Below, in pieces: positions 1-52,191 of a DNA stretch of 52,191 nucleotides. A model generated the notes under the pieces. It was not told the DNA's origin. It saw only the letters and a program-made list of their open reading frames with translations, and made no database searches. The DNA is from Microbacteriaceae bacterium (lineage in GTDB: Bacteria; Actinomycetota; Actinomycetes; Actinomycetales; Microbacteriaceae): assembly GCA_027490915.1 (NCBI GenBank), contig JAIXXG010000017.1, positions 1 through 52,191 on the forward strand, written 5' to 3'. Position 1 is the stretch's first letter; the number at the start of each line of letters is the position of its first letter. Both the position numbers and the translations under genes were made by a program.

Positions 1-388
1 CCGCGCGGCGCTCGCCGTCGAACAGCCAGTACGCCGGGGTCAGCGCCGAGTCGAGACCCCGCCCCAGCACGACCCGGTCGCTGAGCGGCACTACCCGGGC
101 GCCGAGCGGATCGCGCACCACGAGCGCCTCGCCGTCGAACCGCACCGAGGTGCGCAAGCGCACCGTGATCACGGCGACGCTCGCGGCCCCGAGCCCGAAG
201 GCGGCGAGTGTCAGCAGACTGACGGCGATGCGCGGGATGCCCTCCGGCACCGCGTCCGCCAGCAGCAGCCCCGCCCCGACGATGACGAGCACCCCGGCGA
301 CGACCAGCCGCGCCACCCAGCGTCCCGCCCGCGCGCGCACGACGGGTTCGGGCCGCGCGCGCCCGTCGCTCTGCGCCGCGCCGCTCAC
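1..388 (-). CDS. Membrane protein with PH-like tail, C-terminus cut by window edge
   Basis: The first 129 codons are visible. They read a short polar N-terminus, two hydrophobic segments at about residues 24-44 and 49-71 separated by a short loop, and then a soluble stretch (about 75 onward) resembling the bacterial PH-type domain that follows two membrane helices in many small actinobacterial membrane proteins. The GTG start overlaps the TGA of the preceding lipoprotein gene by 4 bp, so it is the last visible gene of the lipoprotein operon and is probably translationally coupled to it. The function is unknown. The PH-like assignment is an inference from layout and hydropathy only. Confidence 0.6.
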   Translation of the reverse strand, partial: MSGAAQSDGRARPEPVVRARAGRWVARLVVAGVLVIVGAGLLLADAVPEGIPRIAVSLLTLAAFGLGAASVAVITVRLRTSVRFDGEALVVRDPLGARVVPLSDRVVLGRGLDSALTPAYWLFDGERRA

Positions 389-1065
389 GGGGCGGCCTCG
401 CGCTCGGCGATCAGCCGACTGCTCGGCGGGCACAGGGTGAGGGCGCGCTGCAGCCCGGCGGGATCGCCCTGCAGCAGCGCGTAGGGGTTCCACGGGCTGC
501 CGGCCGCCTCGGCGGTGACGAACGCCCCCTCGCTGGGCAGGCTCGGGGCCGCGAGGCCGGCACCGCGCAGGCACGGCAGCACCCGCGTGCGCGCGTCGTC
601 GAACCGCCAGGCGAGCTCGATCGGGCCGGGCGAGGCCGCCGCCCCCGGCTCGGCGACCCCGAACTGCGCGGTGCAGCTCTCGATCGCCCAGCGCGAGCGG
701 TCATAGAGCTCGCCGACCATCCCGAAGTACGACACGGTCAGGCGGTCGTCGACCCGATCGGCGCGGATGCGCGGGTCGGTCTGGTCGATGCACGCCGCGA
801 CCGCATCGGGCCACACCTCACGCGCGACGACTCCCTGGAACTCGGGCACGGGCACCCCGAGCTCGGCGATGCGCGCCGACGACGACGCGACGAAGGCGTC
901 GAAGCGCTCGCGCTCGGCCGCCTCGATGGCCGCGCGGCGCTCGGCGACGGCGTCGTCGAGGGTGGGGGCGGCGGGGGCGGCGGACGCGCATCCGGTCAGC
1001 AAGGCCAGGAGCGCAAGGGCGAAGGCGACGCCACGCGCGCGGACGGCGCGGACGGCGGCCGTCAC
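385..1065 (-). CDS. Four-cysteine lipoprotein, tandem paralogue 4
   Basis: This 226-aa protein has a lipoprotein signal peptide ending LLTGC (lipid-attachment Cys about residue 26), so it should be anchored to the outer face of the membrane. The mature part shows the same four cysteines as its three upstream neighbours, in the local contexts AACIDQ, ESCTAQ, LPCLRG and TLCPPS, plus the shared LAW..D..RTRVLPC block. GTG is chosen as start because it overlaps the upstream stop by 4 bp (GTGA), as at every junction in this operon. No known domain is recognised. The conserved cysteines suggest two disulfides in an extracytoplasmic fold, which is inferred. Confidence 0.8.
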   Translation of the reverse strand: MTAAVRAVRARGVAFALALLALLTGCASAAPAAPTLDDAVAERRAAIEAAERERFDAFVASSSARIAELGVPVPEFQGVVAREVWPDAVAACIDQTDPRIRADRVDDRLTVSYFGMVGELYDRSRWAIESCTAQFGVAEPGAAASPGPIELAWRFDDARTRVLPCLRGAGLAAPSLPSEGAFVTAEAAGSPWNPYALLQGDPAGLQRALTLCPPSSRLIAEREAAP

Positions 1066-1817
1066 GGCTGACCCCCCGAGCCTGCGGGCCCGACATCGAT
1101 CGAGCGGATCTCGACGGGGCCCAGCTGCGCGAGCGTGCGCCCGGGGTCGGGGCACAGCGCGCGGATGCGGGCCTGCGTCATCGCGTCGACGCCGCGCAGC
1201 TCGGCCGCGAGCCAGACGCTCTGGGTCGCGACGACCTCCCGACCGCTCGAGGTCGGGAAGATCGACGCGTCGACCGCGCGATCGAGGTCGGGGATGACGA
1301 GCTCGCCGCCCCACCGCCGCACGCACGCCGGCAGGGCGACGGTCAGCTGGTGGCGCACCCACTCCTGCTCGAGCGGACCGCCGAACGGGTACAGGCCCGT
1401 CCACGGGATGAGCTGCACTTGGCAGCGCAGCTGCGCCACGGGCAGCTGCCAGGTCGGCTCCCCCTCCGGTCGGGGAAGCAGGTCGACGACGCCGCGCTCC
1501 TCCTGCCCACCGACCGGCCGGTCGAGGATCTCCTCCATGCAGGCGAGGGTCTCCTCGACGGCGGAGCCGCTCTCGATCCAGCGCTCGAACCGCAGGGGCG
1601 GATACTCGGCCTCGGGCCAGTCGCGCGCGATGTACTCGTCGGTCGCCGCGGCGGCCCGCACCCACGCGGCCGTCATCGTCAGCGACCGCTCCTCCTCCAC
1701 CGCGGCGAGGCTCGGCACGTCGGGCTGCGCGGCGCAGCCGCCCAGCGCGAGGGCCGAGACGAAGGCGACGGCGGCGCCGGCGCCGCCGGCGACGAGGGCC
1801 CGACGGGGGGCGATCAC
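1062..1817 (-). CDS. Four-cysteine lipoprotein, tandem paralogue 3
   Basis: This 251-aa lipoprotein has a signal peptide with lipobox ALGGC (Cys about residue 28). It is a diverged paralogue of its neighbours: the cysteine contexts are LACMEE, LRCQVQ, PACVRR and ALCPDP, and it keeps the W.E...W motif near residue 75-90 (ARDWPEAEYPPLRFERW) and the EWV.....VALPAC block. It is the longest copy, with an insertion between the third and fourth cysteines. The GTG start overlaps the previous stop by 4 bp. Family and function are not recognised. It is predicted to be a membrane-anchored extracytoplasmic protein. Confidence 0.8.
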   Translation of the reverse strand: MIAPRRALVAGGAGAAVAFVSALALGGCAAQPDVPSLAAVEEERSLTMTAAWVRAAAATDEYIARDWPEAEYPPLRFERWIESGSAVEETLACMEEILDRPVGGQEERGVVDLLPRPEGEPTWQLPVAQLRCQVQLIPWTGLYPFGGPLEQEWVRHQLTVALPACVRRWGGELVIPDLDRAVDASIFPTSSGREVVATQSVWLAAELRGVDAMTQARIRALCPDPGRTLAQLGPVEIRSIDVGPAGSGGQP

Positions 1818-2533
1818 GGCGCACCTCCGGCCGGGTCGACCACGGAGGGCACACCGGTGAGCTCGGCCCCGACCGGCGAGAGCCCGGCCAGCAGCGTGGA
1901 GGGATGCGGGCACATCGCCTGCACGCGCCGCAGGGCCGGCCCGTCTCCGCGGAGGGCGGCATACGGATCCCAGCTCGGTGTCGAGCCGCCCGAGAGGATC
2001 GCGAACGGGTCGGAGGGCAGCGGCTGCGCGGTGACCCCCTCGCGGCGCAGGCAGGCCGGCAGGGTCTCGCGCGCGTACTGCGTCACCCAGGCGATCTCGA
2101 CCGGGCCCGGGTCGGGCTCGGCGAACCCGGGCGGCGGCAGCGTGCCCTGGCAGAGGTAGATCGCCACCTCGAGGTCGCGCAGCTGCCCGGCGGTGCGCGC
2201 GGGCGGGTCGGCGATGACCCCCGCATCGGGATCGACGCGCACGAGCAGACCAGAGGCCTCGGTCGCGCACCGCTCGAACGCCGGGGTCCAGGCTCCGGCT
2301 GGCAGCCAGGCCTCGACCGCGGTCTCCGGCAGCACGATGCCCGGCCAGCGGTCGGTCAGATACCCCTCGAACGACTCGAGGAGGGCGTCGACGCGGGCCT
2401 GCGCGCGGTCGGCGCGCTCCTGCGCCACGGCTTCGAGGCCGAGCCCGTCGCGGTCGGGCACGGCGCAGGCGGTGAGCGTGCATCCGACGATCGCGGCGAC
2501 GGCCACGAGAAGGCGGCGGGATGCGCCGCTCAC
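1814..2533 (-). CDS. Four-cysteine lipoprotein, tandem paralogue 2
   Basis: This 239-aa protein has lipobox TLTAC (Cys about residue 23). After a predicted helical, charged stretch (about 30-60) comes the DRWPGIVLPE...W..AG.W motif, then the four conserved cysteines in the contexts ERCATE, YLCQGT, PACLRR and AMCPHP. The segment GPVEIAWVTQYARETLPAC closely matches the equivalent segments in paralogues 1, 3 and 4. The GTG start overlaps the stop of paralogue 1 by 4 bp. No enzymatic signature is seen. Tandem duplication followed by divergence is the simplest explanation of the cluster. Confidence 0.8.
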   Translation of the reverse strand: MSGASRRLLVAVAAIVGCTLTACAVPDRDGLGLEAVAQERADRAQARVDALLESFEGYLTDRWPGIVLPETAVEAWLPAGAWTPAFERCATEASGLLVRVDPDAGVIADPPARTAGQLRDLEVAIYLCQGTLPPPGFAEPDPGPVEIAWVTQYARETLPACLRREGVTAQPLPSDPFAILSGGSTPSWDPYAALRGDGPALRRVQAMCPHPSTLLAGLSPVGAELTGVPSVVDPAGGAP

Positions 2534-3252
2534 GTCGCGCCGTCCAGCACGGTCTCGGGGCTCGGGCAGCGGGCCGCCGCGCGTGCCCGGTCGCCCGCGC
2601 CCTCGCCGACGAGCGCGTAGGCGTCGAAGCCCGCGTCGGTGCGCCACCCGGCGGCGAACGCGCCGGCGTCGGGCGGCACGGGCACCTCGTAGCCGTGCGC
2701 GAGCAGGCACGGCACGAGCGTCGACGTCAGGTAGCGGAACGCCCAGGGCGCCTCGATGGCGCGCACGTCGTCCTCGAACCACGTGCGCACCGGGTAGCGG
2801 GCCTGGCAGATCCAGCCGGCGACGTCGATCTCGAAGAACTCGCGCGTCGACCCGAGCTGCACGGCGCTGTAGTCGAGCCGCTCGCCATCGTCGGCCGGCC
2901 GCGTGCCCGCGAATCCCGCGTCGTCGAGGCAGCGGGCCATCGTCGGGCCCCACTCCCCTGCCGCCACCCAGCGCTCGACCGGCACGTCGGGCAGGGCGAC
3001 GGGGCCCCATTTGTCCCGCAGGAAGACGGCCGCGCGCTCGAGCGCTGCCTCGTGCGCCGTGGCGGCGGCCGCATCGCGTGCGGCGCGCACGTCGTCGAGG
3101 TCGTCGAGCGCGGGAGCGGGGCTGCAGGCTCCCAGCAGCACGAGGCAGAGCGCTGCGGCGACCCCGCCGGTGCTCACGCGGCGAGCGGCACGGAGACGCG
3201 CGGAGCGTGCGCGGCTGCGTGCCAGCCGGGAGGCCTCGATGCGCTCACCCAC
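2530..3252 (-). CDS. Four-cysteine lipoprotein, tandem paralogue 1 (first gene of operon)
   Basis: This is the promoter-proximal copy of the lipoprotein array. From the GTG at 3252 it would be 240 aa with an unusually long arginine-rich N-region (about 26 residues) before the hydrophobic core and lipobox LLGAC. A second GTG at 3175-3177 would give a normal-length signal peptide and may be the real start. The mature part carries RDKWGPVALPDVPVERW and the four cysteines in the contexts ARCLDD, WICQAR, VPCLLA and ARCPSP. Only about 40 bases separate it from the GNAT gene upstream, so it may be read from that transcript or from a weak local promoter. Function unknown. Confidence 0.75.
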   Translation of the reverse strand: MGERIEASRLARSRARSARLRAARRVSTGGVAAALCLVLLGACSPAPALDDLDDVRAARDAAAATAHEAALERAAVFLRDKWGPVALPDVPVERWVAAGEWGPTMARCLDDAGFAGTRPADDGERLDYSAVQLGSTREFFEIDVAGWICQARYPVRTWFEDDVRAIEAPWAFRYLTSTLVPCLLAHGYEVPVPPDAGAFAAGWRTDAGFDAYALVGEGAGDRARAAARCPSPETVLDGAT

Positions 3253-3292
3253 GGCACCAGCGTGCCACGCTCCCCGGCGCGCACGCTGATAG

Positions 3293-4120
3293 TCAGCCCA
3301 GTTCCATGCTCGCGATGGCCTGGGCGGTCGGGCCGAGCACGGGGGCCGTGCCGCGGTACATCCGCGCCGTGGCGAAGGTCACGGCGAAGCCGCGCTCAGC
3401 GAGACGCGCCGCGAGCTCGACGGCCTCGTCGGGAAGGTCGATAGCGAGGGGAGCTGCACCCTCGGGGGCGAGCGCGTGCAGCGCCGCGGCGGCGAGCGCG
3501 AGCGCCGCATCCGCGGTCGGCGCGACAATGGGCCCGACCTTGACACCCTCGCGGCACCGGCGAGCCGTGGCCCAGCCGCTGCCGTCGGCCAGGAGGACCG
3601 TGCGCCGATCGGGATGCGGGCTCGCCCAGGCCTCGACGAACGCGTCGCGGCGCACGCCCCACGCCGCTGCATCGAGAGCCCGCAGGGCGGCGAGATCGCC
3701 CGGCTCGGCCGCACGGATGCCGGGATGCGGCGCGGCCTCGAGGGTTCCCATCCAGCGGCTGCTGGCGCCCGCGCGCACGAAGCCCGAGCGCGCGTAGTTC
3801 GCCTCCTGGTCGGCCACGCCGTCGAGCCCGATGACGCGATCGCCCGCGAGCTCGATGGCGTGCTGCCAGAGGCTGTAGCCGATTCCGCGACCGCGGAGGT
3901 CGGGTCGGCAGATGTAGAAGCCGAGGAAGGCGAAGTCGTCGGAGTGCCGCACGAGGCTGATCGTCGCGGCGACCTCGCCGTCGAGCTCGGCGACCCGGAA
4001 GGCCTCCGGATCGGCGGCGCGGAAGGCCTCCGGGTCGCCGAGGCCCGGGTTCCAGCCCTCGTGCGCCGCCCAGTCCGCCATGAGCGTGACCTCTGCCGCT
4101 GTTGCCTGCCGATGGATCAC
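3293..4120 (-). CDS. GNAT family N-acetyltransferase
   Basis: This 275-aa protein has an N-terminal GNAT domain with the acetyl-CoA loop RPDLRGRGIGYSLW (about residues 73-86) and a C-terminal domain ending EERGFAVT-like/ARMYRG, the layout of the two-domain GNAT enzymes with an Acetyltransf_18-type tail. These acetylate small amines or act on unidentified substrates using acetyl-CoA. The GTG at 4118-4120 is chosen because a GGGAGGG ribosome-binding site lies about 10 bases upstream. The longer in-frame reading to 4150 would run into the hairpin behind rpsO. The substrate cannot be told from sequence. Confidence 0.85.
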   Translation of the reverse strand: MIHRQATAAEVTLMADWAAHEGWNPGLGDPEAFRAADPEAFRVAELDGEVAATISLVRHSDDFAFLGFYICRPDLRGRGIGYSLWQHAIELAGDRVIGLDGVADQEANYARSGFVRAGASSRWMGTLEAAPHPGIRAAEPGDLAALRALDAAAWGVRRDAFVEAWASPHPDRRTVLLADGSGWATARRCREGVKVGPIVAPTADAALALAAAALHALAPEGAAPLAIDLPDEAVELAARLAERGFAVTFATARMYRGTAPVLGPTAQAIASMELG

Positions 4121-4147
4121 GTGCCTGTTCCCTCCCGGTCGAGACCA

Positions 4148-4185
4148 CAACGGCCGCCCCCGACAGAGTCGGAGAGCGGCCGTTG
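4148..4185 (-). terminator. Hairpin terminator behind rpsO
   Basis: Two perfect 10-base arms, CAACGGCCGC (4148-4157) and GCGGCCGTTG (4176-4185), enclose an 18-base loop that itself contains CCGAC-AGA-GTCGG-type pairing. The element sits just after the rpsO stop and before the GNAT start. There is no T-tract, which is common for actinobacterial terminators. Confidence 0.6.
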
Positions 4186-4211
4186 CAGAAGAAGCTCGCG
4201 GTGTCGCTCGA

Positions 4212-4481
4212 CTAGCGGCGCAGCCCGAGGCGCTCGATCAGCGAGCGGTAGCGCTCGATGTCGACATCGGCCAGGTAGCCCAGCAGACGGCGACGCTGAC
4301 CGACCAGAAGCAGCAGGCCACGACGCGAGTGGTGGTCGTGCTTGTGCTGCTTCAGGTGCTCGGTGAGGTCTTTGATGCGACGCGTCAGCATCGCGACCTG
4401 CACCTCGGGGGATCCGGTGTCACCGGGGTGGGTTGCGTACTCATCGATGATCGCCTTCTTGACGTCTGCATCCAGTGCCAT
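4212..4481 (-). CDS. rpsO: 30S ribosomal protein S15
   Basis: The 89-aa product has the usual length of S15 and shows its hallmark segments: [19 protein letters not shown] near residues 17-36, then [11 protein letters not shown] and a [10 protein letters not shown] stretch near 46-70. S15 binds the central domain of 16S rRNA early in small-subunit assembly. ATG follows an AGAAGGGGG ribosome-binding site. In many bacteria rpsO precedes pnp, but here the downstream neighbour is a GNAT gene behind a hairpin, so rpsO is probably transcribed alone. The 88-base leader may carry an S15 autoregulatory structure, which I could not resolve. Confidence 0.98.
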
Positions 4482-4569
4482 AGAGGGGACCCCCTTCTCT
4501 GCTCGTTGCGCGGCGCTGCGGGCCCGATGCCCGTAGCTCTCTGTATCCGCGGCCGTTGGACGGCAACCT

Positions 4570-5256
4570 TCAGATACTAGCAGGGGTGCGGGCTCGCGCC
4601 CGCCCCGCGGCGATGACCCCCGCGATGATGAGCCCCTGCCCCAGGCAGTACGTCAGCATGATCGCGAGGTCGGCGTCGAGCACCGAGAACCCGGGCAGGA
4701 AGCGGTCGAAGGCGAGCAGGGTATCGCTGACGAGGAAGACTACCGCCCCGACGGCGACGAGCGGGCGCGTCGTCAGCGCACACACGGCAGCGGCGCCGAG
4801 CACGAGACCGTAGACCGCCACCGGCACGAGCAGCGACCCGAGCCACAGGGCGAGAGCGGCGACCATGCTGCCCCACCAGCTGACGCCGAGCAGGATGCCC
4901 AGCGCGAGACCCCAGCGTGGCAGGCCCCGCGTGCGCAGCGGCCCGAGGTAGAGCACGATGTACGCGAGATGGGCGAGCCCGAACGCGGCCATGCCGAGCA
5001 GGAAGCCGAGGTCGCCGGGGTTCTGCAGCAGCACATCGCCCAGCCATGAGAAGACCAGGGCGAGACCGCCCCACAGCAGCAGCGGCGAGCGCCGCACCGG
5101 CAGCGCCAGCACGAGGCCCGCGAGCAGCGCCGGCATGAGCAGGGGCTTGGTCGCGGCGACGAGGTCGTCCGCGCCGGCGCCGATCGCGCTCAGGTGCACG
5201 ATCGTCACGAGCGCGGAGGGCGTGAGGGCGGGCACAGGGCGCAGCACCGGCAGCAT
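4570..5256 (-). CDS. YhhN/TMEM86-type membrane protein (lysoplasmalogenase family)
   Basis: This 228-aa protein is almost entirely hydrophobic, with about eight predicted membrane helices. It has the YhhN-family signatures: the KPLLMPALL segment near residue 41, the WLGDVLL segment near 71, [13 protein letters not shown] near 87, and [10 protein letters not shown] near 180. Animal TMEM86 relatives hydrolyse the vinyl-ether bond of lysoplasmalogens; the bacterial role is less certain. The ATG at 5256 is preceded by TAGCCT and only 7 bases, suggesting a leaderless transcript. A DosR-like palindrome lies where its -35 would be. Confidence 0.85.
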
Positions 5257-5273
5257 GACGCTCAGGCTAGTGC

Positions 5274-5290
5274 GCCGGGACCTTCGTCCT
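5274..5290 (+). promoter_or_regulatory. DosR/DevR-like box, divergent yhhN-hsmA region
   Basis: GCCGGGACCTTCGTCCT, followed by GAA, matches the mycobacterial DosR consensus TTSGGGACTWWAGTCCCSAA in both half-sites. It shares 12 consecutive bases with the exact pair at 7859 and 24392. It overlaps the expected -35 of the leftward gene and is centred about 61 bases before the rightward ATG. It could act on either gene; which one is not settled. Confidence 0.5.
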
Positions 5291-5342
5291 GAATACCGGC
5301 GAACCCGTCGCGCGGGCCGCTGCCGCACCCCAGACTGGGCGC

Positions 5343-5735
5343 ATGCTGCTGCCCGCCATCATCCTCATCACCCTCGCCCTCGTCTTCTACACCGTCGGCG
5401 TCTGGGCCGAACGTGCTCAGCGCACCCTCAAGCCCTGGCACGCCGCGTTCTTCGGGCTCGGGCTCGCGGCCGACGCGAGCGGCACGTACCTCATGAGCCT
5501 CATCGCCGAGCAGAATCGGGCGGCGGGGGTCGAGACGAGCATCCTGAACCAGATCATGGCCGTCAGCGGCGTCATCGCGCTCGCGCTCATGGCGGTGCAC
5601 CTGCTCTGGGCGATCGTCGTGCTCGTGCGCGGGCGGGAGGCCGAGAAGCAGCGCTTCCACCGGTTCTCGGTGGTCGTGTGGGCGATCTGGCTGATCCCCT
5701 ACCTCACGGGCGCAGTGGGCTCCAGCATCGGCTAG
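5343..5735 (+). CDS. HsmA-family membrane protein
   Basis: This 130-aa protein has four predicted membrane helices (about 2-22, 34-55, 75-95 and 107-127). The order GVWAERAQRTLKPWH, then LGLAADASGTYLM and the closing WLIPYLTGA match the HsmA family (TIGR03987). The molecular role of the family is not established. No ribosome-binding site precedes the ATG; CAGACT lies exactly 6 bases upstream, so the transcript may start at the ATG. The divergent neighbour and the DosR-like box upstream suggest condition-dependent expression. Confidence 0.75.
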   Translation: MLLPAIILITLALVFYTVGVWAERAQRTLKPWHAAFFGLGLAADASGTYLMSLIAEQNRAAGVETSILNQIMAVSGVIALALMAVHLLWAIVVLVRGREAEKQRFHRFSVVVWAIWLIPYLTGAVGSSIG

Positions 5736-5763
5736 CTGCTCGCCCCCGCGACGCACTGGCACC

Positions 5764-6879
5764 ATGGGGGTCATGGTGCTGCGCCTCGACCCCGTCATCG
5801 ACGAGCAGCGTCTGCCGTCGTGGGCGCGTGTGGTGCATCGGGCGGATGCCCCTGCCGAGCACGGCCGCGCCCTCACCGATGCGGTGCACGACGGCGAGCG
5901 CTGGCGCGACGTCGGTCGAGCCAGCACCGAGCCGCCCGCGCCGGGCGAGCAGGTTCTCGAGCTGCGCGACGTCGCCGTGTGCTCCGACGGCATGGTCTGG
6001 CACGAGGGAGAGCCCGTGGTCGGCCGCAGCTGGGGGCTGCCGGCCCGATCGACCGACCCTCCCGCGGGCGGCCCCGCGCACGAGCTCGACGGCCTGACGG
6101 CCAACGGCGCCGCGCGCGAGAAGGCGTTCGGCCACTGGCTGCTGCACCGGCTTCCGCGACTGCACACCCTGCGCACGCGCACGGAGGCGCATCGGGTGAT
6201 CGGCATCGTGCCGCCGTGGGATGACCGACCGTTGTACGCGGCGGCCGGCTTCGCGGCGGAGCCGCCCGCGCTGCTGGCTCGCGACCACCGCGAGTGGGCG
6301 CGGGTCGAGCGGCTGCTGCTCGCCTCCCACGCGGCGCAGCCCGGGGGCGACCGCCGCATCGACCGCGCCCGGCTCGACCGGCTCATCGCGCGGCTCGATG
6401 AGCACTGGGCGAGCGATCTCGCGGATCCCCCGCGAGCGCTCGACATCTACGTGACGCGGCGGGAGCGCCGCAACGAGCGCAGCGGCTGCCGCAATGCCGC
6501 GGCCCTCGAGCAATTCTTCGCCGACCAGGGCTGCACGGTGGTCTACCCGCCCGACCTCCCCCTCGCGCAGCAGTTCGCGCTCTTCCGCCGCGCCCGCACC
6601 GTCGTGGGCGAGTTCGGAAGCGGCACGATCTGGGCGATGGTCAGCGGGACGGGCACCTCGGTGCTGCAGGTGACCAGCAGCGCCGGCACAGGCCGACTCG
6701 CCTACGACCCCGCCCGTCACAGCTGGAGCCGCGCGATCGCGGACGCTCGCGGGCAGCACTACGGCCAGGTGATCGCCAGTCCCGAGCTCACCGAGCGCGA
6801 CTGGACGGCCGATCTCGAGACCGTGCGTCGCGCGTGGGCGACGCGACCGGAAGCGATCGCTCCCGACCTGCCGCGCTGA
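5764..6879 (+). CDS. Glycosyltransferase family 61-like protein
   Basis: This 371-aa protein is soluble and has no signal peptide. The second half has the GT61 (DUF563) pattern: YVTRRERRNERSGCRN (about residues 224-239), a following EQFFADQGCTVVYPPDLPLAQQFALFRRARTVVGE block, and the EFGSGTIWAMVSGTG loop near 288-302 that in GT61 enzymes contributes to donor binding. GT61 members transfer sugars such as xylose or GlcNAc to glycans. The gene stands alone, 28 bases behind hsmA and outside any obvious polysaccharide cluster, so its acceptor is unknown. Confidence 0.7.
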   Translation: MGVMVLRLDPVIDEQRLPSWARVVHRADAPAEHGRALTDAVHDGERWRDVGRASTEPPAPGEQVLELRDVAVCSDGMVWHEGEPVVGRSWGLPARSTDPPAGGPAHELDGLTANGAAREKAFGHWLLHRLPRLHTLRTRTEAHRVIGIVPPWDDRPLYAAAGFAAEPPALLARDHREWARVERLLLASHAAQPGGDRRIDRARLDRLIARLDEHWASDLADPPRALDIYVTRRERRNERSGCRNAAALEQFFADQGCTVVYPPDLPLAQQFALFRRARTVVGEFGSGTIWAMVSGTGTSVLQVTSSAGTGRLAYDPARHSWSRAIADARGQHYGQVIASPELTERDWTADLETVRRAWATRPEAIAPDLPR

Positions 6880-6894
6880 CGGGCCGACCTCCGA

Positions 6895-7818
6895 TCAGGG
6901 GATCGTGAGGACGATCTTGCCGCGCAGGTGCCCGCGCTCGAGGTGCTCGAACGCGGCACGCACCTCGTCGAGAGGGTAGGCGGCCTCGATCGGCAGGTCG
7001 ATCGTGCCCGCCACGACGAGGGCGGCAAGGGCATCCAGAGTGGGCGGATGCACCGGGCCGCGCCCGACCGCCCGCACACCGTAGACGCTCGCGTCGGCGG
7101 CGATCGTGTTGATGCGCTCCACGGGAACGCCGAGCTCGAGGGCCGCCTCGATCGTCTCGGCGCCGGACTGGTCGAAGACCGCGGTGATGCCCTCGGGAGC
7201 GAGCGCGGCCAGTCGAGCGGCAAGACCCTCGCCGTAGGCGACCGGCTCGACGCGGCGCGAGCGCAGCCAGTCGTGATTCGCCGGGCTCGCCGTGCCGATG
7301 ACGCGCATGCCGCGAGCGACGGCGAGCTGCGCCAGGATGCCCCCGACCCCGCCCGCGGCGGCGCTGACGACGATGGTGGCGCCGCGCTCGAGGTGCTGCG
7401 ACTCCAGGGCATCCCACGCGGTCTGGCCGGCGAGCGAGAGGCCGGCGGCCTGCTCGAGACGCAGCCCCTTCGGCACCGCGGCCATCACCGCCGCGGGTGC
7501 GACGAGGTGCTCAGCGGCGCATCCCTGCGGAATCGACCCGAAGACCTGCTGGCCGAGCGCGAACTCGGTGACCGCGGCTCCCATGGCCTCGACCGTGCCC
7601 GAGAACTCGCGCCCCACGCGCACGGGGAGCGGCAGCTGCATGCGCGAGCGTCCGGCGCGCAGCTTCGCGTCGACGGGGTTGAGCCCGCAAGCGACCACGC
7701 GCACCCGCACCTCGTCGGCAGCAGGAGCCGCCACCTCGAGCTGCTCGATGCGCAGCACCTCCGGCCCGCCGTGCTCGCTGTAGGTCACGGTGCGGGCGGG
7801 GATCGGCAGCAGGGTCAT
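6895..7818 (-). CDS. NADP-dependent quinone oxidoreductase-like protein (MDR family, zinc-free)
   Basis: This 307-aa enzyme has the GroES-like N-terminal fold (GLNPVDAKLRAG near residue 46, VGREFSGTVEAMG near 68) and a Rossmann domain with the dinucleotide loop SAAAGGVGGILAQLA near residue 152. It lacks the cysteines of the structural zinc site and the usual catalytic zinc ligands, which places it with the zinc-independent quinone-reductase/enoyl-reductase branch. The substrate is unknown. ATG lies 6 bases after TAGGCT, so it is likely leaderless. It is divergent from the PNPOx-fold gene and shares the 110-base control region with its DosR-like box. Confidence 0.88.
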   Translation of the reverse strand: MTLLPIPARTVTYSEHGGPEVLRIEQLEVAAPAADEVRVRVVACGLNPVDAKLRAGRSRMQLPLPVRVGREFSGTVEAMGAAVTEFALGQQVFGSIPQGCAAEHLVAPAAVMAAVPKGLRLEQAAGLSLAGQTAWDALESQHLERGATIVVSAAAGGVGGILAQLAVARGMRVIGTASPANHDWLRSRRVEPVAYGEGLAARLAALAPEGITAVFDQSGAETIEAALELGVPVERINTIAADASVYGVRAVGRGPVHPPTLDALAALVVAGTIDLPIEAAYPLDEVRAAFEHLERGHLRGKIVLTIP

Positions 7819-7858
7819 GGGCTCAGCCTAGGGATGGCGCCCGAAAGGGCACCACCGG

Positions 7859-7875
7859 TTCGGGACCTTCGGCCC
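7859..7875 (+). promoter_or_regulatory. DosR/DevR-like box before PNPOx-fold gene
   Basis: TTCGGGACCTTCGGCCC is identical over all 17 bases to the element before cydA. Its centre (7867) is 35.5 bases before the centre of a -10-like TGGAAT at 7900-7905, placing it near -44, a typical activator position. It resembles the mycobacterial consensus TTSGGGACTWWAGTCCCSAA. Confidence 0.65.
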
Positions 7876-7928
7876 TACTGCCGCGCGGGCCCCGAGCGCT
7901 GGAATTGAGCGGTCGAGAGGAGCACCGC

Positions 7929-8357
7929 ATGGTCATGGGATTCGGGGGAATCACCGAGCTGACGACCGACCAGTGCTGGAATCTGCTGCGCTCGACCGCC
8001 ATCGGGCGCATCGCCGCGAGCGCGGCCGGCCTCGTCGACATCTTCCCGATCAACTACGCGGTCGACGAGGCCGCCCGCACGGTGTACTTCCGCACAGCCC
8101 CGGGCACGAAGCTGCTCGAGCTCGCGATCAACGATCGCGTCGCCCTCGAGATCGACGGGCACGACGAGGTCGAGGCGTGGAGCGTGGTCGTCAAGGGGCG
8201 CGCCGAGCGGGTCGAGCGCCAGAGCGAGATGGATGCGGCGGAGCAGCTCGGCCTCGAGCCGTGGATCCCGACCCTCAAGTACCGATGGGTGCGCATCCGC
8301 CCCACAGAGATCGCCGGCCGACGTTTCGCTCTGGGGCCGGAGCCCTCGCGCGTCTAG
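7929..8357 (+). CDS. Pyridoxamine 5'-phosphate oxidase-fold protein (flavin-binding split-barrel)
   Basis: This 142-aa protein has the split-barrel pattern of actinobacterial PNPOx-like proteins: ECWNLLRSTAIGRIA-type start (here TDQCWNLLRSTAIGRIA, about 14-30), the strand FPINYAVDE near 43, and the FRTAPGTKLLELAINDRVALEID segment near 59-81. Members bind FMN, F420 or haem and are mostly uncharacterised; several belong to the mycobacterial dormancy regulon. The ATG at 7929 is preferred over an upstream TTG at 7905 because GAGAGGAG lies 7 bases before it. An upstream DosR-like box suggests induction under low oxygen or nitric oxide. Confidence 0.85.
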   Translation: MVMGFGGITELTTDQCWNLLRSTAIGRIAASAAGLVDIFPINYAVDEAARTVYFRTAPGTKLLELAINDRVALEIDGHDEVEAWSVVVKGRAERVERQSEMDAAEQLGLEPWIPTLKYRWVRIRPTEIAGRRFALGPEPSRV

Positions 8358-8414
8358 GCTGACGACGACACCACGCAATCGCGCGGTGACCACCCTCTGG
8401 AAAGCAGGAGAACC

Positions 8415-8993
8415 ATGGCCGACACGTCAGCCGCCCCCTCCCCCGTCGTGCTCGAGCGCGGCTTCGTCATCGCCTCCGCCATCTCCGCGATCGCCCTCGG
8501 TGTCGCGGCGCTCGTCTGGCCGGGCGCCACCCTCATCACCGTCGCCCTGCTCTTCGGCGCCTACCTCGTCGTGAGCGGCATCTTCCGCCTCGTCATCGCC
8601 TTCACGAGCGACTCGCTCAGCACGGGCGTGCGGTGGCTCGTGGGCATCCTCGGCGTGCTCATCATCATCGCGGGCATCATCGCCCTCAACAACCTCGCGC
8701 AGTCGCTGCTGGTGCTCGCCTTCGTGATCGGCTTCGGCTGGATCTTCGACGGCGTCGCCTCGATCGCGGGCGGCATCACCGGCCGCACGGCGCTGCCGCG
8801 CTGGCTCGCGATCGTGTCGGGCGTGATCTCGATCGTCGGTGGCATCGTGGTCTTCACGCTCCCGGGCCTCGCGATCGTCACCTTCCTGATCTTCGGCGGC
8901 TGGATCCTCATCGCCATCGGCGTCGCGACGCTCTTCACGCTGCCCCCGAAGAAGGAGAAGGCGGCCGCGCCCGCGGAGACCGCTGCGGCCTGA
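8415..8993 (+). CDS. HdeD family (DUF308) membrane protein
   Basis: This 192-aa protein contains six predicted membrane helices arranged as a repeated two-helix DUF308 unit: GVAALVWPGATLITVALLFGAYLVVSGIFRL near residues 32-62 and the later VVFTLPGLAIVTFLIFGGWIL near 147-167. E. coli HdeD is linked to acid resistance at high cell density; the actinobacterial role is not known. The start has a GCAGGAG ribosome-binding site. The tail is rich in Lys and Ala. Confidence 0.88.
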   Translation: MADTSAAPSPVVLERGFVIASAISAIALGVAALVWPGATLITVALLFGAYLVVSGIFRLVIAFTSDSLSTGVRWLVGILGVLIIIAGIIALNNLAQSLLVLAFVIGFGWIFDGVASIAGGITGRTALPRWLAIVSGVISIVGGIVVFTLPGLAIVTFLIFGGWILIAIGVATLFTLPPKKEKAAAPAETAAA

Positions 8994-9010
8994 TCCGCTG
9001 CGGCTCCGCA

Positions 9011-9030
9011 CGGACGGCACGAGCCGTCCG
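9011..9030. terminator. Bidirectional hairpin between convergent genes
   Basis: CGGACGGC (9011-9018) and GCCGTCCG (9023-9030) form a perfect 8-bp stem with a 4-base ACGA loop. It lies between the 3' ends of hdeD and the anti-sigma gene. No clear T-tract is present on either side. Confidence 0.65.
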
Positions 9031-9035
9031 ACGCG

Positions 9036-9824
9036 TCAGACCTCGAGGGCCCCACGCACGATGGAATCTCCGGAGTGCGTGGGGTCTCCGTCGAGGGGCT
9101 CCGCGCTGATGTCGACCACCGAGAACCGGTCGAGATCGACGGAGTCGGGCACGATGAACTCGCCGGACGCCCCCGTGAGGTAGCCGAGGCTGATGAGTCC
9201 GTCGACCTCCGGCGTCAGCAGCCAGACCTCGCGCACGACATCGCCCGCCACTTCGGCATCGAGCGCGACGCGCAACACCCGCTGCCCATCGCCGAGCTGC
9301 GCGAGCGTCGCCTCGCCGGTCGCGGCCGGCCACGACGGCAGCGCGTCGAGCGACGCGGCGGCGAGCACCTGGCCCGCGTCGCGCGGCGCCGCGGCTCCCC
9401 AGCCCAGCACGGCCCCGGTGATCAGCGCGGCTGCCGCCGCCGATGCGACGACGGCGGTGATGATGCGCGGGATGCCCCCACGACGCTCGCGACGAGCGGC
9501 GAGGTCGACGACCGGAGCGGGCGCGCTGCCGACCGTGGCGACCGACGGCACGCGAGCGGGCCGGCTCGGCGGCTCGAGCGCGGGGTCGAGGCCCAGCTCG
9601 CCGCGGATCGCGGGCCACACCCGCGGCGGCGCATCGGTGAGGGCGACCTCCCCGACCGCCGAGCGGGCGACGGTGATGGTCGAACGCAGGCCGTCGAGCT
9701 CGCGCCGGCACTCGGCGCAGGCGGTGATGTGCACCTCCGCCGCCGCGTCGACGGACTCTCCGAGCGCGACGAGCGCGAGGGTCTCGGCGTCGATGTGAGC
9801 GACGCGGTCACGTGGCTGATCCAC
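9036..9824 (-). CDS. Anti-sigma factor, RskA-like
   Basis: This 262-aa protein begins with a cytoplasmic zinc-anti-sigma motif (HITACAEC, about residues 32-39) followed by a single membrane helix at about 118-141 and an extracytoplasmic RskA-type C-terminal domain (GVLAA-like GQVLAAASLDALPSW, then WLLTPEVDGLISLGYL). It should hold the adjacent ECF sigma factor at the membrane until regulated proteolysis. The GTG start lies inside the sigma gene (17-bp overlap), so the two are made in linked amounts. The name RskA is used by analogy with mycobacteria. Confidence 0.9.
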   Translation of the reverse strand: MDQPRDRVAHIDAETLALVALGESVDAAAEVHITACAECRRELDGLRSTITVARSAVGEVALTDAPPRVWPAIRGELGLDPALEPPSRPARVPSVATVGSAPAPVVDLAARRERRGGIPRIITAVVASAAAAALITGAVLGWGAAAPRDAGQVLAAASLDALPSWPAATGEATLAQLGDGQRVLRVALDAEVAGDVVREVWLLTPEVDGLISLGYLTGASGEFIVPDSVDLDRFSVVDISAEPLDGDPTHSGDSIVRGALEV

Positions 9825-10368
9825 GGCTCACCTCCAATCGGCCCCGCAGCTTCGTGAGGCTGCGGCGGATGTGCGACTTCACGGTTCCGACCGGCATTCC
9901 GAGCCGCTCGGCGATCTGCAGGTGGGTGAGGTCGTCGAAGAATGCGAGCTGCACCACCTGGCGCTGCAGCGGCTCGAGGCGGGCCATCTCGTCGGCGATG
10001 AGAAGACGATCGGCGAGCTCGACCTCCGGCGCCGGAACCGCGTCGTCGCCGGTGATGGCGGCGACCTGCGCCGTGATGGTGCGCTCGCGGCTGCGGGCCT
10101 GGTGGGCGTCGGCGATCGAGTGGCGGGTGATGCCGACCAGCCAGGCCGAGAGACTGGCCCGCTGCGGGTCGTAGCGCTCGCGCCCCTGCCAGGCCGCGAC
10201 GAAGACCCGCTGGGTCACGTCCTCCGCATCGGTCGCGTCGCCGAGCGATCGCAGCGCGAGCGAGTAGACGAGGGCCGACCACTGGCCGTAGATCTCGGCC
10301 AGCGCGCGCTCGTCGCCGCGCACGAAGCGCTCGGCCAGCAGAGCGGCGTCGTCGACCGCTGTCGTCAT
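9808..10368 (-). CDS. ECF sigma factor, SigK-like
   Basis: This 186-aa protein has sigma region 2 (YGQWSALVYSLALRSLGDATDAEDVTQRVFVAAW, about 23-56) and region 4 with the helix-turn-helix LTHLQIAERLGMPVGTVKSHIRRSLTKLR (about 150-178). It directs RNA polymerase to stress or cell-surface promoters. ATG at 10368 follows a GAGGGGG ribosome-binding site; a longer start at 10446 would lack one. The pairing with an RskA-like anti-sigma factor and a following sortase and surface protein suggests control of an envelope component. Confidence 0.9.
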   Translation of the reverse strand: MTTAVDDAALLAERFVRGDERALAEIYGQWSALVYSLALRSLGDATDAEDVTQRVFVAAWQGRERYDPQRASLSAWLVGITRHSIADAHQARSRERTITAQVAAITGDDAVPAPEVELADRLLIADEMARLEPLQRQVVQLAFFDDLTHLQIAERLGMPVGTVKSHIRRSLTKLRGRLEVSRGSAT

Positions 10369-10442
10369 GTCCGCCCCCTCGAGCCGCGCCGGCCGACGGG
10401 CGCGGAGCGCGCCCGTCGGCGTCAGCGTAGCGGGTGAGCCTG

Positions 10443-11069
10443 TCATGACACCTTCTCGGCGGTGACGATGTAGTTGTCCTCGTAGCTGCCGACGGCGGGG
10501 TCGTACTCGCCGCCGCAGGTCACGAGCACCAGGCGAGGCGCACCGGCAGTGGAGAAGTACTCCCCCCATGGCACGACCTCCTTGCTGATCCGTTCGACCG
10601 TCACGACGCGGTAGGTGTGCCGCGCCCCCTCCTCGTCGACGATCTCGATCTGCGTGCCCGCAGCGACATCGCGCAGCTGCGAGAACGGACCGAGGCCCTC
10701 CCCCAGGGCATCGACGTGCGAGGCGATGACGGTCGCCCCGCTGTCGTCGGCAGGGGCCGAGGCGTATTCGTACCAGCCGGCGACGAACGGGCTGCGCGGC
10801 AGAGACATCTGTCCGCGCTCGTCGAGACCGTGGGCCTCGACGGGCATCGCCGACACGATGCCGGCGATGCTGATGGTGCGAGGAGCCGGTGTCGGCACGA
10901 GCTCGTCGAGCGAGATGCTCGCGCTCTCGAACGGCACCGCATCCTTCTGTGCTGTCACACCGATGCCCGGCGTGCCCGCGGACTTCTCCGCGGGCACGGC
11001 CGAGCATCCGGCGAGGAGCAGGAGGCCGGCGATGATCGCCGCCGACCCCCCGCTTCTACGATGGCGCAT
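10443..11069 (-). CDS. Class F-type sortase, lipoprotein-like N-terminus
   Basis: This 208-aa protein has a signal sequence with lipobox LLAGC (Cys about residue 22) and a sortase domain with the catalytic histidine in TVIASHVDA and the catalytic cysteine in LVTCGGEYD. Sortases cleave a C-terminal sorting motif and attach the protein to the envelope. Oddly, there is no arginine anywhere after the catalytic cysteine: the place where class F relatives often have YRDN reads SYEDN. It may be inactive, may use another residue, or the Arg may not be needed in this branch. It lies next to its likely substrate, the DUF4397 protein. Confidence 0.82.
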   Translation of the reverse strand: MRHRRSGGSAAIIAGLLLLAGCSAVPAEKSAGTPGIGVTAQKDAVPFESASISLDELVPTPAPRTISIAGIVSAMPVEAHGLDERGQMSLPRSPFVAGWYEYASAPADDSGATVIASHVDALGEGLGPFSQLRDVAAGTQIEIVDEEGARHTYRVVTVERISKEVVPWGEYFSTAGAPRLVLVTCGGEYDPAVGSYEDNYIVTAEKVS

Positions 11070-11076
11070 CGTGCGG

Positions 11077-11901
11077 TCAGCGACCGGCCGAGACCGTCGC
11101 CCGACGGGCGATCACGACAGCGCCAGCGATGAGGGCCAGCAGCAGAGCCCCCAGTCCGCCCACGAGCGCACCGTTCACGCCATCCTCGGCGGCGAGACCG
11201 GCCGAGCCGGCGGGAACGCCGTCGGGGCCCGCACCGAGGCCGGTGATCTCGAAGGCGACCACGCCGTAGGGCAGGTCGAGACCCGCGCCGAACGCGTGGA
11301 TGAAGTACGCCGTGCCGGCGTCGAAGGTCAGGTCGACCGGTCCGATCGCGTCCGTGCCGCCATCCGTGGTCTCGACCAGGATGTTGTAGGTGCCGGCCGG
11401 AACCTCGACGGCACCCTGCTGGCCCGACGTCACGCCGGTGAAGAGCGCGGTGCCGCCCGCGAGCACGTTGACCGCGGGAGCCTCGGCCGTGTGGCGCACG
11501 GTCACGCGGGTCTCACCAGCGGCCAGGCCCGACACGTCGTTCACGAACGGCGAGAGGGTGAGGTCACCGTCGGCGTTCGGGTGCGCGACCGCCGAGTACG
11601 AGGTGTTGGCGGCGAGCGTGACGTCCACCGGCCCGAGCAGCGAGGTCACGCCGTCGGAGGTGAAGATCTCGACCTGGTAGTCGCCCGCGGGAACATCGAC
11701 GAGCGGCGCGACGTCCTCCGGAGCGACATCCTGCAGCGTCACGTCCGCGGCGCCGGTGATGACGATGTCGACCGTCGCGCCCGGGAAGGCGTGCACGACC
11801 CACAGGTCGGCGGTGGTGCTGCTGAGAGCGTTCGCCGGAGCGGCGACGCCGGCGGCGGCGAGGGCGGCGACGCCCAGCCCCGCGAGAATGCGGTTGCGCA
11901 T
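11077..11901 (-). CDS. DUF4397 surface protein with C-terminal membrane anchor
   Basis: This 274-aa protein has a Sec signal peptide (about 1-26, cleavage after ANA), two tandem beta-rich modules of the DUF4397 kind (DLWVVHAFPGATVDIVITG near 32, and TRVTVRHTAEAPAVNVLAGG near 132), a flexible Gly/Ala linker, one membrane helix (about 246-266) and a basic tail ending ARRATVSAGR. The tail has the anchor-plus-positive-charge form of a sorting signal but no LPXTG; the best candidate is the VPAGSAG stretch. An AAGGAGG ribosome-binding site precedes the ATG. Its place beside a sortase suggests covalent display, which is inferred. Confidence 0.85.
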   Translation of the reverse strand: MRNRILAGLGVAALAAAGVAAPANALSSTTADLWVVHAFPGATVDIVITGAADVTLQDVAPEDVAPLVDVPAGDYQVEIFTSDGVTSLLGPVDVTLAANTSYSAVAHPNADGDLTLSPFVNDVSGLAAGETRVTVRHTAEAPAVNVLAGGTALFTGVTSGQQGAVEVPAGTYNILVETTDGGTDAIGPVDLTFDAGTAYFIHAFGAGLDLPYGVVAFEITGLGAGPDGVPAGSAGLAAEDGVNGALVGGLGALLLALIAGAVVIARRATVSAGR

Positions 11902-11953
11902 GGTTCCTCCTTGGTTGGTCTCCCGAGGGAGATCCCCTCTCGGGGTCGATCAG

Positions 11954-11982
11954 GCGGAAGTGCCTTCACTCACTACTTCCGC
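11954..11982. promoter_or_regulatory. Inverted repeat in upstream region of DUF4397 gene
   Basis: GCGGAAGT (11954-11961) and ACTTCCGC (11975-11982) are perfect 8-base arms with a 13-base spacer that contains a nested AGTG/CACT pair. The element lies about 53 to 81 bases before the start codon, where a promoter or operator is expected. No convincing ECF -35/-10 pair was recognised in the 179-base gap. Confidence 0.4.
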
Positions 11983-12080
11983 GCGGAGGCGCGCCGCGGA
12001 TGCGGCTGAGGCTGGCAGATCGCTGGGAGGAGACCGTGGTGACGCTGAGGTCACCGAGCGGTCGGGATGCGGAGCCGAGG

Positions 12081-12644
12081 TCAGCCGAGCACCGCGCTGA
12101 GCCCGCTGATGCTCACGAGCAGCCCGCCTACCCACAGCACGAGGTTCGCGCCGCCGACAGCCAGCCCGGCGATCGCGAGGCCCCGGCCGCGCGTGATGCC
12201 GTTGGCCGTCTCGCGCACGCCGCGGGCACCCAGGATGGCGCACATCGTGAGAGTGCCTGCATTGAGGACGAACACGAGCGCGAGCGCGAGCAGCACCGGT
12301 GCCCACGCGCCGTCCTGCCCCGCGTCGGTCCGCTCGACGGCCACCGAGCCCAGCTGCGCAGCCACGAGGTTGCCGAGCACCGAGATCGCGAGCGGGGCGA
12401 GCCCCGCGACGAACGCGAGCGTGGCAGCGCGGCTGCGGGCGGGCGGAGCGGCGATGCGGCCGGTGACGGGAACGCGGGCGGGCACCTCGGGCGCGGGCAG
12501 GACGGGCGCCGGCACCTCGGCGGCGACCAGCGGGGCGGCGAGCGGCTCGGGTGCCGCATCCACCGCGACCACCGGCGCACCGCACCGCGTGCAGAACCGC
12601 GCCCCGGCACGCAGCGGTGCCGCGCACGCGGTGCAGGGTGGCAT
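12081..12644 (-). CDS. Zinc-ribbon membrane protein (DUF4190-like)
   Basis: This 187-aa protein starts with a double-CXXC zinc ribbon (CTAC...CTRC, about residues 4-24), followed by an Ala/Pro-rich linker (about 28-75) and four predicted membrane helices. The paired-helix part with an R-G-R-G-LAIAGLAVG turn resembles the small DUF4190-type membrane module seen in many actinobacteria. The role is unknown. The ATG is preceded by TAGCCT and 7 bases, so it is probably leaderless. It is divergent from the next gene across a 13-bp inverted repeat. Confidence 0.7.
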   Translation of the reverse strand: MPPCTACAAPLRAGARFCTRCGAPVVAVDAAPEPLAAPLVAAEVPAPVLPAPEVPARVPVTGRIAAPPARSRAATLAFVAGLAPLAISVLGNLVAAQLGSVAVERTDAGQDGAWAPVLLALALVFVLNAGTLTMCAILGARGVRETANGITRGRGLAIAGLAVGGANLVLWVGGLLVSISGLSAVLG

Positions 12645-12707
12645 GGTCGTCAGGCTAGCAAGGGATTGACGGCCAGCCGGGGCCCGGCGCACACTGGAGG
12701 CAGATCA

Positions 12708-12758
12708 GCTCGCCGCCCAGGTGCGCAGGAGGCATCGCCCCGCCACTGGGCGGCGAGC
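12708..12758. repeat. 13-bp perfect inverted repeat between divergent genes
   Basis: GCTCGCCGCCCAG (12708-12720) pairs perfectly with CTGGGCGGCGAGC (12746-12758) across 25 bases. It lies between the starts of two divergent genes, not behind a stop codon, so a regulatory or structural role is more likely than termination. No second copy was noticed in the window. Confidence 0.5.
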
Positions 12759-12838
12759 CTGTCTCCGGGTCGTTCTCCGCGCCCGTCACGGCGGATGCGC
12801 CGCTGGCCCGGCCGCCCGCGGCATGCCAGCATGACGCT

Positions 12839-13903
12839 GTGGACCGCACGATCGACTACACGCCGCTCTTCTCCCCGGTCACCTCCACCGAGGTCGCCGA
12901 GTTCCAGCGCGCGACCCTCGCCGCCCGTCCGAACGCGAGCTCCGAGCAGGTGCAGCGCATCATCGGCGTCGTGCTCGGCGTCGTCATGGCCCTCGTCATC
13001 GGGGTATCGATGCTGACTCCCGCGGCGTTCGCGCTCGCGGCGCTCGCGAGCGGCGCTCTCGATCCGGTCGACGCCGTGATCCTGCTGTTCCCCGTGCTGA
13101 TCCTCGGGATCGGCGGTGCGCTCGTGGTGCGGTCGGTGCGCGCTCGGCGGTTCGACTGGGAGAAGCGTCTGCGCATGGCCCGCTTCGCCGAGGCCAACGG
13201 ACTCACCTACGCGTCGGTCAGCCCCGGCCCCTCCTACCCGGGCGCGATCTTCGGGCTCGGATCGAGCCGGCAGGTGAGCGACCACCTGCGCACCGGCGAT
13301 GGGCGGTACCTCGACTTCGGCAACTACCGCTACGTCACGGGCAGCGGCAAGAACCGCACGACCCACTCGTGGGGCTTCCTCGCGCTGCACCTCGACCGCG
13401 CGCTGCCGCACATGGTGCTCGACTCCCGCGCCAACAACGGGCTGCTCGGCTCGACCAACCTGCCGACGATCTTCTCGCGCGATCAGATCCTCTCGCTCGA
13501 GGGCGACTTCGACCGGTACTTCACGCTCTACTGCCCGCGGCAGTACGAGCGCGACGCGCTCTACGTCTTCACTCCCGATCTCATGGCCCTGCTCATCGAT
13601 GAGGCATCGCCGTACGACGTCGAGATCGTCGACCAGTGGATGTTCGTGTACAGCGCCCGCCCCTTCCCCCTCGCCGACGCCGCGACGTATCAGCGGCTGC
13701 TGCGCATCGTGAGCACGGTCGGCGCGAAAGCGCTGTCGCAGACCGACCGCTACGTCGATGAGCGGGTCGGTGCGTTCGCGCCCAACATCGTCGCGCCCCA
13801 GGGGCAGCGGCTGCGCCGAGGGGTCTCGGTGCTCGGCATCGTGCTCGTCGTCGGCTTCGTGGCCGCCTGGGTGCTGAGCATCATCACGTCGTTCGGCGAG
13901 TGA
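12839..13903 (+). CDS. Conserved membrane protein of unknown function (DUF3137-like)
   Basis: This 354-aa protein has two membrane helices near residues 40-62 and 65-92, a large soluble domain (about 110-310) and a third helix at the C-terminus (about 325-346). The soluble part includes YLDFGNYRYVTGSGKNRTTHSWGFLAL, the SLEGDFDRYFTLYCPRQYERDALYVFTPDLMALL block and DVEIVDQWMFVYS, features I associate with DUF3137-type or related actinobacterial membrane proteins. GTG is preceded by CAGCAT and 6 bases and no ribosome-binding site, hinting at a leaderless message. Function unknown. Confidence 0.7.
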   Translation: MDRTIDYTPLFSPVTSTEVAEFQRATLAARPNASSEQVQRIIGVVLGVVMALVIGVSMLTPAAFALAALASGALDPVDAVILLFPVLILGIGGALVVRSVRARRFDWEKRLRMARFAEANGLTYASVSPGPSYPGAIFGLGSSRQVSDHLRTGDGRYLDFGNYRYVTGSGKNRTTHSWGFLALHLDRALPHMVLDSRANNGLLGSTNLPTIFSRDQILSLEGDFDRYFTLYCPRQYERDALYVFTPDLMALLIDEASPYDVEIVDQWMFVYSARPFPLADAATYQRLLRIVSTVGAKALSQTDRYVDERVGAFAPNIVAPQGQRLRRGVSVLGIVLVVGFVAAWVLSIITSFGE

Positions 13904-13922
13904 GGCGCAGCGCCCGCGACGG

Positions 13923-15167
13923 TCAGGCGGGCGTGCCCCGCAGCGCGTGACGCGACGCGGCCACGCGCGCGAGCAGCTCGGCCTCGTCGGCCTGCGCACC
14001 GATCATGTCGCGGTCGCCGACGATGCGCTGACGCGCGTAGGCGAGCCGCGTCGCGTCGTGGATGAAGGCCTTCATCTGCGGCCGCAGCCCGTGCGTGCGC
14101 GCCCAGGCCATCGCGGTGCGGCGACCCGTCGGGCTCGAGAGCATCGCCACCTCGTCGGGGTGCAGCCAGCCGACAGCGGCGTACTCCGAGAGCCGCTCGA
14201 AGGTCACGCGGCGCTCCTGCTTGCGCAGCAGGCTGACGAGCCACACCGCCACGACGAACATCGGCACCTGCACGAGCAGGTAGTACCCGTAGAAGTCGTT
14301 CACGAAGAAGAGCGCGCCGTTCCAGAACGCGTGCAGCAGGATCGCCGGGATGCTGCCGATCGCGAACGCCACGACACCGCGGAACCAGCCGGGCCGCTGG
14401 GCCGCGTAGCCGATGGCGGCCCCGATGAACGCGGTGAACATCACGTGCGCGAACGGCGACATGATGCCGCGGATGAAGAAGACCTCGACGGGGGCCCCTC
14501 CCGAGACGAGCTCGTTGCCGAAGTAGAGGATGTTCTCGGTGAACGCGAACCCGCCCGCGACCCAGGCGCTGTAGACGATGCCGTCGACGGGGCCGTCGAA
14601 GTGCCGTCGCACGGCGAAGAACAGCAGCAGCACGCCGAGCCCCTTGCCGAGCTCCTCGACGATCGGTGCCTGGATGGCCGCCCCGAAGAACTCGGTGCCG
14701 AAGTCGCCGAGCCCCGCGGCCGCGATGACGTTCTGGATCTCGGCGTCGACGACGAGCGCGATCAGCACGCTGACGCCGGCACCCCACAGGAACGCGAACA
14801 CGAGGGCTCCGCGCGGTTCGGGCTCCCATCGATCGATCCAGCGGATGCCCCAGAACACGATGCCCAGCGGCACGAGCGCCATCAGCGCCCCGATGATGAC
14901 CCCGGCCGGCCCGAGCCCCACGAAGAGGTAGGCCAGTACGAAGAGCATCACGAGCGCCAGCACGATGAAACCGATCACCGCCGCGATGACCAGGCCGGCG
15001 TTCGAGCGGCGGGGCACGGCGGCGAGGCCGGGCTGCACGACCTGCGTGGTCTCGACGCGCACCGCCTCGGGCGCTGCGGCGGGGGCCGGGGCCGCCGCGA
15101 GCCCGCCGGCCGTGGCGCTGTAGTCGGGAGTGCTGCGGGGGCTCGAGGACGCGTCGGGGGCGGTCAT
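13923..15167 (-). CDS. PrsW family intramembrane metalloprotease
   Basis: This 414-aa protein has an Ala/Pro-rich cytoplasmic N-terminus (about 1-55), then eight or more membrane helices with the PrsW motifs: EE at residues 171-172 in IVEELGKG, the FTEN motif near 209-212, His241 in the SPFAH motif and His279 in ILLHAFWN. PrsW cleaves anti-sigma factors within the membrane in Bacillus. This makes it a candidate for releasing the RskA-like protein encoded 4 kb away, although that is speculative. ATG lies 6 bases after TACAGT (leaderless style). The C-terminal 100 residues are soluble. Confidence 0.9.
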   Translation of the reverse strand: MTAPDASSSPRSTPDYSATAGGLAAAPAPAAAPEAVRVETTQVVQPGLAAVPRRSNAGLVIAAVIGFIVLALVMLFVLAYLFVGLGPAGVIIGALMALVPLGIVFWGIRWIDRWEPEPRGALVFAFLWGAGVSVLIALVVDAEIQNVIAAAGLGDFGTEFFGAAIQAPIVEELGKGLGVLLLFFAVRRHFDGPVDGIVYSAWVAGGFAFTENILYFGNELVSGGAPVEVFFIRGIMSPFAHVMFTAFIGAAIGYAAQRPGWFRGVVAFAIGSIPAILLHAFWNGALFFVNDFYGYYLLVQVPMFVVAVWLVSLLRKQERRVTFERLSEYAAVGWLHPDEVAMLSSPTGRRTAMAWARTHGLRPQMKAFIHDATRLAYARQRIVGDRDMIGAQADEAELLARVAASRHALRGTPA

Positions 15168-15263
15168 GGGGAAACTGTAGCCGCGCGGCCCGCTCAGCGG
15201 CAGGGGCACGGCGATGGCCGAAAACCGCTGGTGCGAGCATCCCGCGCCTGCGACGCTGGAGGG

Positions 15264-16811
15264 GTGCCCGCTCTCGACCACGACCGCTGCTACCGGGCGC
15301 TCGCCGCGCGCGACGCGCGCTTCGACGGGCAGTTCATCGCTGGCGTGCACAGCACCGGCATCTACTGCCGGCCCTCCTGCCCCGCCGCCACCCCCAAGCC
15401 CGGCAACGTGCGGTTCTACCCGACGGCGGCCGCCGCGCACGAGGCCGGTCTGCGCGCGTGCAAGCGCTGCCAGCCCGACGCCGTGCCCGGCAATCCCGAC
15501 TGGAACCTCCGCGACGATCTGGCCGCCCGCGCCATGCGGCTGATCACCGATGGCGTCGTCGAGCGCGAGGGGGTTCCCGGTCTCGCGCGCCGGCTCGGGT
15601 ACAGCTCGCGCCATCTCACACGGGTGCTGAGCGACGAGCTCGGAGCCGGCCCGCTCGCTCTCGCCCGGGCGCATCGCGCCGAGTCCGCCCGCACCCTGCT
15701 CGCCGCCACCGACCTGCCAGCCGGGCAGATCGCGTTCGCGGCGGGCTTCGCGAGCATCCGGCAATTCAACGAGACCGTGCGCACGGTCTACCGGTCGAGC
15801 CCGATCGAGCTGCGCGACCGGGCCCGCCGGGGGCGCGACGCGGCGAGCGCCGCCGAGCGGGCGGCGGGTGGGCACGATGCCACCCGGCTCTCGCTGCGGC
15901 TCGCCGCGCGCCCGCCGTTCGACGGCGCCGGCGTGCTGCAGTACATCGCCGATCACGCCGTGCCCGGCGTCGAGCGCATGCTCACCGGCGACGACGGGCG
16001 GCTGCGCGGGGTCGAGCGCTGGGTGCCGCTGCCGGGCGGCCCCGCACGGGTGCGCGTCGAGCTGGATGACGAGCGGCCCGGGGTGCGGGTCTCGGCGCAG
16101 CTCGCGACGCTCTCCGACCTGTCTCCGCTCACCGCGCGCGTGCGACGGTGGTTCGACCTCGACGCCGACGCGGTCGCCATCGACGGCGCGCTCGCCGACG
16201 ATGCCCTGCTCGCCCCGCTCGTGGCGGCGGTGCCCGGCATCCGCATCCCCGGCGCCGTCGACCCGGCCGAGACGCTGCTGCGCACGATCGTCGGCCAGCA
16301 GATCTCGCTCTCAGCCGCCCGCACCGTGCTCGGTCGGCTCGCGGCCGACCTGGCCGGCCTCGACGGCCGCACCCCCGTCGGTGGAGCGGACGAGGACGCC
16401 CTGCTGCCGTTCCCCTCGCCCGCGGTGATCGCCGAGCACGGTGCGCGCGTGCTGCGCGGGCCCGCATCCCGGGTGCGCACCGTCATCGGCACGGCCGAGG
16501 CGCTGGCGTCGGGCGAGCTCGTGCTCGACGTCGGCCTGCGCGCCGCCGACCTGCGCGAGCGACTGGTGCGGATGCCCGGCATCGGCCCGTGGACCGCCGA
16601 CTACGTCGCCCTGCGCGTGCTGGGGTCGCCCGACGTGCTGCTCGCGAGCGACCTCGTGCTGCTGCGCACGCTCGACGCCCTCGGAGCCGCCCGCTCGCCG
16701 CGCGAGGCGGCCGCGCTCGGCGAGCGCTGGGCGCCCTGGCGGTCGTACGCGACGCTGCACCTCTGGCGGGCGGCGCCGCCCGCCGGGGCGCGCTCGTCGG
16801 CGGCGCGCTAG
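15264..16811 (+). CDS. Ada-AlkA fusion: DNA-3-methyladenine glycosylase with methyl-sensing regulator domain
   Basis: The 515-aa product joins three parts. Residues 1-75 are the Ada zinc domain with four cysteines in CRPSC and CKRC; the first is the phosphotriester methyl acceptor in Ada. Residues about 85-180 are an AraC-type helix-turn-helix. Residues about 205-515 are an AlkA-type glycosylase with the helix-hairpin-helix RMPGIGPWTADYVALRVLG and the catalytic aspartate expected in LASDLVL. It should sense methylated DNA, activate transcription and excise alkylated bases. The O6-methylguanine transferase domain of E. coli Ada is absent. The stop codon overlaps that of aspA. Confidence 0.93.
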   Translation: MPALDHDRCYRALAARDARFDGQFIAGVHSTGIYCRPSCPAATPKPGNVRFYPTAAAAHEAGLRACKRCQPDAVPGNPDWNLRDDLAARAMRLITDGVVEREGVPGLARRLGYSSRHLTRVLSDELGAGPLALARAHRAESARTLLAATDLPAGQIAFAAGFASIRQFNETVRTVYRSSPIELRDRARRGRDAASAAERAAGGHDATRLSLRLAARPPFDGAGVLQYIADHAVPGVERMLTGDDGRLRGVERWVPLPGGPARVRVELDDERPGVRVSAQLATLSDLSPLTARVRRWFDLDADAVAIDGALADDALLAPLVAAVPGIRIPGAVDPAETLLRTIVGQQISLSAARTVLGRLAADLAGLDGRTPVGGADEDALLPFPSPAVIAEHGARVLRGPASRVRTVIGTAEALASGELVLDVGLRAADLRERLVRMPGIGPWTADYVALRVLGSPDVLLASDLVLLRTLDALGAARSPREAAALGERWAPWRSYATLHLWRAAPPAGARSSAAR

Positions 16812-18340
16812 TTCTCGGGCGCGACCATCGGCAGCGGGATCGCCCCCGTCGCCGGCACCACCCCGCTCAACCGCTCGGGCGACAGCACCTTGGCGATCTG
16901 CTCCTCGGTCATGAGCCCACGCTCGATGACCAGCTGGCGGATCGGCACCTTCGACGCGAGCGCCTCGTAGGCGAGCGCGGCCGACTCCTGGTAGCCGATG
17001 TACGGCGTGAGCGCCGTGACGACGCCGACGCTCGCCTCGACCATCTCGTTGAGCCGTTCGACGTTCGCCGTGATGCCGTCGACGCAGTTGAGACGCAGCG
17101 TGCGGCACGCGTTCGTCATCCAGGCCAGCGACTGCATAATGCTCGGCGCGATGACGGGCTCGAAGGCGTTGAGCTGTAGCTGGCCGCCCTCGACCGCCGC
17201 CGTCACGGTTGCGTCGGCGCCGATGATCGAGAAGGCGACCTGGTTGACGACCTCCGGGATGACCGGGTTCACCTTGCCCGGCATGATCGAGCTGCCCGCC
17301 TGGCGCGCGGGGAGGTTGATCTCGCCGAGGCCCGCCTGCGGGCCGCTCGACAGCAGCCGCAGGTCGTTGCAGATCTTCGACAGCTTGACGGCGGCGCGCT
17401 TGAGCGTGCCCGAGACCGTCATGAAGATGCCCGTGTCGCTCGTCGCCTCGATGAGGTCGGGCGATGTGACCATGGGGTAGCCCGAGATCTCGCTGAGGTG
17501 GCGGCGCACCGCCTCGGCGTAGCGGGGGTCGGCGGTGATGCCCGTGCCGATCGCCGTCGCGCCCATGTTGATCTCGTTGAGCCACGGGATGATCTCGCTC
17601 AGGCGCTCCTGGTCCTCCCCCAGCGTCGTGGCGAAGCCGCGGAACTCCTGCCCGAGCGTCATCGGCACGGCATCCTGCATCTGGGTGCGGCCGACCTTGA
17701 GGATCTGCGAGAACTCCTGCCCCTTGGCCGTGAACGAGTCGATGAGCAGCCGGTGCTCGTCGAGCAGGCTCTTCAGGCTGAACACCATCGCGAGCTTGAT
17801 CGCGGTCGGGTAGACGTCGTTCGTCGACTGGCTGCGGTTCACGTGGTCGATCGGGTGGAAGTTGGCGTAGTCGCCCTTCGGGTGGCCCATGAGCTCGAGG
17901 CAGCGGTTGGCGATGATCTCGTTCGCGCACATGTTGGTGCTCGTGCCGGCGCCGCCCTGCAGCACCCCGAGCACGAACTGGTCGTGCAGCTCGCCGTCGA
18001 TGATCTCTTGACACACCTGGTCGATGAGGTCGGCCCGCTGCGGGCGGATCACCCCGATCTCCTTGTTGGCGCGCGCGGCGGCCTGCTTGACCATCGCGAG
18101 CGCGATGACGAGGTTCGGGTGGTTCGAGAGGGCGCGGCGCGTGATCGGGAAGTTCTCGAGCGCACGGGCCGTGTGGATGCCCCAGTACGCGTCGGCCGGG
18201 ATCGGCATCTCGCCGAGCGAGTCGCGCTCGAGGCGCATCTCGCGGGGAGCATCCGGATCTTCATCGAGACCCGGTCGGTAGACAGGAACCCCGTCGTCGC
18301 TCGTCGTGAACGTGGGAGCAGGGCCGGTGGTGCGCACCAT
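16808..18340 (-). CDS. aspA: Aspartate ammonia-lyase
   Basis: This 510-aa enzyme converts L-aspartate to fumarate and ammonia. It shows the fumarase/aspartase superfamily signature GSSIMPGKVNP in the catalytic flexible loop, the STNDVYPTA block and the NMCANEIIANRCLELMG segment typical of aspartase rather than fumarase. The core begins at about residue 36 (RLERDSLGEMPIP), so there is a roughly 35-residue N-terminal extension that most aspartases lack. ATG at 18340 is supported by a GAGGAAGAGG ribosome-binding site about 8 bases upstream. Confidence 0.93.
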   Translation of the reverse strand: MVRTTGPAPTFTTSDDGVPVYRPGLDEDPDAPREMRLERDSLGEMPIPADAYWGIHTARALENFPITRRALSNHPNLVIALAMVKQAAARANKEIGVIRPQRADLIDQVCQEIIDGELHDQFVLGVLQGGAGTSTNMCANEIIANRCLELMGHPKGDYANFHPIDHVNRSQSTNDVYPTAIKLAMVFSLKSLLDEHRLLIDSFTAKGQEFSQILKVGRTQMQDAVPMTLGQEFRGFATTLGEDQERLSEIIPWLNEINMGATAIGTGITADPRYAEAVRRHLSEISGYPMVTSPDLIEATSDTGIFMTVSGTLKRAAVKLSKICNDLRLLSSGPQAGLGEINLPARQAGSSIMPGKVNPVIPEVVNQVAFSIIGADATVTAAVEGGQLQLNAFEPVIAPSIMQSLAWMTNACRTLRLNCVDGITANVERLNEMVEASVGVVTALTPYIGYQESAALAYEALASKVPIRQLVIERGLMTEEQIAKVLSPERLSGVVPATGAIPLPMVAPEN

Positions 18341-18396
18341 GAGCGTGAGCCTCTTCCTCGAGGAATCGAAACGTCGGATGCGGTGGCGCGACCAGC

Positions 18397-20055
18397 CTAG
18401 CGGGCGGCGGCGAGTCGGTGCCGCCCGGTGACGAGCGCGTCGGCCACCGGGGTGTGCGAGATCACGAGCACGGCGCGCTCGGGCCCGGCGGCAGCGCCGA
18501 GCAGCTCGGCCAACAGGCTCTCGGCCCGGTCGGGGTCGACGTTCGCGGTCGGCTCGTCGAGGATCAGCACCGGGGCGTCGGCGAGCAGGGCGCGGGCGAC
18601 GGCGATGCGCTGCGCCTCGCCGCCGCTCACCAGGCGGCCGCGCTCGCCGACCGGGGCGTCGAGCCCCCCGCGGGCCCGGCACCAGTCGCCCAGCCCGACG
18701 CGCTCGAGCACGCCGAGCAGCTCGTCGTCGGTCGCCGCGTCGTGGGCGAACAGCAGGTTCTGCCGGATGCTCTCATCGAACAGGTGCGGACTCTGCTCGC
18801 ACAGCACGACGTGCCGCCGCACCTCGTCCGGGTCGAGGGTGCGCACGTCGACGCCCCCGAGGGTGTACGAGCCCTCGTGATCGAGAAACCGCACGAGCAC
18901 GTGCGCGAGCGTCGTCTTGCCCGCCCCGCTCGACCCCTCGACGACGATCCGGTCGCCCGGGGCCAGCTCGAGATCGAGGTCGCGGAGCGCCGCCGCCGCC
19001 TCGCCCGGCCAGCGAGCCGACAGACCGCGCAGCCGGATGACCGGGGCCCCGCTCGGCGCCGCCGCCGGCCGCGCGGGCGGCACCGGCAGCTCGGCGGGCA
19101 CCGCGGCCGGGACGACCGCGGTGATGCGCTCGGCGCTCGCCCGCACCCGCCACCACGCCGAGAGCGCGCCGGGCAGGGCCGCGACGACCTCGAGCACGGC
19201 GAGCGGCACCAGCACGAGCATGACCAGCTGCGGGCCCGTGATGGCGCCCTGGGCGAGCGAGGGCTGCGTGACGAGCAGGGTGGCCAGCAGGGTGAGCCCG
19301 GCCCCGAGGGTGAAGAGGGCGGCGACGCTGCCGGCGGCCGCGGCCTGGCGGGTCTCCGCCCGGCGTAGCTGGCCGTCGAGGTCGATGACCCGGGCCCGGT
19401 GGGCGGCGTCGGCCCCGAACGCGCGCAGGGTCTCCCAGCGCGCGACGTACTCGAGCACCGCATCCGTGAGCGCCGCCCGCAGCGGGGCGATGCGCTCGTC
19501 GGCGCGACGGCTCACGAGGCGCAGCACGAGGGCGGCCGACGCAGCGGTGAGCACGATGCCGACCGCGAGGGCGAGGCCCGCCGCGGGCGCGACCCACGCG
19601 ACCCCGACGACGGCGAGGCCCGCGACCGTCAGCGCCGTGACGAGCGGCTGCAGCACGCGCAGCGGCAGGTCTTGCAGCGCATCGACGTCGCGCACGAGCG
19701 CCGTCAGCAGATCACCGCGTCGCGTGCCCTGCAGCCCATCGGGCGCCACCGGCAGCAGGCGGCGGAACACGCTCACCCGCAGGCCGGCGAGCGCGCGGAA
19801 GGCTCCGTCGTGCCCCACGAGGCGCTCGAGGTAGCGGAAGACCGCGCGGCCGAGCGCGAACGCGCGCACCCCGACGATCGCGAAGCCGAGGAACAGGATC
19901 GGCGGCTGCTCGGCCGAGCGGGCGATGAGCCAGGCGCTCGTCGCGAGCAGCGCGACGGCCGAGCCGCTCGCGAGCACGCCGAGCGCGAGGGCGGGCAGGA
20001 AGGCCCGCAGCGGCGGAACGGAGGCGCGCAGCACGGCGCGGCGATCGCCGGTCAT
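18397..20055 (-). CDS. cydC: Thiol reductant ABC exporter subunit CydC
   Basis: This 552-aa ABC half-transporter has six membrane helices in residues about 15-300 and an ATPase domain with Walker A GSSGAGKTTLA (about 377-387), signature VSGGEAQR and Walker B VLILDEPTANVD. With CydD it exports glutathione or cysteine to the outside of the membrane, which is needed for haem insertion into cytochrome bd. ATG overlaps the cydD stop by 4 bp (ATGA), and it is the last gene of the cydABDC operon. Confidence 0.93.
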   Translation of the reverse strand: MTGDRRAVLRASVPPLRAFLPALALGVLASGSAVALLATSAWLIARSAEQPPILFLGFAIVGVRAFALGRAVFRYLERLVGHDGAFRALAGLRVSVFRRLLPVAPDGLQGTRRGDLLTALVRDVDALQDLPLRVLQPLVTALTVAGLAVVGVAWVAPAAGLALAVGIVLTAASAALVLRLVSRRADERIAPLRAALTDAVLEYVARWETLRAFGADAAHRARVIDLDGQLRRAETRQAAAAGSVAALFTLGAGLTLLATLLVTQPSLAQGAITGPQLVMLVLVPLAVLEVVAALPGALSAWWRVRASAERITAVVPAAVPAELPVPPARPAAAPSGAPVIRLRGLSARWPGEAAAALRDLDLELAPGDRIVVEGSSGAGKTTLAHVLVRFLDHEGSYTLGGVDVRTLDPDEVRRHVVLCEQSPHLFDESIRQNLLFAHDAATDDELLGVLERVGLGDWCRARGGLDAPVGERGRLVSGGEAQRIAVARALLADAPVLILDEPTANVDPDRAESLLAELLGAAAGPERAVLVISHTPVADALVTGRHRLAAAR

Positions 20056-21809
20056 CGTCGGGCCTCCGCGACGGCGGGCGCCGCCGATGCCGGCGCGTCG
20101 CGCGTCTCGGGCTCGAGCCGCAGCAGGGCATCAGCCGCCGCCATGACCGCGCGCCGGTGCGTGACGACGACGACCAGGCGACCCTCCGCGGCGAGCGCCC
20201 GGAACCCGGCGATGACACCGCGCTCGGTCTCGGCGTCGAGCGCGGAGGTCGGCTCATCGAGCAGCACGATGCGGCAGTCACGCTGCTGGGCGCGGTAGTG
20301 CGCGCGGGCCAGCGCCGCGCGCTGCGCCTGTCCGCCCGAGAGCCCGTCGCCGGCCGGGCCGAGCACGGTGCGGCGCGGAACGTCGTCGAGGCCCGCCCAC
20401 CGCAGCGAACGACCGACCTGATCGTGATCGAGGGTCGGCGCGCCCAGGGCCACCACCTCGTCGAGCGGGCCGCCCGTCAGGTCGGGGCGCTGCCCGGCCC
20501 ACGCGATGCGGTCGAGGCGCTCAGCGGGCGGCACGGCCGCTCCGTCGAGCAGCACCGCGCCCTCGTGCGCGACGAGGCCGAGCACGGCGCCGAGCAGCGA
20601 GGTCTTGCCGGCGCCGCTCGGGCCAGTCACGGCGAGCACCGTGCCGGGCATCCACGAGCCCGAGAGCCGATCGACGACGACGCGGTCGCCGCGCCGCACC
20701 GTGAGGTCGCGCAACGTGAGGGCCGGCACCGCGTCGTCCGCATCCGATGCACTCACGGGCGTCGATCGGTCGCTCATTGCGATCGTCTCTGCCGACACCG
20801 GCAACGAGGGACCGATCGGCGCTGCCGGCTGCAGAGATGCGGCGGCTTCGGATGCGGGCGCACCCTCGAGCAGCTCGAGCACCTCCTCCGCCGCCGTGAG
20901 CCCCTCGCTCGCGGCGTGGAACTGGGCTCCGACCTGGCGCAGCGGCAGATAGGCCTCGGGCACGAGGATCAGCACGAACAGGCCGAGGCCGAGCAGCAGC
21001 TCGCCCTCGATGAGGCGGATGCCCACCGACACGGCGACGAGCGCCACCGAGAGGCTCGCGGCGAGCTCGAGGGCGAAGCCGCTGAGGAACGACAGCCGCA
21101 GCACCGCCATGGTGCGCCGGCGGTACTCATCGGTGACCGCCGCGATGCGGTCGGCCTGCCGGTGCTGCCGCCCGAAGATCATGAGCGTCGACAGTCCCTG
21201 CACGACCTCGAGGAAGCCCTGCGCGAGGGCCCCGAGCTGCTGCCACTGCTTCTTCTGCACCGCGCGCGTGCTGAGCCCGATGAGCACCATGAACACGGGG
21301 ATGATCGGCAGGGTCAGGATGACCGTGATGCCCGTCGCGGCGTCGGCCAGCAGCAGCACGCCGACGATGAGCGGCGTGGCGACTGCGGTCAGGATCAGCT
21401 GCGGCAGGTAGCGGCCGATGTATCCGTCGAGGGCGTCGAGCCCCTGGCCGAGCAGCGTCGCGACCCTCGCCGAGGAGGAGCGGGCGAGCAGCTCGGAGCC
21501 GCCGGCGTCGAGGGCCGCCACCGCCCGCTCGCGCAGCTGGCTCTTGACCCGGGCGGCGCCGCGCACGGCGAGGGCATCCAGCAGCGCCTGGGTGATCGCG
21601 CGGGCCAGGATGCTCAGGGCCGTCGCGATCACGAGGCCTCCCAGCCGCTCGATCGGCACGCCGTCGACGACCGCGGCGATGGTCTGCGCCGCGAACCAGC
21701 AGAACGCGATGATGCTCAGGGTGTGCCCGACGGCGACGACCGCGCCGGCCGCCAGCAGGATGCGGGCGGCCGACGCGGCGCGGAGCAGCCGGGGGTCGAG
21801 CGGCCTCAG
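20052..21809 (-). CDS. cydD: Thiol reductant ABC exporter subunit CydD, probable CTG start
   Basis: This 585-aa partner of CydC has membrane helices over about residues 20-300, Walker A GPSGAGKTSLL, signature LSGGQAQR and Walker B IVLLDEPTSALD. A Ser/Ala-rich linker (about 325-360) precedes the ATPase domain. No ATG, GTG or TTG lies near the expected beginning. A CTG at 21807-21809 overlaps the cydB TGA by 4 bp and is followed by RPLDPRLLR, matching how actinobacterial CydD proteins begin. CTG is therefore taken as the start. A later GTG would remove the first helix. Confidence 0.9.
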   Translation of the reverse strand: MRPLDPRLLRAASAARILLAAGAVVAVGHTLSIIAFCWFAAQTIAAVVDGVPIERLGGLVIATALSILARAITQALLDALAVRGAARVKSQLRERAVAALDAGGSELLARSSSARVATLLGQGLDALDGYIGRYLPQLILTAVATPLIVGVLLLADAATGITVILTLPIIPVFMVLIGLSTRAVQKKQWQQLGALAQGFLEVVQGLSTLMIFGRQHRQADRIAAVTDEYRRRTMAVLRLSFLSGFALELAASLSVALVAVSVGIRLIEGELLLGLGLFVLILVPEAYLPLRQVGAQFHAASEGLTAAEEVLELLEGAPASEAAASLQPAAPIGPSLPVSAETIAMSDRSTPVSASDADDAVPALTLRDLTVRRGDRVVVDRLSGSWMPGTVLAVTGPSGAGKTSLLGAVLGLVAHEGAVLLDGAAVPPAERLDRIAWAGQRPDLTGGPLDEVVALGAPTLDHDQVGRSLRWAGLDDVPRRTVLGPAGDGLSGGQAQRAALARAHYRAQQRDCRIVLLDEPTSALDAETERGVIAGFRALAAEGRLVVVVTHRRAVMAAADALLRLEPETRDAPASAAPAVAEARR

Positions 21810-22837
21810 TGCGCCGCTCCGGCAGGGGCGGCGACGGGGATCGCGGTGCGGGTGACCCGCTTGCGGAACACCCAGTACGTGAAGGCCTGGTAGGCCAGCA
21901 CGAGCGGCAGCATGACGACCGCGACCCAGGTCATGACCTCGAGCGTGTACTGCGAGCTCGAGGCGTTCGCGATGGTGAGGCTGTAGGCCGGGTCGATCGT
22001 CGACGGCATGACGTTCGGGTAGAGCGCCGCGAGGATCGTCAGCACCGCGAACACGACGGTCGCGGCGGTGAGGGCGAAGGCCCAGCCCTCGCGGCGGATG
22101 CGATTCGCGACCCACGAGCCGATGAGGGCGACGGCCGCCGCCGCGGCGAAGCCGACGATGAACGCCAGGTGGACGGCACCCAGGTGCTGCACGACCGTCC
22201 AGACCAGGAAGGCCGCGGCCACCACGATCGTGACGAGACCGGCGCGCACCGAGAGGGCGTGCGCACGCTCCTTCAGCTCGCCGTCGGTCTTGAGCGCCAC
22301 GAACTGCACTCCGTGGGTGAAGAACAGCAGCAGCGTGGTGAGACCGCCGAGCAGACCGTAGGGGTTGAGCAGGTCGAAGAGCGTTCCGACGTAGGTGCCG
22401 GTCTCGTCGATCGCGACGCCCTGGATGATGTTCGCGAAGGCGACGCCCCAGAGCAGCGCGGGCACGGCCGAGCCGATGATGATCATCCCATCGAACCAGG
22501 CCTTCCACTGCTCCGAGCGGCCGAGGCGGCGGTACTCGAACGAGACGCCGCGCGCGATGAGCGCCAGAAGGATGAGCAGCAGGGCCAGGTAGAACCCGTC
22601 GAAGAGGGTCGCGTACCAGTAGGGGAACGCGGCGAAGAGGGATGCTCCCGCCACGATCAGCCAGGTCTCGTTGAGGTCCCAGACCGGGCCGATGGTGTTG
22701 ATCATGACGCGCTTGTCGGTGTCGTCCTTGGCGAGGAAGGGCAGGGCCATGCCGACGCCGAAGTCGAAGCCGTCGAGCACGAAGTAGCCGATGAAGAAGA
22801 ATCCGACGATGCCGAACCAGAGGAGAGCGAGATCCAT
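21806..22837 (-). CDS. cydB: Cytochrome bd ubiquinol/menaquinol oxidase subunit II
   Basis: This 343-aa protein has the CydB start motif LWFGIVGFFFIGYFVLDGFDFGVG (about 6-29) and the NTIGPVWDLNETWLIVAG segment near 47-64, with eight or nine membrane helices. It supports the haem-bearing subunit CydA in the high-affinity terminal oxidase. It lies 33 bases after cydA, with an AAGGACACCCC-type ribosome-binding region before the ATG. A small Ala/Pro tail follows the last helix. Confidence 0.95.
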   Translation of the reverse strand: MDLALLWFGIVGFFFIGYFVLDGFDFGVGMALPFLAKDDTDKRVMINTIGPVWDLNETWLIVAGASLFAAFPYWYATLFDGFYLALLLILLALIARGVSFEYRRLGRSEQWKAWFDGMIIIGSAVPALLWGVAFANIIQGVAIDETGTYVGTLFDLLNPYGLLGGLTTLLLFFTHGVQFVALKTDGELKERAHALSVRAGLVTIVVAAAFLVWTVVQHLGAVHLAFIVGFAAAAAVALIGSWVANRIRREGWAFALTAATVVFAVLTILAALYPNVMPSTIDPAYSLTIANASSSQYTLEVMTWVAVVMLPLVLAYQAFTYWVFRKRVTRTAIPVAAPAGAAH

Positions 22838-22870
22838 GAGGGGTGTCCTTCGATTCCGTGAGGGGCGCTG

Positions 22871-24301
22871 CTAGTAGACAGTCGCGAGCTTGGCGGGGTC
22901 GACGGAGCCGGTGCCGGCCTCGTCGTCGTGCTGGTCGGCGTCGTACTTCGCCCACTCCTTCGGGCCGTCGACGGCCGCGCGGACGATGAGCCTGAACTCG
23001 ACGACGGCGAGCACGCCGTAGATGAGGGTGAAGGCGATGAGCGAGATGAGCACCTCGAGGCCGGTCACGCCGGGCGAGACGCCATCCTCGGTGCGCATGA
23101 GCCCGAACACGATCCAGGGCTGACGGCCCATCTCGGTGAAGGTCCAGCCGACGAGGCTCGCGAGCAGCGGCAGCGGAGCCGCCCAGATCGCGACCTTCCA
23201 GGCCCAGCCGCTCGGCGTGCGTCCGCCGCGGGTCAGCCACAGGCCGACGAGCGACACGAGGGCCGAGAGGGCGCCGAGGCCGATCATCCAGCGGAAGCTC
23301 CAGTAGGTGATCCAGATGATGGGCGTGTAGTCGCCAGGGCCGAACTCGGTCTGGTACTGCGCCTGCAGGTCGTTGATGCCCTCGACGGTGCCCATCGGGT
23401 CATGCGTCGAGAGGATCGACAGCAGGTACGGAACGCGGATCGAGAACAGCTCGCTCGAGCCGTCGGGGGTTCCCCAGGTGAAGATCGAGAACGAGGCGCC
23501 CGCCGTGGTCTGGTACAGCGCCTCTGCTGCCGCCATCTTCATGGGCTGGGTCTCGACCATGACGAGGCTCAGCTGGTCGCCCGACAGCGCGACGCCGACG
23601 AAGGCGATGACGTTCACGATGAGGCCGAACCGCAGCGCGGTGCGCATCTCGTCGAGGTACTGCCCCTTCGACAGGTGGTACGCCGCGACCGCGACGATGA
23701 CGACGGCGGCGAACATGATCGAGGCGAAGATCGTGTGCGGGAACTGCGTGAGCGCGACCGGGTTGGTGAGCACCGCGCCGATGTCGGTCAGCTCAGCGCG
23801 CCCGAGCTCCTCGTTGATCTCGAAGCCGACCGGGTTCTGCATGAACGCGTTCGCCGCGAGGATGAAGTAGGCCGAGAGCGTGGTCGAGAGCGCGAGCAGC
23901 CAGATCACGGCCAGGTGCAGCTTGGCCGGCAGCTTGTCCCAGCCGAAGATCCAGAGGCCGATCATGCTCGCCTCGAGGAAGAACGCGAGCAGCCCCTCCA
24001 TCGCGAGCGGAGCGCCGAAGACGTCACCCACGAAGCGCGAGTAGTCGCTCCAGTTCATGCCGAACTGGAACTCCTGCACGATGCCCGTCACCACGCCCAT
24101 CGCGAAGTTGATGAGGAAGATCTTGCCGAACAGCCGCGTGAGGTGCAGGTACTTGAGCTTCGCCGTGCGCACCCACGCCGTCTGGAACATGGCGACGAGG
24201 ATCACCATGCCGATCGTCAGCGGCACGAAGAGGAAGTGGTACAGCGTGGTCAGACCGAACTGCCAGCGAGCGAGGATGAGGGGATCGAGCCATTCGACCA
24301 C
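22871..24301 (-). CDS. cydA: Cytochrome bd ubiquinol/menaquinol oxidase subunit I
   Basis: This 476-aa subunit carries the three haems of cytochrome bd. Visible features are the N-terminal ARWQFGLTTLYHFLFVPLTIG with the haem-ligand histidine (about residue 22), TQFPHTIFASIM with the second histidine near 186, KMAAAEALYQT of the quinol-binding loop, and GRQPWIVFGLMRTEDGVSPG. The Q-loop is of the short type usual in actinobacteria and Bacillus. GTG follows AGAAGGTGA. A DosR-like box lies about 90-107 bases upstream, fitting a low-oxygen oxidase. Confidence 0.97.
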   Translation of the reverse strand: MVEWLDPLILARWQFGLTTLYHFLFVPLTIGMVILVAMFQTAWVRTAKLKYLHLTRLFGKIFLINFAMGVVTGIVQEFQFGMNWSDYSRFVGDVFGAPLAMEGLLAFFLEASMIGLWIFGWDKLPAKLHLAVIWLLALSTTLSAYFILAANAFMQNPVGFEINEELGRAELTDIGAVLTNPVALTQFPHTIFASIMFAAVVIVAVAAYHLSKGQYLDEMRTALRFGLIVNVIAFVGVALSGDQLSLVMVETQPMKMAAAEALYQTTAGASFSIFTWGTPDGSSELFSIRVPYLLSILSTHDPMGTVEGINDLQAQYQTEFGPGDYTPIIWITYWSFRWMIGLGALSALVSLVGLWLTRGGRTPSGWAWKVAIWAAPLPLLASLVGWTFTEMGRQPWIVFGLMRTEDGVSPGVTGLEVLISLIAFTLIYGVLAVVEFRLIVRAAVDGPKEWAKYDADQHDDEAGTGSVDPAKLATVY

Positions 24302-24391
24302 GAGCGGGTCACCTTCTTTGCGGGGAGGGGGGATGGGAACACGGCGACGCTGCCGCTCTCGAGCCTAGGAACGCGCCACCGGGCCGCACAC

Positions 24392-24408
24392 GGGCCGAAG
24401 GTCCCGAA
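24392..24408 (-). promoter_or_regulatory. DosR/DevR-like box before cydA
   Basis: Read on the minus strand this is TTCGGGACCTTCGGCCC, identical to 7859-7875. A -10-like TAGGCT at 24362-24367 has its centre 35.5 bases downstream of the box centre, the same spacing as at the PNPOx promoter. It is a likely oxygen- or redox-responsive activator site for cydABDC. Confidence 0.65.
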
Positions 24409-24471
24409 TCCTCAGGTGCGTCCGGGGTGCCGCCCAGCGCTGCCCGAAGGGCGCGCCGCTAGGCTCCACTC

Positions 24472-25191
24472 GTGAACGAGGTGCTGGATGCGGTGCTCGC
24501 GCTGATCGAGAGCGTCGACCCCGTGCTGCGCACCGCTCTGGCCGGGCTGTTCATCATGCTCGAGACGACGATCCTGCTCGGGCTCGTCGTGCCCGGCGAC
24601 ACCGTCGTGCTCGTCGCGAGCACGGCGGTCGACTCCCCCGCCGAGTACTGGGCCCTCGTCATCACGGTGATTGTGGGGGCGCTCGCGGGCGCCTCGCTCG
24701 GGTTCGCGATCGGTCGGTTCTTCGGGCCGCGCCTGCGGGCATCCCGGTTGGGCCAGCGGATCGGCGAGAAGAACTGGCGGCGCGCCGAGAGCTTCCTGGC
24801 CCACCGCGGCGGCATCGCGGTGTTCATCTCGCGGTTCGTGCCCGTGCTGCACTCGCTGACGCCGCTCGTGGTGGGCATGAGCGCCCTGCGCTACCGCACC
24901 TTCATGCTGTGGCTCACGCCGGCGTGCATCATCTGGGCCTTCGCCTACGTGAGCGTCGGGTCGGCCGCCGCGGAGGGCTACCGCAGCATCGCGGGGCAAC
25001 TCGACTTCGCGGCCCTCATCTTCGTCGGCGTCATCATCGGATTCTGGCTGCTGGTCTTCGCCGTGAAGAAGCTGCTCGATCGCTACGTCGGCCGGTACGA
25101 CGACGGCGACGCCGTCGTGCTGCCGCCCGCAGAGAAGCGGGGCGGGCACCCCTCGGCACCCGCCCCGCAGAGCTCGTCAGACGACGACTAG
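24472..25191 (+). CDS. DedA family membrane protein
   Basis: This 239-aa integral membrane protein has the DedA pattern: an early acidic-basic reentrant region (ETTILLGLVVPGDTVVLVAS, about 24-43), the FIGRFFGPRL-type segment near 80, and FISRFVPVLHSLTPLVVGMSALRYRTF (about 119-145) with the conserved arginine. DedA proteins are lipid flippase-like carriers affecting membrane potential and antimicrobial resistance. GTG lies 6 bases after TAGGCT (24460-24465), so the message is probably leaderless. Its TAG stop overlaps the stop of the convergent binding-protein gene. Confidence 0.9.
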   Translation: MNEVLDAVLALIESVDPVLRTALAGLFIMLETTILLGLVVPGDTVVLVASTAVDSPAEYWALVITVIVGALAGASLGFAIGRFFGPRLRASRLGQRIGEKNWRRAESFLAHRGGIAVFISRFVPVLHSLTPLVVGMSALRYRTFMLWLTPACIIWAFAYVSVGSAAAEGYRSIAGQLDFAALIFVGVIIGFWLLVFAVKKLLDRYVGRYDDGDAVVLPPAEKRGGHPSAPAPQSSSDDD

Positions 25192-26099
25192 CCGAGGAAT
25201 CCGTTCTCGGTCAGCCACTGCGTGGCGATCTCGGCCGAGCTGAGCTGGTCGACCGTGCTCTGCACGTTGAGCGCGACCAGGCCCTCGGGCGTGAGCGCGG
25301 CGCTCACGGCGTTGATGATGTCGACCGCGCCCTGCGGCAGGTCGGCCGCGGCGATCGGCACGACGTTCGACGCGAGGAAGAGGCCCTCGGGGTCGGCGAG
25401 CGTGACGAGGCCGTTCTGACCGATGCGCGGGTCGGCGCTGTAGACGTTGGCGACGTTGGCGAGGCCGACGAGCAGCGCGTCGACCGTCGTGTCACCGGTC
25501 GCCTCGAAGGCGACCGTCACGCCGTAGACCTCGAGCAGGCCGGTCGGACCGTAGGGGCGCTCCTCGAGCTCGGGGGCGCCGCCGAGGATGAGGCCCTCGA
25601 CACCCGCGAGATCAGCGATCGACTCGAGGCCGTTGGCCTCGGCGAACTCGGCCGTGACGTTGTAGCTGTCCTGATCGGTCGCGGGCGACTGGTCGAGCAC
25701 CTGCAGGCCCTCGGGCACGACGGTGAGCAGCTCGGCGTAGACCTCGTCGGCCTGCGTCGCGGTGGTGTCGGGGCTCCAGAACTGCAGGAGGTTGCCCGTG
25801 TACTCGGGGAAGAGGTCGACCTCGCCGGCCTCGAGCGCGGGGATGTAGGCGTCGCGCTGCCCGATCTGGAAGTTGCGCTCGACCTCGAAGCCCTCGGCCT
25901 CGAGCGCCTGCGCGTAGAGCTCGGCGATGATCTCGTTCGAGTAGTACGCCTGCGAGCCGATGACGATGGTCTCGGCGGGGGCATCCGTATCCGGCTCGGG
26001 CGCCAGCGGGTCGCCCGATGCACACCCTGCCAGGGCCAATGATGCCCCGACCACGGCTGCCGTCACGGCGAGCCGGCCCTTGTTCCTTGCTGTGAACAT
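25188..26099 (-). CDS. Osmoprotectant ABC transporter substrate-binding lipoprotein (OpuCC/ProX type)
   Basis: This 303-aa lipoprotein has signal peptide and lipobox LALAGC (Cys about 25), then the OpuAC/ProX fold, with IVIGSQAYYSNEIIAELYAQALEAEGFEVERNFQIGQRDAYIPALEAGEVDLFPEYTGNLL near 44-104. The GQR.. and PEYTG parts are characteristic of glycine betaine/carnitine/choline binders. It captures compatible solutes outside the cell. The ATG shares one base with the stop of the upstream permease (TGATG). Confidence 0.92.
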   Translation of the reverse strand: MFTARNKGRLAVTAAVVGASLALAGCASGDPLAPEPDTDAPAETIVIGSQAYYSNEIIAELYAQALEAEGFEVERNFQIGQRDAYIPALEAGEVDLFPEYTGNLLQFWSPDTTATQADEVYAELLTVVPEGLQVLDQSPATDQDSYNVTAEFAEANGLESIADLAGVEGLILGGAPELEERPYGPTGLLEVYGVTVAFEATGDTTVDALLVGLANVANVYSADPRIGQNGLVTLADPEGLFLASNVVPIAAADLPQGAVDIINAVSAALTPEGLVALNVQSTVDQLSSAEIATQWLTENGFLG

Positions 26100-26854
26100 C
26101 AGTTCTTCTCTTCTCTTTCGGTGGTGGCGGGGGATTCCGCCGTCGCGCGGCGCCCGGTTGGCGCTGTGCGAGGTTCAGGGAGGCGCCCGGCGCGGACGCC
26201 GCGCGGAACGGCCCAGCGCTCGAGCAGCGCGAAGGCCGCATCGAGCAGGAGGGCGAGGGCGATGATGAGGATCGCCGAGCCGAGCATCTGGTCGAAGCGC
26301 CGCAGCTCGATGCCTTGCACGATGTCGTAGCCGAGGCCGCCGAGCCCGATGTACGAGATGAGCACGGCGGTGGCGACGACCTGCAGCACGCCGCTGCGCA
26401 GGCCGCCGAACAGCAGCGGCAGCCCGAGGGGCACCTCGACCTTCCACAGGATCTGCCACTCGGTCATGCCCATGGCCCGGGCGGCGTCGATGATGCGGCG
26501 GTCGATCACCTCGAAGCCCGCATAGGCCCCGGCCAGGATCGGCGGCACGGCCAGCAGCATGAGCACGACGACGGATGCGGGCTCGCGCTGCAGCACGCCC
26601 GCGACCATCACGAACAGGAACAGCAGACCGAACGACGGCAGCGCCCGCGCGGCACCGGTCAGTCCGACGACGAGCTCGCGCCCCCGGCCCGTGTGGCCGA
26701 TCCACCAGCCGAGCGGCACGGCGATGAGCGACGCGACGAGCACGGCGAGGCCCGTGTAGCGCAGGTGCTCGGCGAGGCGCTGCGGGATCGACCCGCTGCC
26801 GACCCAGTTGGCCGGGTCGGCGAGCCAGGCGAAGGCGTCGAGGAAGAGGTTCAC
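26099..26854 (-). CDS. Osmoprotectant ABC transporter permease (OpuCB/CD type)
   Basis: This 251-aa protein has five or six membrane helices and the inner-membrane EAA-like loop AARAMGMTEWQILWKVEVPLGLPLLFGGLR (about 142-171) that docks on the ATPase. The last 40 residues are a charged Pro/Ala tail. GTG overlaps the stop of the other permease by 4 bp. With the second permease it forms the channel of the importer. Confidence 0.92.
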   Translation of the reverse strand: MNLFLDAFAWLADPANWVGSGSIPQRLAEHLRYTGLAVLVASLIAVPLGWWIGHTGRGRELVVGLTGAARALPSFGLLFLFVMVAGVLQREPASVVVLMLLAVPPILAGAYAGFEVIDRRIIDAARAMGMTEWQILWKVEVPLGLPLLFGGLRSGVLQVVATAVLISYIGLGGLGYDIVQGIELRRFDQMLGSAILIIALALLLDAAFALLERWAVPRGVRAGRLPEPRTAPTGRRATAESPATTEREEKN

Positions 26855-27516
26855 GCGGCGGCCCCCTTCGCGAGGGGAGCCGTGCGCGTGCGCGTCCACG
26901 GCATCAGCAGGCGGCCGAGGAGGACCAGCACGCGATCGAACAGCAGGGCCACGAGCACGGTCATGACGACGCCGGTGAGCACCGAGGCGAGGATGCCCCG
27001 CTCGTACCCGTTGGTGAACAGGTAGCCGAGGCTCTGCACGCCGACCACGATGCCGACTGTCAGCAGGCTCACGGTGCTCACCGCCACGACCCGCAGACCC
27101 GCGAGCAGCACCGGACCGGCGAGGGGGAAGTCGACACCCCAGAACCGGCCCCAGCTGGAGTACCCCACCGCCGTGGCCGCCTGGCGCACATCGGGATCGA
27201 CGCTGGCCAGGGCATCCGCCACCGACCGCGCCATGATCGCGACGGCGTAGATGGTCAGCGCGATGATGACGTTCGCCTCGCTGAGGAAGCCGATGCCGAG
27301 CAGCGGGGGCAGGATCACGAAGAGGGCGAGCGACGGGATCGTGTACAGCAGCCCGACGAGCGTGAGGATCAGCCCGCGGGTGAGGCGGTACCGGTAGGCG
27401 ACCCAGCCGAGCGGGATCGCGATGAGGAACCCCAGCACGATGGGCAGGATGCTCAGCCGGATGTGCTCGAGCGTGAGCTCGAGGATCAGGCCGAGGTTGT
27501 TGAGAACCCAGGTCAC
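26851..27516 (-). CDS. Osmoprotectant ABC transporter permease (OpuCB type)
   Basis: This 221-aa permease has the typical N-terminal LTLEHIRLSILPIVLGFLIAIPLGW and the coupling loop QAATAVGYSSWGRFWGVDFPLAGPVLLAGLR (about 111-141). It pairs with the neighbouring permease as a heterodimer. GTG overlaps the stop of the ATPase gene by 4 bp, so the four genes are one translationally linked operon. Confidence 0.92.
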   Translation of the reverse strand: MTWVLNNLGLILELTLEHIRLSILPIVLGFLIAIPLGWVAYRYRLTRGLILTLVGLLYTIPSLALFVILPPLLGIGFLSEANVIIALTIYAVAIMARSVADALASVDPDVRQAATAVGYSSWGRFWGVDFPLAGPVLLAGLRVVAVSTVSLLTVGIVVGVQSLGYLFTNGYERGILASVLTGVVMTVLVALLFDRVLVLLGRLLMPWTRTRTAPLAKGAAA

Positions 27517-28337
27517 GCCGGGCCCGCCTCCACGAGCCGACCGGCGAGGTTGCCATCGCCGTCGACCAGCACCTGCGCGCCATCGATCGTCTGGATGCTC
27601 AGAGCCCGCTTGCCGCGATCGGCCCCGACGAAGCTCGCCACGAAGTCGCTGGCCGGGTTGGCGAGGATCTCGGCGGGCGTGCCCTTCTGGGCGATGCGGC
27701 CGCCCTTCTCGAGGATGACGACCTGGTGGCCGAGCAGGAACGCCTCGTCGATGTCGTGCGTGACGAACACCACGGTCTTGTCGAGCTCGCGCTGCAGGCG
27801 CAGCAGCTCCTGCTGCAGATCGGCGCGCACGATCGGGTCGACCGCACCGAAGGGCTCATCCATGAGCAGGATGTTCGGGTCGACGGCAAGACCGCGCGCG
27901 ACCCCCACCCGCTGCTGCTGCCCGCCCGAGAGCTGCGCGGGGTAGCGCTCGGCGAGCTCCCGGTCGAGCCCGACGGTGTCCATGAGCTCGAGAGCGCGCT
28001 CATGCGCCTGCTTCTTCGGCACGCCGTTGAGGCGCGGCACCGTCGCGATGTTGTCGATGACCCGGCGGTGCGGCAGCAGCCCGGAGTTCTGCATGACGTA
28101 GCCGATGCGCCGGCGCAGCTGCACGGGCTCGATCGTCGACACGTTCTCGCCGTCGATCTCGAGCGCGCCGGTCGTCGCATCGACCATGCGGTTGATCATG
28201 CGCAGCAGCGTGGTCTTGCCCGACCCGCTCGACCCGACCAGCACCGTGATGCGGCGGCTCGGGATGACCAGGCTGAAGTCGTCGACCGCGAGGGTGCCGT
28301 CGTCGAAACGCTTGGAGATGGAGCGGAACTCGATCAC
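27513..28337 (-). CDS. Osmoprotectant ABC transporter ATP-binding protein (OpuCA type)
   Basis: This 274-aa ATPase has Walker A GSSGSGKTTLL (about 35-45), Q-loop VMQNSGLLPH, signature LSGGQQQR and Walker B ILLMDEPFGAVD. The protein ends soon after the ATPase domain, without the tandem CBS pair present in many OpuCA homologues that sense ionic strength. It is the first gene of the operon, with GTG as start. It powers uptake of betaine-type solutes. Confidence 0.93.
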   Translation of the reverse strand: MIEFRSISKRFDDGTLAVDDFSLVIPSRRITVLVGSSGSGKTTLLRMINRMVDATTGALEIDGENVSTIEPVQLRRRIGYVMQNSGLLPHRRVIDNIATVPRLNGVPKKQAHERALELMDTVGLDRELAERYPAQLSGGQQQRVGVARGLAVDPNILLMDEPFGAVDPIVRADLQQELLRLQRELDKTVVFVTHDIDEAFLLGHQVVILEKGGRIAQKGTPAEILANPASDFVASFVGADRGKRALSIQTIDGAQVLVDGDGNLAGRLVEAGPA

Positions 28338-28516
28338 GGGGCCCTCTTCCGGTCGCTGTCGAGGCTGATCGCGCGCTCAGCGCGCTCCCAGTCAAACAGC
28401 ATTCGGAGCCGGGTGTTCCCCGGATCGCTCGAATTCTGGGCAGTTGTCCAGACGTCGAGGACGACGTCCGCCCGGTTCCGCTCAGCGCACCGCCGCGGGT
28501 CGGCTCCGCGAACGGA

Positions 28517-29155
28517 TCAGAGGCGGCCGGCGAGCACCGCGCGCACCGCGCGTCGCGCCTCGTCGAGCAGCGCGGCGTCACCCTTGGCGTCGCGGGCGAA
28601 CGCGCGGGCGACGAGGGCGTCGATCACCTCGACCGCGGTTCCCACAGCGCGGCGGGCATCGGCGCTGTCGGCGACCCCGTATCCGGCGACCAGGGCGTCG
28701 GCGATGACATCGGCGACCGCGGCGTGGGCCGTGGTGGGCGCCTGCGGGGGCAGGATGTCGAGCACGTCGCCGACCCGCACCGAGCGGTAACCCGGCTCGG
28801 AGCGGAACAGGCCGATCGTCACCTCGAGCACCGCCACGACGGCGTCGGCCGCCGACGCGTGGCGGCCGGCGACGAGCTCGCCGGCGATGCCGGAGAGCAG
28901 CCGCTCGGTGTTGCGGGCGCCGAGCGCCTGCAGCACGGCGATGCGGTCGGGGAAGTAGCGGTAGACCGTGCCGATGGACGCGCCCGCCCGCTCGGCGACC
29001 ATCGCGGTCGTGAGGCGCTCGTACCCGATCTCGTCGATCATGGCGGCCGCGGAGTCGAGCAGCGTGGCGAGTCGCGCCGTGCTGCGCGCCTGCACCGGCT
29101 CGTTGCGGATGGGGGCACCGCTCAGAAGAGCAGTTGCCGACTCGGTGACGTTCAT
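28517..29155 (-). CDS. TetR family transcriptional regulator
   Basis: This 212-aa regulator has an N-terminal helix-turn-helix, TTAMVAERAGASIGTVYRYFPDRIAVLQAL (about 49-78), and a C-terminal ligand domain of the kind found in TetR members with a DILPPQAP-like loop. It lies 29-50 bases past an arm's length of AT-rich promoter DNA; the ATG has an AAAGG ribosome-binding site. Palindromes about 87-115 bases upstream are its probable operator. The neighbours are the OpuC operon downstream and a divergent App1-like gene. Confidence 0.88.
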   Translation of the reverse strand: MNVTESATALLSGAPIRNEPVQARSTARLATLLDSAAAMIDEIGYERLTTAMVAERAGASIGTVYRYFPDRIAVLQALGARNTERLLSGIAGELVAGRHASAADAVVAVLEVTIGLFRSEPGYRSVRVGDVLDILPPQAPTTAHAAVADVIADALVAGYGVADSADARRAVGTAVEVIDALVARAFARDAKGDAALLDEARRAVRAVLAGRL

Positions 29156-29241
29156 GGTGAACCTTTCGACGAGGCGCAAGCGTACTCCTCGACGTGAGAT
29201 ATGTCCGCGTTGGCGCGCAACTTTTTCGGAGGCGAATGGTC

Positions 29242-29270
29242 GGTATTCGAATACCCGCGCCGGGTATACC
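29242..29270. promoter_or_regulatory. Probable TetR operator, two adjacent palindromes
   Basis: GGTATTCGAATACC (29242-29255) is a perfect 14-base palindrome, and GGTATACC (29263-29270) is a perfect 8-base palindrome made of the same GGTAT half-site. They lie in the divergent region between the TetR gene and the App1-like gene, within a locally AT-richer stretch that contains the likely promoters of both. Confidence 0.65.
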
Positions 29271-29357
29271 GTTCTGTGCACCGGTCGCGGCCGTTGCGCG
29301 CGCTCGTCGAATCCCTCCCGCCGACCCGGGCGCGCGGCGGTCTGACACACTGGGGCT

Positions 29358-30410
29358 GTGGCGCAGGACGACAGCATCGGGTCAGACCCTCCCCGCGCGC
29401 CCTGGGCCCGTCGCGCGGTCGCGACGGAGGACCGCCTGCACCGGTGGCGCGAGCGGCGGGCACGACGACGCGGCCTCGCGCCCGTGGTCATCCCGTACAG
29501 CGGGTACGGCGGGCGCGGCTTCATCCGCGTGCTCGGCCGCGTGCTGCTCGCGGCACCCGACTCCCGGCGCCGGTCGCCGAGCACGATCCGCGGCTGGCGC
29601 AGCTTCACGAGCATCCCCGTGGCCGACGCGGTCGTCACCGTGCGCGTCGGCGATCGCGAGCTCACGGTTCAGGCCGACCGGGGCGGGGTCGTCGACGTCG
29701 ACCTCGTCATCGACCTCGAGCCGGGCATCCGCGACATCACGCTGCAGGTGGAGCAGTCGGAGCCCGTCACCGCCCGCATCTTCGTCGTCGACCCGGATGC
29801 CCGCCTCGGCATCATCAGCGACATCGACGACACGGTCATGGTCACGGCGCTGCCCCGGCCCTTCCTCGCCGCCTGGAACACCTTCGTGCTCGACGTGCAC
29901 GCGCGTCGGCCCGTGCCGGGCATGGCGGTGCTGCTCGAGCGCCTCGCGCGGCAGCATCGCGGCGCGCCGGTGATCTACCTCTCGACCGGCGCCTGGAACG
30001 TCGCACCGACCCTCGACCGCTTCCTGCGGCGGCACCTCTACCCCGCCGGCACGCTGCTGCTCACCGACTGGGGCCCCACCCACGACCGCCTTTTCCGCAG
30101 CGGCCGCCAGCACAAGCGCGACAGCCTCGAGCGGCTCGCCCGCGAGTTCCCCGACATCAAGTGGGTGCTCATCGGCGATGACGGGCAGCACGACGAGGAG
30201 CTCTACCGCACCTTCGCGGCCGAGCACCCCGACCGGGTCGCCGCGGTGGCCATCCGCCAGCTCTCCACTTCTGAAGCCGTGCTCGCCGGCGGTCGCAGCC
30301 ACCTCGACGAGAACCGCCCCGCCGGCGCGCCGTGGGTCTGGGCCCCCGATGGCGCCGGGCTCGCCGAGCAGCTCGTCGAGCTCGGCGTGCTGCGCGCCGA
30401 CGACGCCTGA
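29358..30410 (+). CDS. App1/DUF2183 family phosphatase-like protein
   Basis: This 350-aa protein has the App1 (phosphatidate phosphatase) domain with the DxDxT nucleophile motif in ISDIDDTVMVTALPRP (about 154-169), followed by VPGMAVLLERLARQHRGAPVIYLSTGAWNV and FPDIKWVLIGDDGQHDEELY near 270-290, the latter completing a HAD-type active site. Yeast App1 dephosphorylates phosphatidate; the bacterial substrate is not known. GTG lies 6 bases after CACACT with no ribosome-binding site. The preceding palindromes suggest TetR control. Confidence 0.88.
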   Translation: MAQDDSIGSDPPRAPWARRAVATEDRLHRWRERRARRRGLAPVVIPYSGYGGRGFIRVLGRVLLAAPDSRRRSPSTIRGWRSFTSIPVADAVVTVRVGDRELTVQADRGGVVDVDLVIDLEPGIRDITLQVEQSEPVTARIFVVDPDARLGIISDIDDTVMVTALPRPFLAAWNTFVLDVHARRPVPGMAVLLERLARQHRGAPVIYLSTGAWNVAPTLDRFLRRHLYPAGTLLLTDWGPTHDRLFRSGRQHKRDSLERLAREFPDIKWVLIGDDGQHDEELYRTFAAEHPDRVAAVAIRQLSTSEAVLAGGRSHLDENRPAGAPWVWAPDGAGLAEQLVELGVLRADDA

Positions 30411-30458
30411 TCGCGCCGACCGGCATCGCCCGCGCATCGCCGCGCATCGCCCGCGCCG

Positions 30459-30474
30459 TCGAACACATGTTCGA
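30459..30474 (+). promoter_or_regulatory. LexA (SOS) box
   Basis: TCGAACACATGTTCGA is a perfect match to the actinobacterial LexA operator TCGAAC-N4-GTTCGA. TAGACT at 30475-30480 follows at once, and the ATG of the next gene comes 7 bases later, so bound LexA would cover the promoter. Confidence 0.88.
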
Positions 30475-30487
30475 TAGACTCGCGCCC

Positions 30488-30928
30488 ATGGGTCGGTGGA
30501 ACTCGCGACGGGCCGGGCCCGACCACCCGCGCCTCTTCGACGATGCTCGCGACATCCCCGTGCCGCTCGAGCCCCCGGCGCCGCGCGCCCGCGACGCGCT
30601 CGCGCCCTACGCCGCCGTGCTTGCCGCCGCCGAGGCAACCGCCATCGACACCCTCGGCCCGCGGCACGCCGGGCAGCGCGTCGTCATCGGCGGCGAGCGG
30701 CGCCCGGCCGACCGCCACCTGGGCGGCGACGCGCTGCTCGACGACGGCAGCGCCGTACTGCCGGTGCGGCTCGCGGCGCGGGCACCGCAGGGCCTGCGCG
30801 CGGCCCTCGCGGCGCGCTTCGTGCTCGTCAGCGGCGTGCTGCGTGCGCACGAGGGATCCCTCACGCTCGAGCCCGACGAGGTCGTCGACCTGCGAGCGGT
30901 CGCCCGCGACCTCGGCGCGCGCCGATGA
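30488..30928 (+). CDS. SOS-regulated protein of unknown function, possible OB-fold
   Basis: This 146-aa protein is not recognised. It has a basic, Pro-rich N-terminus (MGRWNSRRAGPDHPRLF), a helical middle (about 33-55) and a C-terminal half of alternating strands ending RFVLVSGVLRAHEGSLTLEPDEVVDL, which looks like an OB-fold strand pair as in the tail of DnaE2-type polymerases. There is no signal peptide. A perfect LexA box and TAGACT put it under direct SOS control, leaderless at ATG. Its stop codon lies inside the first TGAGAG palindrome of the next operon. A DNA-damage role is inferred. Confidence 0.75.
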   Translation: MGRWNSRRAGPDHPRLFDDARDIPVPLEPPAPRARDALAPYAAVLAAAEATAIDTLGPRHAGQRVVIGGERRPADRHLGGDALLDDGSAVLPVRLAARAPQGLRAALAARFVLVSGVLRAHEGSLTLEPDEVVDLRAVARDLGARR

Positions 30929-30940
30929 GAGTGCTCTCAT
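30925..30940 (+). promoter_or_regulatory. Palindrome A (ATGAGAG-N2-CTCTCAT) before histidine kinase
   Basis: Perfect 7-base arms (30925-30931 and 30934-30940) separated by TG. The centre is about 47 bases before the kinase ATG and 38 bases before GATAAT at 30968-30973. This is the first of three copies in the window. Confidence 0.7.
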
Positions 30941-30979
30941 GCGGACAGCGGGCGGGCATCCGGCGCCGATAATGGAGCA

Positions 30980-32545
30980 ATGGCGCGTCCCGGGCTCCCC
31001 CGCATCTCCGTGCGGTCGCGCATCCTCGCCGTCATCCTCGTCGTCACCGCATTCGGGATGACCGTCTCGGGTGTGACGGCGTACTTCGTGCAGCGCGACC
31101 TCACCATCGCGGGCCTCGACGCCGAGCTGCTCATCACCGTCGAAGCCGCGCGGTCGATCGTCACCGGCACGAGCGCGCCGGCGTCGAGCGAGGAGCCGGA
31201 CGCCGAGGCGACCGACGCCGACGGGACGGACGCCGGCACCACCCCCGACGAATCGACCGCGCCCGCCACGGTCGAGGAGGCGCTCACCGCGGTCCTCTCG
31301 CGCATCGTGCCGGGGCGGCACGAGAGCAGCGTCGCGATCGTCGACGGCGAGGTGCGCCTCGTTCCCGGCGTCGACACCGCCTTCGACCTCGAGGACGACC
31401 CGGCGTTCATCGAGCGGGCGTGGCGGGAGGCTTCGAGCGGCGAGGTGACGCTGGGCACGGCGACGACGACCGTCGGCACGCTGCGGTACGTCGCCGTTCC
31501 CGTCACGATCGCCGACGATCCGCAGGTCGGCGTCTTCGTCGCGGCCCTCGACGCGCAGCGAGCCGTCGACGAGGTCAGCGGCGCCTTCCTCACCTACGCC
31601 TGGCTCGCGCTCGCCTCCCTCGCCGCCGTGGGCGTCATCGGGTGGTTCGTCGCCGGCCGGCTGCTCTCGCCCCTGCGCACGCTCGCCGAGACGGCCTCGC
31701 GCATCACGGCCGAGGACCTCGGCGAGCGCATCCCCGTCACCGGGCGCGATGACGTGTCGACGCTCACCGAGACCGTCAACGCCATGCTCGACCGCATCGA
31801 CGAGGCCCTCACCAGTCAGCGGCAGCTGCTCGACGACGTGCGGCACGAGCTCAAGACCCCCATCACGATCGTGCGGGGCCACCTCGAGCTGCTCGACCCG
31901 ACCGCTCCCGCCGATGTGCGGTCGGTGCGCGACCTCGCGATCGACGAGCTCGACCGGATGGCCGAGCTCGTCAACGACATCGATGCGCTCGCGCGCGTCG
32001 AGACCGCCGTGCTCGTCGAGCCCGTCGACGTCGCCGACCTCACGGCTCTCGTGTTCAGCAAGATGCAGGCGATCCCCGGCCACGCCTGGGTGCTCGAGCG
32101 CACCGCGACGGCCGTCGCGCCCCTGTCGAGCTCGCGGATCACCCAGGCCTGGCTGCAGCTCGCCGACAACGCGGCGAAGTACTCCCCGGCTGGCAGCACC
32201 ATCCGGGTCGGCAGCACCGCCTACGCGGGCACGGTCGAGTTCTGGGTGGCCGACGAGGGGCCGGGCATCCCCGCCGGGGCCGAGAAGCGCATCTTCGAGC
32301 GGTTCGGCCGCGCCGACACCGGCCGCGGCATTGCGGGCTCGGGGCTCGGCCTGCCGATCGTGGCCGCGATCGCGCGCGCCCACGGCGGCTATGTGAGCCT
32401 CGACTCGTCGCCCTCCGGCTCGCGGTTCGGCATCGTCGTCCCGACGCTCGACGGTGCGGCACCGCCCCCGCCGGCGAGCGGGTTCAGCACCGAGCAGCAC
32501 GACCAGGCCGCGCCCGCAGCGGTCGCACCGGGGGAGGATCGTTGA
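30980..32545 (+). CDS. Two-component sensor histidine kinase
   Basis: This 521-aa kinase has a membrane helix at about 13-35, an extracellular domain (about 36-200) with a highly acidic Asp/Glu/Thr-rich stretch at 64-98, a second helix near 205-226, a HAMP linker, a dimerisation domain with phospho-acceptor His289 in RHELKTP, and an ATPase domain with QLADNAAKYSP (about 393), DEGPGIP and GSGLGLPI boxes. It senses an extracytoplasmic signal and phosphorylates the co-transcribed regulator. ATG is 6 bases after GATAAT, so it is probably leaderless. The stop overlaps the regulator start. Confidence 0.93.
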   Translation: MARPGLPRISVRSRILAVILVVTAFGMTVSGVTAYFVQRDLTIAGLDAELLITVEAARSIVTGTSAPASSEEPDAEATDADGTDAGTTPDESTAPATVEEALTAVLSRIVPGRHESSVAIVDGEVRLVPGVDTAFDLEDDPAFIERAWREASSGEVTLGTATTTVGTLRYVAVPVTIADDPQVGVFVAALDAQRAVDEVSGAFLTYAWLALASLAAVGVIGWFVAGRLLSPLRTLAETASRITAEDLGERIPVTGRDDVSTLTETVNAMLDRIDEALTSQRQLLDDVRHELKTPITIVRGHLELLDPTAPADVRSVRDLAIDELDRMAELVNDIDALARVETAVLVEPVDVADLTALVFSKMQAIPGHAWVLERTATAVAPLSSSRITQAWLQLADNAAKYSPAGSTIRVGSTAYAGTVEFWVADEGPGIPAGAEKRIFERFGRADTGRGIAGSGLGLPIVAAIARAHGGYVSLDSSPSGSRFGIVVPTLDGAAPPPPASGFSTEQHDQAAPAAVAPGEDR

Positions 32546-33204
32546 CCAGCATCCTGATCGTCGAGGACGAGACGCGCATCTCGTCGTTCATCGAGAAAGG
32601 CCTCTCGGCGGCGGGATACTCGCCCACCGTCGTCGCCAATGGACTCGACGCGCTCGACTACGTCGCCACGGGGTCGTTCGACCTCGTGCTGCTCGACGTC
32701 GGGCTTCCGGGCATCGACGGGTTCGAGGTGCTGGCCCGCCTGCGGGCCGCCGGGGAGACCATGCCGATCATCATGCTGACGGCCCGCACGAGCGTCGATG
32801 ACACGGTCGCCGGGCTGGACGGGGGCGCCAACGACTACCTGCCGAAGCCGTTCAAGTTCGATGAGCTGGTGGCGCGCATCCGGCTGCGGCTGCGCGAGTC
32901 GGGTCAGCAGCGCGTCGTCGAGACCGTGCTGCGGCACGGAGACGTCGCCCTCGACCTCAAGACGCGGCGGGTGTCGGTGGGCGACCGCTCGATCGATCTC
33001 TCGGCCCGCGAGTTCGCCCTCGCCGAAGAGTTTCTGCGCCACCCCGATCAGGTGCTGTCGCGCGAGCAGCTGCTGAGCCGCGTGTGGGGCTTCGACTTCG
33101 ACCCGGGGTCGAACGTCGTCGACGTGTACGTTCGCTACCTGCGCGGCAAGATCGGCGCCGAGCGCATCGAGACGGTGCGCGGCATGGGCTACCGCCTGGT
33201 CTGA
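32542..33204 (+). CDS. OmpR/PhoB family response regulator
   Basis: This 220-aa regulator has a receiver domain with Asp52 in LVLLDVGLPG, the switch residue in TARTS and Lys in YLPKPF, and a winged-helix DNA-binding domain ending VDVYVRYLRGKIG...VRGMGYRLV. The start is a rare TTG overlapping the kinase TGA (TTGA) behind GGGGGAGG. It is the likely protein that binds the TGAGAG-N2-CTCTCA palindromes, since these occur only around this operon and the two exported proteins next to it. Confidence 0.93.
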   Translation: MTSILIVEDETRISSFIEKGLSAAGYSPTVVANGLDALDYVATGSFDLVLLDVGLPGIDGFEVLARLRAAGETMPIIMLTARTSVDDTVAGLDGGANDYLPKPFKFDELVARIRLRLRESGQQRVVETVLRHGDVALDLKTRRVSVGDRSIDLSAREFALAEEFLRHPDQVLSREQLLSRVWGFDFDPGSNVVDVYVRYLRGKIGAERIETVRGMGYRLV

Positions 33205-33210
33205 GCACGG

Positions 33211-33227
33211 CGCCCGACGAACGGGCG
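33211..33227. terminator. Bidirectional hairpin between response regulator and exported protein
   Basis: CGCCCG (33211-33216) and CGGGCG (33222-33227) form a perfect 6-bp stem around ACGAA. It fills the 24-base gap between convergent stop codons. Confidence 0.6.
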
Positions 33228-33228
33228 G

Positions 33229-33627
33229 TCAGTCGTCGTCGCTGCCGCTGCCGCTGTTGCTGCCGCTGGTGCCGCTGTCGTCGTCGACGCTCGCGGGCGA
33301 GGGGATCGTCGCGGCAGAGGGCGAGGCGGTGCCCGCGGGGCGGGGCGCCACTGGCTGCGGGGCCGGCGCCGGGGCGCGATCGACATCGGCCGGCGTGGTC
33401 GGAGAGGCCGTGCCGCTGGGAACGGGCGTCGGCGTACTCGTGCCGGGACCGGGCGTCGGGGCGGCGCCGGGTGAGCCCGGCACCGTGGTGATCGGGGGAA
33501 CCTCGGCGATCGTCGTGCTGTCGACGAGGGGCATCGCGCGCGCGACACCGATCGCGCCGCTCGCGATCACGCCGATGCCGAGCGCCGAGACGGCCGTCAT
33601 GGTCACCCATCGACGGGACGCGGCCAT
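33229..33627 (-). CDS. Small exported protein with MPL motif and acidic Ser/Asp tail
   Basis: This 132-aa protein has a signal-like segment (about 9-30, TMTAVSALGIGVIASGAIGVARA), then AMPLVDSTTIAEVPPITTVPG, a long Pro/Thr/Ala/Ser-rich region without charged residues, and an acidic tail of Asp, Ser and Gly (SVDDDSGTSGS then DDD). It is a paralogue of the next upstream gene, which has AMPLIENVSGLSVPGLTTV at the same place. It should be exported and may be released, or stay tethered by an uncleaved helix. A palindrome lies 64 bases before the ATG, with GACAAT between. Function unknown. Confidence 0.75.
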   Translation of the reverse strand: MAASRRWVTMTAVSALGIGVIASGAIGVARAMPLVDSTTIAEVPPITTVPGSPGAAPTPGPGTSTPTPVPSGTASPTTPADVDRAPAPAPQPVAPRPAGTASPSAATIPSPASVDDDSGTSGSNSGSGSDDD

Positions 33628-33681
33628 GACCCGAACCTCCTCATCGTGCTACTCTCCTTCCCCATTGTCCCGCAGACGACG

Positions 33682-33717
33682 GCACCCCCGGATGAGAGTC
33701 CTCTCATCCGGGGGTGC
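33682..33717 (-). promoter_or_regulatory. Palindrome B inside a 17-bp-arm hairpin
   Basis: Arms at 33682-33698 and 33701-33717 are perfect reverse complements of 17 bases with a 2-base centre. The core 33692-33707 is ATGAGAG-TC-CTCTCAT, the operator-like motif, and the outer part is GCACCCCCGG/CCGGGGGTGC. It lies between the stop of one exported-protein gene and the start of the other, so it may serve both as operator and as terminator. Confidence 0.7.
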
Positions 33718-33747
33718 GTCGAGCGCCCGGGGCGCGTCATCGACGAC

Positions 33748-34188
33748 TCAGTCGTCGATGCTCGCCGGGGTCGCGGGCGAGGGGATGCTCGCCGGGCTCG
33801 CCGGGGTCGGCGGGGTGTCGACCGAGGCGGGCGACACCGGGCTGGCCGGGCTGATCGGGCTGGCCGGCGAGAGCGGCGACGCGGGCGACTGCGCCGAGAC
33901 AGGCGACGCGGGCGTCTGCGCCGAGACCGCCGAGGGCGTCGACGTCGGCGACGGCGTCGCGGGCGACGAGCTCGACGTGGGCGAGACGATGCTGTCGCTC
34001 TCGACCGTGAAGTCGAGGTCGGCCGAGCTGCCGTCGTCGTCGGTGACGGTCGTCAGGCCGGGAACGCTGAGGCCGCTGACGTTCTCGATGAGCGGCATCG
34101 CGTTGGCGACGGTCGCCGCGCCACCGGCGGCCACCCCGAGGCTGAGCGCACCGGCCGCCCCCACGGCGATCCAGTTCTTGGTGTCCAT
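33748..34188 (-). CDS. Small exported protein with MPL motif and Pro-Ala-Ser-Pro repeats
   Basis: This 146-aa paralogue of the 132-aa protein has a signal-like N-terminus (MDTKNWIAVGAAGALSLGVA, then GGAATVANA), the AMPLIENVSGLSVPGLTTVTDDDGS motif, and from about residue 60 a low-complexity region of SPASP-type repeats ending in an acidic DD. GGAGGGAGG is a strong ribosome-binding site, suggesting high expression. Palindrome C lies about 88 bases upstream, inside the end of the phosphotransferase gene. It may be a wall- or membrane-associated sensor or ligand for the neighbouring kinase; this is speculation. Confidence 0.78.
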   Translation of the reverse strand: MDTKNWIAVGAAGALSLGVAAGGAATVANAMPLIENVSGLSVPGLTTVTDDDGSSADLDFTVESDSIVSPTSSSSPATPSPTSTPSAVSAQTPASPVSAQSPASPLSPASPISPASPVSPASVDTPPTPASPASIPSPATPASIDD

Positions 34189-34259
34189 GATTGTGTCCTC
34201 CCTCCGCACGAGCCGGGCGGCTCGTCGCGATGTCCCCACTCTCCGGGGGCACCGTGAGA

Positions 34260-35492
34260 TCACCAGGAGGAGGCGGTGAGAGGCCTCTCATCCGCGCGCA
34301 CGACGCGGTGCGCGCGCTCGATGAGCTCGGTCGCCCCCGCCGAGCCCGCTGCGGAGCGCGAGAGGGCGTGCCCCAGCAGCTGGGTGGCCGCGATGGCGTG
34401 GGCGCGGTCGGCGAAGCCCGGGTCGTCCGCGGCGAACCAGCGTCGCCGCCAGCCGTCGGCGAGCACGGATGCCCGCCGAGCGCGCAGCGTCGCCCGGCTG
34501 CCGCCGTCGTGCACGACCGTGGCGATGAGATGGGCGTAGAGCGCCGCGGCGTCGTCCGCCGGGTCGCCCCAGCCCGAGGTGTCGATGTCGAGCACCCCGG
34601 TGATGCGCGCGGGCGCCAGGGGGTCGACGAGCAGCTGCGCGAGGTGCAGGTCGCCGTGCACGGTGCGTGCGGGCGGCGGATCGCCCCCGGCGCGGAACCG
34701 ACGCGAGGCCGTGCGCGCGGTGCGCTCGATGAGTCCGTCGAGCGCGGGCAGCTGCTCGATGAGTCGCTCCTCGTACCACTCGATGCGCCGCACGAGCGAC
34801 GACCGCGCGGCCGAGCTCGAGGGCACCTGGGCGATCTGGGCGACGAGCCCCTCGATGGCGTCGAGCAGCAGGTCGGGAGCCGAGACCCGGTCGAGCACGC
34901 CGATCAGCTCCGACCCCGCGAGGGCCTCCAGCGCGACGAGGCCCTCCTCGCTCCACCCGAGTACCGCCGGCACCGGGATGCCCGCCGAGCGCCACAGCGT
35001 GTGCCGGGCCTGCAACGGCTCCGCAGCGGGAGGCCGCACGACCTTGAGGTAGTACGCGGTGGCATCGGTGTCGACGCGCACGACAGCGCGCTTGCCCGGC
35101 CGGTAGGCCGCGAGGCTGACCGTGAGCCCCCCGACCGGGAGGCCGAGCCGCGCGAGCACGACGCCCGCCGCCTCGGCGTAGACGGCCGTGCGCAGCGCGG
35201 GCAGGGCCGGGTCGGCCGGGTAGACCCAGACATCGACACGCTCGCCCGTGTCGGGGTTGCTGAGCGTGAGAACGCCCGGTCGCACGGCCTCGGCCGGCGA
35301 GGTCTCGACGAACACCGTGTGCTCGCTCGAGCCGCCGGCGGCGTCCCGCAGGGTGACCCGGTAGCCGTGCGTGAAGCCGTTGCCCGTGGGCTCGACCTGC
35401 AGGGCATGCGCGTCGACGAGCGTCGCGTCCAGCGAGAGCGCGACGGCGGCGAGGACATCGCGGTGGAGCACACCGTCGGGCACTGGGGTCAC
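34260..35492 (-). CDS. Aminoglycoside phosphotransferase-like kinase (APH family)
   Basis: This 410-aa protein has the APH fold: AYYLKVVRP with the ATP-anchoring lysine, the catalytic loop VHGDLHLAQLLVDP (about 276-289) and the metal-binding VLDIDTSGWGDPADDAAAL. The substrate is probably not an aminoglycoside; many such actinobacterial proteins phosphorylate small metabolites such as maltose or choline. The GTG at 35492 is chosen because AGAATA lies about 6 bases upstream; two more in-frame starts lie just upstream. It is not part of the two-component operon, although operator C overlaps its 3' end. Confidence 0.82.
   Translation of the reverse strand: MTPVPDGVLHRDVLAAVALSLDATLVDAHALQVEPTGNGFTHGYRVTLRDAAGGSSEHTVFVETSPAEAVRPGVLTLSNPDTGERVDVWVYPADPALPALRTAVYAEAAGVVLARLGLPVGGLTVSLAAYRPGKRAVVRVDTDATAYYLKVVRPPAAEPLQARHTLWRSAGIPVPAVLGWSEEGLVALEALAGSELIGVLDRVSAPDLLLDAIEGLVAQIAQVPSSSAARSSLVRRIEWYEERLIEQLPALDGLIERTARTASRRFRAGGDPPPARTVHGDLHLAQLLVDPLAPARITGVLDIDTSGWGDPADDAAALYAHLIATVVHDGGSRATLRARRASVLADGWRRRWFAADDPGFADRAHAIAATQLLGHALSRSAAGSAGATELIERAHRVVRADERPLTASSW
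34276..34291 (-). promoter_or_regulatory. Palindrome C (TGAGAG-N2-CTCTCA) before exported protein
   Basis: TGAGAGGCCTCTCA (34277-34290) is a perfect palindrome and the outer pair is G/T. It lies within the last codons of the phosphotransferase gene, about 88 bases before the ATG of the exported protein. Codon use there (AGG CCT CTC) fits a second constraint on the DNA. Confidence 0.6.
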
Positions 35493-35605
35493 GCAACCTA
35501 TTCTCACCTCTCCCCCGCGGCTCGGCGGCACCCCCCGCGGAGCGTCGCGCGGGCAGACGGCTCGGTCGACCCCTCAAGACGGGGCGCGAGCGCGGCTCAG
35601 CATCC

Positions 35606-35634
35606 TTGCCCGGGGCGGAGGGCGGGAGTATCCT
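35606..35634 (+). promoter_or_regulatory. Promoter for small membrane protein
   Basis: TTGCCC (35606-35611), a 17-base spacer and TATCCT (35629-35634) form a good housekeeping-type promoter. Transcription would start near 35641 and yield an 87-base leader. Confidence 0.6.
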
Positions 35635-35640
35635 GGAGCC

Positions 35641-35727
35641 GGTCGCCCACCCGAGCGGCCACGACCCGAAACCCGACCCCGGTACCCGCCGGAGCCGCGT
35701 TCCTCACCCGACAGGAACGGTGCCACG
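35641..35727 (+). promoter_or_regulatory. Structured 5' leader with hairpin holding the AGGA sequence
   Basis: GGTCG (35641-35645) can pair with CGACC (35662-35666). Near the start codon CGTTCCT (35698-35704) pairs with AGGAACG (35713-35719) around an 8-base loop, which hides the only Shine-Dalgarno-like AGGA. The whole looks like a translational control element. It does not match a riboswitch class I can name. Confidence 0.4.
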
Positions 35728-35979
35728 TTGATCGCCCTCATGATCACGGCCGCGACGCTCATGCTCGTCGGCGCGATCGTCGTCAGCCTCGAGCGTCACC
35801 GCCGGCTCACGCCGGTGACGGCGCTGCTCACCGGCCTCGGCACCCTCGCGATCGTCCTGGGTGCCATCACCGTCACGGTCGCGACCATCGAGCCGGCCAC
35901 GGCCGACGTCGTGCCGCGCGGCGTGACGATCAACCAGCTGCCCGAGCGCGTCACCGACTTCGACCTCCCGACGCTCTAG
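35728..35979 (+). CDS. Small two-helix membrane protein
   Basis: This 83-aa protein has two membrane helices (about 2-21 and 30-52) joined by a short basic loop ERHRRLTP, and a polar tail (about 55-83) that should lie outside, ending FDLPTL. No family is recognised. TTG is taken as the start because it follows the hairpin and gives an immediate helix; an ATG four codons later is the alternative. The long structured leader is unusual for so small a gene and suggests tight regulation. Confidence 0.6.
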   Translation: MIALMITAATLMLVGAIVVSLERHRRLTPVTALLTGLGTLAIVLGAITVTVATIEPATADVVPRGVTINQLPERVTDFDLPTL

Positions 35980-36030
35980 AGCGCGGCTCGGCCCGCGAGG
36001 GTCGACATCGGTCGCCGGTCGCCGGTGCGA

Positions 36031-37254
36031 TCAGCCGCGCGGAGACGCTCCCCAGCACTTCGGCCCGCAGTCCACGAACGGCCCGCTCTGCCCCGAGGCC
36101 GCCCGGCGCAGCGCGAGCACGCGCGCGAGCGATGCGTCGACCTGCTCCTCGGCGATGCGGCCGTCGGCCACGGCCGCGGCGAGCGTGGCGATGAGCGCGT
36201 CGATGTCGATGCCGACCGTCGAGGGATCACCGGGAAGCACGTAGAGCAGCAGATCGTTGCCCGCCTGCAGCGCGCGCACCGCGTTGCTGTACGGGTCGCG
36301 GTAGGCATCGATGCCCGAGCGCTGCAGCATGAGCAGATCGTCGGTGACGATGACGCCCTCGAAGCCGAGCTCGTCGCGCAGGATCGCCACCCACTCCGCC
36401 GACAGCGATGCCGGCAGCGCGCTGATCCGATCGAACTGCAGATGCCCCATCATGACGAGCGGCGCGCCGGCGGCGATGCCGGCCTGGAAGGGCACGGCGT
36501 GCGTCGCGCGCCACTGCGCGAGATCGAGATCCGATCGCGGGATGCTCACGTGCGAGTCGTCCGGACTCGCTCCGTGCCCCGGGAAGTGCTTGAGGGTCGA
36601 GAGCACCCGGCCCTGCTCGCCGCGCACCGCGGCCGCCACGCGCTCGGCAGCGGCCTCGGGCGTCTCACCGAGCGTGCGGGAGCGGATGAACGACGAGCTG
36701 TCGGGCGTGACGTCGGCCACGATGCCGAAGTTGATGAGCACCCCGGCCGACGACACGAGCGTCGACCGGTCGACGAAGGCCTGCTCGGCGACCGCGGGCT
36801 CCGCGCCCCGGATGGTGCGCGCGGCGGGGAACTCGTCCTCGCGCAGGCGCCGCACGACGCCGCCCTCCTGATCGATGGCGGTCAGCACGGGCAGCCCCGC
36901 CTCGCTGCTGAGCGCCGCCGTGAGCTGCCCGACCTGCGCGGCCGGACCCCCGACGTTGTCGCCCATGAGGATGACCCCCGCAAGCCCGTGCGCATCGATG
37001 ACCCCGCGGATGCGCGCGGGGTCGGTGCCCGGCACGTGCACCATGATGAGCGCCGCGACCTTCTGCTCGAGCGACATGCTCGCGATGCGCTGCTCGAGGT
37101 AGACGGCGGTCGGGTCGAGCAGGGGCGGCGCCCCGGCGATCCGGGCGAGCGGCGGCGGGGGCGGCTCGACCGCGGTGGCGCATGCCGTGACGGCCGCGAG
37201 GCTCACGGCGAGCGCGGCGGCGATCGCCCGTCTCGTGCCGCAGCGCCCTCGCAT
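36031..37254 (-). CDS. nagZ: Glycoside hydrolase family 3 beta-N-acetylhexosaminidase, lipoprotein
   Basis: This 407-aa enzyme has a lipobox (AVTAC, Cys about residue 25) and a GH3 N-terminal barrel with the NagZ signature KHFPGHG (222-228), whose histidine acts as acid/base, and the nucleophile aspartate in VIVTDDL (about 305). It removes GlcNAc from muropeptides or glycans and should act outside the membrane here. The tail VDCGPKCWGASP has two extra cysteines. ATG lies 6 bases after TAGGCT, suggesting a leaderless message. The symbol is by family. Confidence 0.88.
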   Translation of the reverse strand: MRGRCGTRRAIAAALAVSLAAVTACATAVEPPPPPLARIAGAPPLLDPTAVYLEQRIASMSLEQKVAALIMVHVPGTDPARIRGVIDAHGLAGVILMGDNVGGPAAQVGQLTAALSSEAGLPVLTAIDQEGGVVRRLREDEFPAARTIRGAEPAVAEQAFVDRSTLVSSAGVLINFGIVADVTPDSSSFIRSRTLGETPEAAAERVAAAVRGEQGRVLSTLKHFPGHGASPDDSHVSIPRSDLDLAQWRATHAVPFQAGIAAGAPLVMMGHLQFDRISALPASLSAEWVAILRDELGFEGVIVTDDLLMLQRSGIDAYRDPYSNAVRALQAGNDLLLYVLPGDPSTVGIDIDALIATLAAAVADGRIAEEQVDASLARVLALRRAASGQSGPFVDCGPKCWGASPRG

Positions 37255-37263
37255 GCAGCGAGC

Positions 37264-38625
37264 CTACGACCGCGCGGGCTGTTTCGGCGTGCGGATTCCG
37301 ACCGCCGAGATCACCGCACCGGCGAGCAGCAGCGCGGCGCACAGCTGCAGCGCGCGGTCGAGCCACGCGTCGTCGACCTGGGTGCCGATCACGGCGCCGA
37401 GCAGGGCGATCGCCACGAGTCCGGCGATGCGCGAGACGGCGTTGTTGACCGCGGAGGCGATGCCCGACTGCTCGGGCGCGATGGCGCCCAGGATGGCCGA
37501 GGTGAGCGGCGCCACGGTGACGGCGATGCCGAGCCCGTAGAGCAGCACTCCGGCGAGGGCCTGCTGCACGAAGTCGAAGGGCGTGCTGACGGCCTGCAGC
37601 AGCAGCAGGCCGACGGCCGCGATCGCCGGACCGGCGGCCATGAACCACCGCGGGCCGACACGGCCCGCCCAGGTGCCGAACACCGACGAGAGCGCGATGA
37701 GCATGATCGTGACGGGCAGGCTGACGAGCCCGGCGGCGGTGGCGGAGAGACCCGCGGCCTGCTGCAGGTGCAGCACGAGTGCGAGCCCCGCGACCGAGAG
37801 GGCAGCGTAGATGCCGACCGTCGCGAGGTTGCCGACGGCGAAGTTGCGCTCGCGGAAGAGCGACAGGGGCATCATGGGATGCTGCGCCGTCGCCTGCCGC
37901 CACAGGAAGCCGCCGAGCGCGAGCGCGCCGGCCGCGAGAGGCACGAGCACCACGGGCGAGCTCCAGCCGTAGTTCGCCTGCTCGATGAGGGCGAAGACGA
38001 CACCGCCGAGACCGACCGCCCCGAGCACGGCGCCGGCGACGTCGATGGGAGTGCGGGTGGCCGGCCGCTCGTTGCGGAAGGGCGCCAGCAGGATGAGGGT
38101 GAGCGCGATGGGCACGACGTTGATGACGAAGACCCAGCGCCAGCTCAGCGTGTCGGTCAGCAGCCCGCCGAGGAGCGGGCCGACGATGAAGGCCGCGGAG
38201 GTCCAGGCCGTCCAGAGGCCGATCGCCCGGGCCTGAGCGGCATCGCGGTGGGTGCTCATGATGAGTGCGAGCGAGCTCGGCACGAGCAGCGCGCCCGCGA
38301 CGCCCTGCGCCGCGCGCGCGGCGATGAGCAACTCTGCTGTCGGAGCCAGACCGCAGGCGAGCGAGGTCAGGCCGAAGGCGACGAGGCCGAGACGCAGCAC
38401 AGCGACGCGCCCCAGCAGGTCGCTGAGCGATCCGGCGATGAGGATGAGCGAGCCGAGGGTGATGAGGTAGGCATCGACCACCCACTGCTGCACGGGAAGC
38501 CCCCCGCCCAGCTCGTCGGTGATCGCCGGCAGGGCGACGTTGACGATCGAGCCGTCGAGGAAGGCCACGAAGGCGGCGAGCACGGCGATGACCAGCACGC
38601 GGCGGTCGAGGGCGGCGGCGGTCAC
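37264..38625 (-). CDS. MFS drug exporter, DHA2 (EmrB/QacA) family
   Basis: This 453-aa transporter has about 12-14 membrane helices and the DHA2 motifs: an early AFLDGSIVNVALPAI (about 20-34), SLSDLLGRVAVLRLGL of motif A near 78 and GPLLGGLL of motif C near 150. It should export small toxic compounds using the proton gradient. The GTG at 38623-38625 is preferred because TTGACT lies 6 bases upstream; a TTG at 38637 would add four residues. It follows only 9 bases before the GH3 gene, so the two may share a transcript. Confidence 0.87.
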   Translation of the reverse strand: MTAAALDRRVLVIAVLAAFVAFLDGSIVNVALPAITDELGGGLPVQQWVVDAYLITLGSLILIAGSLSDLLGRVAVLRLGLVAFGLTSLACGLAPTAELLIAARAAQGVAGALLVPSSLALIMSTHRDAAQARAIGLWTAWTSAAFIVGPLLGGLLTDTLSWRWVFVINVVPIALTLILLAPFRNERPATRTPIDVAGAVLGAVGLGGVVFALIEQANYGWSSPVVLVPLAAGALALGGFLWRQATAQHPMMPLSLFRERNFAVGNLATVGIYAALSVAGLALVLHLQQAAGLSATAAGLVSLPVTIMLIALSSVFGTWAGRVGPRWFMAAGPAIAAVGLLLLQAVSTPFDFVQQALAGVLLYGLGIAVTVAPLTSAILGAIAPEQSGIASAVNNAVSRIAGLVAIALLGAVIGTQVDDAWLDRALQLCAALLLAGAVISAVGIRTPKQPARS

Positions 38626-38695
38626 GGGCTCAGTCAAGCATCCCCGCGCCGACCAGGCCAGACCGCGTGCTGCGCTGCCGCCGTGGCCCGCCGGG

Positions 38696-39763
38696 TCAGA
38701 CGGCCGCCGGCACCTTCGTCTCGGCGAGCAGCTCGCGCACGCGCGGCATGACCTCGGTGCCGTACAGCTCGATCGCGCGCATCAGCTTGTCGTGCGACAG
38801 CGGGCCGGTCGAGTACTTGAGGTCGAAGCGCTGGATGCCGAGCGTCGAGACGGTCGCCGCGATCTTGCGGGCCACCGTCTCGGGCGAGCCGACGTAGAGC
38901 GAGCCGTGCTCGACCTCCTGCCGGAAGTGCGCGTAGGTGGTCGGGCCCCAGCCGCGCTCGCGGCCGATGCGGCCGAACATCTGCTCGTAGGCCGGCCAGA
39001 GCTCCTCCATCGCCTGCTCGTCGGTCTCGGCGATGTAGCCGGGCGAGTGCACGCCGACCGGCTGCCAGGGCTTCTCGAGCTGCGTGAGGGCGCGGTGGTA
39101 GAGCTCGACGAAGGGTGCGAAGCGCTCGGCCGGGCCGCCGATGATGGCGAGCATGAGCGGGAATCCGTAGTGGGCGGCGCGCACGACCGACTCGGGGCTG
39201 CCCCCGACGCCGACCCAGGTGCGCAGGCTGCCGCCCTCGGTCGTCGGGTAGACCATCTGGTTCTGCAGCGGCGCGCGGGTCGAGCCCTGCCAGGTGACCG
39301 GCTGCTCCTTGTGCACCTCGGCGTAGAGGTTGAGCTTCTCCTCGAACAGGGTCTGGTAGTCCTGCAGCGCGTAGCCGAAGAGCGGGAACGACTCGGTGAA
39401 CGAGCCGCGACCCATGATGACCTCGGCGCGGCCGTTCGAGATCGCGTCGATCGTCGCGAAGCGCTGGAAGACCCGGATCGGGTCGTCGGAGCTGAGCACG
39501 GTGACACCGCTCGCGACGCGGATGCGCTCGGTGCGCGCGGCGATCGCGGTGAGCACGACGTCGGGCGCCGAGACGGCGAAGTCATCGCGGTGGTGCTCAC
39601 CGACGGTGATCGCGTCGACGCCGACCTGGTCGGCCAGCACGCCCTCGGCCACGACGTTGCGGATGACCTGCGCGTACGACAGCGGGGCGCCGTCGGCGTC
39701 GACGGTCACGTCGCCGAAGGTGTCGAGGCCGAGCTCGAGGTCGCTCGGGTCGGTGATGGCCAT
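38696..39763 (-). CDS. LLM class flavin-dependent oxidoreductase (luciferase-like)
   Basis: This 355-aa protein is a TIM-barrel flavoenzyme of the bacterial-luciferase class: ELGLDTFGDV near the N-terminus, TVGEHHRDDFAVSAPDVVLTAIAART (about 53-78), VLSSDDPIRVFQRFATIDAISNGRAEVIMGRGSF (about 88-121) and GTPE-like VGSPETVARKI near 300. It uses reduced FMN or F420 to oxidise an unknown small substrate. ATG has a GGGGAG ribosome-binding site. The gene is single. Confidence 0.9.
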   Translation of the reverse strand: MAITDPSDLELGLDTFGDVTVDADGAPLSYAQVIRNVVAEGVLADQVGVDAITVGEHHRDDFAVSAPDVVLTAIAARTERIRVASGVTVLSSDDPIRVFQRFATIDAISNGRAEVIMGRGSFTESFPLFGYALQDYQTLFEEKLNLYAEVHKEQPVTWQGSTRAPLQNQMVYPTTEGGSLRTWVGVGGSPESVVRAAHYGFPLMLAIIGGPAERFAPFVELYHRALTQLEKPWQPVGVHSPGYIAETDEQAMEELWPAYEQMFGRIGRERGWGPTTYAHFRQEVEHGSLYVGSPETVARKIAATVSTLGIQRFDLKYSTGPLSHDKLMRAIELYGTEVMPRVRELLAETKVPAAV

Positions 39764-39887
39764 TGTTCTCCCCTGTCTGTCGTGCGCGTCGCGCCCTCGG
39801 GCGGGGCGCGTCCGCATCCGTGATTCTATGCGGATGCATCGACAGGACGAACGCGGGATGCGGCGCCGGTATTCCCGGCGCCGAGCC

Positions 39888-40574
39888 TCACGGCTGCAGG
39901 CGCTCCACCCGCCAGCCGCCGCCCTCGCGGTGGAAGAGCAGGCGATCGTGCAGCCGCGACGTGCGCCCCTGCCAGAACTCGACCCGCTCGGGCACGATGC
40001 GGAAGCCGCCCCAGCGCTCCGGACGCGGCACCGGATCGGCATCGGCGAAGCGGCGCTCGGTGTCGACCACCTTCTGCTCGAGGGCCTCGCGCGAGGCGAT
40101 CGGCTGCGACTGATCGCTCGACCACGCCGCCAGCTGGGCTCCGCGCGGGCGATGGGCGAAGTAGTCCTCCGAGTCCTCGGGCTCGACCCGGTGCGCCGTG
40201 CCGAAGATCTTCACCTGGCGGTGCAGGGTGTACCACGGGAAGACGGCGGCCACCCCGGGGTTCGCCTGCAGGGCGCGGCCCTTGCGCGAGGTGTAGTCGG
40301 TGTAGAACGCGAAACCGCGGTCGTCGACGCCGCGCAGCAGCACGGTGCGGATCGACGGGGCGCCGTCGGGGTCGATCGTGCCGAGCACCATCGCGTTCGG
40401 CTCGTAGACCCCGCGCTCGGCCGCCTCGGCGAGCCACGCGGTGAACTGCGCGAACGGGTCGGTCGCGAGGTCGGCCTCCTCGAGCTTCTCGACCCCGTAG
40501 TCGGTGTGGGTGCGCAGCGCGGACTGCAGGAGGGGGTCGAACGTCGGCTCGGTCGGCATGCTCGGCTCGGTCAT
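39888..40574 (-). CDS. pdxH: Pyridoxamine 5'-phosphate oxidase
   Basis: This 228-aa enzyme oxidises pyridoxine or pyridoxamine 5'-phosphate to pyridoxal 5'-phosphate with FMN. It shows PSIRTVLLRGVDDRGFAFYTDYTSRKGRALQANP (about 69-103), the SRPRGSQ-like HRPRGAQLAAWSSDQSQPI (about 143-161) and the C-terminal RTSRLHDRLLFHR with the substrate-binding RLHD. ATG overlaps the stop of the upstream membrane-protein gene by 4 bp. It contrasts with the small PNPOx-fold protein at 7929, which lacks the C-terminal part. Confidence 0.96.
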   Translation of the reverse strand: MTEPSMPTEPTFDPLLQSALRTHTDYGVEKLEEADLATDPFAQFTAWLAEAAERGVYEPNAMVLGTIDPDGAPSIRTVLLRGVDDRGFAFYTDYTSRKGRALQANPGVAAVFPWYTLHRQVKIFGTAHRVEPEDSEDYFAHRPRGAQLAAWSSDQSQPIASREALEQKVVDTERRFADADPVPRPERWGGFRIVPERVEFWQGRTSRLHDRLLFHREGGGWRVERLQP

Positions 40575-42406
40575 GGCGCCACGGTACTGCGGGGCGCCCG
40601 GGAATCCGCCGACATCGTGGCGGCCCAGACCGCCATCACCGCGGCCAGGATGACCGCCGTGCCGAGCAGCTGATCGCCGAACTGCGCGAAAGCGTCGAGA
40701 TCGATTCCGGCATCGACCGAGCGCGCGAGCGCGCCGTAGGCGAGCACCGTGACCCCGAACACCGCGTTCGCGAGGAAGAGCAGAACCCGGGTCGGGCGCG
40801 GGTAGGCGCGGCTGTCGCCGTGCGTGATGTCGGCGTCGGTGAGGAAGCCCCAGACGAAGCCGAAGAGCACCAGGGCGAGCCCGCTCGCGCCGATCACCGC
40901 GCTCAGCGGATCGGCCAGCACATCGCGCCAGGCGGCGGCCGCCGACAGCAGCAGCGCCGTCAGGAGGAGCGCGAGACGCCGCGCCGTGAGCCGGCGGCGG
41001 GCCGCGAGAGCGACCGCGAGCACGATCGTCGTGAGGGCGACCACGACGGCGAGCGCGGGCGATGACCAGGGCAGCCGCGACTCGAGCACCGAGGGGGCCG
41101 CACTGAGGATCGCGAGCACCCCGATGGCGGCCAGCAGCTCGGGCGCTCCGCGGCGCCCACGGCGGGCGAGCAGCACCGCGAGCACGATGAGCCCGAGCCC
41201 GACGCCGAGCCGCACGACCGCGAGGGCCAGCGAGCTGCGGAGGGCATCCGCCAGCACGAGCGCCCCGCCCGTCGCAGCCGGGTCGAGACCCCAGGCGTTG
41301 AGCACCTGCACGAGCAGCAGCAGCGCGACCACGGGCGCCAGTGTCACCGTCAGCGCGACCGCCACCGGGAAGGCGACGCTGTCGAGATGGCTCATGACGG
41401 TGCTGATGCGCGCCGCCGAGTCGCCGCGCGCTCGTGCGAGCACCCACCACAGCAGCGCGATGACCCCCACGATCGCGGCGGAGAGCGGGAGATCGCCCGG
41501 ATCGACGTTCGCCCCCACCCCGAGCAGCAGGGCGAGGAGGAGCTCGGCGACGCGCCAGGCCGCCACGAGCAGGAAGGCGACGAGCAGCAGCACGGGAACC
41601 GCGCGCACCGCGGGAGGGAGCGACGTCGGCGGCGCTGCGGCAGCGGGAGCATCCGTCGACTCGGCGGCGGGCGTCGGCGCCTTCTGCAGCGCCCCGACCG
41701 CCGCGGTCGCCGCGGTGATCGCGAACTCGGCGACCGCCACCCCCGCGGCGAGGGCGGCCGGCACGGCGAGCTGCCCGATCGACGACATCACGAGCGAGGC
41801 GGTCGGCGGGCCGAAGTCGAGCCCGAACGCGGCGCTCTGCTCGGCGCTGCGGCCGAGCGCGACGATGGCGGCCGTGGCGACGAGGGCGAGCACGGCCGGG
41901 AACTCCCACCACGCGAAGCCCCGACGGTGCCGCACCACGGTGAGCACCACCAGCGCCAGCGCCGCCACGATCGAGACCACCTTGCCCGGGGTCACCCCCA
42001 GCCCGCCCTCGCCGTCGGCGCCGAGATCGAGGGAGCCGAGGAAGAGCAGCACGAGCACGGTCATGCCCGTGAGCACGACCGCGGTGCGGGCGCGCAGGTG
42101 CAGGGCGGCCGACTGCACGAGGGCGATCGACAGGATGATCAGCCAGAAGATCGTCGGCAGCACCAGCCGCGGCAGCGAAAGCACGGTCGCCCCGACCGAG
42201 ACCGAGAGCGGCGACGCCGCACGGATCGCCGGGGCGAGCAGGATGAGCAGCACCGCGAGCGAGAAGGCCACGACTCCCACGACGACGACCGGGCGCAGGC
42301 CCGCCGGCCACCCCGTGTCGCGCAGGCGGCCATCGCGGATCGGCGTGCTGATGAGACCGCTCCAGAAGCGCGTGAGAGCGGCTCCGATCCGGCGCACGGC
42401 CCTCAT
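40571..42406 (-). CDS. Large multi-spanning membrane protein of unknown function
   Basis: This 611-aa protein has about 14 predicted membrane helices and no soluble domain; a short Ala/Pro linker near 215-240 divides it in two. Very few charged residues occur inside the helices. It resembles the DUF7937-like or permease-like membrane proteins of Microbacteriaceae, but I cannot name a family with confidence. It is coupled by 4-bp overlaps to the repeat-protein gene upstream and pdxH downstream. The function is not known. Confidence 0.65.
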   Translation of the reverse strand: MRAVRRIGAALTRFWSGLISTPIRDGRLRDTGWPAGLRPVVVVGVVAFSLAVLLILLAPAIRAASPLSVSVGATVLSLPRLVLPTIFWLIILSIALVQSAALHLRARTAVVLTGMTVLVLLFLGSLDLGADGEGGLGVTPGKVVSIVAALALVVLTVVRHRRGFAWWEFPAVLALVATAAIVALGRSAEQSAAFGLDFGPPTASLVMSSIGQLAVPAALAAGVAVAEFAITAATAAVGALQKAPTPAAESTDAPAAAAPPTSLPPAVRAVPVLLLVAFLLVAAWRVAELLLALLLGVGANVDPGDLPLSAAIVGVIALLWWVLARARGDSAARISTVMSHLDSVAFPVAVALTVTLAPVVALLLLVQVLNAWGLDPAATGGALVLADALRSSLALAVVRLGVGLGLIVLAVLLARRGRRGAPELLAAIGVLAILSAAPSVLESRLPWSSPALAVVVALTTIVLAVALAARRRLTARRLALLLTALLLSAAAAWRDVLADPLSAVIGASGLALVLFGFVWGFLTDADITHGDSRAYPRPTRVLLFLANAVFGVTVLAYGALARSVDAGIDLDAFAQFGDQLLGTAVILAAVMAVWAATMSADSRAPRSTVAP

Positions 42407-44250
42407 CGGAGCACGCTCCTCGTCACGCGGCCGTCGGAGTCGACGATGACGACCGCCGAGCCGGCGACGACGGCACGGCGGGTCGCGCTGACCGGCGGCG
42501 GGTCGAGGCGCTGCTCGTCGAGGAGCGCACCGTCCCGGCCCGCGTGCAGGCGCAGACCATCCGCGTCGAGAACGACGACCGGGTCGCCCGCTCCGAGCCC
42601 CGCGCCGAGGAGGGCGAGCCCGCCGCGGTCGCGCCACAGCTCCGACCCGTCGACGGCAGAGAGGGCCAGCAGGCGCTCGTCCGAGAGCGCGAGCACCGCA
42701 TCCGCCGTCACGATGAGAGACCGGGCGATGCCCGGATACCGCGCCGAGAACCGCTCGTCGCCGTCGACGGCGGACAGCACCGCGAGATCGCCCGAGTCGA
42801 GCTGCAGGGCAACCGCGCTGCCGTCGGGAGCCGCCGCCGCACCCTCGACGAATCCCGCGTCGACGCGCCATCGCACCGCGCCGTCGGCGAGTTCGAGCGC
42901 CTGCACGCGACCCCGCTCATCGCTGATCACCACGGCGTCGCCGACGAGCTCGAGCGGCGCACGGGCGTCAGCGCCGAGGGCGACCGACCAGCGCGGCGAG
43001 CCCGTGTCGCCGGCCAGCAGCGTCACCTGGCCGCCGCGGTCGGCGACGAGCACGTCGGGAGGCCCGTCGGCGCGCGGCACCGCGAGCGGCGGGGCGAGGA
43101 TCAGTTCGGGCCCGCGCCACTGCCAGAGTCGGCGCCCCCAGCCGTCGTAGGCGACAACGGCCCGCTGCGCGGTGGTCGCGGCCACGCCGTCGCCGATCGC
43201 CGCGAGGGCGATGACAGTGCCGCCGGGATGCGCGGCCGCGTCGAGCTCGGCCCGCTGCGCCTCGAGCCGCCACCACTGCAGATCGTCGCCGCGGTCGTTC
43301 GCGACCACGATCCTTCCGTCGGCCAGCGCGACCGGGGGCAGGGCGAACTGCACCGAGCCGTCGCGCTCGCCGAAGAACGGGTCGATCACGACGAGCGGCA
43401 GCGGCTGCGGCGCCGCGAGACCGGTGGCCTCCGCGACGGCATCAACCGGAGGAAGGCCGCGATCGAGGGCGGCGACGGCAACCGGACGCTCCTCCGCCTG
43501 CCCCACCGACTGCCCGTCGACGGTGCCGCTGCTCCAGACCGCGCCGCGACCGGGGCACCAGACCGTCGCGTCGACGAGCACGGTCTCGAGGGCATCCGTC
43601 GGCGCCGCGATGCGCACGGAGCTGTCGACGCCGATGCAGCCGCCGGTCAGGGGAACCTCCGCACCCTCGACCCCGGTGAACGGCCCGGTCGCGGCGAACG
43701 CGGTGCTCTCGGCGTCGTAGGTCAGCGCGCCGTCGGCGAGGGCGCTGCCGGATGCCCGCCACGCGTCGCCCGCGCGCACGACGGCGGGCAGCAGCAGCAG
43801 CTCGGGCTCGAAGACGAACCCGACCGCCCCGCCCCACGCCGCGACCTGCGCAACACCATCCGTGGACAGACGGTAGAGGTCGGTGGTCGTCGTTCCGAGG
43901 TCGTCGGTGCGCGTCACGCGCCACCACTGCGCGGTGCGGGCCTCCTCGTCACCCAGCCGCGCGAGCACCGCCGCCGCGACCGCAGGCGGGGCGGCGAGCA
44001 GGCCCTCCAGTCCGACCGAGCGGGAGTGCTCGGCGACCACGAGGGCGCCCGCGCTGTCGCGCAGCACGGTGCGATGTCCATCGGGCGGGATGTAGCGCGC
44101 CGACTCGCCTCCGAGGGGTTCCGGCGCGATCTGGTCGACCGCGTCGAGCCCGATCCCGGCGACCAGCACGACGAGCGGCACCATGATGGCCGCGAGCCAC
44201 CGCGCGCTGCGGGGGGCGACGGTCGCCGGGAGCGCGGAGTCGGGGTCCAC
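42403..44250 (-). CDS. Membrane-anchored beta-propeller (PQQ-like repeat) protein
   Basis: This 615-aa protein has one membrane helix near residues 17-36 and a large extracytoplasmic part. From about 300 on, repeated blades such as VVAYDGWGRRLWQWRGPE, VTLLAGDTGSPRWSV, VQALELADGAVRWRVDAG, LAVLSAVDGDERFSA and LLALSAVDGSELWRD are the W-motif repeats of a PQQ-type propeller. The first half has a distinct domain with two cysteines (GGCIGV, VWCPGR). No PQQ enzyme motif is seen, so it is probably a scaffold or binding protein. GTG is 6 bases after TACACT. Confidence 0.78.
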   Translation of the reverse strand: MDPDSALPATVAPRSARWLAAIMVPLVVLVAGIGLDAVDQIAPEPLGGESARYIPPDGHRTVLRDSAGALVVAEHSRSVGLEGLLAAPPAVAAAVLARLGDEEARTAQWWRVTRTDDLGTTTTDLYRLSTDGVAQVAAWGGAVGFVFEPELLLLPAVVRAGDAWRASGSALADGALTYDAESTAFAATGPFTGVEGAEVPLTGGCIGVDSSVRIAAPTDALETVLVDATVWCPGRGAVWSSGTVDGQSVGQAEERPVAVAALDRGLPPVDAVAEATGLAAPQPLPLVVIDPFFGERDGSVQFALPPVALADGRIVVANDRGDDLQWWRLEAQRAELDAAAHPGGTVIALAAIGDGVAATTAQRAVVAYDGWGRRLWQWRGPELILAPPLAVPRADGPPDVLVADRGGQVTLLAGDTGSPRWSVALGADARAPLELVGDAVVISDERGRVQALELADGAVRWRVDAGFVEGAAAAPDGSAVALQLDSGDLAVLSAVDGDERFSARYPGIARSLIVTADAVLALSDERLLALSAVDGSELWRDRGGLALLGAGLGAGDPVVVLDADGLRLHAGRDGALLDEQRLDPPPVSATRRAVVAGSAVVIVDSDGRVTRSVLR

Positions 44251-44277
44251 GGCGCCAGTGTAGGGCGCGGCGGTCGC

Positions 44278-45684
44278 TCAGACCATGGTGTCGAGGATGC
44301 CGATGAGGTCGTCGAGCGTCGTGCGGGGGTTGACGATCGCGAACCGCGCGTTGGGACGGCCCGCGTGCGAGCTCGGCACCACGAACGCGTGCTGATCGTC
44401 GAGCAGGCGGTTCGACCAGTGGGCGTAGTCGCCGTGCTCCCAGCCGATGCGCTCGAAGACGACGACCGAGAGCTGGGGTTCGCGCACGAGCCGCACGTGG
44501 TCGCGCGCGGTGATCTCGGCCGCGGCCGCGTGCGCGAGCTCGATCGACGCGGTGATCGCATCGCGGTACGCCTGCGCACCGAAGGTGGCGAGCGAGAACC
44601 AGAGAGGAAGACCGCGAGCCCGTCGGGTGAGCTGCACCGAGTAGTCGGAGGGGTTCCACTCGCTCGAGTCGGTCAGCGCATCGAGGTACTCGGCGTGCTG
44701 CGTGTGGGCGAGCCGCGCGATCTCGGGGTCGCGGTAGAGCAGCGCGCAGGAGTCGAACGGCGTGAAGAGCCACTTGTGCGGATCGACGATGAGCGAGTCG
44801 GCGCGCTCGAGCCCCGCGAAGCGCGGGCGCGCGATGTCGGTGAGGGCGGCGGCGAGGCCGTAGGCGCCGTCGACGTGCAGCCAGAACGCGCGCTCGTCCT
44901 TCAGCGCGGCGACCCCGGCGAGGTCGTCGACGATGCCGAAGTTCGTCGAACCCCCCGTCACGACCACGGCGATCACCGCATCGCCGTGCTCGCGGAGGGC
45001 ATCCCGCACCCCCTCGGCCCGCATGACGCCGTCGTCGCCGGCCCGCACCACGGCGACATCGATGTCCATCACCCGTGCAGCGCTCGCGATCGACGAGTGG
45101 GCCTCCGAGCTCGCGACGACGACCCAGCGCTCGGGCCGCGGCCGGCCCGCCTCGCGCCGAAGACGGTCCGCGTGGTCGCGAGCGGCGACGAGCGCCGAGA
45201 GGTTGCCGATCGTGCCGCCCTGCACGAACACGCCCCCGGCCGTCTCGGGCAGCCCGAACTCGTGAGCGAGCCAGGCGAGCACGTCGTTCTCGGCGTAGAC
45301 GGCCCCTGAGCCCTCGAGCCACGACCCGCCGTAGACCGCGGTCGCCGACACGATCAGGTCGAAGGCGGTGGCCGCCTTCGAGGGAGCCGAGGGGATGAAC
45401 GAGAGGTACTGCGGATGCTCGGTCGTGATGCACGACGGCGCGAGCACGTTCTCGAACAGGGCGAGCGCGCGCCGCGCCCCCATGCCCTCGTCGCTGATGG
45501 TGCGCCCGGCGAGGCGGCGCAGCTCGGCGGGGGTGAACGGCTTGTCGAGCGGAGTGTCGTCGCTGAGGATGCGACGTCGGGCGTACTCGAGCACCATGTC
45601 GACGATCTGCGTCGTCTCATCGGTGATCGCGTGCATGCGGGCGGCGCGATCGACGGGGGCGGTAGCGGCCTGGTCGTGGTTCAC
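44278..45684 (-). CDS. PLP-dependent decarboxylase (group II, aromatic-L-amino-acid type)
   Basis: This 468-aa enzyme has the group II decarboxylase fold with the PLP lysine Lys304 in DPHKWLF, the cofactor-binding His196 in SSEAHSSI and Asp272 in HVDGA. It starts late in a longer reading frame; GTG at 45684 is chosen because AGAGGA lies 7 bases upstream. Such enzymes decarboxylate aromatic amino acids, glutamate or diaminobutyrate; the substrate is not decided here. It is about 120 bases past tRNA-Ala and not part of an evident pathway cluster. Confidence 0.87.
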   Translation of the reverse strand: MNHDQAATAPVDRAARMHAITDETTQIVDMVLEYARRRILSDDTPLDKPFTPAELRRLAGRTISDEGMGARRALALFENVLAPSCITTEHPQYLSFIPSAPSKAATAFDLIVSATAVYGGSWLEGSGAVYAENDVLAWLAHEFGLPETAGGVFVQGGTIGNLSALVAARDHADRLRREAGRPRPERWVVVASSEAHSSIASAARVMDIDVAVVRAGDDGVMRAEGVRDALREHGDAVIAVVVTGGSTNFGIVDDLAGVAALKDERAFWLHVDGAYGLAAALTDIARPRFAGLERADSLIVDPHKWLFTPFDSCALLYRDPEIARLAHTQHAEYLDALTDSSEWNPSDYSVQLTRRARGLPLWFSLATFGAQAYRDAITASIELAHAAAAEITARDHVRLVREPQLSVVVFERIGWEHGDYAHWSNRLLDDQHAFVVPSSHAGRPNARFAIVNPRTTLDDLIGILDTMV

Positions 45685-45804
45685 GACGGGTCCTCTCGAA
45701 CCGGATGCGCGCCCGGGGCGCCGCATCGCCGGCACGCCGCCCCGCTGCTCGGGCCAGCAGGTGCCGGATACGACGAATCCCGGCCGAGACCGGGATATCG
45801 TTCG

Positions 45805-45877
45805 TGGACCTGAGGGGACTCGAACCCCTGACCCCCTGCATGCCATGCAGGTGCGCTACCAGCTGCGCCACAGGCCC
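45805..45877 (-). tRNA. tRNA-Ala (anticodon GGC)
   Basis: The 73-base cloverleaf begins GGGCCTGTGG and ends CAGGTCCA. The acceptor stem pairs fully with one G-U, the anticodon stem CCTGC/GCAGG holds a 7-base loop with GGC at 34-36, and the T-arm has GGTTCGAGTCC. The CCA end is not encoded. It decodes GCC and GCU. Confidence 0.97.
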
Positions 45878-45913
45878 TCAGTCACCCGCCCTGCGTGCGG
45901 TGACAACTCGATA

Positions 45914-45943
45914 AGACTAGTACACGGCGGGGCCGCCGACCAA
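45914..45943 (-). promoter_or_regulatory. Promoter of tRNA-Ala
   Basis: On the minus strand TTGGTC (45938-45943) and TAGTCT (45914-45919) are spaced by 18 bases. Transcription would start about 30 bases before the mature tRNA. Confidence 0.5.
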
Positions 45944-45990
45944 TTCGCGCGGGCACGGCCCGGCGCGTCGGGTGACCCCGTCGGCGGGCG

Positions 45991-46344
45991 TCAGTCGAAG
46001 AGCTCGCTGAGCCAGTTCTTGGGTCGCTTGTAACCGCCTCCGGGGTAGCCGTGACCGTAGCGCGGAGCAGACCCGGGCGAGTGCGAGCCCCACCGCTGCG
46101 GGTAGCCGGGCTGGGCGTAGGCACCGGCCGGGTAGCCGCCAGCCGGCGCGGCCGGGGCGGCCGCAGGGGGCAGGTCGACGCGCGGCGCGGGGGCGGGGGC
46201 CGGCGCGACGGTCGACGCCCGCTCGATGATCTTGTCGAGCTCACCGCGGTCGAGCCACACTCCCCGGCACTGGGGGCAGTAGTCGATCTCGATGCCGTTG
46301 CGGTCGCTCATCACGAGCAGGGTGTCGTCAGTCGGGCACTTCAT
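45991..46344 (-). CDS. TFIIB-type zinc-ribbon protein
   Basis: This 117-aa protein has a zinc ribbon with MKCPTDDTLLV and YCPQCRGVWLDRGELDKII (about 1-46), the zf-TFIIB pattern found in small bacterial proteins of unknown role. The rest is a Pro/Gly/Tyr-rich low-complexity tail ending KRPKNWLSELFD, a pattern shared with several actinobacterial relatives. ATG is 6 bases after CAGACT. It lies close behind rsfS (23 bases). Confidence 0.85.
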   Translation of the reverse strand: MKCPTDDTLLVMSDRNGIEIDYCPQCRGVWLDRGELDKIIERASTVAPAPAPAPRVDLPPAAAPAAPAGGYPAGAYAQPGYPQRWGSHSPGSAPRYGHGYPGGGYKRPKNWLSELFD

Positions 46345-46367
46345 GCCCCTAGTCTGCCCGTGCAGGA

Positions 46368-46745
46368 CTATGCGTCGCCTGGATGCTCGCCGAGCGCCAG
46401 CGGAACAACCGGGCAGTCCTTCCACAGCCGCTCGAGCGAGTAGAACAGGCGCTCCTCCTCGTGGAACACGTGCACGACCACGTCGCCGAAGTCGAGCAGG
46501 ATCCAGCGGCCCTCGGCACGGCCCTCGCGGCGCAGCGGCTTCGCGCCCGCCTCGATCATGCGGTCCTCCACCTCGCCGGCGATGGACTGCACGTTGCGCT
46601 CGTTGCGGCCCGTGACGAGCAGGAAGACGTCGGTGAGGGGCAGCGGCCCCGAGACGTCCAGGGCGACGATGTCGTCGCCCTGCTTCGCGTCGGCGGCGCG
46701 CGCCGCCACCTGGGTGAGGGAGATGGCGCGGTCGGATGCGGTCAC
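46368..46745 (-). CDS. rsfS: Ribosome silencing factor RsfS
   Basis: This 125-aa protein matches the RsfS (Iojap) family: DIVALDVSGPLPLTDVFLLVTGRNERNVQSIAGEVED (about 25-61) and GRAEGRWILLDFGDVVVHVFHEEERLFYSLERLW (about 74-107). It binds ribosomal protein L14 and blocks subunit joining when nutrients run out. Linkage to nadD is conserved in bacteria. Confidence 0.96.
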   Translation of the reverse strand: MTASDRAISLTQVAARAADAKQGDDIVALDVSGPLPLTDVFLLVTGRNERNVQSIAGEVEDRMIEAGAKPLRREGRAEGRWILLDFGDVVVHVFHEEERLFYSLERLWKDCPVVPLALGEHPGDA

Positions 46746-46775
46746 GGTGTCCTTCGAGGGCGGCGGGCGGAGCCC

Positions 46776-48221
46776 TCAGAATAGCCCGTTGACGGCGGCG
46801 ACGACGAACAGCCCGATCGCGACGACCGCCATGACGACGGTCGCGGCGACGAGCGCCGTGGTCACCGCATTGCTCGACACCCGCGATCCGGTAGGCGTGA
46901 TGATGGTCTGCGCCTGGGTGTGCACGCTGACGGCCTTGGCCGCGCTCACGGGTGCGGCGTCGGGCGGTGCGACGGCGAGCTCACCCGGCTCGAAGAGGTC
47001 GTCGATATCGGGGCTCTCGTGCACCGTCGGCACGGTGCCGGTCGACGACACCACCCGCGGCAGGTCGATCATGCCGGTGATGATGATCTCGCCGGTGCCG
47101 GTCACCGGCCCGGCGATGCTGCCCGTCGGCATCTCGGGCAGCACCAGAGCGTTCGTGCTCGTGAGGCTGGAGGCCGAGCCCACCTCGCGGCTGAAGGTGT
47201 TCTCGAACGGGTCGTCATCGGCATCGATGCCGACCGACCAGTGCGACCCGGTCGGCGCCGACCCGAGCGAGACCGGCCCGCTCGTCGGCTGCGCCAGCGG
47301 CGGCGCCGGCTCGGCGAGAGGGGCGGGCTCGAAGGCCGCAGGTGGCGCGACGGGAGGCGCGACGGGCGGCGCCATGACAGGCGACGACGCGACAGACGGC
47401 GCAGCGGGCGGCGGCGCGACCGGCGGCGCCATGACCGGGGGCGGCGAGACGGGAGGCGCCATGACCGGGGGCGCCGGCAGAGGAGCGACCGCCGTGGGGG
47501 CCGGCCCCGGCTCGATGAGCGGGGGTGCGGTCGGCGCGACACCGGGCGGCACCGCACCCTGATGAACGGGACGTGCCGGAGCGGGGACGGTGGGGGCGAC
47601 GCCGGTCTCCCCCTCCGGAGCGAGGCCGAGCTGCTCCCGCAGCGCCCGCAGCTCGCGGCGCGACAGGGTCTGCTCGGGCGCGACCGATGGCTCCGCAGGG
47701 GCGACCGGCGGCACCTCGATCACGTGGGCCGCAGGTGCGGGCGGCTGCGGTGCGGCGGGAGGCGGGGCATCCCGTCGCGGCGCGAGCAGGGTGTGGTACT
47801 CCAGATCGGTGTCGAACCCGGCGACCGGCTGGCCCACCGGGCCCGCAGCCGGCTGCTCGGCCGGCGGCCGGAAGTCGCGGCGCCGCACGGGGCCGTCGGT
47901 CGCGGGCGGGGCGACGGGCGGCGGGGTCGGAGCGAGGGGCGCGCCGGCGTGACCGGTCGGCGGCGCCGCGGCGCCGACCGCCGGAGCACCGGGGATCACG
48001 GTGTGCGTCGGCGGCGGCGCGTCGTAGTGCGGCACGCGCGGCCGCACCTGCGTGCGGTAGGAGACATCGGTCGGGGCCGAGGAGGGCACCGAGACCGGCG
48101 TGCCGCCGGCCCCCCGGCGGGTGATGGGCTGCGCGAACACCTCGGGCTGCGCATCGTGCGCCGACTGCTCAGCCTGCCGCGCGGCGCGGCGGCTGAGGGG
48201 CGGGTCGATGGGGGTGCTCAT
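46776..48221 (-). CDS. Proline-rich protein with C-terminal membrane helix
   Basis: This 481-aa protein between nadD and rsfS has an acidic/basic N-terminus ([14 protein letters not shown]), a very long Pro/Ala/Val-rich low-complexity middle (about 60-310) with many APPV repeats, a short more ordered part (about 315-430, including [18 protein letters not shown] and [16 protein letters not shown]) and one membrane helix at about 455-478. It begins 4 bp within the nadD stop. The middle ordered part is a motif common in Microbacteriaceae proteins at this locus. No function is known; a tail-anchored, unstructured cytoplasmic protein is likely. Confidence 0.72.
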
Positions 48222-48820
48222 GATGTCGGGCTCCGATACAGCTGGTGCTTCGAGATGTACTGCACCACGCCATCGGGCACGAGGTACCAGACCGGTGAGC
48301 CGTGCTCGACGCGCTCGCGGCAGTCGGTCGACGAGATGGCCAGCGCGGGAATCTCGAGCCAGCTTACGTCGCCCTCCGGCAATCCGCGAACGCTGAGGTC
48401 GTGTCCGGGGCGGCTGACGGCGATGAAGTGCGCCAGCTGCCAGAGCTCGGCGGCGTCCTTCCAGTCGAGGATCTGCGCGATGGCGTCGGCCCCCGAGATG
48501 AAGAACAGGTCGGCATCGGGATGCTCGCGCCGCAGGTCGCGCAGGGTGTCGATGGTGTACGTCGGCCCGTCGCGATCGATATCGACCCGGCTGACCCGGA
48601 AGCGCGGGTTGGCCGCCGTCGCGATCACCGTCATGAGGTAGCGGTGCTCGCTCGGCGTCACCCCGCTCTTCTGGTAGGGCTGCCCCGTCGGCACGAAGAC
48701 GACCTCATCGAGATCGAAGGCGTGGGCCACCTCGCTCGCGGCGACCAGGTGCCCGTGGTGGATCGGATCGAACGTGCCGCCCATGATGCCGATCCGCGCG
48801 CGCGGCGCGGAACGGGTCAT
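48218..48820 (-). CDS. nadD: Nicotinate-nucleotide adenylyltransferase
   Basis: This 200-aa enzyme joins ATP and nicotinate mononucleotide in NAD synthesis. It has the nucleotidyltransferase motifs [17 protein letters not shown] (about 14-30), the VPTGQPYQK substrate loop near 41 and the [17 protein letters not shown] motif near 165. GTG/ATG-type start at 48820; its stop overlaps the next gene by 4 bp. Confidence 0.96.
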
Positions 48821-48858
48821 CGGTGCGGGAGCGATGGTTATCGCGGGGTCGACCCGGG

Positions 48859-49071
48859 TCAGTGACCGGCGCCGTGGCCGCCGTGGGCGTCGTGGCCGGC
48901 CGACTTCGAGGTCTTGTGGCTGTGGCGGTTGGCGACGTCGCGGTAGGCGAAGGTGACGAGGCCGAGCATGACGAAGACCAGGGCGGCCGCCAGGGCGATG
49001 ATCTCGGGGGGTGCGATGAGCGGGGCGCGCTCCTCCGAGGCGATGATGAGGGTTGCCAGCGTGGTCAGCAT
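48859..49071 (-). CDS. Small membrane protein with His-rich tail
   Basis: This 70-aa protein has one membrane helix (about 24-43) followed by a basic, histidine-rich tail ending [11 protein letters not shown]. It lies between proA and nadD, and I believe a similarly placed small protein is common in related genomes. The tail has a Gly-His pattern that could bind metal ions. No function is known. Confidence 0.7.
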
Positions 49072-49152
49072 GTGGTGCTCCCGGAGTCGAAGAGTGGATG
49101 GGCCCTGGGCCCGCGCCGCGTGCAGTCTACCGGCTGCGCTCGAGAGCCGCGG

Positions 49153-50442
49153 TCAGGCGCGCACCTGGCCCTCGCCCCGCACCAGCCACTTGGTGCTCGT
49201 GAGCTCGGGCAGGCCCATCGGGCCGCGGGCGTGCAGCTTCTGCGTGGAGATGCCGACCTCGGCACCGAACCCGAACTCCCCGCCGTCGCTGAACCGCGTC
49301 GACGCGTTGACCATCACGACGGCCGAGTCGACCTCGGCCAGGAAGCGCTCGGCGTTCGCCATGTCGCGCGTGATGATCGATTCGGTGTGTTGGGTCGAGA
49401 AGCGGCGGATGTGGGCGAGCGCTGCATCGAGGTCGTCGACGACGGCGACGCTCAGCTCGAGGGCCATGTGCTCGGTCGCGAAGTCGTCGTCGGTCGCGGG
49501 CAGCAGGTCGGCATCGACGGCGCGGGCACGGGCGTCGCCGCGCACGACCACCCCGGAGGCGCGCAGCGCCGCGAGCACGGGAGGCAGCACGCGCTCGGCG
49601 GCATCGCGGTGCACGAGCACCGTCTCGACGGCGTTGCAGACGCTCGGGCGCTGCACCTTCGCGTTGTGCACGATGTCGACCGCGAGCTGCTCATCGGCCG
49701 TGGCATCGAGCACGATGTGCACGACGCCGGCGCCGGTCTCGATCACCGGCACGGTCGACTCGCGCACCACCGTCTGGATCAGGTCGGCGCTGCCCCGCGG
49801 GATGAGCACGTCGACGAAGCCGCGGGCCCGCATGAGCGCGGCCGCGCCGGGGCGGCCGTGCGGGTCGATGGTCTGCACGGCCTCGGCGGGCATCCCGGCG
49901 CTCGCGATGGCGCTCTGGATGGTCGCGACGAGAACGCGGTTGCTGCTCTCGGCCGCGCTGCCGCCGCGCAGCAGCACGGCGTTGCCGCTCTTGAGGGCGA
50001 GCGCCGCGATGTCGACGGTGACGTTCGGGCGCGCCTCGTAGATGGCGCCGACGACGCCGAAGGGCACCCGCACCTGGCTGAGCTGCAGGCCGTTGGGCAG
50101 GCGCGAGCCGCGCACGACCGTGCCGACCGGGTCGGGCAGGGCGACGACGTCGCGCACCGCCGCGGCGAGGGCGAGGATGCGCCGCTCATCGAGCCGCAGC
50201 CGGTCGAGCAGCCCGTCGGAGAGCCCGGTGGCCCGCCCGCGCTCGAGGTCGTCGGCGTTGGCCGCCATGATCGCCGGCACGGCGCCCTCGATGGCCGCGG
50301 CCATGGCCTCGAGCGCCGTGTTCTTGTGCGCGGTCGTGAGCGTGGCGAGGGACCGCGATGCCTCTTTCGCCGCGATGAGCTCGGCGGCGATGAGGGTGTC
50401 GGGTTGGGTGCCCACGGGGGCGTCGGTGACGGTCGACGACAT
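49153..50442 (-). CDS. proA: Glutamate-5-semialdehyde dehydrogenase (gamma-glutamyl phosphate reductase)
   Basis: This 429-aa enzyme reduces gamma-glutamyl phosphate in proline synthesis. It shows the aldehyde-dehydrogenase fold with PFGVVGAIYEARPNVT (about 132-147), the catalytic cysteine in RPSVCNAVETVLVH (about 261-274) and the FSDGGEFGFGAEVGIST segment near 385-401. ATG is 6 bases after TAGACT, which lies at the end of proB, so besides operon transcription it may have its own leaderless promoter. Confidence 0.96.
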   Translation of the reverse strand: MSSTVTDAPVGTQPDTLIAAELIAAKEASRSLATLTTAHKNTALEAMAAAIEGAVPAIMAANADDLERGRATGLSDGLLDRLRLDERRILALAAAVRDVVALPDPVGTVVRGSRLPNGLQLSQVRVPFGVVGAIYEARPNVTVDIAALALKSGNAVLLRGGSAAESSNRVLVATIQSAIASAGMPAEAVQTIDPHGRPGAAALMRARGFVDVLIPRGSADLIQTVVRESTVPVIETGAGVVHIVLDATADEQLAVDIVHNAKVQRPSVCNAVETVLVHRDAAERVLPPVLAALRASGVVVRGDARARAVDADLLPATDDDFATEHMALELSVAVVDDLDAALAHIRRFSTQHTESIITRDMANAERFLAEVDSAVVMVNASTRFSDGGEFGFGAEVGISTQKLHARGPMGLPELTSTKWLVRGEGQVRA

Positions 50443-50446
50443 GCCG

Positions 50447-51235
50447 TCAGTCTACGGGGGCCGCCTCGAACCAGGTTCCGACCGGCTCGCCCGCGAGGGC
50501 CTGCGCGACCCGATCGGTCGAGGTCAGCACGACGGGCACGCCCTGCCCGACCGCGAGCTTGGCGGCGGCGATCTTGGTGCTCGCTCCCCCGGTGCCCACG
50601 CCGGCGGAGCCGATCGAGCCGATCTCGACCCGGGCGAGGTCGTCGTCGTGCGGCACGACGGCGATGCGCTCGGCGCCCGGCTCGTGCGGAGGCTTCGTGT
50701 AGAGCGCGTCGACGTCGCTCAGCAGCACGAGCAGGTCGGCGCCGATGAGCTCGCTCACGAGCGCGGCGAGACGGTCGTTGTCGCCGAAGCGGATCTCCTG
50801 CGTCGCGACGGTGTCGTTCTCGTTGACGATGATCAGGATGCGCAGGCCGAGCAGGCGCTCCATGGCGCGCTGCGCGTTGCTGCGCGGAGTCGCGTGCTCG
50901 AGGTCGCCCGCGGTCAGCAGCACCTGGCCGGCGACGATGCCGTACCGGTCGAGGCTCTCCTGATACCGGTAGATGAGCACGTTCTGACCGACCGCGGCGG
51001 CGGCCTGCTGCGTCGCGAGGTCGGTCGGGCGCTGGTCGAGCTTGAGGTACGGGATGCCCGTCGCGATGGCCCCGGACGACACCAGCACGACCTCCTGCCC
51101 GCGGGCGTGCGCTGCCGCGAGGGCATCCACGAGCGGACCGATCTGCCCCACGTTGGGGCCGCTGATCGACGACGAGCCGACCTTCACCACGATGCGCTTG
51201 GCGTTCAGCACCTGCGTGCGCGTGCTCTCAGTCAT
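50447..51235 (-). CDS. proB: Glutamate 5-kinase, short form without PUA domain
   Basis: This 262-aa kinase phosphorylates glutamate for proline synthesis. The amino-acid-kinase fold is shown by [13 protein letters not shown] (about 14-26), [12 protein letters not shown] (about 50-61), the INENDTV-like [25 protein letters not shown] block near 142-166 and [17 protein letters not shown] near 215-231. It ends after this domain; the C-terminal PUA domain of the E. coli enzyme is absent. ATG lies within the obgE end (8-bp overlap). Confidence 0.95.
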
Positions 51236-52191
51236 CGCCCTCCTCGGCGTGCTGCCGACCGCCGTCGGCCCCCTCCTCCTCCAGCCAGCCGCGCGCATCG
51301 CGCTCGGCGAGACGCTCGGCCTCGAGCTCGGCGCGCGCGGCGGCCTTGGCGTCCATGCGCTCGTGGTAGCTCTGGCGACGCTGCGCGGTCGAGGGGCGCG
51401 AGGTCGCATCCAGCCGCGGATCGGTGCCGCGCGGCGCGGTCAGCAGCTCGGCTGCGCTCGTGAGCGTGGGCTCCCAGTCGAATACCACGCCGTCGCCGGG
51501 CCCGATGATGACGGTGGCGCCGGCCTCGGCTCCGGCCGCGAACAGGCCGTCCTCGACGCCGAGCTTCGCGAGCCGGTCGGCGAGGTAGCCGACGGCCTCG
51601 TCGTTGCGGAAATCGGTCTGGTGCACCCAGCGCTCGGGCTTCGCGCCGATGATGCGGTACAGCGGGCCGTCGCTGCCGCCCTCGACGACGATGCGGAACT
51701 CCTGGGTGTCGACCGGCTTCGGCCGCAGCACGATGCGCTCGCGCACGACGGCCTCGGCCGCCTTCGCCGCGCGGTCGGCCTCGACCAGCTCGGCGAGCGC
51801 GAACGTCAGGGCGCGCAGGCCTTCGCGGCTGACGGCGCTGATCTCGAACACCCGGTAGCCGCGGGATTCGAGCTCGGGCCGCACGAGGGCAGCGAGGTCG
51901 CGCGCCTCCGGCACGTCGACCTTGTTGAGGGCGATGAGCTGCGGGCGCTCCAGCAGAGGCAGCTGCCCCTCGGGCACCGGGTAGGCCGCGAGCTCGCCGA
52001 GGATGACATCGAGGTCGCTGATCGGGTCGCGCCCCGGCTCGAGCGTGGCGCAGTCGAGCACGTGCAGCAGGGCGCTGCAGCGTTCGACGTGCCGGAGGAA
52101 TTCGAGCCCGAGGCCCTTGCCCTCGCTTGCGCCCTCGATGAGCCCCGGAACGTCGGCGACGGTGAAGCGCGACTCGCCCGACTCGACGACG
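51228..52191 (-). CDS. obgE: GTPase ObgE, N-terminus beyond window edge
   Basis: The visible 320 residues cover the GTPase domain from the G3 motif [17 protein letters not shown]4 [13 protein letters not shown] and G5 ISAVSREGL, then the Obg C-terminal domain ([50 protein letters not shown]) and a charged tail rich in Arg, Glu and Ala. The Obg glycine-rich N-domain and P-loop lie outside. ObgE acts in ribosome assembly and stress control. obgE-proB-proA is a usual actinobacterial order. Confidence 0.95.

Follow-up and report, generated by a model that had tools for sequence, protein, structure and literature searches.

A small LexA-controlled protein of a Microbacteriaceae genus, probably the remaining tail of a C-family DNA polymerase induced in the SOS response

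Which kind of protein is placed behind a perfect LexA operator when its sequence resembles nothing recognised, and from where does such a gene come? This question is raised by a locus in the window, i.e., the whole stretch of 52,191 nucleotides analysed here (contig JAIXXG010000017.1 of assembly GCA_027490915.1). The initial annotation had reported a perfect LexA box followed by TAGACT and an ATG, and all three elements are indeed found, at 30459-30474, 30475-30480 and 30488, respectively. The features of the locus are the following, the 146-aa protein being called hereafter the tail protein:

29358 to 30410, + strand: APP1/DUF2183-like protein (named from sequence motifs), upstream neighbour; the same neighbour stands before a LexA-like box and a full polymerase in several related genera.
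30459 to 30474, no strand assigned: LexA operator (SOS box) TCGAACACATGTTCGA, perfect palindrome, one of three in the genome and kept before 14 of 14 genus genes.
30475 to 30480, + strand: -10-like hexamer TAGACT, directly 3' of the box, proposed from sequence and orthologue comparison.
30488 to 30928, + strand: 146-aa protein with a clamp-motif-like arm, a helix and an OB fold, putatively the C-terminal tail, now detached, of a DnaE-type polymerase under SOS control (alignment, AlphaFold2, hhalign).
30524 to 30538, + strand: HPRLF, residues 13-17 (H-P-x-L-F, invariant in 14/14), at the position of the parent QLPLF/QLDFD, predicted disordered.
30587 to 30922, + strand: predicted helix, OB fold and closing helix, residues 34-145 (AlphaFold2, structure match, hhalign columns 38-145).
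30980 to 32545, + strand: sensor histidine kinase, downstream neighbour; in most genus members lacking the tail gene it lies directly next to APP1.
32542 to 33204: response regulator, after the histidine kinase.

Further downstream, the - strand at 33748-34263 encodes a small protein that starts with a signal-like segment and whose C-terminal half is made of repeats rich in Ser, Pro and Ala (SPASP units); it lies beside a similar small protein at 33229-33627.

The operator TCGAACACATGTTCGA is a perfect palindromic LexA box lying 13 nt ahead of the 146-aa open reading frame, and a 16-mer with up to three mismatches is expected by chance only 0.18 times per whole window. The strict palindrome TCGAACNNNNGTTCGA occurs at three sites in the 2.57-Mb genome, vs. 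none for the reversed control pattern; one of the two other sites is located upstream of imuA'-imuB-dnaE2, and the remaining one ahead of a DUF6504-like gene. As recA of the same genome carries TCGAACATCTGTTCGc and a LexA scoring above the curated cut-off is encoded there, the SOS system of this genome is ordinary and the box at 30459-30474 is real. The lexA gene itself (L170, contig C36) has three variant boxes upstream, at 1251-1337, with one, two and one mismatches.

A LexA operator overlapping the promoter is conserved before the orthologues of the tail gene. The hexamers TAGACT, TAGAGT, TACGAT or TACACT occupy the same position in most of them, and LexA bound to the box would cover the core promoter. 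The box conservation proposed earlier as a check holds throughout the genus: all 14 tail genes have a LexA box, which is perfect in 12 and has one mismatch in the two others (G018 and G010, both TCGAACACAGTTTCGA), and neither the tail gene nor the box is present in nine members of the genus whose APP1 locus is intact. The presence of the operator before every orthologue, together with its absence where the gene is absent, strongly supports SOS control, and the tail gene is almost certainly part of the SOS regulon. In the window, the ATG at 30488 comes 7 nt past the -10-like hexamer, and the box-to-start spacing is 13 nt vs. about 20-50 nt in the 13 other orthologues, most of which have a GGAGG-type ribosome site. 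The 5' leader with its ribosome site is missing from 30475-30487, suggesting that the mRNA made under LexA control is probably leaderless; the leaderless ATG noted in the initial annotation is thus plausible, as a peculiarity of the window species among the 14.

The start codon at 30488 is supported by the alignment of the N-terminus with those of the orthologues, and the reading frame and homology of the gene are solid on sequence grounds. As previously noted, the protein itself resembles nothing recognised: no match was obtained for it in Pfam, NCBIfam and PHROGs, nor in a PDB sequence profile search, and Pfam tRNA_anti-codon gives a weak match in four of the 14 family members (best E 0.016), one member scanned against the cut-off falling below it. 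Its net charge is about zero. AlphaFold2, run on the 14 sequences, predicts a first disordered stretch of 30 residues followed by a helix and an OB fold, with an overall pLDDT of 84.7 and values mostly above 90 over residues 34-145. Strands are predicted at 64-72, 82-85, 90-93, 111-121 and 124-134, and the closing helix starts with a DLR motif common to the parent tail described below. The model is thus a five-stranded OB barrel with a Z above 10 to OB domains, in line with the OB-fold-like half announced by the initial annotation. The predicted fold, including the preceding helix, is also that of the OB domain of DnaE1, both in Mycobacterium tuberculosis (7pu7, among the best matches, Z 10.2 with 97 residues aligned within 31-133) and in Taq (4iqj, Z 9.1); the DnaE1 domain is, however, only weakly similar to the tail protein in sequence, and is part of a replicative polymerase.

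A fold match by itself gives no ancestry. Foldseek and VIA-align retrieve OB folds in general, the top Foldseek matches being generic OB folds, tRNA-synthetase and RPA domains; OB folds being common, an independent small OB protein of the tRNA_anti-codon or RPA/SSB-like kind could have come under LexA control and merely resemble DnaE tails. This is the least probable of the explanations considered here, and hardly a credible one, because the profile similarity is highest with the tail of one particular polymerase and reaches beyond the OB fold, and because both the locus and the kind of operator are common to that polymerase. When the tail profile was searched over 200 genomes of the family, matches outside the genus were found only in DnaE-type polymerases of about 1200 aa, at their C-terminal ends where read. 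We label alt-DnaE this third SOS-controlled DnaE, exemplified by a protein of 1159 aa (L050) with PHP, Pol3, finger and HhH domains and a weak OB match; in NCBIfam, alt-DnaE passes the superfamily cut-off and falls short of those for DnaE1 and for error-prone DnaE. In hhalign comparisons, the tail family matches the tail of alt-DnaE with 96.9% probability (E 1.5e-10), vs. 18.7% (E 0.0013) for the canonical DnaE2 tail and 1.8% (E 0.027) for the DnaE1 tail. The similarity to alt-DnaE takes in, besides the OB fold, the helix ahead of it and a closing DL..L...W segment. An origin in the tail of DnaE1 or of canonical DnaE2 is rejected on these profile scores. The DnaE2-like tail recognised by the initial annotation was therefore right as to the kind of domain, its source being alt-DnaE instead of canonical DnaE2.

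The genomic context of alt-DnaE leads to the same origin. It is present in 80 of 300 genomes of the family (22 of 85 genera), and a perfect LexA box lies 23-60 nt ahead of its start motif at 18 of the 27 loci scored. In many other genera, a small DUF6504 protein directly precedes alt-DnaE and the operator precedes the pair; in four loci (L053, L135, L139 and L140) APP1 is found upstream, as in the window. A full alt-DnaE was sought in the window genus, and only DnaE1 and canonical DnaE2 were found. Locus, operator and sequence, taken together, point to the window gene as the remainder of alt-DnaE, and there is very little doubt, from sequence comparison, that it descends from the alt-DnaE tail, comprising the clamp-motif region, the helix and the OB domain. 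The tail protein is devoid of the polymerase core, of the catalytic aspartates (PDIDID) and of the PHP, Pol3 and HhH domains; it would thus be a descendant of the C-family DNA polymerases, not a member of them.

The operator in the other genera is often a variant, either TCGAACATAGATTCGA or TCGAAGATATATTCGA with two mismatches, and recognition by LexA in these species is therefore only presumed. One variant, TTCGAAGATATATTCGAA, or a longer form with an extra TTCGAATATA, recurs before DUF6504-DnaE operons (L135, L138-L141, L143, L168 and L169), and could point to a LexA of shifted specificity or to a different repressor. In the genome of the window, a DUF6504-like (ImuB-C-like) gene at positions 1159-1596 of contig C82 (L019, L172) stands behind a second perfect LexA box, TCGAACGTATGTTCGA. 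It has homologues in 21 of 26 genomes of the genus, independently of the tail gene, and could possibly encode a free-standing mutasome subunit. The idea that it is the lost partner of the tail was considered and rejected, because its presence across the genus bears no relation to that of the tail gene and its resemblance to the DUF6504 of the operons is weak.

Alt-DnaE is probably of the DnaE2B/ImuB-C type, an assignment drawn from its DUF6504 neighbour and from its scores below both NCBIfam cut-offs and not from a DnaE tree. In a 2026 survey of bacterial DNA polymerases, actinobacterial DnaE2B is linked only to standalone ImuB-C, as in Arthrobacter alpinus, and is reported in genomes lacking ImuA/ImuB (PMC12926913). 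In agreement with such a pairing, alt-DnaE lies behind a LexA-like box, often directly after DUF6504, which we infer to be ImuB-C. The tail gene has in common with DnaE2B the clamp-motif region, the helix and the OB domain, and differs from it by having no PHP, polymerase or HhH domain. As only proteins with a polymerase domain were admitted to the survey and fragments shorter than 200 residues were set aside (PMC12926913), a tail-only protein could not appear there. The C-terminal OB domain is found in nearly all C-family polymerases, and the available part of the 2013 analysis stating this describes DnaEs without an OB domain and none with an OB domain standing alone (PMC3919608). Our search of the open-access literature yielded no paper describing a DnaE tail that stands alone under SOS control.

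The tail protein was found in 14 of the 60 genomes searched, that of the window included, all of them within the window genus. In the loci read, the gene sits between the APP1-like gene and the histidine kinase. Among the nine members with an intact APP1 locus and no tail gene, APP1 adjoins the kinase in eight and is followed by another gene in the last one (G003); no hidden copy was detected between APP1 and the kinase in the members lacking the gene. On the DnaE1 tree, the distribution includes the deepest branches and needs two changes, which is most simply read as presence in the ancestor of the genus followed by two losses. Lost twice, the gene is not essential.

Two losses, and the origin of the protein as a fragment of a larger one, are also what would be expected of a decaying remnant, i.e., a transcribed leftover of the lost polymerase with no function of its own. 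This is nevertheless very improbable: the gene is under purifying selection, with pairwise dN/dS values of 0.12-0.42 (NG86) in all six pairs tested, it would have been kept since before the genus diversified, and both its frame and its operator are intact in 14 of 14 genomes. The 14 proteins also share 24 invariant residues, including H13, P14, L16, F17, D22, P24, DDG 85-87 and DLR 134-136. We thus hold the gene to be functional with high confidence.

What this function could be is suggested by the disordered arm. Most alt-DnaEs carry a QLPLF, QLDFD or similar motif just ahead of the OB tail, and the tail family has the invariant HPxLF at that place, followed by a D..IP which is similar too, a correspondence read by eye since the profile alignment started only at residue 38 and did not cover the arm. 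Mycobacterial ImuB cannot do without its clamp motif (PMC10421592). In the tail family the Gln of the motif is replaced by His in 14 of 14 proteins, a change that could weaken or abolish clamp binding, and the chances that the tail protein binds the sliding clamp are about even. The loop between beta1 and beta2, which is basic in the parent OB domain (TQTPPMRSGKR), is not conserved in the tail family, and DNA binding may therefore be weak or lost.

The whole is best explained, with reasonable though not high confidence, if what survives in the tail gene is the end of an SOS-induced polymerase of the C family, now acting as an adaptor or competitor at the clamp. By the time the genus began to diversify, alt-DnaE would have shed its PHP, palm, fingers and HhH domains and kept, at an unchanged chromosomal position behind APP1, the LexA operator together with the clamp-motif region and OB domain. 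Upon DNA damage, LexA would be cleaved and the small tail protein made; its HPxLF arm might dock on the sliding clamp while the OB domain might contact a partner or the template in single-stranded form. Itself devoid of catalysis, the protein could in this way serve as an adaptor or competitor and ease the exchange of the replicative polymerase for the ImuA'-ImuB-DnaE2 mutasome of the same SOS regulon, which is intact in this genome (ImuA' recognised by NCBIfam NF058630, DnaE2 over the NF004225 cut-off). The same anatomy, a clamp-motif-like arm and an OB domain without a catalytic core, would also suit a dominant-negative or checkpoint decoy, which would slow the replicative polymerase by sitting on the clamp, or on the template close to the fork, without recruiting a translesion polymerase. 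The replaced Gln argues for a weak clamp affinity and hence against such a decoy, which we consider rather unlikely; that the protein is a mutasome helper rather than a decoy is our preference, stated tentatively and short of an even chance.

Two known components of the response can be compared with the tail protein. Canonical DnaE2, of which this genome has an intact copy, is likewise LexA-controlled and is a polymerase of the C family that ends in an OB domain; its tail is however a much poorer match to the tail protein and its locus lies elsewhere. ImuB, a catalytically dead Y-family hub under SOS control, works through its clamp motif (PMC10421592) and is likewise a polymerase relative devoid of catalysis, but it belongs to another polymerase family and keeps most of the fold, whereas the tail protein keeps the tail only.

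Comparable reductions are seen in other lineages. In two genomes of a second genus (G238 and G322; L168 and L169), intact alt-DnaE frames of 986 or 963 codons lie behind APP1. PVIAVD or PVIAID stands there in place of PDIDID, so that two catalytic aspartates are lost, and blocks are missing; the variant kind of operator region is found, and a preceding DUF6504 is not recognisable. In two genomes from another family of the order (G558 and G633; L146 and L147), DnaE-derived frames of 506 and 524 codons have neither PHP nor palm, and keep a core fragment together with the HhH region, the OB tail and a QLELI-like motif or what remains of it, the boxes ahead of them being TCGAATAGGTGTTCTA (two mismatches) in G558 and TCGAATGCGTGTTCGA (one mismatch) in G633. 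These few genomes suggest separate inactivations or truncations sparing the tail. It is conceivable, and slightly less probable than the contrary, that SOS-controlled DnaE2B-type polymerases have repeatedly been stripped of catalysis, operator and tail being kept, to yield a non-catalytic clamp/DNA adaptor. If true, the tail by itself would carry a separable SOS function, unrecognised so far.

The initial annotation had proposed a new DNA-damage factor; its SOS control is supported by our comparisons, and it would be a derived piece of a known polymerase family and not an unrelated protein. A candidate component is thus added to the SOS response of actinobacteria, in which induced mutagenesis has been tied to the mutasome, and the tail gene raises a testable question, namely the role of the tail during SOS-induced polymerase exchange. 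Evolution appears to have isolated an OB domain and a clamp-motif region under damage control without the polymerase, with apparent parallels in other lineages. All these results suggest that DNA repair in the genus, which has kept the tail together with the damage switch, now makes use of a polymerase fragment acting independently.
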